Position numbers and translations under genes: made by a program. A DNA stretch of 64,000 nucleotides from Spirosoma oryzae (lineage in GTDB: Bacteria; Bacteroidota; Bacteroidia; Cytophagales; Spirosomataceae). How positions within the stretch are numbered: position 1 is the first letter of the stretch; every line of letters begins with the position of its first letter. The notes under the pieces were generated by a model. The model was not told the origin of the DNA. It did no database searches and saw only the letters and a list, made by a program, of their open reading frames with translations. Positions 1-64,000 of this stretch are shown one piece after another. The stretch is from positions 62,001 to 126,000 of the forward strand of contig NZ_PVTE01000002.1 in assembly GCF_003002825.1 (NCBI RefSeq). The letters run 5' to 3'.

Positions 1-414
1 CGCCGGCGCATTTTCCCGCTTCCGCCGTTCGCGCTCTTCCCGACGCGATGGTTTCGGCGGTGCGGGTGGTTCTGCCGGGGCCGTCGGGGCTGGATTTACG
101 GTGGTTGCAGGGACTGGGGTATCCGTTGGTGGCGACGTGGGGCGGGGGCTGACTACACCTTCCCGCTCAGCCTTCTTCGCTTGTCGTTGCCGCTCTTTCT
201 CCGCTTTACGGGCTTCATATTCGCGCTGCTTCTGCAACCATTCGGCCCGAATCTGCCGTTCGCGCTGCACTTCGCGGTCAATTTTTTCTTTTTGCCGTTG
301 CTCAGCCGGTGTCAGCGTACGCGATGTTGGCGAGGTGGTCTTCGGGGCCTGTTGCGCCAGTACCGACAGAGTCATCGGCACGGCCAGGCAAAGCATGAGT
401 AAACGTTTGGTCAT
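1..414 (-). CDS. Secreted charged low-complexity protein, 3' end cut by window edge
   Basis: The reading frame is open from an ATG at 412-414 to the window edge (138 codons, no stop), so the C-terminus is missing. The first 20 or so residues are a clear Sec signal peptide: MTKR, a hydrophobic stretch, then LAQQ. Residues 35-85 are rich in Arg, Lys, Glu and Gln and look like a single charged helix or coiled coil. After that come Pro/Thr/Ala-rich linkers and another RREERERRKRE stretch. I do not recognise a family. A periplasmic or surface protein with a helical stalk is the most that can be said. It lies downstream of the dipeptidase on the same strand but beyond a strong terminator, so it is probably transcribed separately. 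Confidence 0.7.
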   Translation of the reverse strand, partial: MTKRLLMLCLAVPMTLSVLAQQAPKTTSPTSRTLTPAEQRQKEKIDREVQRERQIRAEWLQKQREYEARKAEKERQRQAKKAEREGVVSPRPTSPPTDTPVPATTVNPAPTAPAEPPAPPKPSRREERERRKRENAPA

Positions 415-422
415 ACGGATAC

Positions 423-450
423 AAAAAAGGGGCCGGGCGCGGCCCCCTTT
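423..450 (-). terminator. Intrinsic terminator after M20 dipeptidase
   Basis: A 7-bp GC-only stem (429-435 with 440-446, GGCG loop) is followed on the minus strand by six T residues (428-423). It begins a few bases after the dipeptidase stop codon at 455 and ends just before the start of the next minus-strand gene. Confidence 0.85.
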
Positions 451-454
451 ATCG

Positions 455-1816
455 TTACGATTTTAAAGCCGCGTAATTTTTGTAGAAGTAGGGAATCGTC
501 TCGATTCCTTTGAAGAAGTTGAACAGGCCATAGCTCTCGTTAGGCGAGTGCAGGGCGTCGCTATCCAGGCCGAAACCCATCAGAATCGATTTGATGCCCA
601 GTTCCTGTTCGAACAGCGCCACAATGGGAATACTTCCCCCACCCCGCGTCGGAATCGGTTTCTTACCCCAGGCATCTTCGAAGGCTTTACTGGCGGCTTC
701 AAACTCGACGGAGTCGGTAGGAGTTACGTAAGGTAAGCCGCCGTGGTGGGGCCGCACCTGTACCGTTACGCCAGCCGGCGCGATAGCCGTGAAATGCTTG
801 GTAAACAGGTCGGTGATCTCGTCGGGCGTTTGGTTGGGCACCAGCCGCATGCTGATTTTCGCGAACGCTTTCGACGGCAGTACCGTCTTGGCCCCCTCGC
901 CCGTGTACCCACCCCAGATGCCGTTCACGTCCAGCGTAGGCCGAATCGACGTCCGTTCGTTGGTTGAATAGCCCGCTTCGCCCGCCACGTCGTTGATCGC
1001 CAGATCCTGTTTGTACTCGTCAAGGCTAAACGGCGCTTTCGCCAGTTCAGCCCGTTCGGCCTCGCTCAGATCGACAACGGTATCGTAAAAGCCAGGGATA
1101 GTGATACGCCCCTGCTCATCATGCAGCGACGCAATCATGGTCGCCAATGCATTGATCGGGTTCTGCACACCACCACCGTACACCCCCGAATGCAGATCAC
1201 GGTTGGGGCCGGTCACCTCTACTTCAACATACGACAGCCCCCGCAGCCCTGTTTCGAGCGACGGTGTTTCGTTGGAAATAATGCTGGTATCAGAAATCAG
1301 AATGACGTCGGCTTTGAGCATGTCGCGGTGCTCGGCGACGAACGTACCGAGGTGGTCGGAGCCAACTTCCTCTTCGCCTTCGATCATCACTTTCACGTTG
1401 CAGGGCAACCCATCGGTTGCCAGCATCGTTTCGATCGCTTTGATGTGCATGTAAAACTGCCCCTTGTCGTCGCAGGCTCCCCGTGCGTAGATGCGCTCGT
1501 TGCGAATCGTCGGCTCAAACGGGGGCGACTGCCACAGCTCGTACGGATCAGCGGGCTGCACGTCGTAGTGGCCGTAGACCAATACCGTCGGACGGGCCGG
1601 ATCGACCAGTTTTTCGGCGTAGACGACCGGATGGCCGGGCGTCTCGAACAGTTGTGCTTTGTCGAGTCCGGCAGCGGTTAGTTTGTCACGGACGTACTCA
1701 GCCGCCCGGCGCACGTCGCTGCTGAAAGCTGAGTCGGCTGACACTGACGGAATACGCAGCAGTTCAAGCAATTCGTCCAGAAAGCGCTGTTTATTGGCTT
1801 CGAGGTATGTTGTCAT
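455..1816 (-). CDS. M20 family dipeptidase (CNDP/PepV-like)
   Basis: A metal-dependent exopeptidase that probably hydrolyses dipeptides in the cytoplasm; no signal peptide is visible. The 453 residues match the usual length of M20 dipeptidases of the carnosinase type. Metal-site motifs are in order: GHYDVQPAD (His83, Asp85), ARGACDDKG around 111-119 (bridging Asp), and EGEEEVGS at 146-153, where Glu149 would be the general base and Glu150 a metal ligand. A His in the DLHSGVYGG stretch near 210 belongs to the dimerisation lid domain, and DALHSPNE near the C-terminus supplies the last metal His. The start is the only upstream ATG in a good position. Substrate is not known. Family call is secure, exact specificity is not. 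Confidence 0.93.
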   Translation of the reverse strand: MTTYLEANKQRFLDELLELLRIPSVSADSAFSSDVRRAAEYVRDKLTAAGLDKAQLFETPGHPVVYAEKLVDPARPTVLVYGHYDVQPADPYELWQSPPFEPTIRNERIYARGACDDKGQFYMHIKAIETMLATDGLPCNVKVMIEGEEEVGSDHLGTFVAEHRDMLKADVILISDTSIISNETPSLETGLRGLSYVEVEVTGPNRDLHSGVYGGGVQNPINALATMIASLHDEQGRITIPGFYDTVVDLSEAERAELAKAPFSLDEYKQDLAINDVAGEAGYSTNERTSIRPTLDVNGIWGGYTGEGAKTVLPSKAFAKISMRLVPNQTPDEITDLFTKHFTAIAPAGVTVQVRPHHGGLPYVTPTDSVEFEAASKAFEDAWGKKPIPTRGGGSIPIVALFEQELGIKSILMGFGLDSDALHSPNESYGLFNFFKGIETIPYFYKNYAALKS

Positions 1817-1936
1817 AGATCAGTCTTCGTTATTCGCTACCATTCGATTGAATCGGAATGGCAAAAAAATCGCCCCGAAGGTACGCAACTTTTGCGCAAC
1901 GGCGGGGCGACAGAATAAGAAGCCAGTTGTTTTCGG

Positions 1937-2590
1937 TTAGTCCCGTTTCTTCTTCAATTGAATCAGTACCGTACGGTTTTCCTGTCCGTGTAGCAGCCGG
2001 CGGATGTTCTTTTTATGCGTCAGCACGACGAGCAGAAACATGATAAAGCCAAACACGATAAGTAGCGGACTTTCCTGCTGCCCAAAGATTTGAAGCAACA
2101 ACAGGACGGGGAAGGCCAATGCAGCCAGAATAGAGCCCAGAGACACGTATTGTGACGAGATGACGACCAGCAGAAAGATACCGATGCAGATCAGTGCCAT
2201 TTCGGGATGAATGGCCAGCACCATACCCAACAATGTTGCTACGCCTTTTCCACCTTTGAAGCCCGCAAAAACCGGGTATAGGTGTCCCAGCACCGCGACA
2301 ATACCGAAAACGATTTCGAAGGTCAGTATTTCCCCTTCCGTCGTCACATTGCAAAACCACAGAATCGACGACAGAATGGCGGCTGTATATCCTTTTAGCA
2401 CGTCGACCAGCATCACCACCGTACCAGCCCGCTTACCCAGTACCCGGAACGTGTTCGTGGCGCCAGCATTACCGCTACCGTGTTGTCGGACATCGACGCC
2501 AAAAAATCCTTGTCCGTACCATACTGCCGTTGGAATCGACCCGAGCAGGTAAGCGACCACTGTGGTGGCGATAATAATCAGAACGTTCAT
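1937..2590 (-). CDS. plsY: Acyl-phosphate:glycerol-3-phosphate acyltransferase PlsY
   Basis: An inner-membrane enzyme that transfers the acyl group from acyl-phosphate to glycerol-3-phosphate, the first step of phospholipid synthesis. The protein is 217 residues with several hydrophobic segments, the normal size for PlsY. The three family motifs are visible: GSIPTAVW near residues 17-24, GSGNAGATNTFRVLGKRAG near 38-56, and GHLYPVFAGFKGGKG near 100-115. Its acyl-phosphate partner enzyme PlsX is encoded in the same window at 47075-48016 but in another operon. The C-terminus is basic (KKKRD). A consensus promoter box lies upstream at 2652-2659. Confidence 0.95.
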   Translation of the reverse strand: MNVLIIIATTVVAYLLGSIPTAVWYGQGFFGVDVRQHGSGNAGATNTFRVLGKRAGTVVMLVDVLKGYTAAILSSILWFCNVTTEGEILTFEIVFGIVAVLGHLYPVFAGFKGGKGVATLLGMVLAIHPEMALICIGIFLLVVISSQYVSLGSILAALAFPVLLLLQIFGQQESPLLIVFGFIMFLLVVLTHKKNIRRLLHGQENRTVLIQLKKKRD

Positions 2591-2651
2591 GAATTTGGGT
2601 AAGTGACCGGTTGACTATACATATAACCGGTCGGTCGCGCATTTGTAACCT

Positions 2652-2659
2652 CAAAATTA
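2652..2659 (-). promoter_or_regulatory. Candidate promoter -7 box for plsY
   Basis: TAATTTTG on the minus strand fits the Bacteroidota -7 consensus TANNTTTG. It would place the transcript start about 55 bases before the plsY ATG. The -33 TTTG element is weak or absent. Confidence 0.45.
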
Positions 2660-2731
2660 AGGCATTTCCGTCCGAAGGCCAACTTTCCGTTCGCAATGGA
2701 CCTTGTTATTGAAATAATCCGTCGATTTCTG

Positions 2732-4012
2732 CTACTTTCCACCTACTACGACCTCCTGTAACTGATCCGCATTCAGGTATTGGTTGGTCATTGCCAGAAT
2801 ATCGTCGGCACTCACCGCCCGGATACGCTGAATGTATGTCGTGAGAAAGTCGGCGGGCAGGCCATCGAACAGAATGACTTTGTACCGATCAGCAATTTCG
2901 AACGGCGTATTCAGCGAGCCGACAAACTCACCGGCCATAAAGTTTTTTACCGTGTTGAGTTCGTCAGCCTCGACCGGCTCGGTCTGTAAGCGCCGAATTT
3001 CTTTATGTACCTCATCCAGTGTCTCCTGCGTATTCTCACGCTTTACATCGGTGCCGATCAGGAAATAGCCGTCGCGCCGGAACGATGGCATGTTTGACGA
3101 AATACCATACGTGAATCCTTTTTCCTCGCGGATATTCTTCATCAGCCGTGATCCGAAATAGCCACCCAGCACTTCGTTGGTCACCAGCATCTTGAAGAAA
3201 TCGGGGTGCGTACGGGTAAACAACCGACGACCTACCCGAATCGACGACTGCACACTGTCTTCTTTTTCGGCCAGCGTAGGCATCATGTCATTAGGTAGCG
3301 CCGGAAGGCTCACGTCATCCAGTTGTGTATGCTGAATCGGCAACTGCCCCAGTGTGCGGTTGATCTGCTCCACCTCGATGGCGGTTGCCTGACCCGCCAG
3401 CAACACCTGAAACGGCCGATTTTTAATCGCCCGCTCGTAGAATGCAGTCACGTCAGCACGGGTCAGTTGGTCGACAGCTTCCGGATTTTGGCTGCGGCCG
3501 TACGGATGTGTCGGCCCGAAGACTTTTGCCCGGAACAGTACCCCGGCCAAATACGCGTTCTTCTCGTAGTTGACGCGCAGATTCTGCGTAGTGATGTTCC
3601 GCAAATCATCAAGTTCCTTCTGCGGAAACGTCGATTCCGTAATCATTTCGCAAAGCACCGGCAGTACAGCGGGCAGAAACTTTGTCAGGCAATACACCAC
3701 GACGCTGGATCGATCGGGACCACTGTTGAGTTCGAGGAAAGCCCCATAGCCATCGAAATACTCGCTGAGCTGCGCCGACGTACGGCCGGGTGTGCCTTCA
3801 CTAAGCATTTTCAGCGCGAAGAACGCGGATGTTGGGGCCTGCTCATGCCAGGTACCGGCATCGAAAATGCATTCCAGCCGAAGGACAGGCTGATTAGGAA
3901 CGCTAATCAGATTCAGAACAACACCATTGTCAAGTGTAAACGCATCGAGCGATGGTAGCCGGACTTCCTGTATGGCCTGAAAAGCGGGGGGTTGGGTTCT
4001 ATCGAGAATCAT
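2732..4012 (-). CDS. M16 (insulinase-like) peptidase homologue, non-catalytic subunit type
   Basis: The protein has the two-domain layout of bacterial M16B peptidases. At the place of the zinc motif HxxEH it reads FFALK (His to Phe64, Glu to Leu67, His to Lys68), so it cannot bind zinc there. It keeps the SRLMKNIREEKGFTYG segment, the Arg/Tyr signature that positions substrate in the partner subunit. This fits the inactive half of a heterodimeric M16B protease. The catalytic partner is not among the neighbours. I chose the ATG at 4010-4012 (426 aa); the open frame extends 32 codons further upstream but those residues look non-homologous. There is no convincing signal peptide with this start. 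It lies downstream of porV, separated by a hairpin. Confidence 0.85.
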   Translation of the reverse strand: MILDRTQPPAFQAIQEVRLPSLDAFTLDNGVVLNLISVPNQPVLRLECIFDAGTWHEQAPTSAFFALKMLSEGTPGRTSAQLSEYFDGYGAFLELNSGPDRSSVVVYCLTKFLPAVLPVLCEMITESTFPQKELDDLRNITTQNLRVNYEKNAYLAGVLFRAKVFGPTHPYGRSQNPEAVDQLTRADVTAFYERAIKNRPFQVLLAGQATAIEVEQINRTLGQLPIQHTQLDDVSLPALPNDMMPTLAEKEDSVQSSIRVGRRLFTRTHPDFFKMLVTNEVLGGYFGSRLMKNIREEKGFTYGISSNMPSFRRDGYFLIGTDVKRENTQETLDEVHKEIRRLQTEPVEADELNTVKNFMAGEFVGSLNTPFEIADRYKVILFDGLPADFLTTYIQRIRAVSADDILAMTNQYLNADQLQEVVVGGK

Positions 4013-4065
4013 GACGTTTATGGGAGCCAACGCTGTGGTATCGGCAGGCTGGCTATATAGGACAA

Positions 4066-4108
4066 TTGGGCAAAAAAGCCTCCGGTAATGAGATGCTCTT
4101 TTGCCCAA
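4066..4108 (-). terminator. Hairpin between porV and the M16 gene
   Basis: A 10-bp perfect stem (TTGGGCAAAA 4066-4075 with 4099-4108) lies 24 bases after the porV stop. No U tract follows on the minus strand outside the stem, so termination may be partial. Confidence 0.5.
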
Positions 4109-4131
4109 TCCGTGCCGAGTGGGTATAAAAA

Positions 4132-5313
4132 TTATTCTTCGTTGTCGTCGACGGCCGTATCGTTTGTACCGACGGTACGGCTGGGGAAGTTGATAATAAG
4201 CGACAGCCGGAAGGTGTTGGCCAGTGGGTTCCCCTGCTGAACGGGCAGCAGATACGAGAAATCAACACCAAACTGTTGGGCCAGTCGCAAACCGATACCG
4301 GTCGTGATGTATCGGCGTCCCCCTTTCTGAGCCGATTCGTGGTAGTAGCCACCGCGCACGGCAAACTGTTCGTTGTACCAGTACTCGACACCCGTCGAGA
4401 CGATAACCTCTTTCAGTTCCTCGCTGAAACCGCCTGGCGCGTCGGCAAATGAGCCAAATACCGAGCTGAAATAATTGTTTGGGTTAGCACTTCCGCCCGG
4501 TGTCGGCACCATCAACTTGTTGAAGTCGAGCAGGAAATTGAATTTATTGTACTGATCGGCGTAGTAGGTAACAGTCGTACCGAGACGCAGATTGGTCGGG
4601 ATGTAATACCGTTCCAGACCACCGTAGTTCAATCGGCCACCCAAGTTGGAGAGCATAGCCCCAAATGCCCAGCCCAATCCTTTACCGGTCGAGTTGTCGC
4701 GCACTTCGTTGCGGTAGAACGCACCAATGTCGGCAGCGGCTGTGGCACCCGGCTGTAGCCCGTAGGCCGATGCCCCTGATGCCAGGTTCGAGTTCAGGTA
4801 TTTCAGGTTTACGCCCAGCGAGAAGTTCTGCGACAGCCGCTGCGAGTACGATGCGGTTATGGCGTATTCACGCGAGTTGAACGTACCGGCCTGTACACCA
4901 TTGGCGGTGGTGAAGTTTACGGTTCCTAAGTCGAAGTACAGCAGCGAACCACCGATAACCGAGTTCTTACCCAGCTTGGAGTACGCACTCAGGTTCGTAT
5001 AGTACATATCTCCGATCAGTTCGCGCAGCCAGGGCGTATAGGAAACAGTGGCACCTGCTTTCTGCCGCGCAAACACAAGCTTCGACGGGTTCCAGTGAAT
5101 CGAGTTAGCATCAGCATCGCCAAGCGCGACACCGGCTTCCCCAAGCCCCCCCGACCGGGCATCGGGCGTGAAATTCAGGAACGGAACCGCTGCAGTTGGT
5201 GCGTTAAGCGTCTGTCCAGCAGGATTTACTGGTGTCGTCTGCGCCTGGGTGGTAGCGACGAAGAAAACGGGACTGCAAATACCAAGTAGAATACGAAAAA
5301 ATTTGCGCTTCAT
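4132..5313 (-). CDS. porV: Type IX secretion system outer-membrane protein PorV
   Basis: PorV (LptO) is an outer-membrane beta-barrel that carries type IX cargo to the PorU sortase at the cell surface. Evidence: a signal peptide from the ATG at 5311-5313 ending in TQAQ, then the PorV-typical opening (AAVPFLNFTPDARSGGLGEAG) and the motif DANSIHWNPSKLVFARQKAG that follows it. The barrel strands alternate polar and hydrophobic residues through to the end, which closes with SLIINFPSR and a short acidic tail. Length 393 aa is normal. An 11-codon upstream extension is discarded because it would bury the signal peptide. porU lies directly upstream, so the sortase and its shuttle are encoded together. 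A consensus promoter box sits between them. Confidence 0.95.
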   Translation of the reverse strand: MKRKFFRILLGICSPVFFVATTQAQTTPVNPAGQTLNAPTAAVPFLNFTPDARSGGLGEAGVALGDADANSIHWNPSKLVFARQKAGATVSYTPWLRELIGDMYYTNLSAYSKLGKNSVIGGSLLYFDLGTVNFTTANGVQAGTFNSREYAITASYSQRLSQNFSLGVNLKYLNSNLASGASAYGLQPGATAAADIGAFYRNEVRDNSTGKGLGWAFGAMLSNLGGRLNYGGLERYYIPTNLRLGTTVTYYADQYNKFNFLLDFNKLMVPTPGGSANPNNYFSSVFGSFADAPGGFSEELKEVIVSTGVEYWYNEQFAVRGGYYHESAQKGGRRYITTGIGLRLAQQFGVDFSYLLPVQQGNPLANTFRLSLIINFPSRTVGTNDTAVDDNEE

Positions 5314-5372
5314 ACAGAGTGTGTTGGTGGCAACAGCGACTGACAACGGTGAATAAAACAGCCCTGACCGGC

Positions 5373-5380
5373 CAAAAGTA
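5373..5380 (-). promoter_or_regulatory. Candidate promoter -7 box for porV
   Basis: TACTTTTG on the minus strand matches TANNTTTG in the porU-porV gap. It would start a transcript about 50 bases before the porV ATG, independent of porU. Confidence 0.5.
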
Positions 5381-5421
5381 CTAGGATTCGTTGGTTAGAA
5401 AAAACAGTGTATCAATGTTGG

Positions 5422-8400
5422 CTAACGCAGTAACATCAGCCGTCCGCTCGTTTGGGTCGATGAGCCGTCGGCTTCGGAGCGGAGTTGCACCCGGTAGAGG
5501 TAAATTCCATTCGGCATCGCCTGACCGGCCATGCCCTGCCCGTTCCAGTTTCCTAGTTCAACTGAACCCGCGCAGTAGTTACACTGGCCTACTTGCTGGT
5601 TGATCATCCGCCCATTCATATCGTAAATACTCAGTGTCCAGTCGAGGGATTCGCCGGATCGGTTGTGCGTTGCTAGTAACGTTGACTGTGTACTGATTGG
5701 GTTAGGAGTCGCCTGCACCCTATCGATTTGCAGACCGGGCTTTTCTGAAACTCTAAATGCCAACGCCTTCGCTGCGGGATTATTGCTTAAATCCCAGGCT
5801 TTCACCTGGACGGTATACTGGCCGGGCGTTACGCTCTGAAATGTGTAAACGACTTCACCCTGCCGCCCATCACTGCTCGTCGCCACGTAATAGTCGTTGA
5901 GCACCACCGGTGTTTGCCCCGTCAGCTGCGCTGTCAGTTCGTGCCCCAGCCCCGCTCGGGCGATGTTAATACCTTTATTATCACTCAATTTCACCCGAAG
6001 CGTCACGGCTGGTCCCGCTACCCGAATCGACTCGCCATCGAGACTACTACCGTCAATGGACAGTTGAATGACCGGCGGCTGCGTATCGACACTATCGACG
6101 GTAACGCTACCCCCAACCAACAGGCTTTCGCTATTGCCTACGGCGTCGAGCAAACTGTCGGCCTGAATGGCATACATGTACAGCTTGGCCCCGCCGACGG
6201 TATAATCAATGTCTTTAGGCATGGTAAAGCGTGCAGAGAACTGTCCGTTGCGCACCGGGATACGCCCAACGAACAGCGTGTTTGTAAGAGCCTGGTAACT
6301 CATCTTAGCACTTTCTGTGCCGAGTGTGGTCAGTGTAGTCGGCTTATCGTATAGCACGAGTCGCATCGTACCCGTGAATGAGGAAATCAGCTGACTTTGC
6401 GCGCGAATTTCGCCCGCCAGTTCGACGGTTTGCAGGGCCCGTAGCGTATCCGTTTTTCCAGCAGTTACGCTTCGGCTATTGACGCTGGTCAGTACGGCCT
6501 GCGCCTGCGGATAAGCCAGCCGGGCCGACGGGTCACCCAGCAAAGCAAAATTTCGGTTATCGCGTCCGTGCAGACTGTTGTTTTTTGTAGCCCGCATCAT
6601 ATCGCCCAAACGGGGCATCTGTCCGTTGACCGGTTTGAATACCGATGCGTAGAACGCCGTGTTCACCAGCATGTTGCTGTTCGAGAATACAGGCCGACTG
6701 GTCGTTAGCAAACCAATGGCTCCTCCCTTACTACTCAGCAGAGCCAGTTCAGCGCCCGATACAAGGGATGGATCATCGTAACGGCCAAACTGGCAGGTCG
6801 CCGTAACCATTAGCGGCAACCGGCGATTCGTCCAGCGCAGTATACTACCTTCCGTTACGATCTGCTCCTGAGCCAGCCCCGACGTTCCACCGTGCCCGTT
6901 GTAGTTGATGATAAGCCGCCCCTCTTCAACCGCCTTGTCGATCAGTTGCTCGACGGCGGGCGCTCGGGGGCCCAGTGCCGTAACTTCCTGTGGGTAGGAA
7001 TCAAGAAACACCCGTTCGGCCTGATAAGCGGGCGACTGCGTTTCGACCTGACTCGCCAGCCTATCGGCGTCACTCTGGTGAATGTTGAAGTCACCATCAT
7101 CGGCGATAAGCATCACCTTGGTCTGCCAGTCGCCCCGCTGTGTACGGTCGGAGCTGTAGTTGATCAGCTTATCGACCACGGCTCTGGCTTCGGCCACCGT
7201 TTTTACGGGCAAGCGCCCGATGCCTATGTCGACCAATAAATCGCCCTGATCTGTCTCGACCCATTCGCCTTCGTTCTCACCCATAAATCCGAAATAATCA
7301 TCGGAGGAGTAGCTATAAATGGGGTGCATCGATTCCCGACTTTCATAAACCGGTATGGTATTAGCCAGTTTGGTCGCATCCATCCCGTTGTTGCGGTTAT
7401 GCATACGATAGTCGTACGTCGCGTCACCCATCAGCAGCAGATACCGCAGCTTGGCAGGGTCTTTTTGATAAAAGTAACGAACGGCATCGCGGATAGCCGT
7501 TGGGTCCGGCTGACCCGAACCAAACTCATTGTACACTTGCTGCGCCGTAATGACGAGCACATCCAGCTTGTCGTTACTACGCCGGAACGTAGCCAATCGC
7601 TCGGCTTCCGACTGCCACAGTGGCGCGGTAATCAGCAGCAGATCGGGGGTTTTCTGCGCCCGCAGATTCTGATTACCGATTACCTGCGCAGACACCGGTG
7701 CCAGCAGCTGACTATCCGTAAAAAGAAGGTAATCGCTTAGCTTGGTCGTTTGCCAGCGGGCTTCCGACGCGCCATTGAGAGAATAATCCTGGCTGGCTGG
7801 AACCAGCGGGTTGGTTACGTCCCAGATTCGCAGCGCACTCGTTGCCTGTTTCAGTCTTGCGTTACCGGCCGGTAACCGCCGTACCCAGGTCAGCGTGGTC
7901 GGCATTTGCAGCGAACGCCGAAATTCGACACCGATGTAATCGAGGTAAGCCTGTGCCCCAAAGTTCCGGTTATTCTGAAACGTAATCGCGGTTTGCATGG
8001 CGTTGCCCGTGACAGCCGGAAGCCTGAACGTATCACTTCGGCTAGCCGCCTGATAATCATATTCTGTCCCGGAGATTACAGGCATTGCCATGGTTCCTGC
8101 CAGTTGTCCATTGACCGAAACAGCAAATTGAGTCGGCTGAGTTGAGGCTACTACAGCCGAGAAACGTACCCGGACAGGCGAGCCATTGACGAAATCAGGG
8201 GCCGTAAACGCGATTGTCTTTGTCGTATCAAGCGTCATGAACTCCCCAAGCCATTCCCGCCCCGAGTTCATCGACGGGTTAGGCGCACTGGTAGGAAGTT
8301 TCTGACTGTCCAGTTCGTGAAACTGGTAATCGGTAAACGTCGTGATGCTCGACGTGTCACTTAGTTTACCCGTCGCTTTGGCCGCAATGCGCAAGCCGGG

Positions 8401-8868
8401 TACAGTACCGATCGTCAGAAAATAAAACGTGGTATCGGCGTAGACATTGGTCAGGTGTGTAAACCGCCGGTTTGTGGTATCGTACCGAACGACGTTGGGA
8501 CTTTGTCCGAAGAAAAGTAAAGCGTCGCTGGCATCGAAGCGCCCGTCACTTTCACCCGTCACCTGGATAGCATTCTCGGTTAGATCGGCAGCACGCGGGA
8601 TAGCGTTTGGTTGGGGCAACATGGCTCCCCCGTTTCCATAGAGTCGCAACAACCGGGGATCGGCCTGCACAAACGCGGGATTAATACCAGCCAGTGTGGC
8701 CTGATCGAGCCGGTAAACGCCAGCCTGCGTCACCCCGATCTTGACCCATATACCCTGTTTCAGCACTGACTCAGCAGGTCCGTTGCTTTGACTATAGGCA
8801 ACCAGTCTGCCCAGCATAAGCAGCCCGACAACAAGCCAGCCTTTATTAAATCGTTTCCACCCATGCAT
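5422..8868 (-). CDS. porU: Type IX secretion system sortase PorU (C25 family)
   Basis: PorU is the surface transpeptidase that removes the C-terminal signal of type IX cargo and joins the protein to the cell-surface anchor. The protein is 1148 aa from the ATG at 8866-8868, with a signal peptide ending around LVAYSQ. The gingipain-type C25 domain holds the catalytic dyad His659 (in NYNGHGGTSG) and Cys692 (in TATCQFGRYDDP). A long beta-rich region follows, then a type A sorting-like C-terminal domain (ATPNPISTQSTLLATHN, then YDMNGRMINQQ), as expected for PorU. The start overlaps the end of the SprT gene by 23 bases, so the two are almost surely co-transcribed. The longer frame to 8961 would lie inside that gene and is rejected. 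Confidence 0.95.
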   Translation of the reverse strand: MHGWKRFNKGWLVVGLLMLGRLVAYSQSNGPAESVLKQGIWVKIGVTQAGVYRLDQATLAGINPAFVQADPRLLRLYGNGGAMLPQPNAIPRAADLTENAIQVTGESDGRFDASDALLFFGQSPNVVRYDTTNRRFTHLTNVYADTTFYFLTIGTVPGLRIAAKATGKLSDTSSITTFTDYQFHELDSQKLPTSAPNPSMNSGREWLGEFMTLDTTKTIAFTAPDFVNGSPVRVRFSAVVASTQPTQFAVSVNGQLAGTMAMPVISGTEYDYQAASRSDTFRLPAVTGNAMQTAITFQNNRNFGAQAYLDYIGVEFRRSLQMPTTLTWVRRLPAGNARLKQATSALRIWDVTNPLVPASQDYSLNGASEARWQTTKLSDYLLFTDSQLLAPVSAQVIGNQNLRAQKTPDLLLITAPLWQSEAERLATFRRSNDKLDVLVITAQQVYNEFGSGQPDPTAIRDAVRYFYQKDPAKLRYLLLMGDATYDYRMHNRNNGMDATKLANTIPVYESRESMHPIYSYSSDDYFGFMGENEGEWVETDQGDLLVDIGIGRLPVKTVAEARAVVDKLINYSSDRTQRGDWQTKVMLIADDGDFNIHQSDADRLASQVETQSPAYQAERVFLDSYPQEVTALGPRAPAVEQLIDKAVEEGRLIINYNGHGGTSGLAQEQIVTEGSILRWTNRRLPLMVTATCQFGRYDDPSLVSGAELALLSSKGGAIGLLTTSRPVFSNSNMLVNTAFYASVFKPVNGQMPRLGDMMRATKNNSLHGRDNRNFALLGDPSARLAYPQAQAVLTSVNSRSVTAGKTDTLRALQTVELAGEIRAQSQLISSFTGTMRLVLYDKPTTLTTLGTESAKMSYQALTNTLFVGRIPVRNGQFSARFTMPKDIDYTVGGAKLYMYAIQADSLLDAVGNSESLLVGGSVTVDSVDTQPPVIQLSIDGSSLDGESIRVAGPAVTLRVKLSDNKGINIARAGLGHELTAQLTGQTPVVLNDYYVATSSDGRQGEVVYTFQSVTPGQYTVQVKAWDLSNNPAAKALAFRVSEKPGLQIDRVQATPNPISTQSTLLATHNRSGESLDWTLSIYDMNGRMINQQVGQCNYCAGSVELGNWNGQGMAGQAMPNGIYLYRVQLRSEADGSSTQTSGRLMLLR

Positions 8869-9454
8869 GAGCCAGTACTGCGTAAGACTTTCCCGACGCC
8901 AGTTCTTTACAAACGACGCGTGTCCGGCGCAACGTACCCCGAACGAATTTCTTTTTACCAATGATAAATGTTGTCCCCTCGCGCACGTCCCGCAGGAGAA
9001 CGCGTGTCGCAGTTGCGCCGGATAAAGACTGTTGTTCGTGTGCCCGCAATGCCATCATCAGCGCCGGATGGGCATAGGTGGTCGCAGCCGGCTTTTGTAA
9101 ATACTGCCGCAACGGCTCCAGCATCGCAACCGGGAATATAGTCTCCGTAAGCAGGGGTTGCATCAGTTGTTGAAAGGCTTGCTGCCAGGCTGGTCCGTGC
9201 GGGGCAGTTCGCCGACGCCGGTACCGGTGCACATGCGCATGGGCTACTTCATGGACATAAGTAATCAGGAAACTCCACGGGTTCAGGTCTGCATTGACGG
9301 TGATCTGTGTTTGCCCCGTAGGCAGCACCCGAAAATCGCCTAGCCGGGTCCGGCGGGGCCGCACCACCCGAAAGATAAATCCGTATGTCTGATGAAGCTG
9401 CTGGCAGTATGCTGCGGCCACTGCCGGGACAAGTGTGACGAACTGATCTGTCAA
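8846..9454 (-). CDS. SprT-like zinc metalloprotease domain protein
   Basis: The protein (202 aa) carries the SprT zinc site HEVAH (His68, Glu69, His72) with a third His at 86 in HGPAW. Asp56-Pro-Trp lies just before the zinc helix. Proteins of this family include bacterial SprT and the DNA-protein crosslink protease Spartan, but the bacterial role is not settled. The C-terminal part (from about 150) has one Cys only, so the zinc ribbon found in some relatives is missing. It has no signal peptide and should be cytoplasmic. It overlaps the start of porU by 23 bases. Its own start lies only a few bases after the terminator of the small lipoprotein gene, so its promoter is unclear. Confidence 0.82.
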   Translation of the reverse strand: MTDQFVTLVPAVAAAYCQQLHQTYGFIFRVVRPRRTRLGDFRVLPTGQTQITVNADLNPWSFLITYVHEVAHAHVHRYRRRRTAPHGPAWQQAFQQLMQPLLTETIFPVAMLEPLRQYLQKPAATTYAHPALMMALRAHEQQSLSGATATRVLLRDVREGTTFIIGKKKFVRGTLRRTRVVCKELASGKSYAVLAHAWVETI

Positions 9455-9460
9455 GGTATA

Positions 9461-9492
9461 AAAACAAAAAAAGCCTTATAAAAATAAGGCTT
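9461..9492 (-). terminator. Intrinsic terminator after small lipoprotein gene
   Basis: A 9-bp stem (AAGCCTTAT 9471-9479 with 9484-9492, AAAA loop) is followed on the minus strand by a T-rich tail (TTTTTTGTTTTT). It lies 27 bases past the stop of the lipoprotein gene. Confidence 0.85.
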
Positions 9493-9518
9493 TTCGCAGA
9501 CATTCTGATGGGCTACGC

Positions 9519-9725
9519 TTACTTAGCGCTGTCAGCAGCAGCCGAAACCGACTCAGTCGTGGTGACCGTAGCCGATACAGCCGAATCCGTAGCCATCATC
9601 GTCGTATCGGTCGACATCGTCGTTACGGTTGAATCGGTCGTCGTTTCTTCCGTTTTAGGTTTGCTTTGGCAGGCAGCGAACGTCAGGGTGCTACCGATGA
9701 ACAGGAGTGCAAAAACTTTTTTCAT
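9519..9725 (-). CDS. Small Ser/Thr-rich lipoprotein
   Basis: A 68-residue product from the ATG at 9723-9725. Residues 1-18 form a lipoprotein signal (MKKVFALLFIGSTLTFAAC) with the lipobox Cys at 19. The mature part is almost entirely Thr, Ser, Ala, Asp and Val with a weak TTDST-type repeat and no predicted fold. I do not recognise a family. Such short, disordered lipoproteins are frequent in this phylum, and no function can be given. It has one of the best promoters in the window and its own terminator, so it is a single-gene unit. The 33-codon upstream extension of the frame is rejected because the signal peptide starts at the chosen ATG. Confidence 0.75.
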   Translation of the reverse strand: MKKVFALLFIGSTLTFAACQSKPKTEETTTDSTVTTMSTDTTMMATDSAVSATVTTTESVSAAADSAK

Positions 9726-9752
9726 TGTTATGGCAGGTAAACGTTTAAGTCG

Positions 9753-9782
9753 CAAATATAAATCATTTCGAGAAAGTACAAA
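9753..9782 (-). promoter_or_regulatory. Promoter of small lipoprotein gene
   Basis: On the minus strand TTTG (9779-9782), an 18-base spacer and TATATTTG (9753-9760) match both Bacteroidota elements (-33 TTTG and -7 TANNTTTG). The start site would be about 20 bases before the ATG. Confidence 0.65.
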
Positions 9783-9860
9783 AAAGACACGATCCAGCAC
9801 GACTAATGCGCACTGGATCGTCAAATAATCTAATTTCTGTTTATACTATTCGAAGTCTAT

Positions 9861-10340
9861 CTACCGGTTACGCGACTTGATTCTATCGTAAACCCCGGTA
9901 CTGCGGAACGTCAGTAGTTTGTGCCCAAAATAATTAGCCAGAAAACTCATGCCCATGCCGACAACGTGCGAGCCTTTTTCACGAGCCCACTGTGGTAATT
10001 CGGGAAATAATGGATTGGCGACCCAGTCGAGGGTAAACTTCGACACATAGACCTGCACAACCAGCGCAACCAGTGCGATACCCAGAAACTTTACAGCTTC
10101 CCGACCTGTATTTCCTGTTTTAGCGGCTGCGAACGCGTATTTCTTTGTCGGTATAAACGTCAGCACCGTAGCCGTCAGGTAGCCAAGTAGCACGCTATTG
10201 GCGAATGAAGCGCCTAGGTATTCGCGATAAACGACCTGACTGACGAAATTGATCGATGCCCCTAGCAAAGCCGTTAGAAAGAATGTGAATAAATCACGAT
10301 ACTCTCTTGTCTTCGGCGGTTGGATCTCGCTCACGTTCAC
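9861..10340 (-). CDS. GtrA-like four-helix membrane protein
   Basis: A 159-residue integral membrane protein with four hydrophobic segments (about 17-37, 44-64, 82-103 and 126-146) and the GtrA signatures: an early F/Y-rich helix, SFLANYFGHKLLTFR at the end of the last segment. GtrA-like proteins are thought to help translocate lipid-linked sugars for O-antigen or cell-wall glycosylation, but no glycosyltransferase lies next to it here. The start codon is GTG (minus strand, 10338-10340); no ATG is present in the conserved N-terminal part. A candidate promoter box lies about 60 bases upstream. Confidence 0.8.
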   Translation of the reverse strand: MNVSEIQPPKTREYRDLFTFFLTALLGASINFVSQVVYREYLGASFANSVLLGYLTATVLTFIPTKKYAFAAAKTGNTGREAVKFLGIALVALVVQVYVSKFTLDWVANPLFPELPQWAREKGSHVVGMGMSFLANYFGHKLLTFRSTGVYDRIKSRNR

Positions 10341-10397
10341 AGGCTTTGCCGAGCAGATAACCGGAAGCTACGCTACTCTTTATAGGATGATGATTCG

Positions 10398-10405
10398 CAA
10401 AACTA
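10398..10405 (-). promoter_or_regulatory. Candidate promoter -7 box for GtrA-like gene
   Basis: TAGTTTTG on the minus strand matches TANNTTTG. No clear -33 TTTG is seen. Confidence 0.35.
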
Positions 10406-10460
10406 CACATTCACCCGCAGACGTGGCCCGTCGGGTGATGACAACTGAGTGTGCGGCCTT

Positions 10461-11867
10461 TTAAAAAAGCCCCTGTAGTAAGCCCGGAGCGACCCCGAGG
10501 CCGATCGTCAGTATGATCGCAGCTACCAGCACATACCGAAATACGGGCGATATACGGATAGGCTCGGTAGCGCCGTCGCGGAAGTACATGGCGATGATTA
10601 CCCGGAAGTAGTAGTAGATACCGACGGCTGACATCAGCACGGCAACGACCAGTAGCCAGATCTGACCGCGTTCAACAGCCGTTGAGAACATATAAAATTT
10701 CCCCCAGAAACCAGCCGTCAGCGGAATACCCGCCAGCGACAGCATCGACGTTGCCATTGCCAGCCCGAGCAGTGGGTTTTGCTTGGCTAATCCGTTGAAT
10801 GCATCGAAGCTTTCATTGCTCAACGGATTACTGCTCAAGGTCTGCATCCCACGTTGCCGCGTGACCAGCATCAGCACACCGAACGCCGAAATTGTGGCAA
10901 TCGAATACGCCAGCGAATAAAAGACGATAGCCTGCCGCGATTGAGCGCTCAGGGCCGCCAGACCGATCAGCAGGTAGCCGGCGTGCGAAATACTCGAATA
11001 CGCCATCATCCGCTTGAAGCTGTTCTGGTAAACAGCCGTTACGTTACCCGCAATCAGCGTAATAGCCGTAACCACCGCCAGGATGATGCCCCAGAACGAA
11101 TACACATAGGTGAACGACGCAGCCAGCAAGTGCAGCAATGCCGCAAAACCAGCCGTTTTTACCACCGTAGACATGTACGCCGTAAAAATGGTTGGGGCAC
11201 CGTCGTATACATCGGGGGTCCAGAAATGAAACGGAGCCGCCGATACTTTGAACAGCAGGCCGACCAGCAGCATGAGCAGACCAACATAGAAAATCAGGGA
11301 TAATCCCTGCTGGGCATGCGACGCGTAGCTGGCGATACCAGCCAGTGTAAACGACCCGGAAGCGCCGTACAGCAGCGCCATGCCAAACAGCATGATTCCG
11401 GTGGCGAAAGCGCCCATCAGAAAGTATTTCAGAGCCGCTTCGTTCGAGCGTAGATTCCGTTTGTCGCTACCCGTCAGTATGTACATCGCGACCGATAGAA
11501 TTTCGACCCCGACGAACAGCATGACCAGGTTTTCGTAACCAATCATCATGATGGCACCGACCAAGGAAAACAGGATGATTGCGTAGTACTCGGCGGGCTG
11601 AGCGGCTTCGTCATCTTCAAACGAACCCGACAGGGCTACAACCAGAAACGACGATAGCAGGACAATGGCGGTAAATACCATCGACAGGTTATCGGTCCGG
11701 AGCATGCTATTGAAGTACAAATACGTTTTATTCCAGTCGAGGAAATTGGCAACCAGTGCCGCCACCAGAAACAGTAGTGTTGCTGGTAACAGTACCGACC
11801 GCGACTTCAGAAAGCCGAGAAACAGCAGAACGACAGCAAAAACCGACAGGAGAACAATGGGGAACAT
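10461..11867 (-). CDS. nuoN: NADH-quinone oxidoreductase subunit N (NuoN)
   Basis: One of three antiporter-like proton-channel subunits in the membrane arm of complex I. The protein is 468 aa with about 14 hydrophobic helices. Typical features are the LFVGVEILSVAMYILTG stretch with the conserved membrane Glu, the KVSAAPFHFWTPDVYDGAP motif with the channel Lys, and the Lys of SFKRMMAYSSISHAGY. It is the last gene of nuoK-L-M-N, with 46 bases to nuoM. The order K-L-M-N is the standard one. Confidence 0.96.
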   Translation of the reverse strand: MFPIVLLSVFAVVLLFLGFLKSRSVLLPATLLFLVAALVANFLDWNKTYLYFNSMLRTDNLSMVFTAIVLLSSFLVVALSGSFEDDEAAQPAEYYAIILFSLVGAIMMIGYENLVMLFVGVEILSVAMYILTGSDKRNLRSNEAALKYFLMGAFATGIMLFGMALLYGASGSFTLAGIASYASHAQQGLSLIFYVGLLMLLVGLLFKVSAAPFHFWTPDVYDGAPTIFTAYMSTVVKTAGFAALLHLLAASFTYVYSFWGIILAVVTAITLIAGNVTAVYQNSFKRMMAYSSISHAGYLLIGLAALSAQSRQAIVFYSLAYSIATISAFGVLMLVTRQRGMQTLSSNPLSNESFDAFNGLAKQNPLLGLAMATSMLSLAGIPLTAGFWGKFYMFSTAVERGQIWLLVVAVLMSAVGIYYYFRVIIAMYFRDGATEPIRISPVFRYVLVAAIILTIGLGVAPGLLQGLF

Positions 11868-11913
11868 TGATGTATGGTTTTGACGGGCTCATAAGCCACC
11901 CGTCGGGTCAATT

Positions 11914-13392
11914 TTATTTCATCGAAATAGCCGTCGTGCCGATGTATTTCATCAGGTTGGCAACAGCGGGTTCGGTCATTTTCATGAACGTCTGGGGGTA
12001 CACGCCCATCCAGAATACAAGCACAACCAGCGGGACGAATACCCAGCTTTCCGACAGGGTCAGGTCAGCGAATGATTCGGTGCGGGCAGTCGTCGGGCCA
12101 AACATGGCTTTCTGGAACATCCGCAGCAGATAGACCGCCCCGAAGATGATTGTGAAGCCAGCCGCCAGTCCCAGGTAATGATTGTAGCTGTACACACCGT
12201 GCAGCAGCAGAAATTCACCGATGAAGCCGTTAGTCAGTGGCAGGGCAACACTACCGAGCATGATAATCATGAAATACACGGTCAGCTTTGGCGTCGTGCG
12301 CGTGATACCGCCCAGTTGATCGAGCTGGCGGGTGTCGGTCCGCGAATAGATCACGTCGGCGACGAAGAACAAGCCCACCACGTTGACACCGTGCGCCAGC
12401 ATTTGAATCAGTGCGCCCTGTAAGCCTGTTTCAGTCTGTGAAAACACACCAGCGGCCATCAGGCCTACGTGCGAAAACGACGAGTAGGCAATCAGTCGTT
12501 TCATATCGCGCTGCCGGATCGCGATGATCGATCCATACACAATGCCAATGACTGATAGAATGATTGCCGTTTGCCCCCAGGTTTCGATACCAATTGGTGT
12601 AACGGGTAGAATGAACCGGATCAGGCCATAGATACCCATTTTCAGCATGATCCCCGCCAGCAGCATCGTAGCCGGCGTGGGCGATTCAACGTATGTATCG
12701 GGTTGCCAGGTGTGGAAGGGGAACACCGGCATCTTGATCGCAAAGGCAATGAAGAACGCCCAGAACACCCATCCCTGCGCCGAGGCCGACAGTTTCAGTT
12801 TGTAGAAGTCAACAATGGCCGATGAGTGTGCCGAACCTGTTGTTGCCGGCGTCTGGTAATACAGGTACACCAGTGCCAGCAGCATAAATAAGCTACCGAA
12901 GATCGTGTAGATAAAGAATTTGAATGTAACGGGAATGCGGTTGGCCCCACCCCACATCGCGGCCAGGAAATAGATGGGAATCAGCGCAGCTTCGAAGAAA
13001 AAATAGAACAGGAAGCCATCACGGGCGGTAAACACGCCCATCAGCGCCGATTGCATAAACAGCATCAGCGCGTAGAATGTACCGGGCCGTTCATACGCAC
13101 GGTTGAACGTCGACAGTACGATCAGCGGCACCAGGATACCCGTTAGCAGGGTCAGCAGCAGGCTGATACCGTCTATACCCGCGCTAAGCCGAATCCCCAG
13201 TGATGGAATCCAGGGGTAATCGAACCCAAACTGGGAGGTAGCGTTGGGGGTAAACGTGCTGAAGGCGTAGATGGCCAGGGCCGTTTCAATCAGGGCAGCG
13301 CCGAAAGCCAGTTGCCGGGTCGTACCGCTGTTAGTCAGCAGCAGCAGGCAGGCGGTCAGCGCAGGAAAGAGGATAAGTGCAAGCGTGAGCAT
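11914..13392 (-). CDS. nuoM: NADH-quinone oxidoreductase subunit M (NuoM)
   Basis: Antiporter-like proton-channel subunit of complex I, 492 aa, with around 14 membrane helices. The conserved membrane Glu is in FFFEAALIPIYFLAAMWGG, the channel Lys in AFAIKMPVFPFHTWQPDTY, and the broken-helix region in RDMKRLIAYSSFSHVGLMAAG. It lies between nuoL and nuoN with short gaps (45 and 46 bases) and is surely in the same transcript. Confidence 0.96.
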   Translation of the reverse strand: MLTLALILFPALTACLLLLTNSGTTRQLAFGAALIETALAIYAFSTFTPNATSQFGFDYPWIPSLGIRLSAGIDGISLLLTLLTGILVPLIVLSTFNRAYERPGTFYALMLFMQSALMGVFTARDGFLFYFFFEAALIPIYFLAAMWGGANRIPVTFKFFIYTIFGSLFMLLALVYLYYQTPATTGSAHSSAIVDFYKLKLSASAQGWVFWAFFIAFAIKMPVFPFHTWQPDTYVESPTPATMLLAGIMLKMGIYGLIRFILPVTPIGIETWGQTAIILSVIGIVYGSIIAIRQRDMKRLIAYSSFSHVGLMAAGVFSQTETGLQGALIQMLAHGVNVVGLFFVADVIYSRTDTRQLDQLGGITRTTPKLTVYFMIIMLGSVALPLTNGFIGEFLLLHGVYSYNHYLGLAAGFTIIFGAVYLLRMFQKAMFGPTTARTESFADLTLSESWVFVPLVVLVFWMGVYPQTFMKMTEPAVANLMKYIGTTAISMK

Positions 13393-13437
13393 AGATGCGT
13401 ATAAAAGCAGATCAGCCGGAAAAATCCACTGTGTCCG

Positions 13438-15348
13438 TTAGAAACGAATGAAAAACCGCAGGGCAAAGATGAGCACGATACTCAACACCATGGCAAAGAC
13501 GTAGAAGCCAATCGAACCGCTCTGCAACCGACGGAGCTGCGCCGAACTCTGCTTCACCAGCCAGGCGACGCCATTGACCAGTCCGTCGACGGCGAATTCG
13601 CCAAAGCTGTAGAATGTATCGCCCATGCTACGAATTGGCCGAACGATAGCCGCTTCGTACAGTTCGTCAACGTAGTATTTGTTGTAGATGACCTGCTCAG
13701 GCATCGACCGGTCGGCTTCGTCGGACGCGGGAACGGCCTTGCGACTAATGTACATCACATAGGCAGCGATCAGAGCCAGGAGGGCAACGCCGGCCGAAAC
13801 GGCCATCAGCACATACTCCGTGCTGTGCTCGATAGTCGACTCGGCAAACGCTTCGGGGTTGACCTGCCGTGATCCTTCGAAGATCGGCTCCAGAAAATGG
13901 CTCAGCCAGCCGCCACCGGGCAGGTTCAGGGCTCCACCAACTGCCGACAAAATCGCCAGTATGATCAGCGGAATCGTCATGGTAGCCGGCGACTCGTGCA
14001 GATGGTGCTTTTGTTCGGCCGTACCCCGGAATTCACCAAAGAAGGTTAGGAACAACAGGCGGAACATATAGAAGGAAGTCAGGCCGGACCCCAGTACGCC
14101 CAGTGCCCAGAGTACCTTGCTGTGCTCGAACACATGCGCCAGAATTTCATCTTTTGAGAAGAAACCGGCAAACGGCGGCAGACCAGAAATGGCCCACGTA
14201 CCGATAGCGAAGGTGATAAACGTGACGGGCAACGCTTTCCGTAAGCCACCCATTTTACGAATATCCTGTTCGTTAGACATCGCGTGAATAACACTACCGG
14301 CCCCCAGGAACAGCAACGCTTTGAAGAACGCGTGGGTAATAACATGGAACATGCCAGCCGTGTACGCCGTCGCGCTCAGGCCGAGGAACATGTAGCCCAG
14401 TTGCGAAACAGTCGAGTAAGCCAGTACTTTTTTAATGTCGTTTTGCAGCAGACCGATCGACGCAGCCAGTAGCGCGGTGATGATCGCGATAATACCAACC
14501 ACTTCGAGCGCCTGCGGAGCCAGCGTGTATAGTACGTTCGACCGAACGACCATGTATATACCGGCGGTTACCATCGTTGCCGCGTGGATCAGCGCCGACA
14601 CGGGGGTCGGACCGGCCATGGCGTCGGGAAGCCAGGTGTACAACGGTACCTGCGCCGACTTACCCATTGCCCCAACGAATAGCAGCAGCGCGATAACCAG
14701 CACCGTCGTATCGCCCATAGGCAGGCTCGTTGCCTGTTTAAACACGTCTACGTATTCTACCGTGCCGAAGGTGTTGATGATCGTGAAGATACCGAGCAGG
14801 AAACCGAGGTCACCGATGCGGTTCATCACGAAAGCTTTACGAGCTGCGTTGTTGTAGCTGACGTTCTTGTTCCAGAAGCCAATGAGCAGGTATGAGCAAA
14901 GCCCTACGCCTTCCCAGCCAATAAACATGATGACGTAGTTGGCCCCCATCACCAGCAGCAGCATGAAGAAAATAAACAGGTTCAGGAATGCCATGAACTT
15001 GCCAAATCCTTCATCGTGGTGCATGTAGCCGATACTGTACAGGTGAATCAGTGTACCGACGCCCGTCACGACGAGCAGCATCAGCAGGCTCAGCTGATCG
15101 ATCTGAAACGAAAACGGAATGTGCAGGTCGCCGACGCTGATCCAGTCGAACAGCGGTACGATCTGCGGACCGCCCTCCGCCGGGAAACTCATGAACAGCG
15201 ATACGACGATCAGAAACGAAGCCAGCACCGCCAGCGTGGCAATACCGCCAACCAGTCCGGTTGGTACGCGCCGAAACCCAACTCCGTTGATCACGAAACC
15301 AAGTAACGGAAGCAGGGGAATCAGGGCACAGAGTAATCCTATCTGCAT
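13438..15348 (-). CDS. nuoL: NADH-quinone oxidoreductase subunit L (NuoL)
   Basis: The largest proton-channel subunit, 636 aa, placed at the tip of the complex I membrane arm. It shows GWEGVGLCSYLLIGFW with the conserved Glu, the GKSAQVPLYTWLPDAMAGPTP motif, and KKVLAYSTVSQLGYMFLG. The C-terminal third, with a long amphipathic stretch between the last helices, fits the lateral helix that lies along the membrane arm. The last 20 residues form a final membrane anchor. nuoK is 66 bases upstream. Confidence 0.96.
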   Translation of the reverse strand: MQIGLLCALIPLLPLLGFVINGVGFRRVPTGLVGGIATLAVLASFLIVVSLFMSFPAEGGPQIVPLFDWISVGDLHIPFSFQIDQLSLLMLLVVTGVGTLIHLYSIGYMHHDEGFGKFMAFLNLFIFFMLLLVMGANYVIMFIGWEGVGLCSYLLIGFWNKNVSYNNAARKAFVMNRIGDLGFLLGIFTIINTFGTVEYVDVFKQATSLPMGDTTVLVIALLLFVGAMGKSAQVPLYTWLPDAMAGPTPVSALIHAATMVTAGIYMVVRSNVLYTLAPQALEVVGIIAIITALLAASIGLLQNDIKKVLAYSTVSQLGYMFLGLSATAYTAGMFHVITHAFFKALLFLGAGSVIHAMSNEQDIRKMGGLRKALPVTFITFAIGTWAISGLPPFAGFFSKDEILAHVFEHSKVLWALGVLGSGLTSFYMFRLLFLTFFGEFRGTAEQKHHLHESPATMTIPLIILAILSAVGGALNLPGGGWLSHFLEPIFEGSRQVNPEAFAESTIEHSTEYVLMAVSAGVALLALIAAYVMYISRKAVPASDEADRSMPEQVIYNKYYVDELYEAAIVRPIRSMGDTFYSFGEFAVDGLVNGVAWLVKQSSAQLRRLQSGSIGFYVFAMVLSIVLIFALRFFIRF

Positions 15349-15414
15349 AAGGGCTTGAAAAATAAGCTACTGAGCAAATGACCTAGTGGTAAACAGTGTC
15401 TACCCGTCGGCTCC

Positions 15415-15759
15415 TTACCATTTCAATTTATTAAGTAATCCGACGTCGATTGAGCGGGTATTGCGGTAAATCATCACAATAATAGCCAGCCCGACCGACA
15501 CTTCCGCAGCGGCCACGGCCATGATAAAGAAGACGAATACCTGACCCGCTGAGTCGGACTTGTACGATGAGAACGCAATCAGCAGTAAGTTGACCGCGTT
15601 AAGCATCAATTCAATCGACATGAAAATGATGATGGCGTTCCGCCGGGTCAGTACCCCAATAATGCCGATGATAAACAGTACCGTGCTTAAAATGAGGTAG
15701 TAGGTAAGGGGAATTTGCTGGATGACTTCCGGAATGAGAACGTCCTGCGTGGGTTGCAT
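15415..15759 (-). CDS. nuoK: NADH-quinone oxidoreductase subunit K (NuoK)
   Basis: A small three-helix subunit that links the proton channels to the quinone module of complex I. Length 114 aa, slightly longer than the usual 100 because of an N-terminal tail. The family segment [17 protein letters not shown] carries the conserved membrane Glu, and [18 protein letters not shown] carries the second. It is the first gene of the visible nuo cluster. nuoJ would normally lie immediately upstream, but the next gene is an exonuclease, and a promoter box precedes nuoK. The cluster therefore seems to be split from the rest of complex I. Confidence 0.95.
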
Positions 15760-15785
15760 GGCTTGCCGGTTAATAGAAGGTGCCG

Positions 15786-15793
15786 CAAAGGTA
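15786..15793 (-). promoter_or_regulatory. Candidate promoter -7 box for nuoK-L-M-N
   Basis: TACCTTTG on the minus strand matches TANNTTTG and would start the transcript about 20 bases before the nuoK ATG. Confidence 0.5.
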
Positions 15794-15825
15794 ATTATTA
15801 TTCAATTAGTCGGGCGCAAGGCCCG

Positions 15826-16638
15826 TCACTTGCCCTGACTAAGCGTTCGTAAGCGAATCTCGGTCAGTCGGCGTTTGGTATCGAGCGGGAAATCGCCCTT
15901 CTGAACCCAGTCGAAAAACGAAGGCTCCTTTTTGAATACGTCCAGCACCGGTACGCCCTTGTTTTTTCCGAAGTTGACGACCTCTTCGCCTTTCTCGTTT
16001 AACACGATACGGCCGGCCAGATCTACGTTTCGGTTAGCGGTCAACTGATGCAGCATGTCCACGTCGTTGTTGAAAATCAGGTCAGCACCATTATCCGCCT
16101 TGGCAACCATCCCGACATACCGCTGTACCTGCGCGTTGAGTACTTCGAGCGTCGCGATCGTGTCGGCTTCGGCTCCGTGAGCCCCAACAAGCTCTTTGTT
16201 GCAGTAAAATCGGTATGCTGCCGCCAGATTACGGGGTTCCATCAGATGAAAAATGCGCTGCGCATCGATCAGTCGGCGATTTCTGACGTCGAAGTTAACG
16301 TCGGCGCGGAGAAATTCTTCGACCAGCAGCGGCACGTCGAAGCGGTTGCTGTTGAAACCTGCCAGGTCGCAGCCTTCCATAAACTGCGCCAGTCCTTTTG
16401 CAACAGCTTTAAACGGCGGGCAGTCGGCCACGTCGTCGTCGTACAGGCCATGAATCAGACTCGATTCAATTGGAATCGGCATACCGGGATTGACCCGCTG
16501 CTTTTTTGTCGTCACCTCGCCGTTAGGCATGGCCTTGATAATGCAGATATCGATAATCCGGTCTTTGGCGGTATTGATACCGGTTGTTTCGAGATCAAAG
16601 AAAGCCAGCGGCTTACGAAGTACAAGTTGATGCGTCAT
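15826..16638 (-). CDS. DnaQ-type 3'-5' exonuclease (DEDDh)
   Basis: A 3'-5' exonuclease of the proofreading superfamily. The three Exo motifs are present: FFDLETTG near residue 14 (Asp, Glu), GFNSNRFDVPLL near 94 (second Asp), and HGAEADTIATLEV near 155 (His and last Asp), which makes it a DEDDh enzyme. After the nuclease domain there is a C-terminal extension of about 90 residues containing KNKGVPVLDVFKKEPSFFDWVQKGDFP, a segment found in several bacterial exonucleases of this type. It may be a stand-alone repair nuclease rather than the polymerase III epsilon subunit. Start taken at the second ATG (16636-16638); the one at 16644 is two codons upstream. It has its own promoter box. Confidence 0.88.
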   Translation of the reverse strand: MTHQLVLRKPLAFFDLETTGINTAKDRIIDICIIKAMPNGEVTTKKQRVNPGMPIPIESSLIHGLYDDDVADCPPFKAVAKGLAQFMEGCDLAGFNSNRFDVPLLVEEFLRADVNFDVRNRRLIDAQRIFHLMEPRNLAAAYRFYCNKELVGAHGAEADTIATLEVLNAQVQRYVGMVAKADNGADLIFNNDVDMLHQLTANRNVDLAGRIVLNEKGEEVVNFGKNKGVPVLDVFKKEPSFFDWVQKGDFPLDTKRRLTEIRLRTLSQGK

Positions 16639-16668
16639 AACCACACCGGTTAGTGGGCCGGTAGTTTA

Positions 16669-16676
16669 CAAAGGTA
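16669..16676 (-). promoter_or_regulatory. Candidate promoter -7 box for the exonuclease
   Basis: TACCTTTG on the minus strand matches TANNTTTG, about 30 bases before the start codon. Confidence 0.5.
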
Positions 16677-16715
16677 AAAACCTTTCCTTCTTAAACAGCC
16701 CTGTCCGCCAGATGT

Positions 16716-16749
16716 AAAAAAAGGGGAGATAGCCTGGCCACCTCCCCTT
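16716..16749 (-). terminator. Intrinsic terminator after LytTR gene
   Basis: An 8-bp stem (AAGGGGAG 16721-16728 with 16742-16749) is followed on the minus strand by a run of Ts (16720-16716). It begins 30 bases after the LytTR stop. Confidence 0.85.
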
Positions 16750-16779
16750 CTTCAATAATGCACAAGTCTATTCGTTGCG

Positions 16780-17250
16780 TTAGGCCGTTGGCATCGCAGC
16801 TGAAGTTGATTTTTTTATCAGCAACTCCTGCCGGAATCCCTGCACCTGTTGCATGAATTCGTTGGCTTTCCGACGCGATACGTCAACGCGATCGCCATTC
16901 AACAAACTGACACTCAGGTGCGATTTGCCCGTACTGAACCGATCAGGATGGATCTCGTTCAGGTACATCAGGTTAATGATGTTTTTCTTATGCAGCCGAA
17001 CAAAGACATTGGCCGGCAGGCGACTTTGCATCTTCTTCAGCGTCAGCGATACCATTAGCTGACTTCCGTCAGCAAAGTGAAAGAGCGTGTAGTTCCCTTC
17101 TCCTTCCAGCCGAACAATACGATGGGCTGGCATTTTCCGACGAAACCGCCAGAATGGCAGCGTAAGATCGGGGATAGCGAACTGCTGAGCGAGTTGCTCG
17201 ACGTTAGGGCTACCAAGCGGGTACAGACTGGTATTCTTTAGCGCTTTCAT
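16780..17250 (-). CDS. LytTR-domain DNA-binding protein (no receiver domain)
   Basis: A stand-alone LytTR transcription factor. The C-terminal 100 residues show the LytTR pattern: IVRLEGEGNYTLFHFADGSQLMVS, then LKKMQSRLPANVFVRLHKKNIINL (the F-R-hH-K/R segment that contacts DNA) and LLNGDRVDVSRRKANEF. There is no receiver domain, so the input signal is unknown; it may depend on its own N-terminal 60 residues or on another protein. I chose the ATG at 17248-17250 (156 aa); an ATG four codons upstream (17260-17262) is also possible, and the frame is open to 17319. It is a single-gene unit with its own terminator. Confidence 0.85.
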   Translation of the reverse strand: MKALKNTSLYPLGSPNVEQLAQQFAIPDLTLPFWRFRRKMPAHRIVRLEGEGNYTLFHFADGSQLMVSLTLKKMQSRLPANVFVRLHKKNIINLMYLNEIHPDRFSTGKSHLSVSLLNGDRVDVSRRKANEFMQQVQGFRQELLIKKSTSAAMPTA

Positions 17251-17503
17251 AAAAAGAACCATGTAGTGTGGAGTTAGTATAAACTGCTGACAAACAGACC
17301 ATAACCTGTCATCAAACAAGACAACAATGTTAGTTCATTCTTGGTAATCTAGCAATTAGATTATGTATGAACGATCAATAAATGAGTATTGCTGTGTGAG
17401 TGGGCGTTAGTTACACCTGTATTCAGTTGGCTGGGCGTACAAAATCGAACTTAATACCTCCATTCTGACTTTTCAGCCAATACATAAGCTTGATTTTCTT
17501 ACA

Positions 17504-18391
17504 ATGGCTACCCTGCTAGAACTGGTCGGCAATACGCCGATGGTTGACTTATCGCGGCTCAATCCCCATCCCAATATTCGTATTCTGGCCAAACTGGAGG
17601 GTAACAATCCGGGAGGTAGCGTAAAAGATCGAGCAGCCGCCAGCATGATTCAGGGCGCGCTGGAACGCGGTGAAATTCAACCCGGTATAACCCTTATCGA
17701 AGCCACAAGCGGTAATACCGGCATTGCGCTGGCCATGATCGCCCGGCTATACGACATTCCCATTGAACTGGTTATGCCCGCCAACTCCACCCGCGAACGG
17801 GTGCTGACGATGGAAGCCTTCGGTGCAAAAGTCATTCTGACGGAGACCATCGAAGGAGCCCGCGATTATGCCGAGGCACAAGTGGCAAAGGGCGGCTATC
17901 TGCTGCTCAATCAATTTGCGAACCCAGACAATTACATGGCCCATTACCGCACGACGGGCCCTGAAATCTGGCGCGACACCAACGGAAAGGTAACACATTT
18001 CGTTTCGTCGATGGGAACGACCGGTACCATCATGGGTACCTCACGGTACCTGAAAGAGCAAAATCCGGCCGTACAGATTGTGGGTTGCCAGCCAACCGAC
18101 GGTTCGTCGATTCCAGGAATCCGGAAGTGGCCAGTTGAATACTTACCCCAAATTTTCGACCCATCACGCGTCGATCGGGTTATCGAGGTATCGGAGCAGC
18201 AGGCAACGGAAACTACCCGTCGATTGGCCAGCGTTGAAGGTGTCTTTGCAGGTATGAGCAGCGGGGGTTCGACCTGGGCAGCACTACAACTGGCCAACGA
18301 ACTGGCCGCCGACGGCGTGACCGACGCACTGATCGTCTGCATCATCTGCGACCGGGGCGACCGTTATCTTTCATCGGATCTGTTCGGGTAA
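17504..18391 (+). CDS. cysM: Cysteine synthase (CysM/CysK family)
   Basis: A PLP enzyme that makes L-cysteine from O-acetylserine and sulfide or thiosulfate. Lys41 in GGSVKDRAA is the PLP lysine; SGNTGIALA near 71-79 is the substrate loop, and [19 protein letters not shown] near 166-184 binds the PLP phosphate. The 295 aa length, the [12 protein letters not shown] segment and the acidic-arginine end of the protein favour the CysM (B-type) branch over CysK. pyrD follows nine bases later on the same strand. Confidence 0.92.
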
Positions 18392-18405
18392 GTCAACTGG
18401 TGCCG

Positions 18406-18413
18406 TACTTTTG
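18406..18413 (+). promoter_or_regulatory. Candidate promoter -7 box directly before pyrD
   Basis: TACTTTTG is a perfect TANNTTTG match that ends four bases before the pyrD ATG. If it is used, the transcript would start at or beside the ATG, giving a leaderless message. Confidence 0.4.
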
Positions 18414-18417
18414 TCCT

Positions 18418-19461
18418 ATGTACCGCCGATTAATCCTACCGATACTCTTTCGTTTCGACGCTGAAACGATCCACCATTTTGCGACGACAATGCTGAAACT
18501 GGCCTTTGCTGTGCCCGGTATGGCCGCATTAGCCCGTAAGGTTTACACAATTGACGATCCACGACTCGCCCGCACCGTATTCGGCCTAACCTTCCCCAAC
18601 CCGGTAGGATTAGCCGCTGGATTCGACAAAAACGCCGAGCTGGTTAGCGAACTAAGCGATTTGGGTTTCGGCTTTGTCGAAATTGGTACGGTAACGCCCC
18701 GCCCCCAGCCCGGTAATCCGCGTCCCCGCCTGTTCCGGCTCAAAGCCGATCAGGGATTAATTAACCGAATGGGGTTCAACAACCGGGGGTCTGGCCCTGC
18801 TGCCGGCCGGCTTCGTCAGTTCGCGCAGGCGAAGGGCACCCGACGGGTTATCATCGGGGGCAACATTGGCAAAAACAAAGACACGGCCAATGAAAGCGCC
18901 CTGTCTGACTACCTGATCTGTTTCCGGGAACTGTTTGACGCCGTCGATTATTTCGCCGTCAATGTCAGTTCGCCCAACACGCCGGGCCTGCGCGACTTGC
19001 AGGAGCGGGAACCCCTGACCCGGCTGCTGTCGGCGCTACAAAAGGAAAACAAGGACCGACCGAATCCCAAGCCCATTCTCCTCAAAATTGCACCCGATCT
19101 GACCAATGGTCAGCTTGACGATATTATTGGCATTGTGGCCGATACAGGTATTGCCGGGGTAATCGCGACGAATACAACCATCAGTCGGGAATGCCTTGCC
19201 ACACCCGCAAAAACAGTTGAACAGATGGGACCGGGGGGCGTTAGTGGCAAACCAGTTCGGGAGCGCTCAACGGAAGTAATCCGCTACCTGCATCAGCAGT
19301 CAGGCGGTTCATTCCCGATTATCGGGGTTGGCGGTATCAACTCAGCCGACGACGCGCGCGAAAAGCTGGCGGCCGGTGCCAGTCTGGTGCAACTATACAC
19401 GGGTTTTATTTACGAAGGACCGGCGGTTGCCAAACGAATCAATCGGGGGCTGCTGCGGTAG
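18418..19461 (+). CDS. pyrD: Dihydroorotate dehydrogenase (quinone), class 2
   Basis: The fourth step of pyrimidine synthesis, coupled to the quinone pool at the inner membrane. The start at 18418 gives [16 protein letters not shown], the amphipathic N-terminal helix typical of class 2 enzymes; six codons upstream are discarded. FMN and substrate motifs are visible: [58 protein letters not shown] (Ser is the class 2 base) and [27 protein letters not shown] at the phosphate site. Length 347 aa is normal. The upp salvage gene lies 4 kb further on. Confidence 0.96.
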
Positions 19462-19655
19462 AAAACCGCGCACCGAACGCATTTTGTACTAACAAAAACA
19501 CATTCTGCGCTAACGAATACGTATAGCCATCGGACTTAACCAATGGTTTGTATTGACCGCTGCCTTGCTTTTCGGCGGTCGCCCACTTTTTTCGCACCGG
19601 ATTTCAGGAAATTTCGGGAAATTTACTGTTGCCGCCTACAGCCCTCTCCCAATTT

Positions 19656-22208
19656 ATGGCACAACCAACGACGTCACGACCTGTTTCTCCGAGGCCTTCT
19701 CCGGCCTCCGCTCGCTCAACGCGCCCTGCCCGACCGGCACGTCCAGCGTTTGACATTGGCGGGTCTATCAACCGATGGCTTAGCGATCGGCGCTCAATCC
19801 TGGTACTGGGCGTTTTACTGATGCTGTTGGCTATTGGTCTGCTGATTGCCTTTGCGTCGTATATGACGACCGGTGCCGACGATCAAAGCGTTGTCGGCTC
19901 AGCACTATCCGAGCCACTAGTCGACTCGGGCGCTGAGACGCGTAACTGGGCCGGGTTGGTTGGCGCGTATATAGCCCACGTTTTCGTGTTTCGCTGGTTT
20001 GGTATAGGGGCAATGGCGTTGCCGTTGGTCCTGCTGCTGGCGGGGCTGAAACTGTCGACGGGTGCCGAACCGTTCCCGCTGCGTCGAACGACGATCGGTC
20101 TGCTTTTCACCGCCCTCTGGAGCAGTCTGGTTTGTGGGTACATCGTACTGGTTACTAACTCGGCCGAAACAGCCAGTGTGTGGAGTGGCGGTATCGGCTA
20201 TGAGGTCAACTCGGCACTGTATAGCCTGTTCGGCTGGGGTAGTCTGGCCTTTATTGGCTTCGGCCTGTTTCTATTCCTGGTTTACTTTATCGACATTCAG
20301 AACATCCGGCTGCCCAGCTTTCCGACGGACCTGTTCACCCGTCGATCGAACGCAGGCAGCAATCCGGCAAACGTGGACACCGACGAGGACGAAGAGCCCG
20401 CTGCTGAACCAGTAGCCCCTGTGCGACCCATGTACACCAGGCCGGAACCGCAACCGGCTGTCGTCGACGAACATGATGACGAAGTTATCGACGCAGTTTC
20501 AGCAACGCCACAACCCATACAGTCCATTCAGGCGACAGAAAGCCTGCCGACAACGGGGGTTCCCCTGACGGTCAAGAGTAACGTTGATGTGCCCAACGCA
20601 TCAACCGACACAACCGAATCGGGCGTTACCCCGGCACCGACGTATGAACCGGACCCGTTCGAAGAGGACGATCTGGTAGCGCAGCATGGTCTTTACGACT
20701 CGACGCTCGACCTGCCGCAATACCAGTATCCGACCAGCGAGTTGCTGACGGAATACCAAAACAACCAGCGGGCGCAGGTATCGTCTGACGAACTGACGGC
20801 CAACAAAGAGCGGATCGAAAACACGCTGCGCAACTTCGGCATTCGTATCGATTCGATTCAGGCATCGATTGGGCCGACGGTTACGCTGTACGAGATTGTG
20901 CCGGCCGAAGGGGTTCGTATCTCTAAGATCAAGAGCCTGGAAGACGACATCGCGTTGAACCTGGCTGCCCTAGGCATCCGGATTATTGCGCCGATGCCGG
21001 GTATGGGGACAATCGGGATCGAGGTGCCGAACAAGAATCGCGAGATGGTGTCGATGCGGTCGGTTATCACCAGCGATATATTCAACAACAGCAAGTTCGA
21101 ATTGCCCGTCGTACTCGGGAAAACGATCTCCAACGAAATCTACGTCGCGGATCTGGCCAAAATGCCCCACCTGCTCATGGCCGGTGCGACAGGTCAGGGT
21201 AAGTCGGTAGGGCTGAACGTGCTGCTTACGTCACTCATCTACAAGAAACACCCGTCGCAACTGAAGCTGGTGCTGGTCGATCCGAAGAAGGTGGAGTTAA
21301 CGCTTTTCAACAAACTGGAACGCCACTTCCTGGCTAAACTGCCCGATTCAGACGAGCCGATCATCACCGATACCAAGAAGGTTGTCAACACGCTCAACTC
21401 GCTTTGTATCGAGATGGATAACCGGTACAATCTGTTAAAAGAAGCGGGTTGCCGGAACCTGAAAGAGTACAACGCCAAGTTTACGCGCCGGAAGCTAAAC
21501 CCTGAAAAAGGACACCGTTACCTACCCTACATCGTACTAATCATTGACGAGCTGGCAGATTTGATGATGACCGCTGGTAAGGAAGTCGAACAGCCCATTG
21601 CCCGACTGGCTCAGTTGGCGCGGGCCATCGGAATTCACCTTGTCGTGGCCACGCAGCGGCCGTCGGTCAATGTCATTACCGGTCTGATCAAAGCCAACTT
21701 CCCGGCTCGTCTGTCGTTTAAGGTAACGTCCAAAATCGACTCACGCACCATTCTGGACACGGGTGGTGCCGAACAGCTGGTCGGTATGGGGGATATGTTG
21801 CTGTCGTCAAACTCTGATCTTATTCGTTTGCAATGTCCGTTCGTTGATACCGACGAGATTGAGGGCATCTGCGAATTTGTTGGCAATCAGCGCGGCTACG
21901 ACGATGCCTACGCGCTGCCCGAGTTCGTCGGTGATGACGGTGGTCAGGGTGAAGAGAAGGATGTCGACCTCGACAACCGCGACCCGATGTTCGACGAAGC
22001 CGCCCGCCTGATCGTCATTCATCAGCAGGGTAGTACGTCACTGATTCAGCGTAAACTCAAGCTGGGGTACAACCGGGCCGGTCGCCTGATCGATCAGCTG
22101 GAAGCAGCCCGAATTGTTGGTCCGTTCGAAGGCAGCAAAGCCCGCGACGTGCTGGTATCCGACCTGACGATGCTGGAAGAGATGCTCAAGCGGCTGAAGG
22201 GCGACTAA
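19656..22208 (+). CDS. ftsK: DNA translocase FtsK
   Basis: A septal DNA pump that clears chromosome ends during division. From the ATG at 19656 the protein has 850 aa. Four to five membrane helices lie in the first 230 residues, followed by an acidic, Pro/Thr-rich linker of about 130 residues. The motor domain has the FtsK alpha/beta segment (SIGPTVTLYEIVPAEGVRISKI), Walker A GATGQGKS at about 510-517, and Walker B IVLIIDELADLM around 626-637. The C-terminal gamma winged-helix domain begins near residue 780 (IVIHQQGSTSLIQRKLKLGYNRAGRLIDQLE). A TTG nine codons upstream could also start the frame but is not favoured. A terminator follows. Confidence 0.96.
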   Translation: MAQPTTSRPVSPRPSPASARSTRPARPARPAFDIGGSINRWLSDRRSILVLGVLLMLLAIGLLIAFASYMTTGADDQSVVGSALSEPLVDSGAETRNWAGLVGAYIAHVFVFRWFGIGAMALPLVLLLAGLKLSTGAEPFPLRRTTIGLLFTALWSSLVCGYIVLVTNSAETASVWSGGIGYEVNSALYSLFGWGSLAFIGFGLFLFLVYFIDIQNIRLPSFPTDLFTRRSNAGSNPANVDTDEDEEPAAEPVAPVRPMYTRPEPQPAVVDEHDDEVIDAVSATPQPIQSIQATESLPTTGVPLTVKSNVDVPNASTDTTESGVTPAPTYEPDPFEEDDLVAQHGLYDSTLDLPQYQYPTSELLTEYQNNQRAQVSSDELTANKERIENTLRNFGIRIDSIQASIGPTVTLYEIVPAEGVRISKIKSLEDDIALNLAALGIRIIAPMPGMGTIGIEVPNKNREMVSMRSVITSDIFNNSKFELPVVLGKTISNEIYVADLAKMPHLLMAGATGQGKSVGLNVLLTSLIYKKHPSQLKLVLVDPKKVELTLFNKLERHFLAKLPDSDEPIITDTKKVVNTLNSLCIEMDNRYNLLKEAGCRNLKEYNAKFTRRKLNPEKGHRYLPYIVLIIDELADLMMTAGKEVEQPIARLAQLARAIGIHLVVATQRPSVNVITGLIKANFPARLSFKVTSKIDSRTILDTGGAEQLVGMGDMLLSSNSDLIRLQCPFVDTDEIEGICEFVGNQRGYDDAYALPEFVGDDGGQGEEKDVDLDNRDPMFDEAARLIVIHQQGSTSLIQRKLKLGYNRAGRLIDQLEAARIVGPFEGSKARDVLVSDLTMLEEMLKRLKGD

Positions 22209-22273
22209 CTGGTTTGTTCATTACCGGCGCTAAACTTTTCCCGGCTTTCTACCGTCTAATGGAAGCCTACAGG

Positions 22274-22306
22274 ATTCCAGCTTCCTGACGAGGCTGGAAT
22301 TTTTGT
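22274..22306 (+). terminator. Intrinsic terminator after ftsK
   Basis: An 11-bp stem with one G-T pair (22274-22284 with 22290-22300) followed by TTTTTG. It lies 66 bases after the ftsK stop and 30 bases before the next ATG. Confidence 0.8.
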
Positions 22307-22335
22307 TTCTAACTCGTTATCAACCGACTTATCAA

Positions 22336-22968
22336 ATGATTCGATCACTGATTGGCTTTGCCAGCTTTTGCCTGTTACTCAGCAGCTCCGTATTCGCACA
22401 GAAAGATCCCAAGGCGCAGGCTATCCTCGACGCAATGAGCCAGCAATACAAAGCACTGAAGTCGTACCAGGCTGCGTTTACCTACGCAAACAGCGGGTCC
22501 AGCGCAACCGGTACTATTACGGTTAAAGACAATAAATTCCGACTGAAACTCGACGGGCAGGAAGTCTTTACCGATGGGAAGACGATGTACACCTATTCGA
22601 AGGAAGCAAAGGAGATCAACGTGCAGGATTACGAAAGCGGCTCGGCCAGCGAACTCAATCCGGCGCAGATTTACACCGTATACCAGAAAGGCTATACGTA
22701 CCGATACGTCAGTGAGCAGAAGCAGGGTGGCCGTAGTCTCGACGTCATTGAGCTGAAGCCCACCAAAGCCAATAACACGATTGGTTCCGTCCGGCTGTCG
22801 ATCGATAAAGCCAACAAGATGATTCGCAACTGGACCATCACCGACAAAAACGGCAAGCGGACGACCTACACGATCACCAGCTTTAGGCCCAACGTTCCTG
22901 CTCCAGACGCTCTCTTCACCTTCGACAAGTCAAAATACCCCGGCGTGGAAGTAGTAGACCTTCGGTAG
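22336..22968 (+). CDS. lolA: LolA-like outer-membrane lipoprotein carrier protein
   Basis: A periplasmic lipoprotein chaperone of the LolA fold. From the ATG at 22336 (210 aa) the first 21 residues are a signal peptide ending SVFAQ. The rest matches the family: AILDAMSQQYKALKSYQAAFTY, then alternating strands with GTITVKDNKFRLKLDGQEVFTDGKTMYTYSKEAKEINVQDY-type pattern, and FTFDKSKYPGVEVVDLR at the end. It follows ftsK, an arrangement seen in many bacteria and consistent with LolA proper rather than a paralogue. LolB is not visible here, as is usual in this phylum. A palindrome lies immediately after the stop. Confidence 0.85.
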   Translation: MIRSLIGFASFCLLLSSSVFAQKDPKAQAILDAMSQQYKALKSYQAAFTYANSGSSATGTITVKDNKFRLKLDGQEVFTDGKTMYTYSKEAKEINVQDYESGSASELNPAQIYTVYQKGYTYRYVSEQKQGGRSLDVIELKPTKANNTIGSVRLSIDKANKMIRNWTITDKNGKRTTYTITSFRPNVPAPDALFTFDKSKYPGVEVVDLR

Positions 22969-22969
22969 T

Positions 22970-23074
22970 CAGTTTTCGGTTTTCGGTATACAGTTTACGG
23001 TTATTCGCCATACTCACAACAGTAGCTGTTGCACGACGGAACACCGAAAACTGTATACCAAAAACCGTAAAGCA
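22970..23074. repeat. Long imperfect palindrome between lolA and upp (GTATACAG family)
   Basis: Left arm 22970-23005 and right arm 23040-23074 pair over about 35 bases with a few mismatches; both carry the word GGTATACAGTTT. A smaller palindrome (CAACAGTAGCTGTTG) sits in the loop. It starts two bases after the lolA stop and ends three bases before the upp stop, so it fills the gap between two convergent genes. It may stop transcription from both sides. A single arm of the same vocabulary occurs at 31249-31276. Confidence 0.8.
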
Positions 23075-23077
23075 ACA

Positions 23078-23725
23078 TTACACTTTCGGCCCGAAGGCCA
23101 GGTCACCCGCGTCGCCCAATCCGGGAACGATGTAGAAATGATCGTTGAGGTGATCGTCAATTGCCCCCAGCCAGAGTCTACATTGTGGCAATTGCCGCTG
23201 TACATGCCGTATGCCTTCGGGGCTGGCCAGTATGGCGGCAATGTGCGTCTGGGCCGGTATACCGTAGCGTAACAAAGCGTGGTACACCTTCTCCAGCGAC
23301 TTGCCGGTCGCCAGCATAGGATCGCAGAGGATCAGCGTTTTACCGCTTAGGTCAGGGGCCACAATGTAGTCCATGGCGATTTCGAATGCTTCGTCGTCAC
23401 CGGCGCTATAGCCCCGGTAAGCGCCAGCGAATGCATTTTCCGCTCCATCGAAATAATTGGCAAATCCTTGGTGAAAAGGCAGACCGGCCCGTAAAATTGT
23501 AGCCAGTACTGGTTGTTGCCGCAGCAATTCCGTCGATGCAATACCCAGCGGAGTTTTCACGTCGACGGTCTGATAGGGCATTTCCTTTGATATTTCGTAG
23601 GCCATCAGCTCGCCCAGGCGTTCCAGATTCCGTCGAAACCGCAGTCGGTCTTTTTGAAGCGTGACATCGCGGAGTTCGGCAACGTACTGGTTGGCCAGCG
23701 AAGGTTGCTGTGCAAAAACAAACAT
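23078..23725 (-). CDS. upp: Uracil phosphoribosyltransferase
   Basis: Pyrimidine salvage: converts uracil and PRPP to UMP in the cytoplasm. The ATG at 23723-23725 gives 215 aa, close to the usual 208. The PRPP loop is in TLILCDPMLATGKSLEKVY, and the uracil-binding end is in YIVPGLGDAGDLAFG. The middle stretch ILRAGLPFHQGFANYFDGAENAF is also typical. The open frame extends 27 codons further upstream, but those residues are not part of the family. Confidence 0.95.
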   Translation of the reverse strand: MFVFAQQPSLANQYVAELRDVTLQKDRLRFRRNLERLGELMAYEISKEMPYQTVDVKTPLGIASTELLRQQPVLATILRAGLPFHQGFANYFDGAENAFAGAYRGYSAGDDEAFEIAMDYIVAPDLSGKTLILCDPMLATGKSLEKVYHALLRYGIPAQTHIAAILASPEGIRHVQRQLPQCRLWLGAIDDHLNDHFYIVPGLGDAGDLAFGPKV

Positions 23726-23863
23726 AGGGGGCGTATCTGATTCGACGTAAATTAGCCCCCCAGTTAGCGTATATCCAAACCAATTACCTAATTTGACACC
23801 TTCCACAGTACCCTTATCGACCTACTAGTGAATACGACCGGTTTGTAAGGTTAACCACTGTTT

Positions 23864-25660
23864 ATGCGTACATACCTCTATCTGTTCGGGCTTCTTTTTT
23901 TCTCGCTGCCGACTTTCGCGCAAAGCCCCTTCGTTCCGCTCAACGCTGACTATTACCACCTTATTGATCGCTACGAAATCCGGCAGGGTCGCTGGGCTGA
24001 GGGCTTTCACTCGACAACAAAACCATACAATCGACAAAGTGTCGTTCAACTGACCGACAGCTTATTAGCCCACCCGGCACCTGACTTTTCCGACACGGAC
24101 TATTTCAACCTCAACTACCTGCGCGACGACAGTTGGGAGTGGGTGAAAGATCCCCTCAGCGATTCGGCGCGGCAAGCGATGGCCGTCCGGCGGCAGCAGG
24201 TGCCAACGGCTCCGGGCGATAGTCGCCGACCTTTATTTGGCGTTTTCTACAAGAAGAAAGCAGACTTCTACAACCTGCAAACGCCAGATTTCGACCTGCA
24301 TGTTAGCCCTGTCGTTAACTTCGGTGTCGGTTTCGATAACGTGACGGGTTTGCCCGACAATGCCAGTGCCCTTAACCAGCAGACGTTTATCAATACCCGT
24401 GGCCTTGAGATTCGCGGTAGTATTGCGAAGAAGATCGGCTTCTACTCGTATTTCGCCGACAACCAGGCATTTTTCCCTTACTACATCAACGATCAGTCGC
24501 GGCTCTATCTACGGAGTGGACAAACAGGGGGCTACGCACCCGGCGAAAGTTTTTCCAAACCGTTTGGCTCGGGCGGGCGGGGTACTGACTTTCTGACCGC
24601 TCGGGGGTATTTCACGTTTAACGTGGCCAAAATCATTAACCTTCAGTTTGGTCACGATCGTAACTTCATCGGCAACGGCTTCCGGTCATTGCTACTTTCG
24701 GATAATGCCGCTCCTTATCTGTTCCTGAAACTGACCACCCGGCTCGGTAAAAATATCCAGTATACCAATCTGTTCACCGAACTACAGAATACGCAGGACC
24801 TAGTTGTGGGTGCCAGCACGCTGAACCCGAATAAGTATGCAGCGATGCACCACCTGAGCATCAATATCTCTCCGAAATTCAACGTGGGCGTGTTTGAAGC
24901 CGAGGTATTCAGCCGCGATCGACTGGAACTCAACTACCTGAATCCGGTCATTTTTTACCGGTTTGTCGAGTCGTATCGGGGTAGTGCCGATAACGCAATG
25001 ATTGGACTCGACTTCAAAGCCAACCTAGCGACGCATTTTCTCTTTTACACCCAGTTTATGCTGGATGAGTTTATTCTAAAAGACATAATTGCGGGGAATG
25101 GCCGATATACCAACAAGTATGCGTTTCAGCTTGGCGGCAAGTACATCGACGTCTTGAATGTACCGAATCTAGACTTGCAGGTTGAGATGAATCTGGCTCG
25201 TCCGTACACGTATTCGCACATAACGACACCAGCCACGGGCGTTACGGCCAGTCAGGCCAACTATGTGCATTACAGCCAGCCGCTGGCTCATCCGCTGGGT
25301 GCTAATTTTCTGGAAGGCATCGGGATTGTACGGTACCAGAACAAACGGCTGTCCGGCACAGGCACGTTCAGCGTGATGATGTACGGCACCGACCCGCCGG
25401 GCCGTAATTATGGCGGTAACATTCTACTGAACTATGACGACCGGTTTCGAGACTACGGCAACTTCATTGGGCAGGGTCGCAAAACCATTGCAACCTACGC
25501 CGACCTGCGGGCGTCGTACATGATCAAACACAATGTCTTTCTGGAAGGTCGTGTGCTGTATCGTTTCCAGGATAGCCAGTACCGCCCCGACAGCTACACC
25601 GATCGTACAGCCAGCATCGCCCTGCGCTGGAACGTCCCCTACCGCAGTCTGGTGTTCTAG
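23864..25660 (+). CDS. Wzi/RemB-like outer-membrane beta-barrel protein
   Basis: The product (598 aa) has a signal peptide ending TFAQ, a helical N-terminal part (YYHLIDRYEIRQGRW, QSVVQLTDSL), then many amphipathic strands with aromatic girdles, which fits an 18-strand barrel. It resembles capsule-assembly Wzi proteins and the Bacteroidota gliding-motility protein RemB; from sequence alone I cannot choose between the two. Typical local features are FGVGFDNVTGLPDN, LQFGHDRNFIGNGFRSLLLSD and FRFQDSQY near the end. It ends with an aromatic-rich strand (ALRWNVPYRSLVF), the usual outer-membrane insertion signal. gmhA follows 82 bases later; a role in surface polysaccharide is plausible for both. 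Confidence 0.75.
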   Translation: MRTYLYLFGLLFFSLPTFAQSPFVPLNADYYHLIDRYEIRQGRWAEGFHSTTKPYNRQSVVQLTDSLLAHPAPDFSDTDYFNLNYLRDDSWEWVKDPLSDSARQAMAVRRQQVPTAPGDSRRPLFGVFYKKKADFYNLQTPDFDLHVSPVVNFGVGFDNVTGLPDNASALNQQTFINTRGLEIRGSIAKKIGFYSYFADNQAFFPYYINDQSRLYLRSGQTGGYAPGESFSKPFGSGGRGTDFLTARGYFTFNVAKIINLQFGHDRNFIGNGFRSLLLSDNAAPYLFLKLTTRLGKNIQYTNLFTELQNTQDLVVGASTLNPNKYAAMHHLSINISPKFNVGVFEAEVFSRDRLELNYLNPVIFYRFVESYRGSADNAMIGLDFKANLATHFLFYTQFMLDEFILKDIIAGNGRYTNKYAFQLGGKYIDVLNVPNLDLQVEMNLARPYTYSHITTPATGVTASQANYVHYSQPLAHPLGANFLEGIGIVRYQNKRLSGTGTFSVMMYGTDPPGRNYGGNILLNYDDRFRDYGNFIGQGRKTIATYADLRASYMIKHNVFLEGRVLYRFQDSQYRPDSYTDRTASIALRWNVPYRSLVF

Positions 25661-25742
25661 CTGCTTCACAGACGCATAAACACCGGTACTTGCAGAACGG
25701 CCGTCAATCTGGCAACTTTACCTCTCATTTCAGAATTTACCA

Positions 25743-26321
25743 ATGCTTGACCTTATTCGTAGTGAGCTGACCGAAGCGCAGACGGTACTGAACGCTTTTC
25801 TGGCTAACCCTGACCATCTGACAGCTATTGACCAGGCAGCTCAACTTATGGCCGACGCTATCGGAAACGGCCGTAAAATTATCTCCTGCGGTAATGGCGG
25901 CTCGCACTGCGACGCCATGCATTTCGCCGAAGAACTATCGGGCCGCTACCGTGATAACCGGCGCGCGTTGGCTGCGATCGCCATCTCTGATGTTAGCCAC
26001 CTCTCCTGCGTCAGCAATGATTTCGGCTACGACCACGTATTCTCCCGCTTTATCGAAGGCCTGGGTAACGAAGGCGATGTCCTGTTGGGATTGAGTACGA
26101 GCGGCAATTCAGCCAACATAATTCGGGCCGTCGAAGCTGCCCGGCAGCGGGGTATGCGCGTTGTATTACTTACGGGTAAAGACGGCGGTAAACTGGCCGG
26201 ACAGGCAGACGTAGAAATTCGCGTGCCACATTTCGGCTATGCCGACCGGATTCAGGAAATTCACATCAAAGTGATTCACCTGTTTATTTTGCTGATCGAA
26301 AAGCGCCTGAAGCTGGCCTAG
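25743..26321 (+). CDS. gmhA: Sedoheptulose-7-phosphate isomerase GmhA
   Basis: A cytoplasmic isomerase that starts ADP-heptose synthesis for lipopolysaccharide core. The SIS-domain protein is 192 aa. Signature segments are [24 protein letters not shown] (residues about 46-69, with the catalytic-region His and Glu), [41 protein letters not shown] and the C-terminal [17 protein letters not shown] with the catalytic His. No other heptose genes are nearby. Confidence 0.92.
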
Positions 26322-26696
26322 CATAAAAACAGGTTAAAATGCAATAGCTTGCCGAAATGTATCTGAGTGGTTACATTCTTGGTATAGTAAAAATTCTACT
26401 TCTGATTAAACTATTGTATTCGCTATACGGTCTATACCACAAATTCATGGTATAGGTCAACATAATCTATAAATAAGCCTTAATGACGCCGTTTAGTAAG
26501 GCTTATCCTGCAAAATAGATTTTACCGAAATTAGTCGGAGAATTTGGCAGATTTGGCAGATTATTTGATTTGTCCACTTGGAAATGAGCGAATAATCCCT
26601 TTATTTTGACTTCTGCCCATTAATATTTCCTAAAAACATAACTCCAGCGCACACTATCGAAACACGGCTCTACGTTACCTTATAGTCTTACTGAAA
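26322..26696. other. 375-base AT-rich intergenic region upstream of ECF sigma factor
   Basis: No gene is seen. The stretch holds three copies of the heptamer GGTATAG: 26381-26387 and 26449-26455 on plus, 26432-26438 on minus. The last two form a 7-bp inverted repeat with a 10-base gap. A 10-bp hairpin (ATAAGCCTTA 26473-26482 with 26497-26506) and a tandem pair ATTTGGCAG (26542-26559) follow. TTATTTTG at 26601-26608 resembles a -7 box (7 of 8), with CTTG 20 bases before it. It looks like a regulatory region for the sigma factor gene, but no protein site is recognised. Confidence 0.45.
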
Positions 26697-27296
26697 ATGG
26701 AAAAAGCCCAGGTAAACGACAGTGAGTTGATTTCCCTGTACATCCGTGGTAATGAAAAAGCCTTCGCGAAGCTTGTGCAACGGCACAAATCGAAGATTTA
26801 CACAACTATCTATCTGATTGTAAAAGATCAATACATAGCTGAAGACTTAATGCAGGATACGTTCATCAAGGCCGTAGACACCATCAAGTCGGGTAAATAC
26901 AACGAAGAAGGCAAGTTCCTTCCCTGGATTATCAGGATCGCCCACAACTTGGCTATTGACTATTTCCGCAAAGATAAACGCTACCCCAGTGTAGTGTTTG
27001 AAGACGGGAGCAGCGTGTTCAATACGCTTGAGTTTGCAGAAGATTCAGTTGAGTCAATGCAGATTCGGCAGGAGACACACGAGCACCTGCGCGAACTGAT
27101 TCAGCGATTGCCTGAGCAGCAACGGCAGGTTCTGATTATGCGGCACTACGAGGAAATGAGTTTCCAGGAGATTGCCGACGCGACCGGAGTCAGCATTAAC
27201 ACGGCATTGGGACGTATGCGTTACGCGTTAATCAACCTGCGTAAGCAACTAAGCAAACGTTCGCCGAGTTATGATAAAAACATTTACCCAAGATGA
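26697..27296 (+). CDS. RNA polymerase sigma factor, ECF subfamily
   Basis: A 199-residue sigma-70 family factor. Region 2 spans about 20-95 (KLVQRHKSKIYTTIYLIVKD, AEDLMQDTFIKAVDTI, FLPWIIRIAHNLAIDYFRK), and region 4 spans about 135-185 (LRELIQRLPEQQRQVLIMRHYEEMSFQEIADATGVSINTALGRMRYAL). There is no sigma 1 or long C-terminal extension, so it belongs to the ECF class. The next gene overlaps its end by 26 bases and may encode its partner. Spacing of 375 bases to the gene upstream and several repeats there suggest separate control. Confidence 0.93.
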   Translation: MEKAQVNDSELISLYIRGNEKAFAKLVQRHKSKIYTTIYLIVKDQYIAEDLMQDTFIKAVDTIKSGKYNEEGKFLPWIIRIAHNLAIDYFRKDKRYPSVVFEDGSSVFNTLEFAEDSVESMQIRQETHEHLRELIQRLPEQQRQVLIMRHYEEMSFQEIADATGVSINTALGRMRYALINLRKQLSKRSPSYDKNIYPR

Positions 27297-27522
27297 TGTG
27301 ATCCGGTATGTCTATGAAGAGACTTCACCCGAAGAAAGTCTGCTCATAGAAGAAGCCCTGATGTCGGAGCCGGAACTGACTACCTTCTTCCTCGACGCGC
27401 TTGAGATGCGGTCGATGTTGAATAAAATCGAACGGCAACCTCGCCCCAGCGCGGTCGACAATATCCTCAACTATTCTCGAAATCATCCGTTAAATCCGCC
27501 GGCACAACTGCGCAACGCGTAG
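27271..27522 (+). CDS. Small hypothetical protein overlapping the ECF sigma gene
   Basis: An 83-residue product starting inside the sigma factor gene (26-base overlap), which implies translational coupling. It opens MIKTFTQDDVIRYVYEETSPEE and is acidic and helical through residue 55, with a Leu/Met-rich centre (EPELTTFFLDALEMRSMLNKI), then a polar tail. There are no membrane segments and no Cys/His zinc motif, so it is not a standard anti-sigma factor of the ZAS type. By position it may bind the sigma factor; this is inference only. I do not recognise a named family. Confidence 0.7.
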   Translation: MIKTFTQDDVIRYVYEETSPEESLLIEEALMSEPELTTFFLDALEMRSMLNKIERQPRPSAVDNILNYSRNHPLNPPAQLRNA

Positions 27523-27548
27523 CGGTCTGGTGGATTTTTGGTGTTGAC

Positions 27549-27572
27549 CACCCGGGCGTTTCCGTCCGGGTG
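27549..27572 (+). promoter_or_regulatory. GC-rich hairpin 9 bases before nth ATG
   Basis: A 10-bp stem with one G-T pair (CACCCGGGCG 27549-27558 with 27563-27572, TTTC loop). No U tract follows. It covers the place where a ribosome would bind for nth and could lower translation or end the upstream transcript. Confidence 0.5.
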
Positions 27573-27581
27573 CATCTCGTT

Positions 27582-28232
27582 ATGCTTAAAAAGGAACGGT
27601 TCCGCCGGTTCATCGACTACTTTACCGAACACTACCCGGAACCCAAGACCGAACTCAATTTCTCGAATCCGTTCGAGCTATTGACGGCTGTCATTCTGTC
27701 GGCTCAGTGTACCGATAAGCGTATCAATCAGATTACGCCCGCGTTATTTGCGCGCTTTCCAGAACCGGAATCGTTGGCAGCCGCTTCGTCGGATGAGGTG
27801 TTTACGTATATCCGAAGTGTCTCGTACCCTAACAACAAGGCTAAACATCTGGTCGGTATGGCGCGGGCCATCATGGAACGGTTCGGCGGAGAAATTCCGA
27901 CAACGCTGGCCGATTTGCAGAGTTTGCCGGGGGTAGGTCGTAAAACGGCCCACGTCATTCTATCGGTTATATACAACGAGCCAACTATGGCAGTCGATAC
28001 GCATGTGTTTCGGGTGTCGCACCGATTAGGACTGGCTCCACTGACGGCTACTACGCCCCTGGCGGTCGAAAAAGCGCTTATGGCGCATATTCCGAAGACA
28101 TACGTACCTAAAGCACACCACTGGCTCATTCTGCATGGTCGCTACGTCTGTTTGGCCCGTACACCTAAATGTGACAGCTGTGATCTGCGCGACTTCTGTA
28201 AATACTACGAGAAGAATCGTCTTGAACTATGA
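27582..28232 (+). CDS. nth: Endonuclease III
   Basis: A base-excision repair glycosylase/AP lyase for oxidised pyrimidines. The ATG at 27582 gives 216 aa (a GTG four codons upstream is less likely). The helix-hairpin-helix LQSLPGVGRKTAHV carries catalytic Lys121, and VDTHVFRVSHRLGL carries catalytic Asp139. A four-Cys iron-sulfur cluster (Cys190, 197, 200, 206; C-x6-C-x2-C-x5-C) follows. The last codons (Leu-Glu-Leu-stop) lie inside a long palindrome, so the repeat supplies the stop codon. See the palindrome entry. Confidence 0.96.
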   Translation: MLKKERFRRFIDYFTEHYPEPKTELNFSNPFELLTAVILSAQCTDKRINQITPALFARFPEPESLAAASSDEVFTYIRSVSYPNNKAKHLVGMARAIMERFGGEIPTTLADLQSLPGVGRKTAHVILSVIYNEPTMAVDTHVFRVSHRLGLAPLTATTPLAVEKALMAHIPKTYVPKAHHWLILHGRYVCLARTPKCDSCDLRDFCKYYEKNRLEL

Positions 28233-28352
28233 TTTTTATGATTGATTGTCCTGAACTGTGATTCGTTTGATTTCACTGATTGACTATGATTTCGAAAAGA
28301 AAAATCACAGTCAATCAGTGAAATCAAACGAATCATAGTTCAGGACAATCAC
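28220..28352. repeat. Long palindrome at the 3' end of nth (GAACTRTGATT family)
   Basis: Left arm from 28220 and right arm to 28352 pair over about 60 bases, with one 13-base insertion in the left arm and a few A/G differences. The word GAACTRTGATT occurs repeatedly in both arms. The element begins inside the nth gene, and the nth stop codon (TGA, 28230-28232) is part of the first word. It ends four bases before the stop of the convergent Kazal gene at 28356. A second and third copy of this family lie at 45839-46018. Confidence 0.85.
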
Positions 28353-28355
28353 AGT

Positions 28356-28553
28356 TCAAGATCCCGGTGTACAATTTCCTTCTGTATAGCTTACACCTGC
28401 GCAGGTAGCTTCGCAGGCATTGCCGTACGTTTTGCCGTCGCTTCCACAAACGGGTTGATACTGTTGCGTACAGATACAGTCCGGGTTAACATCCTGTTGC
28501 TTCTCACACCCCAGCACTAGCATAATCACAAACGAGCCTAACAGCGTTTTCAT
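28356..28553 (-). CDS. Kazal-type protease-inhibitor lipoprotein
   Basis: A 65-residue product. Residues 1-15 are a lipoprotein signal ([15 protein letters not shown]) with lipobox Cys16. The mature part is one Kazal domain: six Cys at 26, 28, 36, 47, 51 and 61 with the family core [21 protein letters not shown]. Kazal domains inhibit serine proteases. The protein would be tethered to a membrane facing the periplasm or outside. The target is unknown; a host or predator protease or one of the cell's own enzymes are both open. It lies between the ndk terminator and the nth palindrome and seems to be a single-gene unit. Confidence 0.85.
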
Positions 28554-28614
28554 GACGGTCGCCTAGATTGGTTATGTACTAATGACCTCATTTGTAACGG
28601 AATCGTTGGAATAG

Positions 28615-28661
28615 CTTACAAAAAAAAGCGCCTGACATACAGGCGCTTTTTTTTGTAAGCT
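28615..28661. terminator. Perfect bidirectional terminator after ndk
   Basis: A 21-bp perfect stem (28615-28635 with 28641-28661, ACATA loop) with eight As on one side and eight Ts on the other. It begins nine bases after the ndk stop at 28670. Confidence 0.9.
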
Positions 28662-28669
28662 GGTCATCA

Positions 28670-29089
28670 TTAGTACTGCTCCGTACCTGCGAAGAAGAAG
28701 TTACTCTCAATCTCGGCGTTTTCGTCAGAGTCTGATCCGTGAACTGCATTGGCTTCCATAGACCGGGCATATAGTTTCCGAATGGTACCTTCTTCGGCCT
28801 GGGCCGGATTGGTAGCGCCGATCAACTTGCGGAAGTCCGCAACAGCGTTGTCCTTCTCCAGAATCATGGGGATGATTGCCCCCGACGACATGTACGCGCG
28901 GAGGTCGTTGTAGAACGGCCGCTCGCGGTGCACGGCGTAAAATTGGCCGGCCCGCTCCGGGGTCAGCTGTGTTTTTCTGATGGCTACGATGCGGAAGCCT
29001 GCTTCCTCGATCATGCGTATGATTGCACCGGTATGACCGCCTTCGACCGCGTCGGGCTTGATCATGGTGAACGTACGATTCGTTGTCAT
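28670..29089 (-). CDS. ndk: Nucleoside diphosphate kinase
   Basis: Balances nucleoside triphosphates through a phospho-histidine intermediate. 139 aa, normal length. The active-site His117 is in [15 protein letters not shown], and [16 protein letters not shown] opens the ferredoxin-like fold. The gene is divergent from the nrnA-type gene, with promoter boxes facing both ways in the 150-base gap. Confidence 0.97.
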
Positions 29090-29137
29090 TACTGTGTTTG
29101 GTTATTCAACTAAAATTTTCCCCTATTCGGGGTGGGG

Positions 29138-29145
29138 CAAAAGTA
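29138..29145 (-). promoter_or_regulatory. Candidate promoter -7 box for ndk
   Basis: TACTTTTG on the minus strand, a TANNTTTG match about 50 bases before the ndk ATG. Confidence 0.5.
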
Positions 29146-29203
29146 GGCAGATTCCACTAGAAAGCCACCGGTCGACTAAACCCGCTGGTATCCAAAATAT
29201 TCG

Positions 29204-29211
29204 TACTTTTG
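29204..29211 (+). promoter_or_regulatory. Candidate promoter -7 box for DHH phosphoesterase gene
   Basis: TACTTTTG on the plus strand, a TANNTTTG match about 30 bases before the ATG at 29242. A short hairpin (29222-29226 with 29231-29235) lies in the would-be leader. Confidence 0.5.
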
Positions 29212-29241
29212 AGTTTCGATTAGGGCTGCGGCCCTTCTTCT

Positions 29242-30258
29242 ATGCAGGACATTGACGCAATTGGCCGGCTGCTTGCTGAACCGCAAACCGTGCTGATTAC
29301 CACCCACCAAAATCCCGATGCCGACGCGATGGGCTCATCGCTGGCGCTGGCTGGGTATCTCCGAAAAAAGGGGCATCGGGTTACCGTTGTTACTCCGACT
29401 GAGTACCCGCAGAATCTGCACTGGATGGCAGGCAACGATAGCGTAATCGCTTTCGAAGAAAAGCAGCGGGTAGTCGTTTCGCAACTGATTGACGAAGCCA
29501 GCGCTATTTTCTGTCTGGACTTTTCCGCTATCGACCGTATCAAGGAACTAGCGCCCATGGTCCGGCAGGCACGGGCGAAAAAAGTACTTATCGATCACCA
29601 CCTCGAACCCGAATCATTTGCCGATCTGGCTCTGTGGAGCCCGGCAGCAGCGGCAACGGCCGAGTTGATCTTTCAGCTTATTACGGAGTTGGGCGATCAG
29701 GACCTGATCGACGTGCCGATCGCCGAGTGTATCTACGCGGGTCTAATGACCGATACAGGTTCATTTCGCCACTCCAACACGACGGGTAACGTCCACCGGA
29801 TTGCGGGTGCATTGATCGACATCGGTATCGACGTTAGCACCATTCACCGCCGGATTTTCGACAACGTGTCGCTCGATAAGTTCCGGCTGCTCGGTTACGT
29901 ACTGAACGAGAAGCTGAAGGTGCTACCCGAGTATCGCTTCGCGTATATCACGCTGACCGAAGACGAATTGAAAACGTACCGATCGAAAACGGGTGATACG
30001 GAGGGGATGGTCAACTACGCACTGGCGGTTCAGGGCGTCGTTATGGCTGCCATTCTGATCGACCGTGGTGAAGAGATTCGGATTTCGTTTCGCTCGGTTG
30101 GTGATTTTTCGGTGCGCGACCTGGCAAGCGCACATTTTAACGGTGGCGGGCATCGGAATGCTGCCGGTGGTCGTTCCAAGTTAACACTCGCTGAAACCGA
30201 ACAGCAGGTACTGGCTGTCTTGCCCCAGTATCAGTCGAAGCTACTGGCTACCGTCTGA
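29242..30258 (+). CDS. nrnA: DHH/DHHA1 phosphoesterase, NrnA-like
   Basis: A manganese-dependent phosphoesterase of the NrnA type, which degrades short RNA oligonucleotides and 3'-phosphoadenosine phosphate. Metal motifs: THQNPDADAMGSS (His22, Asp26, Asp28), Asp93 in FCLDFSAIDR, and the signature DHH at 118-120. The C-terminal DHHA1 domain has SAHFNGGGHRNAAGG near residue 295. Length 338 aa is normal. The FKBP lipoprotein gene follows after 52 bases. Exact substrate is inferred from the family. Confidence 0.9.
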   Translation: MQDIDAIGRLLAEPQTVLITTHQNPDADAMGSSLALAGYLRKKGHRVTVVTPTEYPQNLHWMAGNDSVIAFEEKQRVVVSQLIDEASAIFCLDFSAIDRIKELAPMVRQARAKKVLIDHHLEPESFADLALWSPAAAATAELIFQLITELGDQDLIDVPIAECIYAGLMTDTGSFRHSNTTGNVHRIAGALIDIGIDVSTIHRRIFDNVSLDKFRLLGYVLNEKLKVLPEYRFAYITLTEDELKTYRSKTGDTEGMVNYALAVQGVVMAAILIDRGEEIRISFRSVGDFSVRDLASAHFNGGGHRNAAGGRSKLTLAETEQQVLAVLPQYQSKLLATV

Positions 30259-30310
30259 CAAGTGCAGGTCTCTTTCCAACACATTCGTTTGTAAACTAGT
30301 AAAACCACTT

Positions 30311-31240
30311 ATGTCCCTTAAACACTTCGGGCAAGCCGCACTACTCGTCGCCGTGATGGCGTCCTGCGGTAAAAACCGCGTAGAGGTCACTCAGAATGGC
30401 CTGAAATACCAGATCCACGAACAGGAGGACGAAAATAGCCGGAAAGGTAAAGTCGGTGACGTTCTGACGCTGCACCTGACGCTGATGAACAGCAAAGATT
30501 CGGTACTGCGCGACACACATAAAGAAGGGGCTCCCTTCCAGATGCTGCTTCAGGTTCCACCATTCAAAGGCAGCTTCGAAGAAGGTTTGACCATGCTGGG
30601 CAAAGGCGACAGCGCAACGTTCTACGTAAGTGCCGACTCGCTGTTTACCCGTAACATGCAGCCCATGCCTCCGGGCGTAACCAAAGGCAGCGACATTGGG
30701 ATCGCCGTAAAAATTCTGAACATTCAGTCGGAAGACGAATTCAAGAAAGCACAGGCTGCTGACTTCGATAAGCAGAAAGTGACCGACGACAAAGCGATCA
30801 CGGCGTATCTGGCGAAAAACAACCTGACCGGCAAAGCGCAGAAAACGACCAATGGTGTCTATGTGGTAACCACGCAGCCCGGTGCCGGTGCAATGCCAAC
30901 GGCTGGTGACGATATCTCCGTGAATTACACCGGGAAGCTGATGAACGGCAAGGTGTTCGACAGCAACCTGACCAACCCACAGGCGGGTGGCAAGCCGTTC
31001 CAGCTTAAAGTTGGCGTCGGCATGGTAATCCCGGGCTGGGAAGAAGGCATCATGAAGATGCGCAAGGGTGAAAAAGCAACGCTGTATATTCCGTCGGGCC
31101 TGGCTTACGGTCCACGGGGTAATCCAACGATTCCGGCCAACTCGGTGCTGATTTTCGACATCGATCTGCTCGACGTACAGAAAGGCAAACCGGGTCAGAT
31201 GATGCCACCGCAAATGCCACAACAACAGCCGGGCCGGTAG
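30311..31240 (+). CDS. FKBP-type peptidyl-prolyl isomerase lipoprotein
   Basis: A 309-residue lipoprotein with signal peptide and lipobox ending MASC (Cys19). There are two FKBP modules: residues 25-145 are a diverged copy (GDVLTLHLTLMNSKDSVLRD, FEEGLTMLGKGDSATFYV) missing several active-site aromatics, and residues 180-296 are canonical (ISVNYTGKLMNGKVFDSN, VIPGWEEGIMKMRKGEKATLYIPSGLAYGPRG). A Met/Pro/Gln-rich tail ends the protein. It probably helps fold proteins in the periplasm. The neighbourhood ndk, DHH phosphoesterase, FKBP lipoprotein resembles, as I recall it, that of the gliding-motility protein GldI in flavobacteria; this is not proof of function. Confidence 0.9.
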   Translation: MSLKHFGQAALLVAVMASCGKNRVEVTQNGLKYQIHEQEDENSRKGKVGDVLTLHLTLMNSKDSVLRDTHKEGAPFQMLLQVPPFKGSFEEGLTMLGKGDSATFYVSADSLFTRNMQPMPPGVTKGSDIGIAVKILNIQSEDEFKKAQAADFDKQKVTDDKAITAYLAKNNLTGKAQKTTNGVYVVTTQPGAGAMPTAGDDISVNYTGKLMNGKVFDSNLTNPQAGGKPFQLKVGVGMVIPGWEEGIMKMRKGEKATLYIPSGLAYGPRGNPTIPANSVLIFDIDLLDVQKGKPGQMMPPQMPQQQPGR

Positions 31241-31248
31241 AGTCGGTT

Positions 31249-31276
31249 TATAGTATACAGTTTACGGTTTACAGTG
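31249..31276. repeat. Single arm of the GTATACAG intergenic repeat
   Basis: The stretch after the FKBP stop contains AGTATACAGTTTACGGTTTA, the same vocabulary as the palindrome at 22970-23074, but I see no matching second arm here. It may be a decayed copy. Confidence 0.6.
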
Positions 31277-31290
31277 ATGGCAGCCGTTCT

Positions 31291-31330
31291 AACGCAGAAA
31301 AAGCGGTCAATTGGCCGCTTTTTCTGCGTT
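31291..31330. terminator. Bidirectional terminator between FKBP gene and fadJ
   Basis: An 18-bp stem with one G-T pair (31291-31308 with 31313-31330; AATT loop), containing A5 and T5 blocks. It separates two convergent genes. Confidence 0.88.
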
Positions 31331-31341
31331 TCGCTATTCTG

Positions 31342-33492
31342 TTAAACGACCGCTACCGGCTCAGCAACTCGTCTGCGCAGGGCTTCGGTTGGGCGAAAGC
31401 GTTCTCCGTATTGATCGGCCAACCGGTCGCAGGTACGAACAAACGTGTCGGGACCAACGAAGTCAATAAACGACAACGCCCCGCCCGTGTACGCCGGGAA
31501 GCCCCAGCCCAGAATTGAGCCAAGGTCCGCATCTAGTTTGGTACGAACGACACCTTCCTCAAAACAGCGAGCCGCTTCGATAGCCTGTCGATAAAGCAAC
31601 CGCGTCTTCACCTCCTCAACAGTGGGTTGATTGGCAGCTCGTACGAACAGTTCGCTCAAGCCCGGCCACAGTTGCTTCGGACCATTCTCGGGATAGTCGT
31701 AAAAACCCGCTTTCGCCTTTCTGCCCAGCCGTCCAGCGTCGACGAACTGTTTCGCTACCTGATAGCTCGTATCGTCATCGCTGATGGCTCCGTCTCGTAC
31801 GCCCTGACCGGCGATTTTATAGACGAGTTCCAGCGACACTTCATCGGTAATGGCCAGCGGCCCGACGGGCATACCAGCATCTTTACCCGCGTTTTCGATC
31901 AGGATCGGGTTAGTGCCATCGCGTAGCAATTCCATGCCTTCGGCTGAATACGTACCGAAACAACGGGACGTGTAGAAACCACGGGAATCGTTGACGACAA
32001 TAGGCGTCTTCCGAATTTTGCGGACATAATCCATCGCCACAGCCAAGGCATAATCCGACGTTTGCTTACCCACGATAATTTCGACAAGCATCATCTTATC
32101 GACAGGTGAGAAGAAATGGATACCAATAAAGTTATCGGGGTGAGCCGATGCCGTTGCCAGACCGCTAATGGGCAGCGTTGAGGTATTCGACGCCAATACA
32201 CCCGTTTCAGCCAGCATCGGTTCAGCTTCCTGCGTCACCTGCGCTTTAAGGTCACGGTTTTCAAACACCGCTTCGATAATCAGGTCGCACCCTTGTAAAT
32301 CGGCGGCAGCGGTAGTTGTCCTGATGCGGTTCAGCGTAAAATCAGCGGCCACTGCGTCCATTTTCCCCCGCTCGCTTGCTTTCTGCAAAAGTGAGCGCGT
32401 GTACTCTTTGCCGCGCTCAGCCGCATCGATCGACACGTCTTTCAGCACGACGTCGATACCAGCCTGCGCGGACACATACGCGATACCGGCCCCCATCATA
32501 CCGGCTCCCAGCACACCCAGTTTCTTAACGTCGGTTTTGGGTTGATCTTTCGGTCGACTGGCACCTTTGTTGGCTTCATTCAAACCCAGAAACATGGTTT
32601 GAATCATGCCACGGGCAACGTTTGAGGTAGCAACCTTTACAAAATACCGCGCTTCAATCAGCAGGGCCCGGTCGATGTTGACCTGTAAACCCTCGTACAC
32701 GCAGGCCATGATCGCCAGTGGAGCCGGGTAGTTGCCTTTGGTTTTGTCCATCAGCATGGCCGTACCGGCGCTGAACGTCTGTACCCCGACAGGTGACTGC
32801 ACATTTCCGCCCGGCACCTTGACATTGTCCTTACCGACGATCTTCCCCGTCTTCTTATCGATCTGATCCCAGGGTTTTACGGGATTGGGGTTAGCCGCGA
32901 TCCAGGCGCGGGCCATTGCCATCATCGCTTCCGGACTATCGGCAACGGCGTCGACCATGCCGATCTGTGCCGCTTCACTGACATCCACTTTTCTGCCTTC
33001 AAGAATCAGCGGTAACGCTGCCTGTAGCCCCAGCATGCGTGGTAGCCGCTGCGTCCCGCCCGCCCCCGGTAGCAAGCCAATCGTTACCTCGACCAGACCG
33101 ATCAAGGTCTTCGGGTTATTGAGGGCAATACGGTAGTGACAGGCCAGACAGATTTCGTAGCCCCCACCCAGTGCCGTGCCGTTGATGGCCGCCACGGTTG
33201 GCTTACCCGACGTCTCGATACTACGAAAGACCCGGTTCAGTTCTGTCGATACCTTAAGCATCTCGGCCGGATCTTTATCGCTGTTTCGCAGAATCATCTT
33301 TAAGTCGGCCCCGGCTACAAATTCCGGCTTGTTCGACGTGATAATAATACCCGTTACAGCTTCGTCGGTGTAGGCTCGGTTCAGCGCGGCTTCGAACTGG
33401 GGAATCGACTCATCATTGAGCACATTCATGGGCGATGACGTCATTTCCCAGGCAATGACTGCCACGCCTTTATCGACTGTGTAGTGTATCAT
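31342..33492 (-). CDS. fadJ: Fused enoyl-CoA hydratase / 3-hydroxyacyl-CoA dehydrogenase
   Basis: The multifunctional beta-oxidation subunit (FadB/FadJ type), 716 aa. The crotonase domain comes first (residues 1-190), with [13 protein letters not shown] (oxyanion segment), [19 protein letters not shown] and [21 protein letters not shown]. The NAD domain starts near residue 325 with [22 protein letters not shown] and includes the [14 protein letters not shown] segment with the catalytic His. Two C-terminal 3-hydroxyacyl-CoA dehydrogenase domains follow ([36 protein letters not shown]). The thiolase gene ends two bases upstream, so the pair is one operon. FadB and FadJ cannot be told apart by eye. 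Confidence 0.94.
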
Positions 33493-33494
33493 GG

Positions 33495-34700
33495 TTATAC
33501 CCGTTCAAAAATGGTAGCGATGCCCATACCTCCGCCGATACACAGTGTAGCCAGCCCGAACTGCTTATCTGACCGTTCCAGTTCGTCGATGAGCGTCGCC
33601 GAAATGATAGCACCGGTAGCACCCAGCGGATGACCCAGAGCAATTGATCCACCATTAACGTTGACGCAGCTATGATCGACGTCTAACTCGTCCATAAATA
33701 CCATCGGAATGGCGGCAAAGGCTTCGTTTACTTCGAACAGATCAATATCGGCGATAGTCATACCCGCCCGTTTCAGGACTTTACGGGTGGCGGGTACAGG
33801 CCCGGTCAGCATGATTGTCGGTTCGGACCCGACCACGGCAAACGCTTTGATACGGGCGCGGGGTTTCAGCCCGGTTTTCTCCCCAAACGCCCGATTACCA
33901 ATTAGTAACCCGGCCGCACCGTCGACAATCTGCGACGAGTTTCCGGCATGATGTACGTGGTTGATCCGGGCCTGGTCGGCGTACTTGAGCAGGGCCAGTG
34001 CATCAAGGCCCAGTTTACCCATCGCTTCAAAAGCAGGTTTCAGCTTACCCAGACTTTCCACCGTCGTATCGGGTCGTACGCCCTCATCGCGGTCGAGTAG
34101 TCGTAAACCAAGCTCATCATATACCGGTACGAGCGTTCGGCTAAATCGGTCAGCAGCTTGTGCAGCTACGGCCCGACGGTACGATTCGGCGGCATACGCG
34201 TCGACGTCGGTACGGGAGTAGCCGTGGATGGTAGCGATCAGATCGGCGGAGATGCCCTGCGGGACGATGTTATGCCGGGCTACGATCGACGGGTTCATAA
34301 ACAGCGCACCGCCGTCAGATCCCATCGGCACCCGCGACATCGATTCAACCCCACCCGCAATGATAGCATCGACCTGCCCCGACATGACGTAAGCCCCGGC
34401 CATGTTAATCGCTTCCAGCCCTGACGAGCAGAAGCGATTGAGTTGCACGCCAGCCACCGTTTCGGCGTATCCGGCTTCCAGTACGGCGGTTCGGGCAATA
34501 TCGCCCCCCTGCTCTCCTATTGGCGTGACGCAGCCCATAATCACGTCATCGACCAGCGCGGTATCTAGCTGATTGCGATCGCGCAGGTGCCGCAACACGT
34601 GCGCCAACAGATCGACCGGCTGTACGTCGTGCAAAGAGCCATCGCTCTTCCCGCGTCCGCGTGGCGTTCGGACGGCGTCGTAAATGAATGCTTCTGCCAT
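33495..34700 (-). CDS. fadA: Acetyl-CoA acyltransferase (thiolase)
   Basis: Last step of beta-oxidation, cleaving 3-ketoacyl-CoA. Length 401 aa. The acyl-accepting Cys91 is in [13 protein letters not shown], the catalytic His is in [15 protein letters not shown], and the second Cys is in [10 protein letters not shown]. The downstream gene starts two bases after its stop. A promoter box lies upstream at 34746-34753. It may equally be an acetyl-CoA acetyltransferase, but the partner gene favours fatty-acid oxidation. Confidence 0.93.
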
Positions 34701-34745
34701 GCTGATTTAAAAATTAGTATGCATGCATACGGTTTTTATTAGCAG

Positions 34746-34753
34746 CAAAAGTA
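34746..34753 (-). promoter_or_regulatory. Candidate promoter -7 box for fadA-fadJ
   Basis: TACTTTTG on the minus strand, TANNTTTG match, about 45 bases before the thiolase ATG. An A-rich tract with two CAAA words lies where a -33 element would be. Confidence 0.5.
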
Positions 34754-34801
34754 CGAGCAAACCAGCAAACAGAAAACAGACGTACGCTAATCGATAGTAT
34801 T

Positions 34802-34854
34802 ACCCAAAAGCAAGAACGGCCGGACTGTAAGTCTGGCCGTTCTTGCTTTTGGGT
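34802..34854. terminator. 24-bp hairpin after the Hint-domain gene
   Basis: A 24-bp stem with one G-T pair (34802-34825 with 34831-34854). Its A4/T4 blocks lie inside the stem. It is the likely transcript end of the aminotransferase-oxidase-Hint operon. Confidence 0.75.
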
Positions 34855-34857
34855 TTA

Positions 34858-34935
34858 ATGTTTATTATTCAATGTTTAAGGTTGACGGCTAGTCATAAAA
34901 GGAAGCAACTTTAAACGTTGAACCTCAACCATTAA
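34858..34935. repeat. Imperfect palindrome after the Hint-domain gene (GTTTAAGGTT family)
   Basis: The words TTCAATGTTTAAGGTTG (left arm, near 34870-34888) and CAACTTTAAACGTTGAAC (right arm, near 34908-34926) pair with two mismatches. The element ends two bases before the stop codon at 34938. A similar one lies at 56782-56860. Confidence 0.7.
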
Positions 34936-34937
34936 GC

Positions 34938-35933
34938 TCATTTATCCAACACTACCGTTTCCGCAACGATGTAGGCACCTGTTTCGGTGGCCAGGTTGTA
35001 GACCGTGGATACGGTACGGGTTGTTTTCTCGGCTTTGACAATTCGGTACGCTACAGCTTTCCCATTCTCAAGCCGATACAGTACGTCAGCCGTTGTCAGT
35101 TCGCTCATCGGTTTCCGACCCGATGCGGTCAGCACGGGGTGATTAGCGGTTGCTTCGAGCAATACGGGTGCCATTGGTGCAGCCTGCTTATCAGCCGACA
35201 GTTCACTTATCGGTGATAGCCATACACCCGTCAGTGTGAACTGACCGTCGTGTCTATCGACGCGGGTAACACGGGTCGTAAGCTGGGTTTTCGTTTTTAC
35301 GTCGTACGCCCTGATCGATTCACCTGCCTGCACGGCCGCGATGGCCTTTGCCGAACCGTCAGGCAGCAACACGGGGGCGTCGGCGGCAAAGCAGAAGTTA
35401 TACTCTTCCTTCTTCTTGCTACCATCTTCGCTTTTCGCCCCACCACCGCTCAGCAGCGACGCCATTTCGCGCGATAGCACAAATGTTAGCGTCGACATCA
35501 GGCCGGGTTCTTTCTCTCCGACGTATTTCAGATCATCGATGTACAGATCCCATGCTTTCCGGTCGGCAGATTCGCCGGGAATCACAAACGATTTTACGTC
35601 GTTGGTTTTACCATTTTGATAGATCGCCAGCAACCCTAGCTCTTTGGTGTCGGTAGCCGCAAATATCTTGTAGAGATAAATCTTGCGGGTGATGCCGTCA
35701 CTGTACGTAAACACGTAGGCCGGACGCTCTTCGTACCGATCCAGGATATAGCCGCCCGACTTGAAGTAGGTGTCTTTATCGAGATTGGCGATTTTGATGG
35801 CTTTGATCGCCTTGGCCTGCTCTTCCGTCATTCCCGCCGACGCTGCGGTTTGCGCCAGAACGCGTTGACTGAAAAACTGCGTTGTGATGGCACAGACGCA
35901 GAAAAAGAGGATAGCCAGCAGATTATGCTTCAT
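34938..35933 (-). CDS. Secreted protein with C-terminal Hint (intein/hedgehog-like) domain
   Basis: The product (331 aa) begins with a signal peptide (to about residue 27, VLAQ). Residues 30-175 form a region I do not recognise, with YILDRYEERPAYVFTYSDG and a Gly/Ser/Lys linker at 163-177. From Cys181 on it matches a Hint domain: CFAADAPVLLPDGSAKAIAAV (block A, Cys181), ATANHPV (block B, Thr262 and His265), and VYNLATETGAYIV (C-terminal blocks). The usual His-Asn end followed by Cys/Ser is missing; the protein stops at VVLDK. So N-terminal cleavage at Cys181 is conceivable, but splicing is not. It sits 14 bases after the amine oxidase gene. Confidence 0.8.
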   Translation of the reverse strand: MKHNLLAILFFCVCAITTQFFSQRVLAQTAASAGMTEEQAKAIKAIKIANLDKDTYFKSGGYILDRYEERPAYVFTYSDGITRKIYLYKIFAATDTKELGLLAIYQNGKTNDVKSFVIPGESADRKAWDLYIDDLKYVGEKEPGLMSTLTFVLSREMASLLSGGGAKSEDGSKKKEEYNFCFAADAPVLLPDGSAKAIAAVQAGESIRAYDVKTKTQLTTRVTRVDRHDGQFTLTGVWLSPISELSADKQAAPMAPVLLEATANHPVLTASGRKPMSELTTADVLYRLENGKAVAYRIVKAEKTTRTVSTVYNLATETGAYIVAETVVLDK

Positions 35934-35947
35934 AGTGAGTTAGTCGT

Positions 35948-37519
35948 TTATTTCTTGGTATAGGCCCCAACGCGGGCATGAATTGCTTCAACAGTGCGGT
36001 GCGCCGACGTCAGTGCGCCAGCCATCCAGGCCGTCAGGTAGGTGGTATGTTCTCCGGCAAAATACACGTTTCCATCCGGTTCGAGCAGCGCCGGGTAGTA
36101 TTTCCGGCGGGTAGCCTCATCGTAGGTTGCCCAGCCGCCCGCATTATAGGGAATTCGGTGCCAGGCCAGCGAGAACGAATTATCGAATTCGGCCGGATAT
36201 TGCGGATGAATCTTGCCCCCCTGCTCCAGCGCCATTTTCTCCCGTTCAGCGACCGACATTGCCCCGACAGCTTCCGCCCGACCGTAAAAATTGTAATAGC
36301 CGATCAGGACACCCTTCCGCCCCTGAAACCCAAACGACGGATACCAGATCTGATTGATGTCCATGTTCGTACGCGAAATACCGCCGTAAATCCAGTCGTC
36401 TTCCTCCCAGAAGCGTCGTTTGAATTGCAGGCCAATCTTACCGGTCTTGATGTACGGGACGAAATCGGCTGCTCGCTTTATCGTTCCAGACAGGTCGGAC
36501 TCCAGATTTTTCAGCATGGGCAACGGCAACGTGCAGACGCAAAACTCAGCCGTAACCTCCTGCGGTTTTCCGTCTTTCTGGTAAACAATTCGTACGCCGT
36601 TGTCGGTCTTGCGCAACTCCGTAACGGGCGCATTGAACAGAATTTTACCCGTCAGTTTCTTTTCCAGAGCGCGTGGGATTGCATCCATGCCGCCGACCGG
36701 CTGCATCAGCGTTGTCTGCTGCTCATAGATGTAGTCGCCGACGTTGTAGAATACGGGCTGCATGAAACCCGAACGCAGCAGATCGGTCAGGCCGAATGGG
36801 TCGGCCATATCGCCGGGAGTTGGCCCGGCACCGGGTTCACCCTTTGTTTTATACCCCCGCCGGTTCGTGCCCTTATACAGGTGTGCCGTATTCAGATCAC
36901 CTTCGTTTTTCAGGAAGTCGATCAGTTTCTCAACGTCTTCCTTTGTCAGCTCCTGATCGAGCGCGTGCTGATCGAGCGATTTGGCCAGCAACTCGGCGGT
37001 GTAGCCGCGCATATCGTTGTGATACTCCTTGATACGAATCCGCCGATTTGCCATCGGCCCCGTTCCTCCGTCGTTGAAGAGATAGGCGGCTTCATTGTTT
37101 CCGTTGAAGATTTCAAGCGGTACGCCCAGTTCCCGGCAGTATTGCAACGTAAGCTGGTGATGATGGGGAATACGGGCAGCTCCACCGTTGAAATACAAGC
37201 CATTCTCAAATGAACAGGCCTGCGGAGTACCACCCAGTTCGGTTTCTTTCGTACCGCCCCGTACCGTCCAGACGCGGCCGCCGGCGCGCGAACGGGCTTC
37301 CAGTACGGTACAGTCGTAGCCAAGTTTACCGAGCTGATAGGCTGTCGCCATACCCGCCAGGCCAGCACCCAGCACTATAACCTTTCGCCCTTTACCATCG
37401 GTTTGCTTCCCGTTGACGGGTAGATCGAGGGCATTAGCGGGCGCGGGCTGTAACAACCCCCAGGCTAGCAGACTCGCGTAACTGGCACTTGTAGCATTAA
37501 TAAAATCACGTCGGGTCAT
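35948..37519 (-). CDS. Tat-exported flavin monoamine / L-amino-acid oxidase
   Basis: An FAD enzyme of the amine oxidase family, 523 aa. The N-terminus (TRRDFINATS, then a hydrophobic stretch ending ANA) is a Tat signal, so the folded flavoprotein should be exported. The dinucleotide fold is KVIVLGAGLAGMATAYQLGK (residues about 46-65) followed by EARSRAGGRVWT; the C-terminal FAD motif is VYFAGEHTTYLTAWMAGAL. Its substrate is an amine or amino acid by family; product would include hydrogen peroxide and ammonia. It lies in an operon with a Tat-exported aminotransferase (upstream) and the Hint protein (downstream), which suggests joint amino-acid chemistry outside the cytoplasm. Confidence 0.88.
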   Translation of the reverse strand: MTRRDFINATSASYASLLAWGLLQPAPANALDLPVNGKQTDGKGRKVIVLGAGLAGMATAYQLGKLGYDCTVLEARSRAGGRVWTVRGGTKETELGGTPQACSFENGLYFNGGAARIPHHHQLTLQYCRELGVPLEIFNGNNEAAYLFNDGGTGPMANRRIRIKEYHNDMRGYTAELLAKSLDQHALDQELTKEDVEKLIDFLKNEGDLNTAHLYKGTNRRGYKTKGEPGAGPTPGDMADPFGLTDLLRSGFMQPVFYNVGDYIYEQQTTLMQPVGGMDAIPRALEKKLTGKILFNAPVTELRKTDNGVRIVYQKDGKPQEVTAEFCVCTLPLPMLKNLESDLSGTIKRAADFVPYIKTGKIGLQFKRRFWEEDDWIYGGISRTNMDINQIWYPSFGFQGRKGVLIGYYNFYGRAEAVGAMSVAEREKMALEQGGKIHPQYPAEFDNSFSLAWHRIPYNAGGWATYDEATRRKYYPALLEPDGNVYFAGEHTTYLTAWMAGALTSAHRTVEAIHARVGAYTKK

Positions 37520-37572
37520 AGAGAGGAAAGTGGGACGATCGACTAATTTTTCTACTGGAAAAAGTCAACGAA

Positions 37573-38745
37573 TCAGCCCACGACTTTTTTGAAACTATCG
37601 ATAAAAGCGGTCATTTCGTCCATCGTACCAATACTGACTCGGCAGTACGGTTGTCCATCGAAATCACGGGTCTGGATACCGATTCCGTTGGCAAACATGG
37701 CGTTGCTGAACGTTTTGGTTTTCATTCGGATCGGGAACAGGATGAAATTGGCCGACGAGGGAATCACGTCGTAGCCCATGCCTGCCAACGCTTTACTCGT
37801 GTAGTCTCGGGCTTTGGCATTCTCCGCCCGGCAGTGGTTCTGCCAGTCCTTGTCCTGATAACTGGCAACACCGGCCATCAGGGTCGTGATGCTGACAGCG
37901 AACTCGCCGTTTGTGTAGGGTTTGATAGCTTTCAGCAACTCAGGTTTCGCAATGGCATAACCCAGTCGTAACCCGGCAAAGCCGTGGATTTTCGAGAACG
38001 TGCGGGCCAGAATAACATTCTGTCCTTCAGCGACCAGTTTACCCAGCTTGGGCCGATCAGCGGGTTCGTAGAAATCGATGTAGGCTTCATCGAGGAACAC
38101 CGGCACTTTGGGCGCTACCTCCCGAATGAATGATTCCAGCTCAGCGGTCGGGACAACGGTTCCGGTCGGGTTGTTTGGATTAACCAGATACACCAGTTTG
38201 ACGTCGGGCGTAATCTTTGCCTTGATCGTTGCCAGATCGTATTTATACTCTTTCGTCATTGGTACCGCGACGATTTTGGCTCCAAATTTCGCCGACCGCT
38301 CCAGCAGATCGTCGTATGTCATCGCACTCGTCAGGATCGTACCACCATCCTTGGCAAAATAATCGGCCGACGCCATCAGAATATCCGACGAGCCGGGTGA
38401 CAGCATAATGTTAGCAGGTGTCACCAGTTCATCATCAGCGATCAACTTTTTCAACTGGGCAAACTCTGTCCAGGCATAGCGGTTCCCCAGTTCAGCAGCT
38501 TTGCACATCGCTTCTTTAGCAGCTGGCGAAATGCCCAGCGGGTTTTCGTTGGCCAACAGCCGCGCCCGCAGCTTGTTCATTTTCGAAAACGGATCGTCGA
38601 TGAAGCTGAACTCGTTGACGAACGTGGACGCAAGCGGAGCCGCTACATGGCTCACTTCCGCAACAGAAACGCGGCTTAGACCGAGCCCCGCCGTTAGCAA
38701 CCCACTGGCACGAAGCCAGTCTCTACGCGATAGTTGTGAAGACAT
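37573..38745 (-). CDS. Tat-exported PLP aminotransferase, HisC-like
   Basis: A class I/II aminotransferase (390 aa) most like histidinol-phosphate aminotransferases: NPNNPTGTVVPTAELESFI, FLDEAYIDFYEPAD, and RTFSKIHGFAGLRLGYAI, in which the Lys of SKIHG is the PLP lysine. Unlike a biosynthetic HisC, it starts with SRRDWLRASGLLTAGLGL, a Tat signal. Export of a PLP enzyme with its cofactor is unusual. Other his genes are absent here. It is the first gene of the operon with the flavin amine oxidase (53-base gap) and the Hint protein. The substrate is unknown. Confidence 0.86.
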   Translation of the reverse strand: MSSQLSRRDWLRASGLLTAGLGLSRVSVAEVSHVAAPLASTFVNEFSFIDDPFSKMNKLRARLLANENPLGISPAAKEAMCKAAELGNRYAWTEFAQLKKLIADDELVTPANIMLSPGSSDILMASADYFAKDGGTILTSAMTYDDLLERSAKFGAKIVAVPMTKEYKYDLATIKAKITPDVKLVYLVNPNNPTGTVVPTAELESFIREVAPKVPVFLDEAYIDFYEPADRPKLGKLVAEGQNVILARTFSKIHGFAGLRLGYAIAKPELLKAIKPYTNGEFAVSITTLMAGVASYQDKDWQNHCRAENAKARDYTSKALAGMGYDVIPSSANFILFPIRMKTKTFSNAMFANGIGIQTRDFDGQPYCRVSIGTMDEMTAFIDSFKKVVG

Positions 38746-38902
38746 AAACCGTACTTTTTGATCTATTTATAGATGAAATTTACTTATTCTTCGCAAATAG
38801 CTGTATATCAGCTCCTGCTTGTGAAAGTACGACAGATTAGATAAAAATCAGCTACCAAAGCCAGCAAATACAGATATTTTATTTGGCCAATCAAACTATA
38901 GA

Positions 38903-38910
38903 CAAAATTA
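38903..38910 (-). promoter_or_regulatory. Candidate promoter -7 box for the aminotransferase operon
   Basis: TAATTTTG on the minus strand fits TANNTTTG but lies about 160 bases before the ATG. The gap (38746-38942) is AT-rich and holds no gene. Confidence 0.3.
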
Positions 38911-38942
38911 TGTACTACTTTAGTTTATATAAACAGGTGATT

Positions 38943-40310
38943 TTATTGTCTTTTCAGCAGACTAATCACAACCATAGCCACTGCGCTGATGAGTAAACCC
39001 CACATCATGGGCGCATAGTTGGTGTCGATCCACAGGCAGAATAGCCATACGACTAAACCCAGCCCCATCGACCATAGACAACCCGCCAGTGTCGCCCGTT
39101 TCCAGTAGATCCCCGCCGTGAGCGGCACGAATAACGATACCAGACTAAAGGCCGACGATTCACCAACCAGATCGAAAATATTCGTATCGCGGGCGGTACT
39201 CATCCAGACACAGATCAGCGTGATGACGACGATGGCCCAGCGGATTGTTTTCAGCAGGTCTGCGTCACTCAGGTTCGGTCGGAAGTAGCGGACTACGTTT
39301 TCGCCAAACACGGTGGCCGGCGCCAGAATGGCGCCACTCGACACGCTCAGGATAGCCGACGTTACAGCCCCAAAGAAGAGAATCTGAAGCGGCAGGCTCC
39401 CGTGTCGCATCACCATGTTCGGAATGATCAGCTGATTGTCAGCCGGTAAGTCAGGGTGAAGCATCCGCGCACTGAAGGCAATAAACAGCGGCAGCATCGC
39501 AACCGTCAGGTACAGACCCGATGCCAGATAAGACGCCCGAACCGACGTATCTTCCGTCTTAGCCGCCATCACGCGCTGAAAAATGTCCTGCTGCGGAATC
39601 GATCCCAGCCCAATGGTGAACCAGGCCGCCAGATAAGCGACCCAGTCGCGGACCGTGTTGTGGGGTAGAAACCGAAAGAAATCGGGCGATACCTGTTTAT
39701 GCATGGCTGACCAGCCCCCCGTATCCTGCCACAGACCGACAGCCAGGATGGCCAGCGCCACAATGATGATGAGGTTATGGAAAAAGTCAGTAATCGAAAT
39801 CGACCACATTCCCCCCAGCAGCGTGTAGGCCATCACGACGATGGCGCTTCCCAGTACGCAGTATTCCTGCGGAAAACCCGTCACGACGTTGAGTACAATG
39901 CCAATTGCTACCAGTTGAGCCGCTATCCAGCTAAAATACGATGGGATAATCAGGATGGCCGACAGCAGTTCAGCCGGTCGGCCAAAACGAATACGGAAGT
40001 AATCGCAGAAGGTGGTGATGCGAAGCCGGTATAGCGGCCGGGCGAAGAATGCGCCAACCAGAAATAAGCACAGCGCCGACCCAAACGGCTCTTCGATAAT
40101 GGCCGGAACCCCACCCTCGACAAACATGGCTGGTGCGCCCATGATCGTCTCAGAACCGAACCAGGTCGCAAACGTAACCGATGCCGCCAGTACCAGCGGC
40201 AATCGTCGTCCCGCCAGCACAAAATCCTGCGAGGTCGTCACCCGACGCGCGGCCCATGCGCCAACGGCGACGTTCGATAGTAAATACAGTGTGATACAGG
40301 CAACGAGCAT
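38943..40310 (-). CDS. Sodium:solute symporter (SSS family)
   Basis: A 455-residue membrane protein with about 12 helices and the SSS family layout: ATWFGSETIMGAPAMF in the first core helix, GGMWSISITDFFHNLIIIVALA, and GAVTSAILSVSSGAILAPATVFGENVVRY with the sodium-site Ser residues. The family carries sugars, amino acids, vitamins or carboxylates; the substrate is not clear from sequence. It lies downstream of myo-inositol oxygenase with 148 bases and a strong palindrome between them, so it may be in the same transcript or separate. Confidence 0.88.
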   Translation of the reverse strand: MLVACITLYLLSNVAVGAWAARRVTTSQDFVLAGRRLPLVLAASVTFATWFGSETIMGAPAMFVEGGVPAIIEEPFGSALCLFLVGAFFARPLYRLRITTFCDYFRIRFGRPAELLSAILIIPSYFSWIAAQLVAIGIVLNVVTGFPQEYCVLGSAIVVMAYTLLGGMWSISITDFFHNLIIIVALAILAVGLWQDTGGWSAMHKQVSPDFFRFLPHNTVRDWVAYLAAWFTIGLGSIPQQDIFQRVMAAKTEDTSVRASYLASGLYLTVAMLPLFIAFSARMLHPDLPADNQLIIPNMVMRHGSLPLQILFFGAVTSAILSVSSGAILAPATVFGENVVRYFRPNLSDADLLKTIRWAIVVITLICVWMSTARDTNIFDLVGESSAFSLVSLFVPLTAGIYWKRATLAGCLWSMGLGLVVWLFCLWIDTNYAPMMWGLLISAVAMVVISLLKRQ

Positions 40311-40371
40311 AGGTTCTTAGCAACACAAAGGCACAGACAGCGATCACAAAGATTGCAAGTCAATCCCATAA

Positions 40372-40439
40372 ACCCCTAAATCCCCTGAAGGGGACTTTGC
40401 CCGAGATGGAACAAAGTCCCCTTCAGGGGATTTAGGGGT
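40372..40439. repeat. Perfect 28-bp palindrome (CCCCTAAATCCCCTGAAGGG family)
   Basis: Arms 40372-40399 and 40412-40439 are exact inverted copies with a 12-base loop. Each arm itself contains a nested CCCCTGAAGGGG. From memory, near-identical sequences occur in many Bacteroidota genomes; I cannot check that here. It fills the gap between the inositol oxygenase stop (40459) and the symporter start (40310). Confidence 0.9.
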
Positions 40440-40458
40440 ATTGCTGACTACAATAGAC

Positions 40459-41316
40459 TTACAGCCGAATTGTCGCAGGCAGGTATTTAGCGATCAGGTC
40501 TTCGTAGTACGGTCTGAGTTCGCTGACAACCGGTGGCTTCGGACTCTTCGAGTACAAATCGTATGGATTGAACTTGTTAACCCACTTGAACATCTCGTGA
40601 TCGTGATCGTCGAGCAGGTGGTTGTAGGCGTGCTCGCGGTGCTGCGAATAGAACGAGTGGTACCGGATCATGTACAGCGCAGGCTCCGGCAGGTAATTTT
40701 TCGTGATGTGGTACAGGTATTCATCGTGCCCCCACGACATATCGACGTTTTTCAGGCCACAGTTTGGCTCATACACGCCATACTTGGTGTTGTAACGCTC
40801 ATCGTACGAATCGGGATTATTCACGAAATACTCGGGATAAACGATCTTATCCGAATGCTTACAGCCCACTGGGAATGTATCCCCGACAACGGCCCACTGC
40901 GGTTCGCCGAACAGGCACAGAACCTTGCCCATGTCGTGCAGGAAACCAGTCAGTACGAACCAATCGGGATGACCATCGGCGCGGATGGCTTCGGCAGTCT
41001 GTAGCAAGTGTTGCAGCTGATCGAGGTCGGTATCAGGATCTGAATCATCGACAAGCGTGTTCAGAAACTCCATTGCCCCCCAGACAGGCAGTTCTTTCTT
41101 GTCGAATGACAGAAATTCCGCCTTTTTCTGCTGTACGAAATCGTATGTCTGATACGTATGGTTGAGCCGGTAGAATTCCCGTACCGTATCGCGTTCGGGC
41201 GTATCGTAGTTCCGGTAATCTTCCTTTGCCTTATGCTCCGGCTGAGGGTAGCGGCTCAGTACGTCGTCTTCCCACAGCTCCAGGCTGGCAAGGGGGGCAT
41301 TCTGGTCAATCATCAT
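40459..41316 (-). CDS. myo-Inositol oxygenase
   Basis: A di-iron dioxygenase that converts myo-inositol to D-glucuronate. The 285-aa product matches animal and plant MIOX over its full length ([55 protein letters not shown]). All six iron ligands are present: His103, His127, Asp128, His197, His220 and Asp253, judged by alignment with the well-known mouse enzyme. Bacterial copies are uncommon; most bacteria start inositol breakdown with an NAD dehydrogenase. The gene follows an SGLT-type symporter, so uptake and oxidation appear linked. Enzymes that use glucuronate are not in this window. Confidence 0.95.
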
Positions 41317-41408
41317 CGCAGGAATAGTTATCAGGTAAATGTATGAAATAAATCAATATCAGCATGTTATAGCCAAAAACGCACCAATGGTTATAGTGTT
41401 TCGACGGG

Positions 41409-43046
41409 CTACCAGAACAGCGTGTAGAGCACTGCCAACGCGCCAAAAATTCCGGCAGATCCGATCATAAACGATGGCGTTACCCGAAACAGTGCCCGGT
41501 CGACAACGACTTCCCCCTGCGCCCGATGACTGGCCGGATCGGTCAGCGTAACGACAACCATCAGTAGTATGTCGATGCAGAACACCCACATCGTCCGGTG
41601 AAGAAACGGAATCGGATCGGCAGTCGTCCCCAACCAACCCGTTACTTCCGGCCAGAATTTCAGCAGAATCGACAAAGGAAGTGTTAGAATAGCGACGGTC
41701 ATTGCCGCCCGGTTAGTCGCCCGCTTCCAGAAAAAACCGAGGAGGAAAATGGCAAAAATGCCGGGGGTGATAAAATTGGTGTACTCCTGAATGTACTGAT
41801 AGACCTGATCGAGTGAGCGGAGCAGTGGAGCCAGCCCAATCGCCACGACGAACGACAGCACAACCGCCCAGCGGCCCACCCGAACAAGCTTTTGTTCAGA
41901 CGCTTGCGGGTCTACGTATTTCCGGTACAGGTCGAGTGTGAATATGGTCGAGATCGAATTGGCTTTTCCCGCCAACGACGCTACGACGGCGGCTGTTAGC
42001 GCAGCGAAGGCCAACCCTTTCATACCGATCGGCAGCAGATTCATCAGCACCGGATACGCATGATCCGGCTTGACAACGCCCGACGCATCGGTCATTGCCG
42101 CCCGGAACGATCCTTCGTTGAACAGCACAAACGCAGCGATGCCCGGAATAACGGCGATGATCGGGATCATCAGTTTCAGGAAAGCCGCGAAAAGAATGCC
42201 GCTGCGCGCCGTTTTCAGATCAGCCCCCAGCGCCCGCTGCACGATGTACTGATTGCAGCCCCAGTAGTACAGGTTGTTGATCCACATCCCCCCCAGCACC
42301 AGCGACATTCCCGGTAATTCGAGGTAGTGCGGATGCCCTTTTTCGAAATACATGTGAAAATGACTGTCGGCCCGGCTGCGCAGTTGCGACAGACCGTTCA
42401 TAACGCCAGCCGTCCCACTCCGGTCTGCAACCAGCTCCAGTGCCAGATACGTGACCACCAAGCCACCGATAACCAGCACGATCACTTGAATGACGTCGGT
42501 GTATCCGATTACCTTCATACCGCCCAGCGTGATGAAAATGGCGAACAGCGCCAGTCCGACAGTACAGGTCGTGAACGAAATCCCCGCGAGCGACTCAATA
42601 GCCATTGCCCCCAGATATAGAATCGACGTCAGGTTAACGACAACGTAGACGACCAGCCAGAAAACTGCCAGAATCGTACTGACCGTGTCGCTGTAGCGCT
42701 GGGCCAGGAACTGCGGCATGGTATAGATATGATTCCGCAGGTAGATCGGAATGAAGAACGCAGCCACGATAACGAGCGTAGCCGCAGCAATCCATTCGTA
42801 CGACGAAATCGCCAGGCCCATCGCAAAACCCGATCCCGCCATACCGATAAAATGCTCCGCCGAAATATTCGACGCAATCAGCGAGGCACCAATCGCCCAC
42901 CAGGTTAGCGACCCCTCTGCCAGGAAAAAATCGGTGGTATTCGTCTCCGCCTTACGTCGACGCTGGTACACCCAATAGCCATAGCCAACGACGATGACGA
43001 AATAAACGAGAAAAACAAGGTAATCTGCCGTGGCAAGGTGGTTCAT
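41409..43046 (-). CDS. SGLT-type sodium/sugar symporter, probably for inositol
   Basis: A 545-residue SSS-family transporter with 14 or so helices. It has the sugar-transporter signature of the SGLT/SMIT branch: IGASLIASNISAEHFIGMAGSGFAMG near residues 45-70, then SSYEWIAA and YLGAMAIESLAG. Position directly before myo-inositol oxygenase (92 bases) suggests that inositol is the cargo; other sugars cannot be excluded. The only ATG is at 43044-43046. It touches the base of a terminator-like hairpin (43047-43093), leaving no room for a ribosome site. A TTG 11 codons upstream would lie inside the hairpin. Confidence 0.9.
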   Translation of the reverse strand: MNHLATADYLVFLVYFVIVVGYGYWVYQRRRKAETNTTDFFLAEGSLTWWAIGASLIASNISAEHFIGMAGSGFAMGLAISSYEWIAAATLVIVAAFFIPIYLRNHIYTMPQFLAQRYSDTVSTILAVFWLVVYVVVNLTSILYLGAMAIESLAGISFTTCTVGLALFAIFITLGGMKVIGYTDVIQVIVLVIGGLVVTYLALELVADRSGTAGVMNGLSQLRSRADSHFHMYFEKGHPHYLELPGMSLVLGGMWINNLYYWGCNQYIVQRALGADLKTARSGILFAAFLKLMIPIIAVIPGIAAFVLFNEGSFRAAMTDASGVVKPDHAYPVLMNLLPIGMKGLAFAALTAAVVASLAGKANSISTIFTLDLYRKYVDPQASEQKLVRVGRWAVVLSFVVAIGLAPLLRSLDQVYQYIQEYTNFITPGIFAIFLLGFFWKRATNRAAMTVAILTLPLSILLKFWPEVTGWLGTTADPIPFLHRTMWVFCIDILLMVVVTLTDPASHRAQGEVVVDRALFRVTPSFMIGSAGIFGALAVLYTLFW

Positions 43047-43093
43047 AAAAAAGGTGGGGTTTGGATGCCAAAGCACCAAACCCCACCTTTTTT
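43047..43093 (-). terminator. Terminator-like hairpin directly before the SGLT symporter ATG
   Basis: An 18-bp perfect stem (43047-43064 with 43076-43093) with T6 at its 3' end on the minus strand. The last T is followed at once by the ATG at 43046. It could end accC transcripts or act as an attenuator for the symporter. Confidence 0.85.
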
Positions 43094-43104
43094 ACCGCAT
43101 TCAA

Positions 43105-43189
43105 TGAGCGAAAGACTGAAAGAGCGAAAAAGTGAATAGTTGCTAATGCAGACAGTCGCACTTTCGATCTTTCAGTCTTTCACTCTTTA
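43105..43189. repeat. Period-4 palindrome at the 3' end of accC (NGAN variant)
   Basis: Left arm 43105-43134 (TGAG CGAA AGAC TGAA AGAG CGAA) and right arm 43159-43189 (TTTC GATC TTTC AGTC TTTC ACTC) pair with two single mismatches and a two-base bulge. Each arm repeats every four bases. The right arm includes the accC stop codon (TTA on plus, 43187-43189). Confidence 0.8.
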
Positions 43190-44533
43190 TTTCAGCGTCG
43201 AGAAATCGAACGTTTCGAGGAACGCCGTCGTAAACTGCCCCGACTGGAAACCCGGATCGTCCATAAGCTTGATGTGGAACGGAATCGTGGTTTTGATACC
43301 TTCGATGACAAACTCCTGTAGCGCCCGCTTCATCCGCGTAACGACTTCCTCCCGCGACTGCCCCGATACGATCAGCTTGGCAATCATCGAGTCGTAGTTA
43401 GGCGGAATGGTGTAGCCCGTGTACACGTGGCTGTCGACGCGAACACCATGACCACCCGGCATGTGCAATACCGTGATTTTACCCGGCGACGGACGGAAGC
43501 CATTACCGGGATCTTCGGCGTTGATACGGCATTCCATCGCGTACAGCTTCGGCGTATAGTTCCGACCCGAAATTTCCGCGCCAGCCGCTACCTTGATCTG
43601 CTCTTTGATCAGGTCAAAATCCGTCACCTCTTCCGTAATCGGGTGCTCAACCTGAATCCGGGTGTTCATTTCCATGAAATAGAACTTCCCGTGCTTGTCG
43701 ACGAGGAACTCTACCGTACCGGCTCCTTCGTAACCAATGGCCTGCGCGCCTTTGATGGCAGCAGCCCCCATCTGCTCCCGCAGTTCAGGCGAGATGATAG
43801 GCGACGGTGTTTCTTCAACCAGTTTCTGGTGCCGACGCTGAATCGAGCAATCGCGCTCAGACAGGTGACACACTTTACCGTATTGATCGCCGACAATCTG
43901 AATTTCGATGTGCCGGGGCTCTTCGACGAATTTTTCCAGGTATAAACCATCGTTACCAAAGGCAGCACCAGCTTCGGTACGCGCGTCGTTCCACGCTTTT
44001 TCGAAGTCAGCTTCCGACCGGATAATCCGCATACCGCGACCACCACCACCGGCTGTTGCTTTGATGATTACCGGATAACCCATCTCGGCCGACAGTTCTT
44101 TCCCCTGCTCGATCGATTCCAGCAGACCATCCGAACCGGGAATAACCGGCACACCAGCCTCTTTCATGGTTGCCTTAGCCGTTGCCTTGTCGCCCATGCC
44201 GTTGATCTGCTCGGCCGTTGCCCCAATAAACTTGATACCGTAATCGGCGCAGATCTGCGAAAACTCAGCATTCTCCGACAGGAAGCCGTAGCCGGGGTGA
44301 ATGGCATCAGCACCGGTTACTTCAGCGGCTGAAATGATGCTGGGAATGCTCAGGTATGATTGTTTGCTGACCGGCGGGCCAATACATACGGCCTCATCGG
44401 CGAAACGTACGTGCAGACTGTCGCGGTCGGCAGTTGAGTATACAGCCACCGTTTTGATACCCATCTCCCGACAGGTACGGATGATGCGTAGTGCAATCTC
44501 ACCCCGGTTAGCAATCAGAATTTTCTTGAACAT
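43187..44533 (-). CDS. accC: Acetyl-CoA carboxylase, biotin carboxylase subunit
   Basis: ATP-grasp enzyme that carboxylates the biotin on AccB, the first step in fatty-acid synthesis. Length 448 aa, typical. Motifs: [24 protein letters not shown] at the start, the Gly-rich ATP lid [14 protein letters not shown] (residues about 158-171), [16 protein letters not shown] with catalytic Lys and Glu, and [21 protein letters not shown]. It follows accB but is separated by a 60-base palindrome. The stop codon lies inside another repeat. Confidence 0.97.
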
Positions 44534-44550
44534 AATATTAAAATGAGAAA

Positions 44551-44621
44551 ATGACTGAATGATTGAGTGACTGAATGAAAAGCCTACACCGGCCTATTCA
44601 ATCACTCAATCATTCAGTCAT
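44551..44621. repeat. Period-4 (TGAN)n palindrome between accB and accC
   Basis: Arms 44551-44576 and 44596-44621 pair with one mismatch. The left arm reads TGAC TGAA TGAT TGAG TGAC TGAA, the right arm is the mirror NTCA form. TGA therefore recurs every four bases and stops all three frames on each strand. The element lies between the accB stop (44634) and the accC start (44533) and fills most of that gap. Confidence 0.9.
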
Positions 44622-44633
44622 TCATCAATTAAA

Positions 44634-45140
44634 TTAGATAGGTTCAACCAGGAACAGGGGCTGATCGTATTCGACGGGCGTGGCGTTTTCCACCAGCACC
44701 TTCACGATCCGACCCGATACCTCTGACTCGATTTCGTTGAATAGCTTCATCGCTTCAACGATACACACCACCTTACCTTCGGTAATCGAATCACCCACTT
44801 CAGCGAAAACAGGTGTCTCCGGGCTTGACGACCGGTAGAAGGTACCGATCATTGGCGATTTAATGGTGATGTAGTTGGTATTGGCAGCCGGAGCAGCCGC
44901 TGGTGCAGCAACAGGCGCAGCAGGCTGCGCTACAGCCGTCGGTGCCGAAGCAACGGGCGCTGTTGTGGGCGACGGAGCGGCAGGCATCGACGCCATCGTT
45001 GGAGCGGGCGCAGCGGCAGCAGGCACGCCAGCACCGTAGCGCTTGACGTTGATCTTCAGATCGCTCGTTTCGATGTTTACCTCGTCGAGACCCGACTGAG
45101 AAATGAAATCAATAAGTTGTTGAATATCCTGTGTGCTCAT
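44634..45140 (-). CDS. accB: Acetyl-CoA carboxylase, biotin carboxyl carrier protein
   Basis: Carries biotin between the two half-reactions of acetyl-CoA carboxylase. 168 aa: an N-terminal helical segment (QDIQQLIDFISQSGLDEV), an Ala/Pro linker at 38-87, and a C-terminal biotinyl domain with the lysine (Lys132) in IVEAMKLFNEIE. The thumb loop TFYRSSSPETPVF is typical of type II BCCP. It is upstream of accC and 78 bases downstream of efp, which is also on this strand. Confidence 0.97.
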   Translation of the reverse strand: MSTQDIQQLIDFISQSGLDEVNIETSDLKINVKRYGAGVPAAAAPAPTMASMPAAPSPTTAPVASAPTAVAQPAAPVAAPAAAPAANTNYITIKSPMIGTFYRSSSPETPVFAEVGDSITEGKVVCIVEAMKLFNEIESEVSGRIVKVLVENATPVEYDQPLFLVEPI

Positions 45141-45218
45141 GCGGTTTAATCAGGGAAGTGAGTCGTCAGATGGTAACAGGGTATAGGTAGCCAGTGTATG
45201 TAAGCGCTGAACAACGGT

Positions 45219-45782
45219 TTATTTCACCCGTTCAACATAATCCCGTGTGCGGGTATCGACCCGAATTTTCTGGCCTGACTCGATAAAGAGCGGCACCATA
45301 ATTTTTGCACCCGACTCAACTTCAACCCGTTTCTTTGGGCTGTTGGCAGTGTCGCCTTTGATACCGGGTTCTGCGTACGTAACTTCCAGTTCAACGAATG
45401 GGGGCAGTTCGCACGACAGGGGCGTTTCGGTTTCAGCGTTGATCAGCATCTCCACTTCCTGCCCTTCTTTCATCAGGTCAGCGCCGTCAACGATTTTCTC
45501 GTCCAGATTGATCTGATCGAACGTCTCCTGATCCATGAAGTTATAACCCGCTTCGTCTTTGTAGAGAAACTGGAATTTACGCCGTTCAACCCGTACCGGC
45601 GTAATCGTCACGCCCGCATTGAACGTGTTGTCGATTACCCGTCCCGTTGTCAGGCTTTTCAGCTTGGTCCGAACAAAAGCAGCCCCCTTACCAGGTTTGA
45701 CGTGCTGAAATTCAGTAATCTGAAATAGGTCGTTGTTGAAGTTAAGGACCAGTCCGTTGCGGATGTCTGCGGTCGTTGCCAT
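45219..45782 (-). CDS. efp: Translation elongation factor P
   Basis: Helps ribosomes form peptide bonds at proline stretches. 187 aa with the three-barrel fold: KOW-like opening (TTADIRNGLVLNFNNDLFQITEF), the tip loop KPGKGAAFVRTKLKSL with Lys32 as the residue that is modified in other bacteria, and the C-terminal KVDTRTRDYVERVK-type ending. No modification enzymes are visible here. Two palindromes lie between fabH and this gene. Confidence 0.97.
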   Translation of the reverse strand: MATTADIRNGLVLNFNNDLFQITEFQHVKPGKGAAFVRTKLKSLTTGRVIDNTFNAGVTITPVRVERRKFQFLYKDEAGYNFMDQETFDQINLDEKIVDGADLMKEGQEVEMLINAETETPLSCELPPFVELEVTYAEPGIKGDTANSPKKRVEVESGAKIMVPLFIESGQKIRVDTRTRDYVERVK

Positions 45783-45838
45783 TATTGCTGTACTATGATT
45801 ATTCTTGACTGTGATCTATTGTGACTTCTGAGCTTGTC

Positions 45839-46018
45839 CTGAACTATGATTCGTATTATTACGCTGACGGGCTTTGATTCTTTGAAATCAATGTAATCAG
45901 CGTAATCCCAAGAATCACAGTTCAGACAGTTTTGAACTATGATTTATGTGATTGGTTTGATGGACTATGATTTTTAGAAATCAGTGCAATCATAATCATC
46001 ACAAGAATCACAGTTCAG
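45839..46018. repeat. Two tandem palindromes between fabH and efp (GAACTRTGATT family)
   Basis: Palindrome one spans 45839-45925, and palindrome two spans about 45933-46018. Both begin with TGAACTATGATT and end with AATCACAGTTCA, the same words as the nth palindrome at 28220-28352. Arms are imperfect in the middle. The outer arm of the second copy runs into fabH: its word CTGAACTGTGATTC gives the last codons (Glu, Leu) and the stop codon. Confidence 0.85.
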
Positions 46019-47003
46019 ACGAATATGCCCACTTGACATAGGCAGCTCCCCAAGTGAACCCACCCCCAAAAGCCGCCAATACCAGATTATCTCCTTTTTT
46101 AAGCTGCGACTCGTATTCGGCCAAACACAGGGGTATGGTGGCCGCCGTAGTATTGCCGTACTTGTGAATCGTCATCATAACCCGCTCCGGTTCGATGCCC
46201 ATGCGTTGTGCCGTAGCGTCAATGATCCGTTTATTGGCTTGATGCGGTACTAACCAGGCAACATCGCTACCCGTCAGGTTGTTACGCTCCATAATCTCGG
46301 CGGATACGTCGGCCATGTTCTTAACGGCAAACTTGAAGACCGACGGACCATCCTGATAAACGTAGTGCCAGCGTTTTTCTACCGTCTCATGCGTTGGCGG
46401 GTACCGGCTTCCCCCTGCCTTCTGAAACAGGTGGTTCTGTCCCACGCCGTCCGAACGAATGATCGAGTCGATAATACCCAAGCCCTCTTCGTTGGGTTCG
46501 AGCAGTACGGCCCCTGCGCCGTCGCCGAATAGCACGCAGGTAGCCCGGTCAGTATAATCGACGATGGCTGACATCTTGTCGGCCCCGACGACAACAATCT
46601 TTTTGTATTTACCCGTTTCGATAAACTGCGAGCCAATCGTCAGCGCGTAGACAAAGCCTGAACAGGCCGCCTGAATGTCGAAACTACCAATATTGCGAAT
46701 ACCAACCATATCGCAGATCAGGTTGGCGGTACACGGAAATACGTAATCGGGCGTAGTAGTAGCGCAGATGAGCAGGTCAATGTCTTCGGGTGCGGTGTTA
46801 GTTTTTTCCAACAGCCCCTGCACCGCCTTTGCTCCCATGTGCGACGATCCCATGCCTTCGCCTTTCAGGATATGCCGTTCCCGAATACCCGTCCGCGACG
46901 TAATCCACTCGTCGTTCGTATCGACCATGCGCTCCAATTCCGTATTGGTCAGCACGTAGTCGGGTACGTACCCGTGAATTCCTGTAATAGCCGCTTTACT
47001 CAT
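46008..47003 (-). CDS. fabH: 3-oxoacyl-ACP synthase III
   Basis: Starts fatty-acid chains by condensing acetyl-CoA with malonyl-ACP. 331 aa with the catalytic triad Cys114 (DIQAACSGF), His254 ([11 protein letters not shown]) and Asn284 ([10 protein letters not shown]). The last four residues (SSEL) are extra relative to the usual WAY-type end and come from the palindrome that overlaps the stop codon. It follows plsX with a 71-base gap, as in many bacteria. Confidence 0.97.
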
Positions 47004-47074
47004 AATTCAGTGTTGGGAGGGTGCAGTGCCGAATCGAACGCAGATCGACGCGTACAGTGTGTACGCGCTATCAG

Positions 47075-48016
47075 CTAACTCATGGCCTGTGCAATTTTGA
47101 CGTATGCGTTTGATTCCACCTGCCGAATCGCCAGGGCAATCATGTTTTTAATGGCTGTGGGAGATGAGATACCATGGGCGATAATCACGTTACCATTCAC
47201 GCCCAGAATCGGACTCCCCCCAACCGACTCGTAGTTGGTCTTATCCAGAAACTCATCGCTAATGTTTCGCTTGCTGGCCATCGTGTAGAACGACTCGCCC
47301 AACTTGAACAGGGCGTTGCCGGTGAACCCATCCGCAACGATAACGTCGGCTTTACCGGCAAAAAACTCATTGCCTTCCATGTTGCCGATGAAATTGATGC
47401 GTCGGTTTTCTTTCAGCAACTGGTGAGCAGCCTGCGCTACCAACGAACCTTTCTGCTCTTCCGATCCGATGTTCATCAGGGCGACGCGGGGCTTGTCGAT
47501 GCCGAATGTGTACTGCGCATAGATCGAACCGATTTCACCGAACTGAGCCAGCATTTCGGGCTTGCAGTCGGCATTGGCACCAATATCCAGCATAACGGCA
47601 TAACCACCGGTAATCTGCGGGACGAATCCTGCAATGCAGGGACGCAGTACCCCTTCGATCGACTTCACGCTGAAGAGGGCACCTACGTGCATCGCACCTG
47701 TATTACCGGCACTACAAAAAGCGTCGACGGTACCTTCTTTCAAAAGTTTAAACCCAACTCCAATGCTGGAATTGGGTTTCTGCGACAGAGCCTTTGTAGG
47801 GTGCTCACCCATATCGATCACATCGCTGGCATCCACCAGTTCGACACGACCGGACGTGTTCGCTTCGTTCTGCTGAAGCAATGGTTCAACAACGGACTGC
47901 CTACCGATCAGAACGATGTTGACATCTTGTGGTAACTCGGCAGCGGCCATTAGTACCCCCTCAACGATAGCTTCGGGGGCAAAATCACCGCCCATGGCGT
48001 CCACTGCTATTTTCAT
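47075..48016 (-). CDS. plsX: Phosphate acyltransferase PlsX
   Basis: Makes acyl-phosphate from acyl-ACP for PlsY. 313 aa. The family signatures are present: [18 protein letters not shown] at the N-terminus, [41 protein letters not shown] and [15 protein letters not shown]. It lies between rpmF and fabH in the classical cluster. A terminator precedes it. Confidence 0.97.
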
Positions 48017-48094
48017 TGACTCTTACTGTAAGTATCCTGCCGGCTCTTAACCAGCGTTTTCACTAAACCGCGTAAAAATAGGCAGGTGACGGGC

Positions 48095-48146
48095 AATAAA
48101 AAAGTATTTCGCGTTCATCCCAATCGGAACGTCAACGAAATACTTT
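48095..48146 (-). terminator. Terminator or attenuator between rpmF and plsX
   Basis: The stem AAAGTATTTCG/CGAAATACTTT (48101-48111 with 48136-48146) extends inward by five more pairs after a four-base bulge and is followed by Ts on the minus strand. It would reduce readthrough from the ribosomal-protein gene into plsX. Confidence 0.8.
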
Positions 48147-48163
48147 CTATAAGTGGGTGACAA

Positions 48164-48358
48164 TTAAGCTGCTTTCGCGTAATTCTCAACGACCATTTGT
48201 CCTTTGTAATACAGATTCCCCTCGAACACGTGGGCATGGTGCCGCTCGTGCACTTCACCCGTCTGGGCGTCGGTCGAAAGGGTAACGGCCGTAGCCTTGT
48301 AGTGCGTTCTGCGCTTATCGCGCCGGGTGCTCGAGTGTCGGCGTTTGGGGTGTGCCAT
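48164..48358 (-). CDS. rpmF: 50S ribosomal protein L32
   Basis: A 64-residue ribosomal protein with the L32 opening [21 protein letters not shown]. The zinc-binding Cys residues found in many L32 proteins are absent (no Cys at all), so this is the zinc-free form. It is located directly after the yceD gene, the standard neighbourhood. Confidence 0.96.
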
Positions 48359-48422
48359 GGCTCAGTTTATCTATTCGGTTTTTCGTTCTTAATGGGCAGC
48401 TACACTAGTAGAGGCCGTGTAC

Positions 48423-48971
48423 TCAATTGTTATTCAATTTGCGCAGGGCTTCCCAACGCGGATCAATTGCTTCCTTTGGCTCGTCGGTATCGCTCTCATC
48501 AGGCGCATCCGACTGATAAACGAGCTTACCGTTGACGTCATCATCCTGTTCGTCGTCCTCATCGCGGAAGCGGGGATGCAGTCGCTTCATCGGCAAGGCC
48601 AATCCGATAAATTCGAAGATGTAACGGGCCACATTGACGGTAGACGTGTTCCGTTCGATCAATTCGATTTCGTCGCTCAGTTCCTCATTGTGATCGCCAA
48701 ACTTCAGCAGCATCATCTGCCGCGTGTCGATTGACTCATCGTACAAATCCAGACTCCGGTCGCAGGTTTGCTCCACGGTGCCCGTAATGTGAAAATCGAG
48801 CCGGATCATCGTTTCCGACTTTTCCAGAATCAGGTGCGTCCGTACGTTCCCCTTCTCGATCAGTTGCTGATCAAGCGCGGCAAAAAACGCATCGCCCGAC
48901 TCGAAGTCGTACTCGTGGCGCTTGTTGTCCAGCCCGGCAATGTTGATATCGTAGGCTCGTAGTGGATTCAC
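48423..48971 (-). CDS. YceD/DUF177 family protein
   Basis: The 182-aa product has the DUF177 core: FHITGTVEQTCDRSLDLYDESI in the middle and ELIERNTSTVNVARYIFEFIGLALPMKRLHPRF near the end. The second Cys of the C-x2-C pair found in many members is missing (only one Cys here). YceD proteins are linked to 23S rRNA or ribosome assembly and are nearly always placed before rpmF, as here. The acidic insert DDEQDDDVNG is typical of Bacteroidota members. It is the first gene of this seven-gene series. Confidence 0.88.
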   Translation of the reverse strand: MNPLRAYDINIAGLDNKRHEYDFESGDAFFAALDQQLIEKGNVRTHLILEKSETMIRLDFHITGTVEQTCDRSLDLYDESIDTRQMMLLKFGDHNEELSDEIELIERNTSTVNVARYIFEFIGLALPMKRLHPRFRDEDDEQDDDVNGKLVYQSDAPDESDTDEPKEAIDPRWEALRKLNNN

Positions 48972-49000
48972 TGTCGTTGACGCTCAAATTTTTAAGACCG

Positions 49001-49008
49001 CAAAGGTA
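49001..49008 (-). promoter_or_regulatory. Candidate promoter -7 box for the yceD-rpmF series
   Basis: TACCTTTG on the minus strand matches TANNTTTG and lies 30 bases before the yceD ATG. TTTAC lies about 19 bases before the box, a near match for -33. Confidence 0.55.
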
Positions 49009-49250
49009 CGAATTGTTTGTCAATCAGTAAAGTGCTTGCAAAAAAAAGCAACAGATTCAGTGTCAGTTAGCTAACGAAACGGCTTTATCTGTCCTATCCA
49101 TGACCATACAGCTACGACAACCGCGATACATGCCCGGTAACAGGTCGGGGCTGGAATTAGTTAGTTGCTCATCGATACGTCTGAGTCAGCAGGTACTGCG
49201 TCAGATCGTTTCCCCAAATAAGTCTACAGTTAACTTACTACCTGTCAATT

Positions 49251-49457
49251 ATGGCCGACTACCAACTTGTCGAACGAGCTGCCATCGAGCACCACAACGA
49301 GTATTATGAAGTACGGACTACCGGGACCGATGAGCCTCGTAGTTTATTTTTCACAACCAACGAAGAAAATCTGGAAACCGTAGCGGCTGACATCGTAGCG
49401 GCAGAAATGCCCGGCGCTAAAGGCTGGACGGTGATTCCGCACCGCAAAGACAGCTAG
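49251..49457 (+). CDS. Small hypothetical protein
   Basis: A 68-residue product that starts MADYQLVERAAIEHHNEYYEVRTTG. It is acidic, without a signal peptide, membrane helix or Cys. The pattern of strand (YEVRTT), strand (RSLFFTT), helix (NLETVAADIVAAEM), strand (GWTVIPHR) suggests a small alpha/beta domain. I do not recognise a family. It is followed after 60 bases by the acyl-CoA dehydrogenase gene on the same strand. Confidence 0.65.
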   Translation: MADYQLVERAAIEHHNEYYEVRTTGTDEPRSLFFTTNEENLETVAADIVAAEMPGAKGWTVIPHRKDS

Positions 49458-49518
49458 CCACTTGTCTCCGGCAACCGATGTGTCGCCGGAGACTGTTTCA
49501 TTCACCCAACCCTAGCAC

Positions 49519-50760
49519 ATGGAACCCCTCTTCGCTACTTCGCAAACCGAAGCGCTTGTCCCGCGCATTCGCGAGTTCGTTCTGACGGAACTGGTACCGC
49601 TTGAAACGACAGAACACCTGACGGGGAATTTTTCAACCGTCGCTCGTATCCTCGATCAGAAGCGCGAACTCGTGCGTAAAGCCGGTCTGTGGGGTTTACA
49701 GCACAGCGTCGGCGAAGGAGGTCTGGGGCTGTCATTGTGCGAATTCGGGCAGGTCAGCGAAGTGCTGGCCTGGAGTCCGTTTGGGCATTATGCCTTCAAT
49801 TGTCAGGCCCCGGACATCGGCAACATGGAGCTGCTACACCGGCACGCGTCGGCTATACTGCGCGAGCACTACCTGGAGCCTTTGAAGGAAGGGCACATCC
49901 GTTCGTGCTTTTCCATGACGGAGCCGGAGTTTGCCGGTTCGAACCCAACACGACTGGGCACGACAGCCGAACGGGACGGAGACAGCTGGGTAATCAACGG
50001 GCATAAATGGTTTACCTCGTCGGCCGACGGAGCCGCGTTTGCCATCGTCATGGCCGTGACGAACCCTGCTGCCGCCCCGCATCGCCGGGCAAGCATGCTA
50101 CTGGTTCCGACCGACACGCCGGGTTTTGAGTTGGTACGCAACATCAGCATCATGGGCGACCCCTCCGATCACTGGGGTAGTCATGCCGAGGTACGGTATA
50201 CCGATGTGCGGGTACCGCTCGGCAATCTGATCGGCGACGAAGGAGCCGGATTTACACTGGCGCAGGAACGACTAGGGCCCGGTCGGATTCACCACTGCAT
50301 GCGCTGGATTGGTATCAGTGAACGGTGTCTGGATCTGATGTGCCGACGGGCCGCAACCCGCGAACTGGAAGAGGGTGTCATGCTGGGCGAAAAGCAGTTC
50401 GTGCAGGGCTGGATTGCGGAAAGCCGCGCGCAGATCGACGCGGCCCGGCTGATGGTGCTTCGAACGGCCCACAACATTGACCAACGAGGAGCAGCGGCCG
50501 TTCGCGATCAGATTTCGGAAATCAAATTTTTCGTGGCCGACGTTATGCTGACCGTGATCGACCGGGCAATTCAGACCTATGGTGCGATGGGTATCACCGA
50601 CGACATTGTTTTACCGTGGTATTACCGGCATGAGCGTGGTGCCCGGATATACGACGGTGCCGATGAGGTGCACAAAACGGCGCTGGCTCGTAGCATTTTG
50701 AAAGGCTACGGCCTCGACACCCGCAAATCTAAACCAATCTCTAATCGTCGCGACGCATGA
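49519..50760 (+). CDS. Acyl-CoA dehydrogenase (ACAD10/11-like)
   Basis: A flavoprotein of 413 aa with the acyl-CoA dehydrogenase layout: CFSMTEPEFAGSNPTRLGTTAER (FAD and substrate loop near 133-155), INGHKWFTSSADGAAFAIVMA, and the C-terminal IQTYGAMGITDDIVLPWYYRHERGARIYDGADEVHK. Its stop overlaps the start of the APH-like kinase by four bases (ATGA). In animals the same two domains are fused in ACAD10 and ACAD11, which handle 4-hydroxy fatty acids after phosphorylation; by analogy the bacterial pair may do the same. That role is inference. Confidence 0.9.
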   Translation: MEPLFATSQTEALVPRIREFVLTELVPLETTEHLTGNFSTVARILDQKRELVRKAGLWGLQHSVGEGGLGLSLCEFGQVSEVLAWSPFGHYAFNCQAPDIGNMELLHRHASAILREHYLEPLKEGHIRSCFSMTEPEFAGSNPTRLGTTAERDGDSWVINGHKWFTSSADGAAFAIVMAVTNPAAAPHRRASMLLVPTDTPGFELVRNISIMGDPSDHWGSHAEVRYTDVRVPLGNLIGDEGAGFTLAQERLGPGRIHHCMRWIGISERCLDLMCRRAATRELEEGVMLGEKQFVQGWIAESRAQIDAARLMVLRTAHNIDQRGAAAVRDQISEIKFFVADVMLTVIDRAIQTYGAMGITDDIVLPWYYRHERGARIYDGADEVHKTALARSILKGYGLDTRKSKPISNRRDA

Positions 50761-51821
50761 CTTCGGATTCGCCCACAACAGTCCGGCCCGGCGAGCAGCT
50801 GGATCAGGCAGCGCTACAGGCTTACCTTAGCGAGCATGCCCCTACTGTCGGGCAACTCACCGCGATCGAGCAATTTCCGGGTGGCTATTCCAACCTAACC
50901 TATGCTCTAACGACCGCAGATGGCCAGACCTACGTACTGCGCCGACCGCCGGCTGGTGCCAAAGCGATCAAGGGCGGGCACGACATGGGTCGGGAGTTTC
51001 GGGTACTGACGTTACTGCACCAGGCGGGTTACAAGCAGATTCCCATACCGATTACTTACTGCGACGATGAATCCGTATTGGGCTATCCGTTCTACATTAT
51101 GACGCGGGTGGCGGGGGTTATTCTACGGGCCAATATGGCTTCCCAACTCAATCTGCTGCCCGAAACCATGCACCGGCTGTCGCAGTCGATGGTGGATACG
51201 CTGGTATCGCTACATGCCATCGATGTTCATCAAACCGGAATACAGCAACTAGGCAAGCCGGATGGCTACGTACAGCGGCAAGTTGCGGGGTGGTACAACC
51301 GCTATGAAGCGTCAAAAACCGACGACATTTCGGCAATCGACGCCTTATTTCACTATCTGGTCGACGCCCTGCCGGTATCGCCCCCACCGACGCTGCTGCA
51401 CAACGACTTTAAATACGACAACGTCATTCTCAATCCCGATTTTCTGCCCGAAGTCCGTGCTGTCCTCGACTGGGAAATGTGTACTATCGGCGATCCGCTC
51501 ATGGACGTCGGGACAGCCCTTTCGTACTGGTCGGAAGCGGGTGATAGTGCATTTCGACGGTCTTTCAACCTCACTCATCTACCCGGTAACCTGACCCGGC
51601 AGGAATTTGTCCAACGCTACAGCGAACGCAGCGGACGCGACGTATCAAATCTGCTTTACTATTATATTTTCGGCCTGTTCAAGAACGCGGTCGTCATGCA
51701 GCAGATTTATAGCCGCTACCACCGTGGGCTTACCACCGACCCACGCTTTGCGGGCCTAATTGCTGGAGTACAGGCACTTAGCAATGACGGATTACGCAGT
51801 ATCGAAACGGGTCGATTTTGA
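50757..51821 (+). CDS. APH-like phosphotransferase, partner of acyl-CoA dehydrogenase
   Basis: A 354-residue kinase-like protein of the aminoglycoside phosphotransferase fold. The nucleotide part has FPGGYSNLTYALTTADGQTYVLRRPP, and the catalytic loop is LLHNDFKYDNVILNP with metal motif AVLDWEMCTIGDPLMDVG. It matches the kinase half of ACAD10/11 rather than resistance enzymes, as the coupling to the acyl-CoA dehydrogenase shows. It probably phosphorylates a hydroxy-acyl-CoA. Confidence 0.88.
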   Translation: MTSDSPTTVRPGEQLDQAALQAYLSEHAPTVGQLTAIEQFPGGYSNLTYALTTADGQTYVLRRPPAGAKAIKGGHDMGREFRVLTLLHQAGYKQIPIPITYCDDESVLGYPFYIMTRVAGVILRANMASQLNLLPETMHRLSQSMVDTLVSLHAIDVHQTGIQQLGKPDGYVQRQVAGWYNRYEASKTDDISAIDALFHYLVDALPVSPPPTLLHNDFKYDNVILNPDFLPEVRAVLDWEMCTIGDPLMDVGTALSYWSEAGDSAFRRSFNLTHLPGNLTRQEFVQRYSERSGRDVSNLLYYYIFGLFKNAVVMQQIYSRYHRGLTTDPRFAGLIAGVQALSNDGLRSIETGRF

Positions 51822-51908
51822 TTTGTTCATGTGTGTGTCGCAGTCTATTGCGTCTCATGTACTAGATGGCACTCAGTCATCTACAGCACAGTATTGCTGA
51901 CGCATACT

Positions 51909-51930
51909 GAGACGCGAAGGGTCGCGTCTC
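51909..51930. repeat. GAGACGCGA hairpin repeat unit
   Basis: A perfect 9-bp stem (GAGACGCGA 51909-51917 with 51922-51930, AGGG loop) in the gap before the cysteine hydrolase gene. The motif resembles a repeat I recall from many cyanobacterial and other genomes. No T tract follows. Confidence 0.6.
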
Positions 51931-51949
51931 TACTAAAAACCATCACTCC

Positions 51950-52735
51950 ATGAGTAACGCCTTGTTGATTATTGATACGCAGTTCGATTTCTGCCATCCC
52001 GACGGGGCGCTGTTTGTGCCGGGTGCGGATCAGGATGTACAGCGAATGGCGCACTTGATTGAACAGCATCCGCAACAGATCGACCATATCGTTGTGACGC
52101 TGGACACGCATCATGTACTGGATATTGCGCATCCAATGTTCTGGCACGACGCATCGGGTAATCATCCAGCCCCGTTCACGCCCATCAGTGGGGCTGACGT
52201 CGACAGTAGGCGGTGGGTACCTCGCTTCGAAGCGGAGAAAGCCCGGCAATATGTACACGCACTGGAAGCCGGCGGGCAGTTTCAACACCTGATCTGGCCC
52301 GAGCATTGCCTGCTGGGTTCGCGCGGAGCCGCCCTGCACGATACGCTGTTGACGGCCCTGCGCAGCTGGACACACGCACGAGATCGCGACTATGTTGCCG
52401 TACAGAAAGGGTTATATCCACTGACCGAACACTTCGGCATTTTTCAGGCACAGATTCCCGACCCGGCTGTACCCGAAACACAGCTCAACACCGCACTGAT
52501 TGCTGAGTTGGATCGCTTCGACACGGTATACCTGATGGGTGAAGCCAAGTCGCACTGCGTAGCTAACAGCCTAAAACAACTGCTTGATTTCGCCCCCGAA
52601 CTGGTCGCGAAGCTGGTTATCGTCACCGACTGTACGTCTGATGTGACGGGACTTGGTTACCTGGCCGATCCGATTTATGCGGAAGCGCGGACTCGTCAGG
52701 TGCGGTTTCTGACTTCTGACGCGGTTTTCAGTTGA
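51950..52735 (+). CDS. Nicotinamidase-like cysteine hydrolase
   Basis: An isochorismatase-fold hydrolase (261 aa). Asp9 is in LLIIDTQFDFC; a Lys in YVAVQKGLYPLTEHF and a Cys in EAKSHCVANSL complete the D-K-C triad. DTHHVLDIAHPMFW matches the metal-binding segment of nicotinamidases (D-x-H). The length exceeds the usual 210 of PncA because of an insert around residues 80-100, so the substrate may differ from nicotinamide. The next gene begins 22 bases later. Confidence 0.82.
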   Translation: MSNALLIIDTQFDFCHPDGALFVPGADQDVQRMAHLIEQHPQQIDHIVVTLDTHHVLDIAHPMFWHDASGNHPAPFTPISGADVDSRRWVPRFEAEKARQYVHALEAGGQFQHLIWPEHCLLGSRGAALHDTLLTALRSWTHARDRDYVAVQKGLYPLTEHFGIFQAQIPDPAVPETQLNTALIAELDRFDTVYLMGEAKSHCVANSLKQLLDFAPELVAKLVIVTDCTSDVTGLGYLADPIYAEARTRQVRFLTSDAVFS

Positions 52736-52757
52736 AAACCCGTACCTTTTCAACGTT

Positions 52758-53387
52758 ATGGAAAAAACGTTAGCCCTGTTCCCGCTTAACCTCGTCATCT
52801 ACCCCGGCGAAGATCTGAACCTACATATTTTCGAGCCGCGCTACCGGCAATTAATCAACGAGTGTATCGACGAAGAGCGGACCTTCGGCATTCCGGCGTT
52901 TATCAATAACAAGCTGCCCGGTTATGGTACGGAGATGCACGTTACGACGCTACACAAGCGCTACCCCGACGGCCGGATGGATATCAAGTCGAAAGGGGTG
53001 GGTATTTTCAAACTGGTCAATTTCGAGAACCCGGTAGCGGGTAAATTATATGCGGGAGGTGACGTGGATACGATCGAACCGGGCGACCGGTTTAGCGCCC
53101 ATACAAAAGCACTGACCGATCGGCTCGACCGGTTATACGACCTGCTACAGATCGAAGTGGACTATAATCCTGACGACGAGAATTTCTCCTACAAAGTGGC
53201 GCACAAAGTTGGCCTGTCCATTGACCAGGAGTATGACGTACTACTGCTAGAGTCGGAAGCCGAGCGGCAGCTTTTCCTGATTCAGCACCTCAACAACGTG
53301 CTACCCGTAGTGTCGGACATGGAGCGTACCAAGCAGCGTATCCGCATGAATGGCCATTTCAAAAACCTCGACCCACTCAATTTTTAG
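52758..53387 (+). CDS. LON substrate-binding domain protein
   Basis: A 209-residue protein consisting of a LON N-terminal (PUA-like) domain without the ATPase or protease parts. It starts KTLALFPLNLVIYPGEDLNLHIFEPRY and has CIDEERTFGIP, as in stand-alone family members. The C-terminal helical half (DLLQIEVDYNPDDENFSYKVAHKVGLS, then ERQLFLIQHLNNVLP) is also typical. Function of these stand-alone proteins is not known. It may be in one transcript with the cysteine hydrolase gene. Confidence 0.85.
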   Translation: MEKTLALFPLNLVIYPGEDLNLHIFEPRYRQLINECIDEERTFGIPAFINNKLPGYGTEMHVTTLHKRYPDGRMDIKSKGVGIFKLVNFENPVAGKLYAGGDVDTIEPGDRFSAHTKALTDRLDRLYDLLQIEVDYNPDDENFSYKVAHKVGLSIDQEYDVLLLESEAERQLFLIQHLNNVLPVVSDMERTKQRIRMNGHFKNLDPLNF

Positions 53388-53401
53388 GCTGATAACGAAA
53401 G

Positions 53402-53449
53402 CCGGGACCTTACGGGTCAGCAACCATTAGCTGACCCGTAAGGCCCCGG
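53402..53449. terminator. 20-bp bidirectional hairpin between LON-type gene and AI-2E gene
   Basis: Arms 53402-53421 and 53430-53449 pair with one mismatch; loop AACCATTA. The neighbours are convergent (stops at 53387 and 53469). No U tract, but position and stability suggest transcript ends. Confidence 0.75.
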
Positions 53450-53468
53450 TTGTGAAGCTGTTCATCGG

Positions 53469-54620
53469 TTACGACTTCTCCTGTACGTCGCCAATCTTTT
53501 TGGCCCGTTTCGGCAACTGATCGGCTAACTGTTGCAGGTTATGGATCGGCGGGCGAGGCTTTTCTGCTTCCCCAATCAGGAAACCGTACGGCTTAAGCGA
53601 GTCGACAGCATCGAAAATTACTTTGATAATCGCTGTCATCGGAAGCGCCAGGATAAGACCGGGTAGGCCCCAGACGTTCTCCCACAACAGCAGGACAATG
53701 ATAGCCGCTAACGGGTTGATACTAACTTTCGAACCGACGATGTAGGGCGTAATAAAATTACCCTCCAGCATCTGCACGAACAGAAAGACCCCGATTACGG
53801 CCAGCGCTTTCAGTGGGTTATCATCAGTAACCAGTGCGTAAGCCGCCGGCAACAGCGATCCCAGCGAAATGCCGAAGTACGGAATCAGCACCAGACAGGC
53901 ACCGAAGAAGCCGAAAAATACAGCGTAGTCGATTCCCAGAATTAACAGCCCGACTGTCATCAGTGTACCGATGATAACAATGACCAGTACCAGCCCGGCC
54001 AGGTAATCTTTCACAACGGTATAAATCCCTTCCATCACGCCGTCGATTTTCGACTTCCGGGTATCCTCGAACGCTTTGTAGAAAAACGACCGAAAAAAGT
54101 CCCGGTAGAGCAGGAAAAAGAAGCCAAATAACAAGACGAGAAATACGTCCGTCAGCGTACTCGTCGTAGCCAGTAAGGTCGACGTGACGATAGTCCCCCC
54201 CTCGGCCATTGCCTTGTTCAGGTATTTTTCTACTTCAGCCCCCTGCTGCCGCCGGTCGATGTTGAATTTTTCATCGAGCAGCGTCCGAAGGCTGTCGACA
54301 TATACCGTGCTGCGCTCCACAAATTTGGGTACGACTTCGGCAAAGCTGCGGATTTGCATAGAGATCACGTAGCCGAGTCCCAGTACGATGGCCAGCGCCA
54401 GAAGCAAGCAGATGACGATAGCCAAAACGCGGGGTACACCCCAGTTTTCCAGCCGCTGTACGAGTGGAAAAAGCAGTACCGAAAACAGAATCGCAAAGAC
54501 AAGCGGAATCAGTATGCCTTCGAGTGCATGCAAGCCGTATACGATAATAACTATCGAGATAAGGATGCTGCACAGTTTGGCATAAAAAGGAAGATCAACG
54601 TTCTGTGATCGGTTATTCAT
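53469..54620 (-). CDS. AI-2E family transporter
   Basis: A 383-residue membrane protein with seven to eight helices, the layout of the AI-2E (PerM/YdiK) family: two N-terminal helices, a long cytoplasmic/helical part (VEKYLNKAMAEGG region), and the conserved segment EGNFITPYIVGSKVSINPLAAIIVLLLWENVWGLPG. The family was first linked to autoinducer-2 export, but most members have unknown cargo or act in sodium/proton exchange. The start is at 54618-54620; seven codons upstream are less likely. Confidence 0.87.
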   Translation of the reverse strand: MNNRSQNVDLPFYAKLCSILISIVIIVYGLHALEGILIPLVFAILFSVLLFPLVQRLENWGVPRVLAIVICLLLALAIVLGLGYVISMQIRSFAEVVPKFVERSTVYVDSLRTLLDEKFNIDRRQQGAEVEKYLNKAMAEGGTIVTSTLLATTSTLTDVFLVLLFGFFFLLYRDFFRSFFYKAFEDTRKSKIDGVMEGIYTVVKDYLAGLVLVIVIIGTLMTVGLLILGIDYAVFFGFFGACLVLIPYFGISLGSLLPAAYALVTDDNPLKALAVIGVFLFVQMLEGNFITPYIVGSKVSINPLAAIIVLLLWENVWGLPGLILALPMTAIIKVIFDAVDSLKPYGFLIGEAEKPRPPIHNLQQLADQLPKRAKKIGDVQEKS

Positions 54621-54917
54621 ACAGATAGCGAAAAAATACAACTATGCCTATAAACTGCCTATCTCCGTAAATCGTTACGGTTTTACTTCCAATTTAACCG
54701 TTCCACATTTACGGCCTTGATTACCTACGTAGAAATACGGACAGGGCCTGGCGGCAAATTACTGGAAGTCAACCCCTTAAAAAGAAGCGTCTGGTACACA
54801 AGTTGTTAAGTTTTTGTTAAGGATACGTTACTGATTCGTGACCTTGTCAATAAGCCGTTTAACTTCGGGGCACCAATCGTCTTTGTTTCGTATTGGTATC
54901 CACCAATTCTGCGCTGT
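54621..54917. other. 297-base intergenic region between AI-2E and response regulator
   Basis: Divergent gap with no open frame that I can support. It should contain the promoters of both flanking genes. I see no full TANNTTTG match within 100 bases of either start. TTTG at 54882-54885 could be a -33 element, but no fitting -7 box follows. Confidence 0.4.
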
Positions 54918-55625
54918 ATGAGTGCTGGCAAGACTGCCCAACCACTTCATCGTATTCTGGTCGTCGACGACGATGCCGACATCGTCGAGATGCTGGAGTA
55001 CAATCTGACAAAAGAAGGTTATGACGTACGCACCGCTACCGACGGACGCAAAGCGCTCGACATAGCCCGTACGTATTTTCCCGAGCTGGTTATGCTCGAT
55101 ATCATGATGCCGCATCTCGACGGCATCGAAACGGGTCGGCAACTCCGCGAAATTCCCGAACTACGGCAGACATACATTCTTTATCTGACAGCCCGTTCGG
55201 AAGAGTACTCGGAAGTAGCGGCCTTCGACGTGGGTGCCGACGATTACATTACAAAGCCGATCAAGCCCCGGGCGCTCATGAGCCGCATCAACGCGCTGTT
55301 CCGTCGGGAAGCCCAAAAAGCCGATCCGGGCGAACAGATTGTGATTGCGGATCTGTTGATTAACCGGAAAAATTACTCCGTCAGTCAGGGCGAAAAATCA
55401 GTCATTCTCCCGAAGAAGGAATTTGAACTGCTGTTTTTTCTGGCGCAACACCCCAACAAGGTATTTAGCCGGGAAGAGCTGCTCCAGAAAATATGGGGTG
55501 CCGACATTTACGTGCTGGAGCGCACCGTCGACGTTCACATCCGGAAGCTGCGCGAAAAAATCGGCGACACCCATATCCGCACGCTGAAGGGTGTCGGTTA
55601 TATGTTCACCGATCAAAATGAGTGA
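54918..55625 (+). CDS. OmpR/PhoB-type response regulator
   Basis: A two-domain DNA-binding regulator (235 aa). The receiver has the acidic pair at Asp17-19 (LVVDDDAD), phospho-acceptor Asp61 (LVMLDIMMP), and Lys113 (DYITKPIKP). The winged-helix effector has LPKKEFELLFFLAQHPNKVFSREELLQKIWG and TVDVHIRKLREKIGDTHIRTLKGVGYMF. The last two residues (Asn, Glu) and the stop are written by the beginning of a palindrome. The cognate kinase is encoded next after this repeat. Confidence 0.95.
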   Translation: MSAGKTAQPLHRILVVDDDADIVEMLEYNLTKEGYDVRTATDGRKALDIARTYFPELVMLDIMMPHLDGIETGRQLREIPELRQTYILYLTARSEEYSEVAAFDVGADDYITKPIKPRALMSRINALFRREAQKADPGEQIVIADLLINRKNYSVSQGEKSVILPKKEFELLFFLAQHPNKVFSREELLQKIWGADIYVLERTVDVHIRKLREKIGDTHIRTLKGVGYMFTDQNE

Positions 55626-55743
55626 ATGAACGAATTATTGAATGAGTGAATGACTGCACACCTGCTCAGTAAGCTATTTTTACTGGAGGCTGAATAACCA
55701 AATTTCATTCGCTCATTCAGCCATTCACTCATTCGTTCATTCA
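55619..55743. repeat. Period-4 (TGAN)n palindrome between response regulator and kinase
   Basis: The left arm (55619-55657, words GTGA ATGA ACGA and TTGA ATGA GTGA ATGA) and right arm (55704-55743, words ATTC GCTC ATTC and ATTC ACTC ATTC GTTC ATTC) pair well once an 8-base insertion in the left arm is allowed. The response regulator stop codon (TGA 55623-55625) is inside the first repeat words. The right arm ends three bases before the kinase ATG at 55747. Confidence 0.88.
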
Positions 55744-55746
55744 ACA

Positions 55747-56781
55747 ATGTCTCTCAGTCCCCGCGTTATTGCCTTTTTGCTGGCCTGCCTGATTTCGGTC
55801 GTGCCGGTTATCTTCCTGACATTCGTTGATGGCGTAACCGACAGTATGCTGTTTGTGGTGGGGCTTTCCAGCTTCGCTATCTCCTTTTTCCTGGTCTTGT
55901 ATGCGATCGAATTGCTCGTTTACCGGGAGGTCGATAAGATGTACAAAACGATTCGGCAACTGAAAATCCGGGACTTCAGTCTGTCGCGCAAAGCCGTCAT
56001 TCGCGACGATAATCCGTTCAAAAAACTCAATGCCGAATTCTTCGTCTACGTCACGCGAAAGCAGAAAGAAATCGAGGAATTAAAGCGGCTCGAACAGTTC
56101 CGGCGCGAGTTTCTGGCCGATGTATCGCACGAACTAAAAACCCCCATTTTTGCGGCACAGGGCTTTATTCATACGCTGATCGACGGCGCTGTCGACGATG
56201 ATCGGGTACGTGACAAGTTCCTGTCGAAGGCCGCCAAAAGCCTCGACGGTCTCGATGCGCTGGTGAAAGACCTGGTGGCACTTTCTCAACTGGAAACGGG
56301 TGAGATCAAGATGAACTTCGAGCGGGTCGATCTGAAACTAATCACGCAGGAGATTTTCGATCAGCTGGAAGATATAGCCGAAGCCAAGCAAACCACGCTC
56401 CGCTTACGGACATCCCTGCCCGCCCCGGCCCTGGTGAAAGCCGACAATCAGCGTATCCGGCAGGTTATGACGAACCTGGTTGAAAATGCCATAAAGTACG
56501 GCAACGAAAACGGGCGCGTTCAGGTCAGTCTGGAGGAAGATAAAAAGCACATCATCGTGTCAGTGCGCGACGACGGACCCGGCATTCCACCGGAGCACCT
56601 GAGCCGAATTTTCGAGCGGTTTTATCGGGTTGAAAAGAGCCGGTCCAAAGATCGGGGTGGTACCGGTCTGGGCCTTGCCATCGTGAAGCATATCCTGAGT
56701 GCGCACAAAGCCAAAATCACCGTCATGAGCAAGGTCGACAAAGGCACCACGTTCCGCTTCAAACTGGATAAGATGGAATAA
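55747..56781 (+). CDS. PhoR-like sensor histidine kinase
   Basis: A membrane-bound kinase of 344 aa. Two N-terminal helices (residues about 7-27 and 34-58) have almost no loop between them, so it lacks a large outside sensor. The phospho-acceptor His128 is in LADVSHELKTPIFAAQGF. The ATPase domain has N box (MTNLVENAIKYGNENG), DDGPGIP, FERFYRV and GGTGLGLAIVKHI. It is most like PhoR of Bacteroidota. The gene lies 121 bases after its regulator, with a palindrome filling the gap. Confidence 0.94.
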   Translation: MSLSPRVIAFLLACLISVVPVIFLTFVDGVTDSMLFVVGLSSFAISFFLVLYAIELLVYREVDKMYKTIRQLKIRDFSLSRKAVIRDDNPFKKLNAEFFVYVTRKQKEIEELKRLEQFRREFLADVSHELKTPIFAAQGFIHTLIDGAVDDDRVRDKFLSKAAKSLDGLDALVKDLVALSQLETGEIKMNFERVDLKLITQEIFDQLEDIAEAKQTTLRLRTSLPAPALVKADNQRIRQVMTNLVENAIKYGNENGRVQVSLEEDKKHIIVSVRDDGPGIPPEHLSRIFERFYRVEKSRSKDRGGTGLGLAIVKHILSAHKAKITVMSKVDKGTTFRFKLDKME

Positions 56782-56860
56782 TCGTTTAAGGTTTAAAGTC
56801 TAATGTTCAAGGTTGTGCTGCCGGTCAAACCTTATACTTTGAACATTAAACGGTAAACCC
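56782..56860. repeat. Imperfect palindrome between kinase and aspartyl protease genes (GTTTAAGGTT family)
   Basis: The left arm begins immediately after the kinase stop and contains GTTTAAGGTTTAAAGTCTAA and TGTTCAAGGTT. The right arm contains AACCTTATACTTTGAACATT and AAACGGTAAACC. The words pair in an imperfect way with bulges. It ends five bases before the stop of the convergent gene. Similar words occur at 34858-34935. Confidence 0.7.
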
Positions 56861-56864
56861 TCCT

Positions 56865-58124
56865 TCAGATCATACGTTTCAGCGCGAAGGCGGCCACGAT
56901 TAACTGACCACTGCGCCGGATGAGAAAAGACACTTCCCGTCCTTCGCCCTGCTGCAACAGCTTGTAGATATCGCTTATCGTCAGGTCCTTCGCCGAACTC
57001 TTGTTGATGAACAGTACCTCGTCGCCCTCGTGCAGACCGGCCTGTTGAGCGGGCGACCCTTCAGCAACGTGATCGACATAATAACTCCGGAAGTGGTCGC
57101 CTTTCGCCCGTAGTTCGAGACCGCTCATATCGTGCTCAAACTGCTCCCGCATCATCCGGCGCACCGGCTTCATGACAATGTATTGGTCGCGGTAGTTGAA
57201 GGTGACATTGAAGCGACGCAATAGCTCACAGCCCACATTGCCCTGTCGCTGTGGCATATCGATCAGTTTAGCCCGGTACGATATGCTGTCAGGAAACGAC
57301 GCCAGGATATTGGCCAATTCATAACTGCCGAACCGTACCTTGCCGATACGGCCCATGCTCCCGTTGATGACGCCATTCAGCCCCCGACCCAGCTGCGCCC
57401 GAATTACTTTTTCGGGCAGTTGCATCACCGGAGCACTACGGCTTTGATCGAGCAGAAGGGCGTGACCGGCCCCGGTATCCAGTACCACCCGCAGCGGGGT
57501 CGACTTTTCGCCGTCGAAAACGGTCAGCGCGTCAGTATACACCTTCGTGTCCTGAACGATAATCGGCACCTGCTCACCGCGTCTCTTGCGGTACCGGTAC
57601 TTGTCCGGTTTCATTAGCGTGAGTTCCCGACGCTGAAAATCGATGTTGACCACAAAGTGCTCGAACACTTCGTAGCCAAAGATGCCGTGTATGGGCGTAC
57701 CTACGTATTCGGATAGCTTGAGAATGTCTTCGTCGAGTATAACGACATTGTGGTGATTGGCCTGTAGCCCACCCATATTCAGGGTATTGTCGATTGCGAT
57801 GTTCGCCATCAGACTCGTCCCCTCCCCGGCTCCGCTCAGCTTGATCCGGCGTGTCATTTTCGTCTTGCCATGCGGCAGTACAGTCGGATCGGTGATGATT
57901 GTATGGCTGACGCCCGTGTCGAGAATAAAGTTGAGCGTGTCCGAGTTATTGATGCGTACCGGAACGACGATCAGATTTGAGTGCAGTTGAAACGGGATTC
58001 GGGTCCATTTACGATTCTGCGTCAGGAAGAATCCGTAGCGGTCGCGGTCGGGCATGCGCGGGTCACCTGCGCGTGTAGCCAGTCCGCAGCAAAGCAGTCC
58101 GATGACAAGTCCCAGCGTTTTCAT
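56865..58124 (-). CDS. Secreted aspartyl protease with PDZ domain
   Basis: The product (419 aa) has a signal peptide ending in TRAG and two retroviral-type aspartyl protease repeats: FILDTGVSHTIITD (Asp near 70) and RVVLDTGAGHALLLD (Asp near 215). A PDZ domain follows from residue 330 (DHVAEGSPAQQAGLHEGDEVLFINKSS by pattern). The first motif has DTGVS where most aspartyl proteases have DTGAS. The enzyme should work outside the inner membrane. Related Bacteroidota proteins exist with no known role. Confidence 0.85.
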   Translation of the reverse strand: MKTLGLVIGLLCCGLATRAGDPRMPDRDRYGFFLTQNRKWTRIPFQLHSNLIVVPVRINNSDTLNFILDTGVSHTIITDPTVLPHGKTKMTRRIKLSGAGEGTSLMANIAIDNTLNMGGLQANHHNVVILDEDILKLSEYVGTPIHGIFGYEVFEHFVVNIDFQRRELTLMKPDKYRYRKRRGEQVPIIVQDTKVYTDALTVFDGEKSTPLRVVLDTGAGHALLLDQSRSAPVMQLPEKVIRAQLGRGLNGVINGSMGRIGKVRFGSYELANILASFPDSISYRAKLIDMPQRQGNVGCELLRRFNVTFNYRDQYIVMKPVRRMMREQFEHDMSGLELRAKGDHFRSYYVDHVAEGSPAQQAGLHEGDEVLFINKSSAKDLTISDIYKLLQQGEGREVSFLIRRSGQLIVAAFALKRMI

Positions 58125-58360
58125 GTAAATGTTGTTTCGTATTCGAATGTACTTATTTTTTATCCGAAAAACACAACAAAAACAGACTTGTTCTCTAATT
58201 TATCGGTAGAAATACGTAGGTAGATTGACAGGCCACAAAATTATGGTCGCCCGCAGCGGGCCGGTTCGCCCGAAAAGCCCTAATTTGGGCCGAAATTGCC
58301 TGTTTGCCATTGGCTGCAGGACTTGTATGTACTTGTTGATGAATAAATTAACCCCTGCGT

Positions 58361-59125
58361 ATGCGTAAGAAAATTGTTGCCGGCAACTGGAAAATGAACA
58401 AGACGCTCGATGAGGCAAAAGCGCTCTTATCGGAGGTAATTCATATGGTGCAGGACGAAGTAACCAGCGATGTTACCGTCGTATTGTGCCCACCGTCGCT
58501 TTACCTGACCACCGCCCGGCAATACATCCCGACCGAAGGCCGGATCAAGCTAGGTGCGCAGAACTGCCACGAGAAAAAAGAAGGTGCTTACACAGGCGAA
58601 GCGTCGGCGCACATGCTGGCGTCGGTTGGTGCCGAGTACGTCATTCTGGGTCACAGCGAACGGCGTGAGTACTTTGGCGAAACCAATGCTACCCTGGCCG
58701 ACAAAGTAAACATCGTGCTGGAAAACGGGCTGACACCCATCTTCTGCTGCGGAGAGTCGCGCGAACTGCGTGAGAACGGCGATTACGTCGGCTACGTGAA
58801 GGGGCAAATTACCGATAGCCTGTTTCACCTGTCGGCAGAAGAATTCGGCAAAGTGGTCATTGCCTACGAACCAATCTGGGCGATCGGCACGGGGCTAACG
58901 GCTTCGTCAGGACAGGCGCAGGATATGCATTTCGAGCTGCGTCAGCACATTGCCGAGAAGTACGGCGATGAGGTCGCGCAGGACACGACGATTCTGTACG
59001 GTGGTAGCGCCAACGCAGCCAACGCGGCCGAACTCTTCTCACGGCCCGACGTCGACGGTGGCCTGATCGGTGGTGCGTCGCTCAAGTCACGCGACTTCAC
59101 GACAGTAGTAAAAGCAATTCAGTAA
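58361..59125 (+). CDS. tpiA: Triosephosphate isomerase
   Basis: Glycolytic isomerase, 254 aa. Catalytic residues are all visible: Lys11 (AGNWKMN), His98 (VILGHSERR) and Glu170 (IAYEPIWAIGTG), with the phosphate loop at LYGGSANAANA and GLIGGASLK. A period-4 palindrome starts two bases after the stop. The cupin gene starts beyond it. Confidence 0.97.
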   Translation: MRKKIVAGNWKMNKTLDEAKALLSEVIHMVQDEVTSDVTVVLCPPSLYLTTARQYIPTEGRIKLGAQNCHEKKEGAYTGEASAHMLASVGAEYVILGHSERREYFGETNATLADKVNIVLENGLTPIFCCGESRELRENGDYVGYVKGQITDSLFHLSAEEFGKVVIAYEPIWAIGTGLTASSGQAQDMHFELRQHIAEKYGDEVAQDTTILYGGSANAANAAELFSRPDVDGGLIGGASLKSRDFTTVVKAIQ

Positions 59126-59127
59126 TC

Positions 59128-59213
59128 GACTGATTGAGTGATGGAATGATTGAATGGGTCTGTAAATCGGGTCATTCAATCATTCCGTCACTCAATCAGT
59201 CAACCAATCAATC
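59128..59213. repeat. Period-4 (TGAN)n palindrome between tpiA and cupin gene
   Basis: Arms 59128-59156 and 59173-59201 are 29 bases each and pair with a single T-G pair. The left arm reads CTGA TTGA GTGA TGGA ATGA TTGA ATGG; the right arm is the NTCA mirror and continues as CAACCAATCAATC up to the ATG of the cupin gene (59214). The element thus runs from stop to start. Confidence 0.9.
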
Positions 59214-59708
59214 ATGACCGCTCAGGAGTACGTTCAGGCGCTGAACATGCAGACTCATCCGGAAGGAGGGTATTTCGTAGAAATGTACCGATCAACGGAG
59301 ACGCTGCCAGCCGATGCGCTTCCGGAACGGTTCGGCGGCTCACGAACAATGAGCACCGCCATCTACTTTTTGCTCGAAAGCCACCACATATCGGCCCTGC
59401 ACCGCATTCAGTCCGATGAAGTATGGCACTTCTACGACGGTGGCCCGCTCGATGTCTTCGTCATTGACCTCACTGGCGAACTACGCATTATTCGGCTGGG
59501 TCGCGATATGGCGGCAGGAGAAGTATTTCAGGCCGTCGTTCCGGCGGGTTGCTGGTTCGGTTCCAAACCAGCACCGGGATCGGCGTTTTCACTAGTCGGC
59601 TGTACCGTTGCGCCCGGCTTCGATTTCGCCGATTTTGAACTAGCCGACCAATCAATGCTAATCACTGAATTTCCTGAACACGAAGCCGTTATCCGGCGGC
59701 TTACTTGA
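59214..59708 (+). CDS. DUF985 cupin-fold protein
   Basis: A 164-residue cytoplasmic protein of the DUF985 family: YVQALNMQTHPEGGYFVEMYRS at the N-terminus, AIYFLLESHHISALHRIQSDEVWHFY in the first cupin half, and GCWFGSKPAPGSAFSLVGCTVAPGFDFADFEL in the second. The fold resembles sugar epimerases and isomerases, but the reaction is not known. The stop overlaps that of the convergent gene (8-base overlap), so neither has room for its own terminator. Confidence 0.88.
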   Translation: MTAQEYVQALNMQTHPEGGYFVEMYRSTETLPADALPERFGGSRTMSTAIYFLLESHHISALHRIQSDEVWHFYDGGPLDVFVIDLTGELRIIRLGRDMAAGEVFQAVVPAGCWFGSKPAPGSAFSLVGCTVAPGFDFADFELADQSMLITEFPEHEAVIRRLT

Positions 59709-60750
59709 AACTTACGTTTCCGAATTTAGAGATAACGCGCACCTTCGTTCCCGTTCCGGCACCGACCTTTCCTACGTACTGTTTGATCAGTTTCGGGCCA
59801 CGGCTGTTGTTATCATCGGGTTGTAGCGAAAAATGAAGCGCGGGGCTGGACGTGTAATTAAAGTTACCGTAGCTGACCGTCACATTGAAATCGTAGTCAC
59901 CACTGCTGGCCATCGGTAAGGCTACCGACGAATACGACGATTCGATGTTGACATTATCGGCCGTTTTAGGCAATTGATCGATTCGGAAGCCGCCCGAGAA
60001 ACTAAGCCTGATCTTACCGGATTCACGCAGTGTCCCGATCTGAGCGCCCGAGTAGTCAATATCGGCGTTCAGTTTGCCCACATCACCAATCCGCATCTTG
60101 CCAAACTTGTTCACGACCGTCAGGATGTTGGCTTTATCAAGTTCGAGGTCAGCATAGGCGACATCCAGTTTTGCCTGGTCGACAACGCGTATGGCGGCCT
60201 TACCGTAGGCGATGTTTAAATCCGTGTCGTTATTCGTCAGATCGTCGGCGGTGAACGTCCCGTAGCGGCTATGCACGGTCAGGGGAGCGTGGAACGTTGG
60301 GATATTGGTATTACCGAACTTGTTACGAACGCTGAGCGCATTTCGGCGCGGCATCATCACATTGTAGTTGATTTTGACGTAGTTCCTGTCCCCGCTTTTC
60401 CGCCATCCGTTAAAATTCCAGTTCGACAGGGAGTTTTGCCCGAAGCTAGTACGAACGCTAATCTGGTTACCGGCCCGCTTGTCTTCGATTTCAACCGCGT
60501 CCAGAAAAGACTGCGCTTTCGCGTCGGTACTTGCCCCGGCTACTACAGAGATCTCTACCCGAATTTCGGACTTATCCCACAATCCGACCGATACCTGCCC
60601 GAACTGATTATCGACCGTCAGCATGTCGCTGGCCGATACGTCGTATGATTTGATGATGGTTTTTCGGCGCTCTACCATGTCTGCCAGCGGGTCTTCCGCC
60701 CGCGATAACAGCGGTATCAGCAGAACCAGCACGCTATACAGGATTTTCAT
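59701..60750 (-). CDS. DUF4097-like adhesin-type beta-helix protein
   Basis: From the ATG at 60748-60750 it is 349 aa, with a signal peptide ending SRAE. The rest is made of short strands with regular turns (VNKFGKMRIGD, VRNKFGNTNI, SRYGTFTADDL, NKFGK-type repeats), which fits the right-handed beta-helix of DUF4097 proteins. These are often placed downstream of an ECF sigma/anti-sigma pair in Bacteroidota, as here. Their role is not known. Its start overlaps the anti-sigma gene by 17 bases. Confidence 0.8.
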   Translation of the reverse strand: MKILYSVLVLLIPLLSRAEDPLADMVERRKTIIKSYDVSASDMLTVDNQFGQVSVGLWDKSEIRVEISVVAGASTDAKAQSFLDAVEIEDKRAGNQISVRTSFGQNSLSNWNFNGWRKSGDRNYVKINYNVMMPRRNALSVRNKFGNTNIPTFHAPLTVHSRYGTFTADDLTNNDTDLNIAYGKAAIRVVDQAKLDVAYADLELDKANILTVVNKFGKMRIGDVGKLNADIDYSGAQIGTLRESGKIRLSFSGGFRIDQLPKTADNVNIESSYSSVALPMASSGDYDFNVTVSYGNFNYTSSPALHFSLQPDDNNSRGPKLIKQYVGKVGAGTGTKVRVISKFGNVSFK

Positions 60751-61375
60751 GGGTTTGGTGGTTGATGCGCTGAATGACCCGCAACTGCTCATTCAACAGG
60801 TTGATTTGAATCTGTAGGTTTTGAATCATCGCCTGAATCAACATTTCCTGGTTTGGGTTCTTCGGCAAATCGGCTTTCAGCGATTTGTAAGACCGTTCCA
60901 GTCGGTTCAGGTCGGTGGCAAACTCCTCGTACAAGGCCGGATTACTTTCCGTCATCTGGCGCAGTTCCGTCCGCTTGGCGTTAATAAGCCGAGTGTATTG
61001 AGCCACTTCACTGGCATACGTTGGGCCAGCCGCTACGGCGACTTCCGGATGGCTGGTAACACCGTATCCGTTATTCAGAAAAAACGCCCCCCCTACCAGC
61101 AACAATACCGCTACGACCGCAGCCGCCTGCCAGCTCGTCAGCCAGTTTCCCCAGGTACGGGTATTCCGGTGAATCTGCGTAAAGGGCGCAGCCGGATTCG
61201 GAGCTACCGGCTCCGGGTTGACGGGGGCAGTCGGCGTAGACGCTATTGGCCCGTTCGTATCCGTCGGTCCGCCGAGTCCCGTTTCGATCCGCTGCCAGAA
61301 ATCGCTGGGTGGCTCTCGGTCGTCAAAGGCTTCGCGGTTGTCGCGTACGAAGCGTTCTAAATTATCTTTCTTCAT
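60734..61375 (-). CDS. Anti-sigma-like single-span membrane protein
   Basis: From the ATG at 61373-61375 (213 aa). An N-terminal cytoplasmic part (MKKDNLERFVRDNREAFDDREPP) is followed by a Pro/Thr/Ala linker, one membrane helix at about residues 93-110 (AAAVVAVLLLVGGAFFL), and a C-terminal periplasmic part of about 95 residues that is helical and rich in Leu, Gln and Asn, likely a coiled coil. The N-terminus lacks the zinc motif of ZAS anti-sigma factors. Location 13 bases after the ECF gene supports an anti-sigma role. The frame is open 26 codons further upstream, but this part overlaps the sigma gene. Confidence 0.8.
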   Translation of the reverse strand: MKKDNLERFVRDNREAFDDREPPSDFWQRIETGLGGPTDTNGPIASTPTAPVNPEPVAPNPAAPFTQIHRNTRTWGNWLTSWQAAAVVAVLLLVGGAFFLNNGYGVTSHPEVAVAAGPTYASEVAQYTRLINAKRTELRQMTESNPALYEEFATDLNRLERSYKSLKADLPKNPNQEMLIQAMIQNLQIQINLLNEQLRVIQRINHQTHENPV

Positions 61376-61388
61376 CTGTTTTTGTTGT

Positions 61389-61958
61389 TTACGCCAGCAA
61401 GGCCAGCAATCGTTTTTTCCCCCGCAAATACTGCGTCCGGGAGGTTGTTTCACTGATATTCAGCACTGCCCCGATCTCCTCATGATCATACCCCTCAAAC
61501 AGATACAGCGATAACACAACCCGGTACCCTTCCGGCAGCTGCTGCATGGCCTGCCGTACCCGGTCAACTTCGAACTGAACGCCACTCTCATCGTACGGTT
61601 CAGTATCGGCCCAATCCGTACCATCGTCATCGCCGATCCGCTGCGAATCCAGATCAACCAGTTGTAGCCGCCGTGACCGCAAATGATTGATCGCCCGATT
61701 TACCACGATTTGCTTGAGCCAGGCCCCAAACGTGCTTTGCCCCCGAAACGACTGGATATGCGAGAACGCATCGATAAACGCTTCCTGTAACACATCCTCG
61801 GCTTCAGCATCGTGATTGACAATGCGCAGACAAACATTATACATGGCCTTTGCATACTGTTTATACAGCTCATACTGCGCCTGCCGCTCGCCTGCCTGGC
61901 AGCGTCTGACCAGCTCAGTATGGCGGTCCGGGTATGGCCTTGTCTCGGGTAAGTTCAG
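61389..61958 (-). CDS. ECF sigma factor with no visible standard start codon
   Basis: Region 2 (YNVCLRIVNHDAEAEDVLQEAFIDAF, FGAWLKQIVVNRAINHLRSRR) and region 4 (MQQLPEGYRVVLSLYLFEGYDHEEIGAVLNISETTSRTQYLRGKKRLL) are clear. The first ATG is at 61842-61844, but conserved sequence continues upstream in frame (ELVRRCQAGERQAQYELYKQ), as expected for the first helix of region 2. No ATG, GTG or TTG precedes it before the in-frame stop at 61971-61973. I drew the gene from a CTG at 61956-61958 as the only plausible near-cognate start; this is a guess. The stop is 13 bases before the anti-sigma gene. Confidence 0.75.
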   Translation of the reverse strand: MNLPETRPYPDRHTELVRRCQAGERQAQYELYKQYAKAMYNVCLRIVNHDAEAEDVLQEAFIDAFSHIQSFRGQSTFGAWLKQIVVNRAINHLRSRRLQLVDLDSQRIGDDDGTDWADTEPYDESGVQFEVDRVRQAMQQLPEGYRVVLSLYLFEGYDHEEIGAVLNISETTSRTQYLRGKKRLLALLA

Positions 61959-62065
61959 CGGGAAGGTCGGTTAAACGTGTTTCAGAGGAAAGACAGAACG
62001 GCCAGTAAAACGTTGCACCGGCCTTGCAAAAAAAGTTTGTAAATTGGTCAAAATGAATCCGCACT

Positions 62066-62506
62066 ATGTACGAATCACCCTACCGCTCACCGTTTGTTCT
62101 CCACGACGATGGACCGAATGCACCATTAGAACATCAGCGTACCATTAGTAGGCTAACCGTAGAATTGGGTGTTCTTTTCTACCATAAACAAGCCATTCGA
62201 TTGGAGCCACTGCCGGAGACGCCGTTAAGCGAAGGTCCCGGTCACTCGGTACCGGATGTGTTGCTATTCGACAATCAGGCTGAAAAGACGCGCATCATCA
62301 TAGAAGTTAGTAACAACCGTGGCTTCGATGCAGACCTCCGCAAAATCATTCGACTGATCGAAGAGGACGACTACGGTATTCTGGAAGGCTTCGTCTACAA
62401 CTATAAAACCCGCGCTTGGCTACGTTACCGCAAGGGTGACAGCGGGGCTGCGACGGAATCCTCGTATTCTGAGCTGATGGGCGTCGATATGGGTGGGATG
62501 GTATAG
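62066..62506 (+). CDS. Uma2-like / restriction-endonuclease-fold protein
   Basis: A 146-residue protein with a PD-(D/E)xK-like core: PDVLLFDNQ then RIIIEVSNN, which gives the Asp and Glu of the active site although the Lys is replaced by Ser. An early helix carries EHQRTISRLTVELGVLFY, as in the Uma2 family. It is shorter than the Uma2 protein at 63267-63833 and may be a diverged relative. No partner gene is visible. I cannot say what it cuts, or if it cuts. Confidence 0.65.
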   Translation: MYESPYRSPFVLHDDGPNAPLEHQRTISRLTVELGVLFYHKQAIRLEPLPETPLSEGPGHSVPDVLLFDNQAEKTRIIIEVSNNRGFDADLRKIIRLIEEDDYGILEGFVYNYKTRAWLRYRKGDSGAATESSYSELMGVDMGGMV

Positions 62507-62509
62507 AGA

Positions 62510-62893
62510 TTATGCTTGCAAGTACATTTTGACTCGCTCAACAAAAGCCGATGCGTTAGTAATCGCTTCACTCGTTTCGGCTTCCGACAACGTATAGCTG
62601 ATCTCGTAATCGCCTTATTGTCTCTTTTGATAAATAGTAGATAACATTCGGCCGTAAGCAACCTCGATTATCCCTTCTTTTACAAAGCGACGACCAAATT
62701 GCGTTATAAGCCCTTTATGGCTGCTTACACGCTCATCAACAGATAACAGACAGGCTTCAGCTGCGTAGTACATCGCATAGTAGGCTCGCGATACTGCTGA
62801 TTCGAAACTTCGCCTTTCGAAAAGCAAGTAATGTGCGTCTTCAAGCGCCTGATCTGCCCGATCTATCAAGGCGCGAATCAATTCATCATTCAT
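62510..62893 (-). pseudogene. HEPN-domain gene interrupted by an in-frame stop
   Basis: The HEPN reading frame starts at 62893 and should reach 62510 (127 codons plus stop). At 62615-62617 there is a TAA stop, 92 codons in. The frame continues after it with a sequence that fits the normal HEPN end (GDYEISYTLSEAETSEAIT, then ASAFVERVKMYL). No frameshift is needed; a single base change would explain it. The N-terminal part has the usual SRAYYAMYYAAEACL helix, with a Tyr where the toxin-type R-x4-6-H motif has His. The start overlaps the MNT gene by four bases. The 92-residue product could still be made. Confidence 0.85.
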
Positions 62894-63216
62894 AATTGTC
62901 GCCCCTCCTGCTTCACCGTTTTGTACAACGGATTGGCAACCCGATCAAACCGTTGTTTAGTGACTGGCACTACCGTGACTAATTTGTCATATGTTAGACT
63001 CATCCGGTACGTGATCTCACCCATAGCCCCTATCTCGGTAAAGGGGGATATCGCATTGTCATTCAGCACAACCAGCAAATCAACGTCTGACTGCTCAGTG
63101 GCCTCTCCACGCGCATAAGAGCCAAACAGATAAATACTGTCCAAGCGATCTCTATACAGTTGCTGAATTTCGTGCTTGATCGTACTGAGCAGTAGTTGAA
63201 TAGACGTACGGTCCAT
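62890..63216 (-). CDS. MNT-type minimal nucleotidyltransferase
   Basis: A 108-residue protein with the minimal nucleotidyltransferase core LFGSYARGEATEQSDVDLLVVL (Gly-Ser and the Asp pair), then a second Asp-lacking stretch and VTVVPVTKQRFDRVANPLYK. In HEPN/MNT pairs the MNT protein is the antitoxin, which adds AMP groups to the HEPN toxin. Here the HEPN gene overlaps by four bases but is cut by an in-frame stop. So the pair is probably decayed. Confidence 0.88.
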   Translation of the reverse strand: MDRTSIQLLLSTIKHEIQQLYRDRLDSIYLFGSYARGEATEQSDVDLLVVLNDNAISPFTEIGAMGEITYRMSLTYDKLVTVVPVTKQRFDRVANPLYKTVKQEGRQL

Positions 63217-63266
63217 AGGGTCAATTTGACTCGCTGTTTTTATGAGTAGCTAAATGGCATGTGCAC

Positions 63267-63833
63267 CTATGCGAACAAGTCCGAGACGGTGAACTGAAAA
63301 TCGGGCAACAGCGGTGAAGCCGAAACAAGCGCATCACCTTTGTACGCTTTCGATTCGTCGGCCGATGTATACACTACTATTTTTTGGCTGACAGGGAGTA
63401 TGTACCAGACCAATACAGCGCCAGCGTCGAAGTAATCCTGCACTTTTTCCGTCACATCCTGAAACGATTCTGATTCCGACAGTATTTCGATAGCGAACTG
63501 CGTACGCTGGCGGATTCCTTCGCCCGTTTCCAAAATCTGTGCAAGGGTGAAGTAAGCCAGGTCGGGGCGTCGTTTACGGGTATCATCGATGTACGAATCC
63601 ATTTCTGGTGTTAATTCATCACCTTGCTCGTAAGCATACGTCGTTACAAACAACCGGGTCAAAAATTTCAGAATGAGGTATTCAGCCTGTTTCATTTCCT
63701 TCTTTTCAATAATTCGCCCCCGGACAAACTCGTAGCTCCCTTCGTGAGCATACTGCCGTTGCCACTGCTCAAACTCATCGACAGTGCGCAGATTTGTGGG
63801 CAGTACGGGGGCTGGTGTGGCTAGTTCAATCAT
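63267..63833 (-). CDS. Uma2 family endonuclease-fold protein
   Basis: A 188-residue protein with the Uma2 pattern: YEFVRGRIIEKKEM (first Glu), RRPDLAYFTLAQILETGEG (Asp) and FAIEILSESESFQDVTEKVQDYFDAGAVLVWYI (Glu, with Ser replacing the usual Lys or Gln). Uma2 proteins have a PD-(D/E)xK nuclease fold, often occur in many copies in Cytophagales and cyanobacteria, and have no firm role. A promoter with both Bacteroidota elements lies upstream. Confidence 0.88.
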   Translation of the reverse strand: MIELATPAPVLPTNLRTVDEFEQWQRQYAHEGSYEFVRGRIIEKKEMKQAEYLILKFLTRLFVTTYAYEQGDELTPEMDSYIDDTRKRRPDLAYFTLAQILETGEGIRQRTQFAIEILSESESFQDVTEKVQDYFDAGAVLVWYILPVSQKIVVYTSADESKAYKGDALVSASPLLPDFQFTVSDLFA

Positions 63834-63859
63834 GGCTATTTCTGACGTTGGCTCCTACC

Positions 63860-63893
63860 CAAAGATACCTTTTTTCGATCGGCCCCGAGCAAA
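63860..63893 (-). promoter_or_regulatory. Promoter of the Uma2 gene
   Basis: On the minus strand TTTG (63890-63893), 22-base spacer and TATCTTTG (63860-63867) match -33 and -7 elements. The start site would be about 20 bases before the ATG at 63833. Confidence 0.6.
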
Positions 63894-63938
63894 TTTTTCC
63901 TTAGTTTTACTTGTTATAGCTGGATAGAAGCGACTCGA

Positions 63939-64000
63939 ATGGTTGATTATATTTCTGGATTGAATGACCCCCAGCGGGAAGCCGTTATGCACGGTGACGG
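63939..64000 (+). CDS. UvrD/PcrA-type DNA helicase, N-terminal fragment
   Basis: From the ATG at 63939 the 20 visible codons read MVDYISGLNDPQREAVMHGD and then run off the edge. LN-x2-QR-x-AV is the Q motif that opens superfamily 1A helicases such as PcrA, UvrD and Rep. Only this motif supports the call; the exact subfamily cannot be told from so short a piece. Confidence 0.7.
   Translation, partial: MVDYISGLNDPQREAVMHGD

Follow-up and report, generated by a model that had tools for sequence, protein, structure and literature searches.

REP sequences and BIMEs, which are associated with RAYT proteins, are intergenic, palindromic and present in many copies. In PMC12306157, REPs located at most 15 nt from a stop codon were reported to stall ribosomes, and REPs were reported to block exoribonucleases. 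The hairpins described here, built from short repeated words and referred to as repeat-word hairpins, share the high copy number, the intergenic location and the palindromic structure. However, they have no common consensus, do not carry the GTAG/CGTC tag above chance, have arms composed of words of 7-8 nt and are not found beside the single RAYT-like gene of the genome. By the tests made here, repeat-word hairpins are not REPs. Direct repeats of the heptamer TAACTGA have been reported from Beggiatoaceae, Cyanobacteria and five Bacteroidetes (PMC4679880). These are similar in having 7-nt units, in occupying intergenic gaps and in occurring in Bacteroidetes, but they consist of one fixed word in direct orientation, mostly near gene starts in the main species, and two-armed repeat hairpins are absent from their description in the sections of that paper considered here. 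Intrinsic terminators also place a hairpin past a stop codon, whereas most of the present hairpins lack a U-tract, and they have a long stem and no conserved sequence. Quasi-palindromes are corrected by template switching, and small inversions of the loop occur in hairpins of chloroplast genomes. Hairpins altered in this way would be expected to show matching arms and loops that have been turned around, but such events are known as a mutational process and not as the upkeep of a class of elements. Template switching is also mentioned in PMC4060949.

The window, i.e. the whole stretch of 64,000 nucleotides that was analysed, contains a response regulator gene followed by a sensor histidine kinase gene (Table 1). 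The gap between both genes (55626-55746) is spanned by a long hairpin of repeated GA-words (55619-55743). In agreement with the preliminary description, the stop codon of the regulator is one of the TGA words of the left arm, and the right arm ends three bases before the start codon of the kinase. The gap was also thought to be made almost entirely of 4-base words; the hairpin indeed consists of GA-words, but approximately 50 central bases of the gap are not such words. Likewise, closure of all three reading frames within 12 bases was found on the plus strand, but on the minus strand one of the three frames is left open by the focal arm. Within the 64 kb, TGAN is repeated three or more times in succession at four places, each of them inside a hairpin (44552, 55619/55639 and 59131). 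TCAN is repeated in this way at three places, which belong to the right arms of the elements at 44551 and 59128, and the focal right arm has none in this 64-kb count. The loops of the regulator-kinase gaps L030, L037 and L041 contain TAATTTTG- or TAATTTTA-like words resembling the Bacteroidetes promoter motif, which is TAnnTTTG. Judging from these promoter-like words, some species may transcribe the kinase from a separate promoter.

Table 1 Features of the regulator-kinase junction and other hairpins of the window (positions are those of the window)
Feature	Position	Strand	Remark
Response regulator (Response_reg, Trans_reg_C)	54918..55625	+	
Left (5') arm, regulator-kinase hairpin	55619..55654	+	takes in regulator stop TGA 55623-55625
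Inner part and loop, regulator-kinase hairpin	55655..55705	+	RNA fold
Right (3') arm, regulator-kinase hairpin	55706..55743	+	ends 3 bases 5' of kinase ATG (55747)
Sensor histidine kinase (HisKA, HATPase_c)	55747..56781	+	
Further repeat-word hairpin, convergent gap past kinase	56783..56852	.	loop inverted in species G020
Same-dialect hairpin between triosephosphate isomerase and cupin (DUF985) genes	59128..59201	+	
Same-dialect hairpin, accB-accC gap (44534-44633)	44550..44622	-	
GAAAGACTGAAAGA variant hairpin directly past accC stop	43106..43185	-	
Separate U-tract hairpin beyond variant hairpin, likely operon terminator	43046..43094	-	

Three more elements were confirmed where they had been placed before, namely between accB and accC, between the triosephosphate isomerase and cupin genes and, as a variant, just past accC. 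RNA folding of the four elements gave -42.9, -51.1, -53.2 and -42.6 kcal/mol (z -5.7 to -10.9), and none of 200 dinucleotide shuffles of each folds as well. Using a periodicity test, seven of the gaps in the window were found to contain a repeat-word hairpin; one boundary of each of these gaps is at 22968, 40310, 43046, 44533, 55625, 56781 and 59125. Searching the window against Rfam yielded no match at gathering score.

Over the whole genome, the strict pattern TGANTGANTGA..TCANTCANTCA has 81 overlapping forward matches and its reversed control none. Within the genus, 35 of 36 genomes contain the strict TGAN hairpin pattern, compared to 1 of 23 genomes from elsewhere; with the reversed control there was a single forward match, in one genome. 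A scan of the gaps that presupposed no word revealed that TGAN is one dialect of several, the others including GAAAGAGTGAAAGAGCG, CGGTTTACGGTATTC, GTTATAAAGTTGTAGG, GACAGGATTACAGGATT and more. Under a strict rule the dialect with GA at every fourth base makes up 12 of the 148 hairpins in 864 kb of genome G000. A heptamer dialect, CGGTTTA/CGGTATT, has 46 strict matches in G000, 11 in G022, 8 in G020 and between 0 and 3 per genome in the remaining 33. Three genomes of the genus (G000, G004 and G026), together contributing 1.59 Mb, yielded 85 repeat-word hairpins in total; the pooled gap counts are based on these genomes, G028, G027 and G020 being left out. Gaps of 30 to 500 nt were scored (up to 400 nt in the set from outside the genus), with gene starts from a simple codon-usage caller. 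The periodicity criterion (p < 0.05 by shuffling) would by chance admit about 14 of 281 hairpins. A small E. coli control of 62 gaps gave 10 hairpins of score >=13, none of them periodic.

The best lag of the 85 repetitive arms is 7 in 47 cases, 8 in 25, 9 in 7 and another value in 6. At the two best-studied junctions, autocorrelation of the left arm is strongest at lag 8 in 25/30 and 29/30 orthologous gaps, with lag 4 weaker, so that the four-base step is half of the stronger unit. The dominant repeat of the orthologous gaps is 8 bases long and not 4 as noted earlier, and most of the class has a period of 7 or 8. The 5' arm contains more G than C in 79 of the 85 hairpins, less in 5 and equal amounts in 1; outside the genus this bias is not clear (10 versus 5). 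Several loops (e.g. L051, L054 and L069) have in common an 8-base motif, GCTGRCGC or its complement, although the words of their arms are unrelated. As a general loop tag it was rejected, being present in only 9/148 hairpins of G000 and 3/162 of G004 and G028.

Long hairpins (score >=16) were found in 76/336 codirectional, 27/62 convergent and 4/82 divergent gaps of G000, and in 32/150, 13/31 and 3/36 of these gaps, respectively, in G004, while shuffled gaps reach this score at or below 0.03%. Repeat-word hairpins occupy 71/613 codirectional, 12/122 convergent and only 2/163 divergent gaps (divergent versus the rest, Fisher p 5.6e-6). In codirectional gaps 64 of the 71 start at most 15 nt from the upstream stop codon, compared to 64 of 116 other hairpins, and 61 are closer to the stop and 10 closer to the next start (p 4.6e-10). 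The median distances are 3 nt from stop to left arm and 15 nt from right arm to start. Each of the 12 convergent repeat-word hairpins lies within 22 nt of both stops, and many hairpins occupy a large part of the space that separates them from the following gene or stop codon. This stop-anchored placement, together with the near-absence from divergent gaps, points to an element acting at the 3' end of the message.

Orthologous gaps were collected as best-scoring matches from 30 of the 36 genomes per junction; the regulator-kinase gap L032 (219 nt) and the accC start of L050 are mis-delimited, and the hairpin of L042 is an inner one. A hairpin of score >=13 is present in the accB-accC gap of 27/30 species and in the regulator-kinase gap of 25/30, the hairpins of the other 3 and 5 gaps, respectively, being weak or decayed, and at both junctions the words differ between species. 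They include TGAATGAG and GAAAGAGTG, with other words in single species. Three TGAN junctions of G000 (44533, 55625 and 59125) have GAAAGAGYG words in G020. The median score of native hairpins was 27 versus 15.5 for species-mixed halves at accB-accC, and 18 versus 10.5 at regulator-kinase. At each junction, the best partner of a left half is the right half of the same hairpin in just 10/30 species, because dialects are common to several species. Orthologous codirectional junctions tend to agree between genomes in having or lacking a hairpin (counted as neither/second only/first only/both), with every hairpin included, plain terminators too. The tables were 13/3/3/7 for G004/G026 (p 0.015), 8/0/0/6 for G020/G000 (p 3e-4), 58/4/4/31 for G004/G028, 24/4/3/8 for G026/G027, 14/5/3/7 for G004/G027 and 10/3/2/5 for G004/G000 (p 0.06); nine other comparisons gave p > 0.1, distant pairs being mostly too small for significance.

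The surroundings of accC provide an inner control. The stretch past accC has a hairpin of score >=13 in 26/30 loci, and one related U-tract sequence was recognized by eye in 21/30. The likely acc terminator is thus conserved in sequence, while the repeat-word hairpin is not. In the efp-accB gap, a hairpin of score >=13 was found in 9/29 accB-accC loci. One locus, L144, derives from a metagenome-assembled genome labelled Spirosoma fluviale; its accB-accC gap is 30 nt long and has no hairpin, and its accC is only 82% identical. If the genus name of the window is right, the species label of L144 is probably wrong.

Comparison of sister species revealed how the hairpins change. Among 42 comparable sister hairpins, 7 loops are inverted, 20 have the same orientation and 15 are undecided; by sister pair the inverted loops number 5/28, 1/6 (weak) and 1/8. 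The clearest case is the regulator-kinase gap of G004/G028, where one loop is exactly the reverse complement of the other. A 4-nt unit is absent from both arms of the accB-accC hairpin between G026 and G027, with the same loop beside it, and an 8-nt unit is absent from both arms of the regulator-kinase hairpin between G004 and G028 (both by eye). Native arms pair better than sister-swapped arms in 11/14 cases for G026/G027 (p 0.003) and in 7/9 for G000/G020 (p 0.02). For the closest pair, G004/G028, native arms are better in 15/38 (p 0.024), swapped arms in 9, and 14 are equal. The earlier view of the elements as a class, as opposed to a simple copy-and-paste element, was supported, and the arms of one gap tend to change together between close species. 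Growth by tetranucleotide slippage or a constraint on the 4-base step was also suggested; loss of units is indeed seen, but a strict step of four bases is not supported as a general rule. Slippage alone would not account for the inverted loops, which suggest that one arm is copied from the other. The natural reading of these comparisons is that the arms are rewritten by copying or strand exchange between them. Compensating changes of single bases are rare. The focal gap is identical at 102/124 bases between G000 and G022, and of its 42 pairs 2 show double changes, 6 a one-sided change that keeps the pair and 4 are broken. Among 340 base pairs of 16 near-identical gaps, 22 are broken, 4 are kept by G-U and 1 shows a double compensatory change; compensation at the level of single bases is therefore weak and was discarded as the chief evidence of selection.

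Weaker relatives of the class occur in other Bacteroidota. In 80 Bacteroidota accB-accC gaps, a hairpin better than 98% of its shuffles was found in 0/34 gaps of at most 60 nt and in 23/46 longer gaps. Several of these hairpins have their own repeated words, such as TTAGAAATTACAAATT in Pontibacter, GAAATTATAAATTATAAATT in Flavobacterium turcicum and GATGTGC in Mucilaginibacter, while the accB-accC gaps in the Dyadobacter, Algoriphagus and Cyclobacterium records are short and plain. The 801 gaps of 78/80 loci outside the genus, a sample centred on accC and not a survey of the phylum, contain 15 repeat-word hairpins, all codirectional, and none was found among the 30 convergent and 3 divergent hairpins of this set. 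Judged by gap length, 9 of the 15 are the accB-accC gap itself.

Our main reading, to which we assign a probability of about 0.5, is that these elements form a family of intercistronic or 3'-UTR RNA hairpins that would work, in transcribed form, on the upstream message and be rewritten between their own arms. The transcribed hairpin would most likely be a barrier to 3'-to-5' decay of the upstream message, and perhaps also to ribosomes ending at the nearby stop. As stop-near REPs stall ribosomes and REPs block exonucleases, according to the part of PMC12306157 cited above, the repeat-word hairpins may by analogy work like REPs. Of the roles suggested earlier, we favour a possible function in RNA processing or 3'-end protection. 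The upstream product would then outweigh the downstream one. The regulator would presumably exceed the kinase, accB exceed accC, and triosephosphate isomerase exceed the cupin. One arm would be copied from the other when the arms switch templates or exchange strands, which would keep the shape while the sequence drifts, and one dialect may in this way replace another.

The main and serious rival, which we consider less likely, is neutral upkeep by the same arm-copying process. Replication strand switching and slippage would keep making near-perfect hairpins in free sequence, which 3' regions tolerate and promoters and genes do not, and the hairpins would have no function. Loop inversions and joint arm changes are the trace expected of such a process, the scarcity in divergent gaps would be expected if hairpins that damage promoters are purged, and the weak base-by-base compensation as well as the many Bacteroidota lacking an accB-accC hairpin agree with it. 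However, the hairpin has been retained at both junctions in 27/30 and 25/30 species despite changed words, stop anchoring is pronounced (61 versus 10), and the excess of G over C in the 5' arm within the genus (79 versus 5) is not obviously expected.

Lower in probability is a mobile origin, as a dispersed palindrome comparable to REP/RAYT elements or MITEs. The elements are palindromic, intergenic and high in copy number, their dialects are lineage-specific, the genome has one Y1_Tnp (RAYT-like) gene, and the loop motif GCTGRCGC occurs in 4/27 accB-accC loops (0.025 expected) and in 1/25 regulator-kinase loops. However, the 3.2 kb around the RAYT-like gene (L076, inspected by eye) have GTAGCCCAGAC repeats and none of the hairpin words. 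GTAG and CGTC tags were found near the hairpin base in 5 and 0 of 85 cases, against a shuffled expectation of 6.3 and 6.4. The dialects share no consensus by eye, and a clean insertion relative to an empty site was seen in only 1/22 sister gaps with a one-sided hairpin (score >=13). As there is no tag above chance and no common consensus, and the RAYT-like gene is not flanked by the hairpins, a REP/RAYT origin was set aside. The RAYT-like gene itself (L076, G000:C40:29440, 960-2020) is flanked by GTAGCCCAGAC.. palindromes; besides the repeat-word hairpins, the genome contains a separate REP system of classical appearance. Contig C1 of G000 contains large composite palindromes, GTAGCCTGGACGTCCACGTCCGGGTG, in inverted pairs, e.g. 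14847-15023 (L077) and 23087-23310 (L078), which are possibly REPINs of that RAYT system.

We give a similarly low probability to a terminator or attenuator that needs no U-tract, aided for example by a pyrimidine-rich 3' arm or by Rho. Codirectional and convergent placement and the excess of C over G in the 3' arm (79/85) would suit it. However, the acc operon is closed by another hairpin, which has A- and T-runs (21/30 loci, by eye), and accB and accC are a conserved pair between which read-through is presumably needed. A T run of at least 5 near the 3' base was found in 4/71 codirectional and 0/12 convergent repeat-word hairpins; other hairpins score little higher (13/116 and 9/67), so this test separates poorly. 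A U-tract terminator was rejected on the 4/71 count, though the test is weak. The transcription stop proposed in the preliminary description is weakened by the scarcity of U-tracts in this low-power test and by the separate U-tract hairpin past accC. Least probable is a translation element, either an all-frame stop buffer or a lock coupling the next start to ribosomes ending at the stop. In its favour, the hairpin reaches from near the stop to near the next start, all frames are closed by 12/23 of the lag-8 left arms versus 6.5 expected, and all 15 repeat-word hairpins outside the genus are codirectional with 0 among 30 convergent hairpins. Against it, lag-7 arms close all frames in only 2/37 cases versus 1.4 expected, convergent gaps of the genus, which have no downstream start, carry hairpins at a similar rate (12/122 versus 71/613), and the translation-stop buffer suggested earlier was rejected as a general role with just 15/71 left arms closing all three frames, 9.4 being expected.

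More tentatively, and with the odds somewhat against it, we propose a class of Bacteroidota elements whose heritable content would be shape and place and not sequence: 3'-end tandem-word hairpins, with arms mutually rewritten by strand switching, and with lineage dialects at the same junctions. No description of such a hairpin class was found in the open-access literature, and six arm words themselves gave no match there; subscription journals and preprints lay outside this scope, so that this is weak evidence. If this is true, the hairpins would represent non-coding elements overlooked by ordinary homology searches, since it is mainly their fold and location that are preserved. Pairs of sister species hold a natural record of the rewriting of hairpins by inverted-repeat copying. 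If the hairpins are functional, they could explain unequal expression of neighbouring operon genes in this group.
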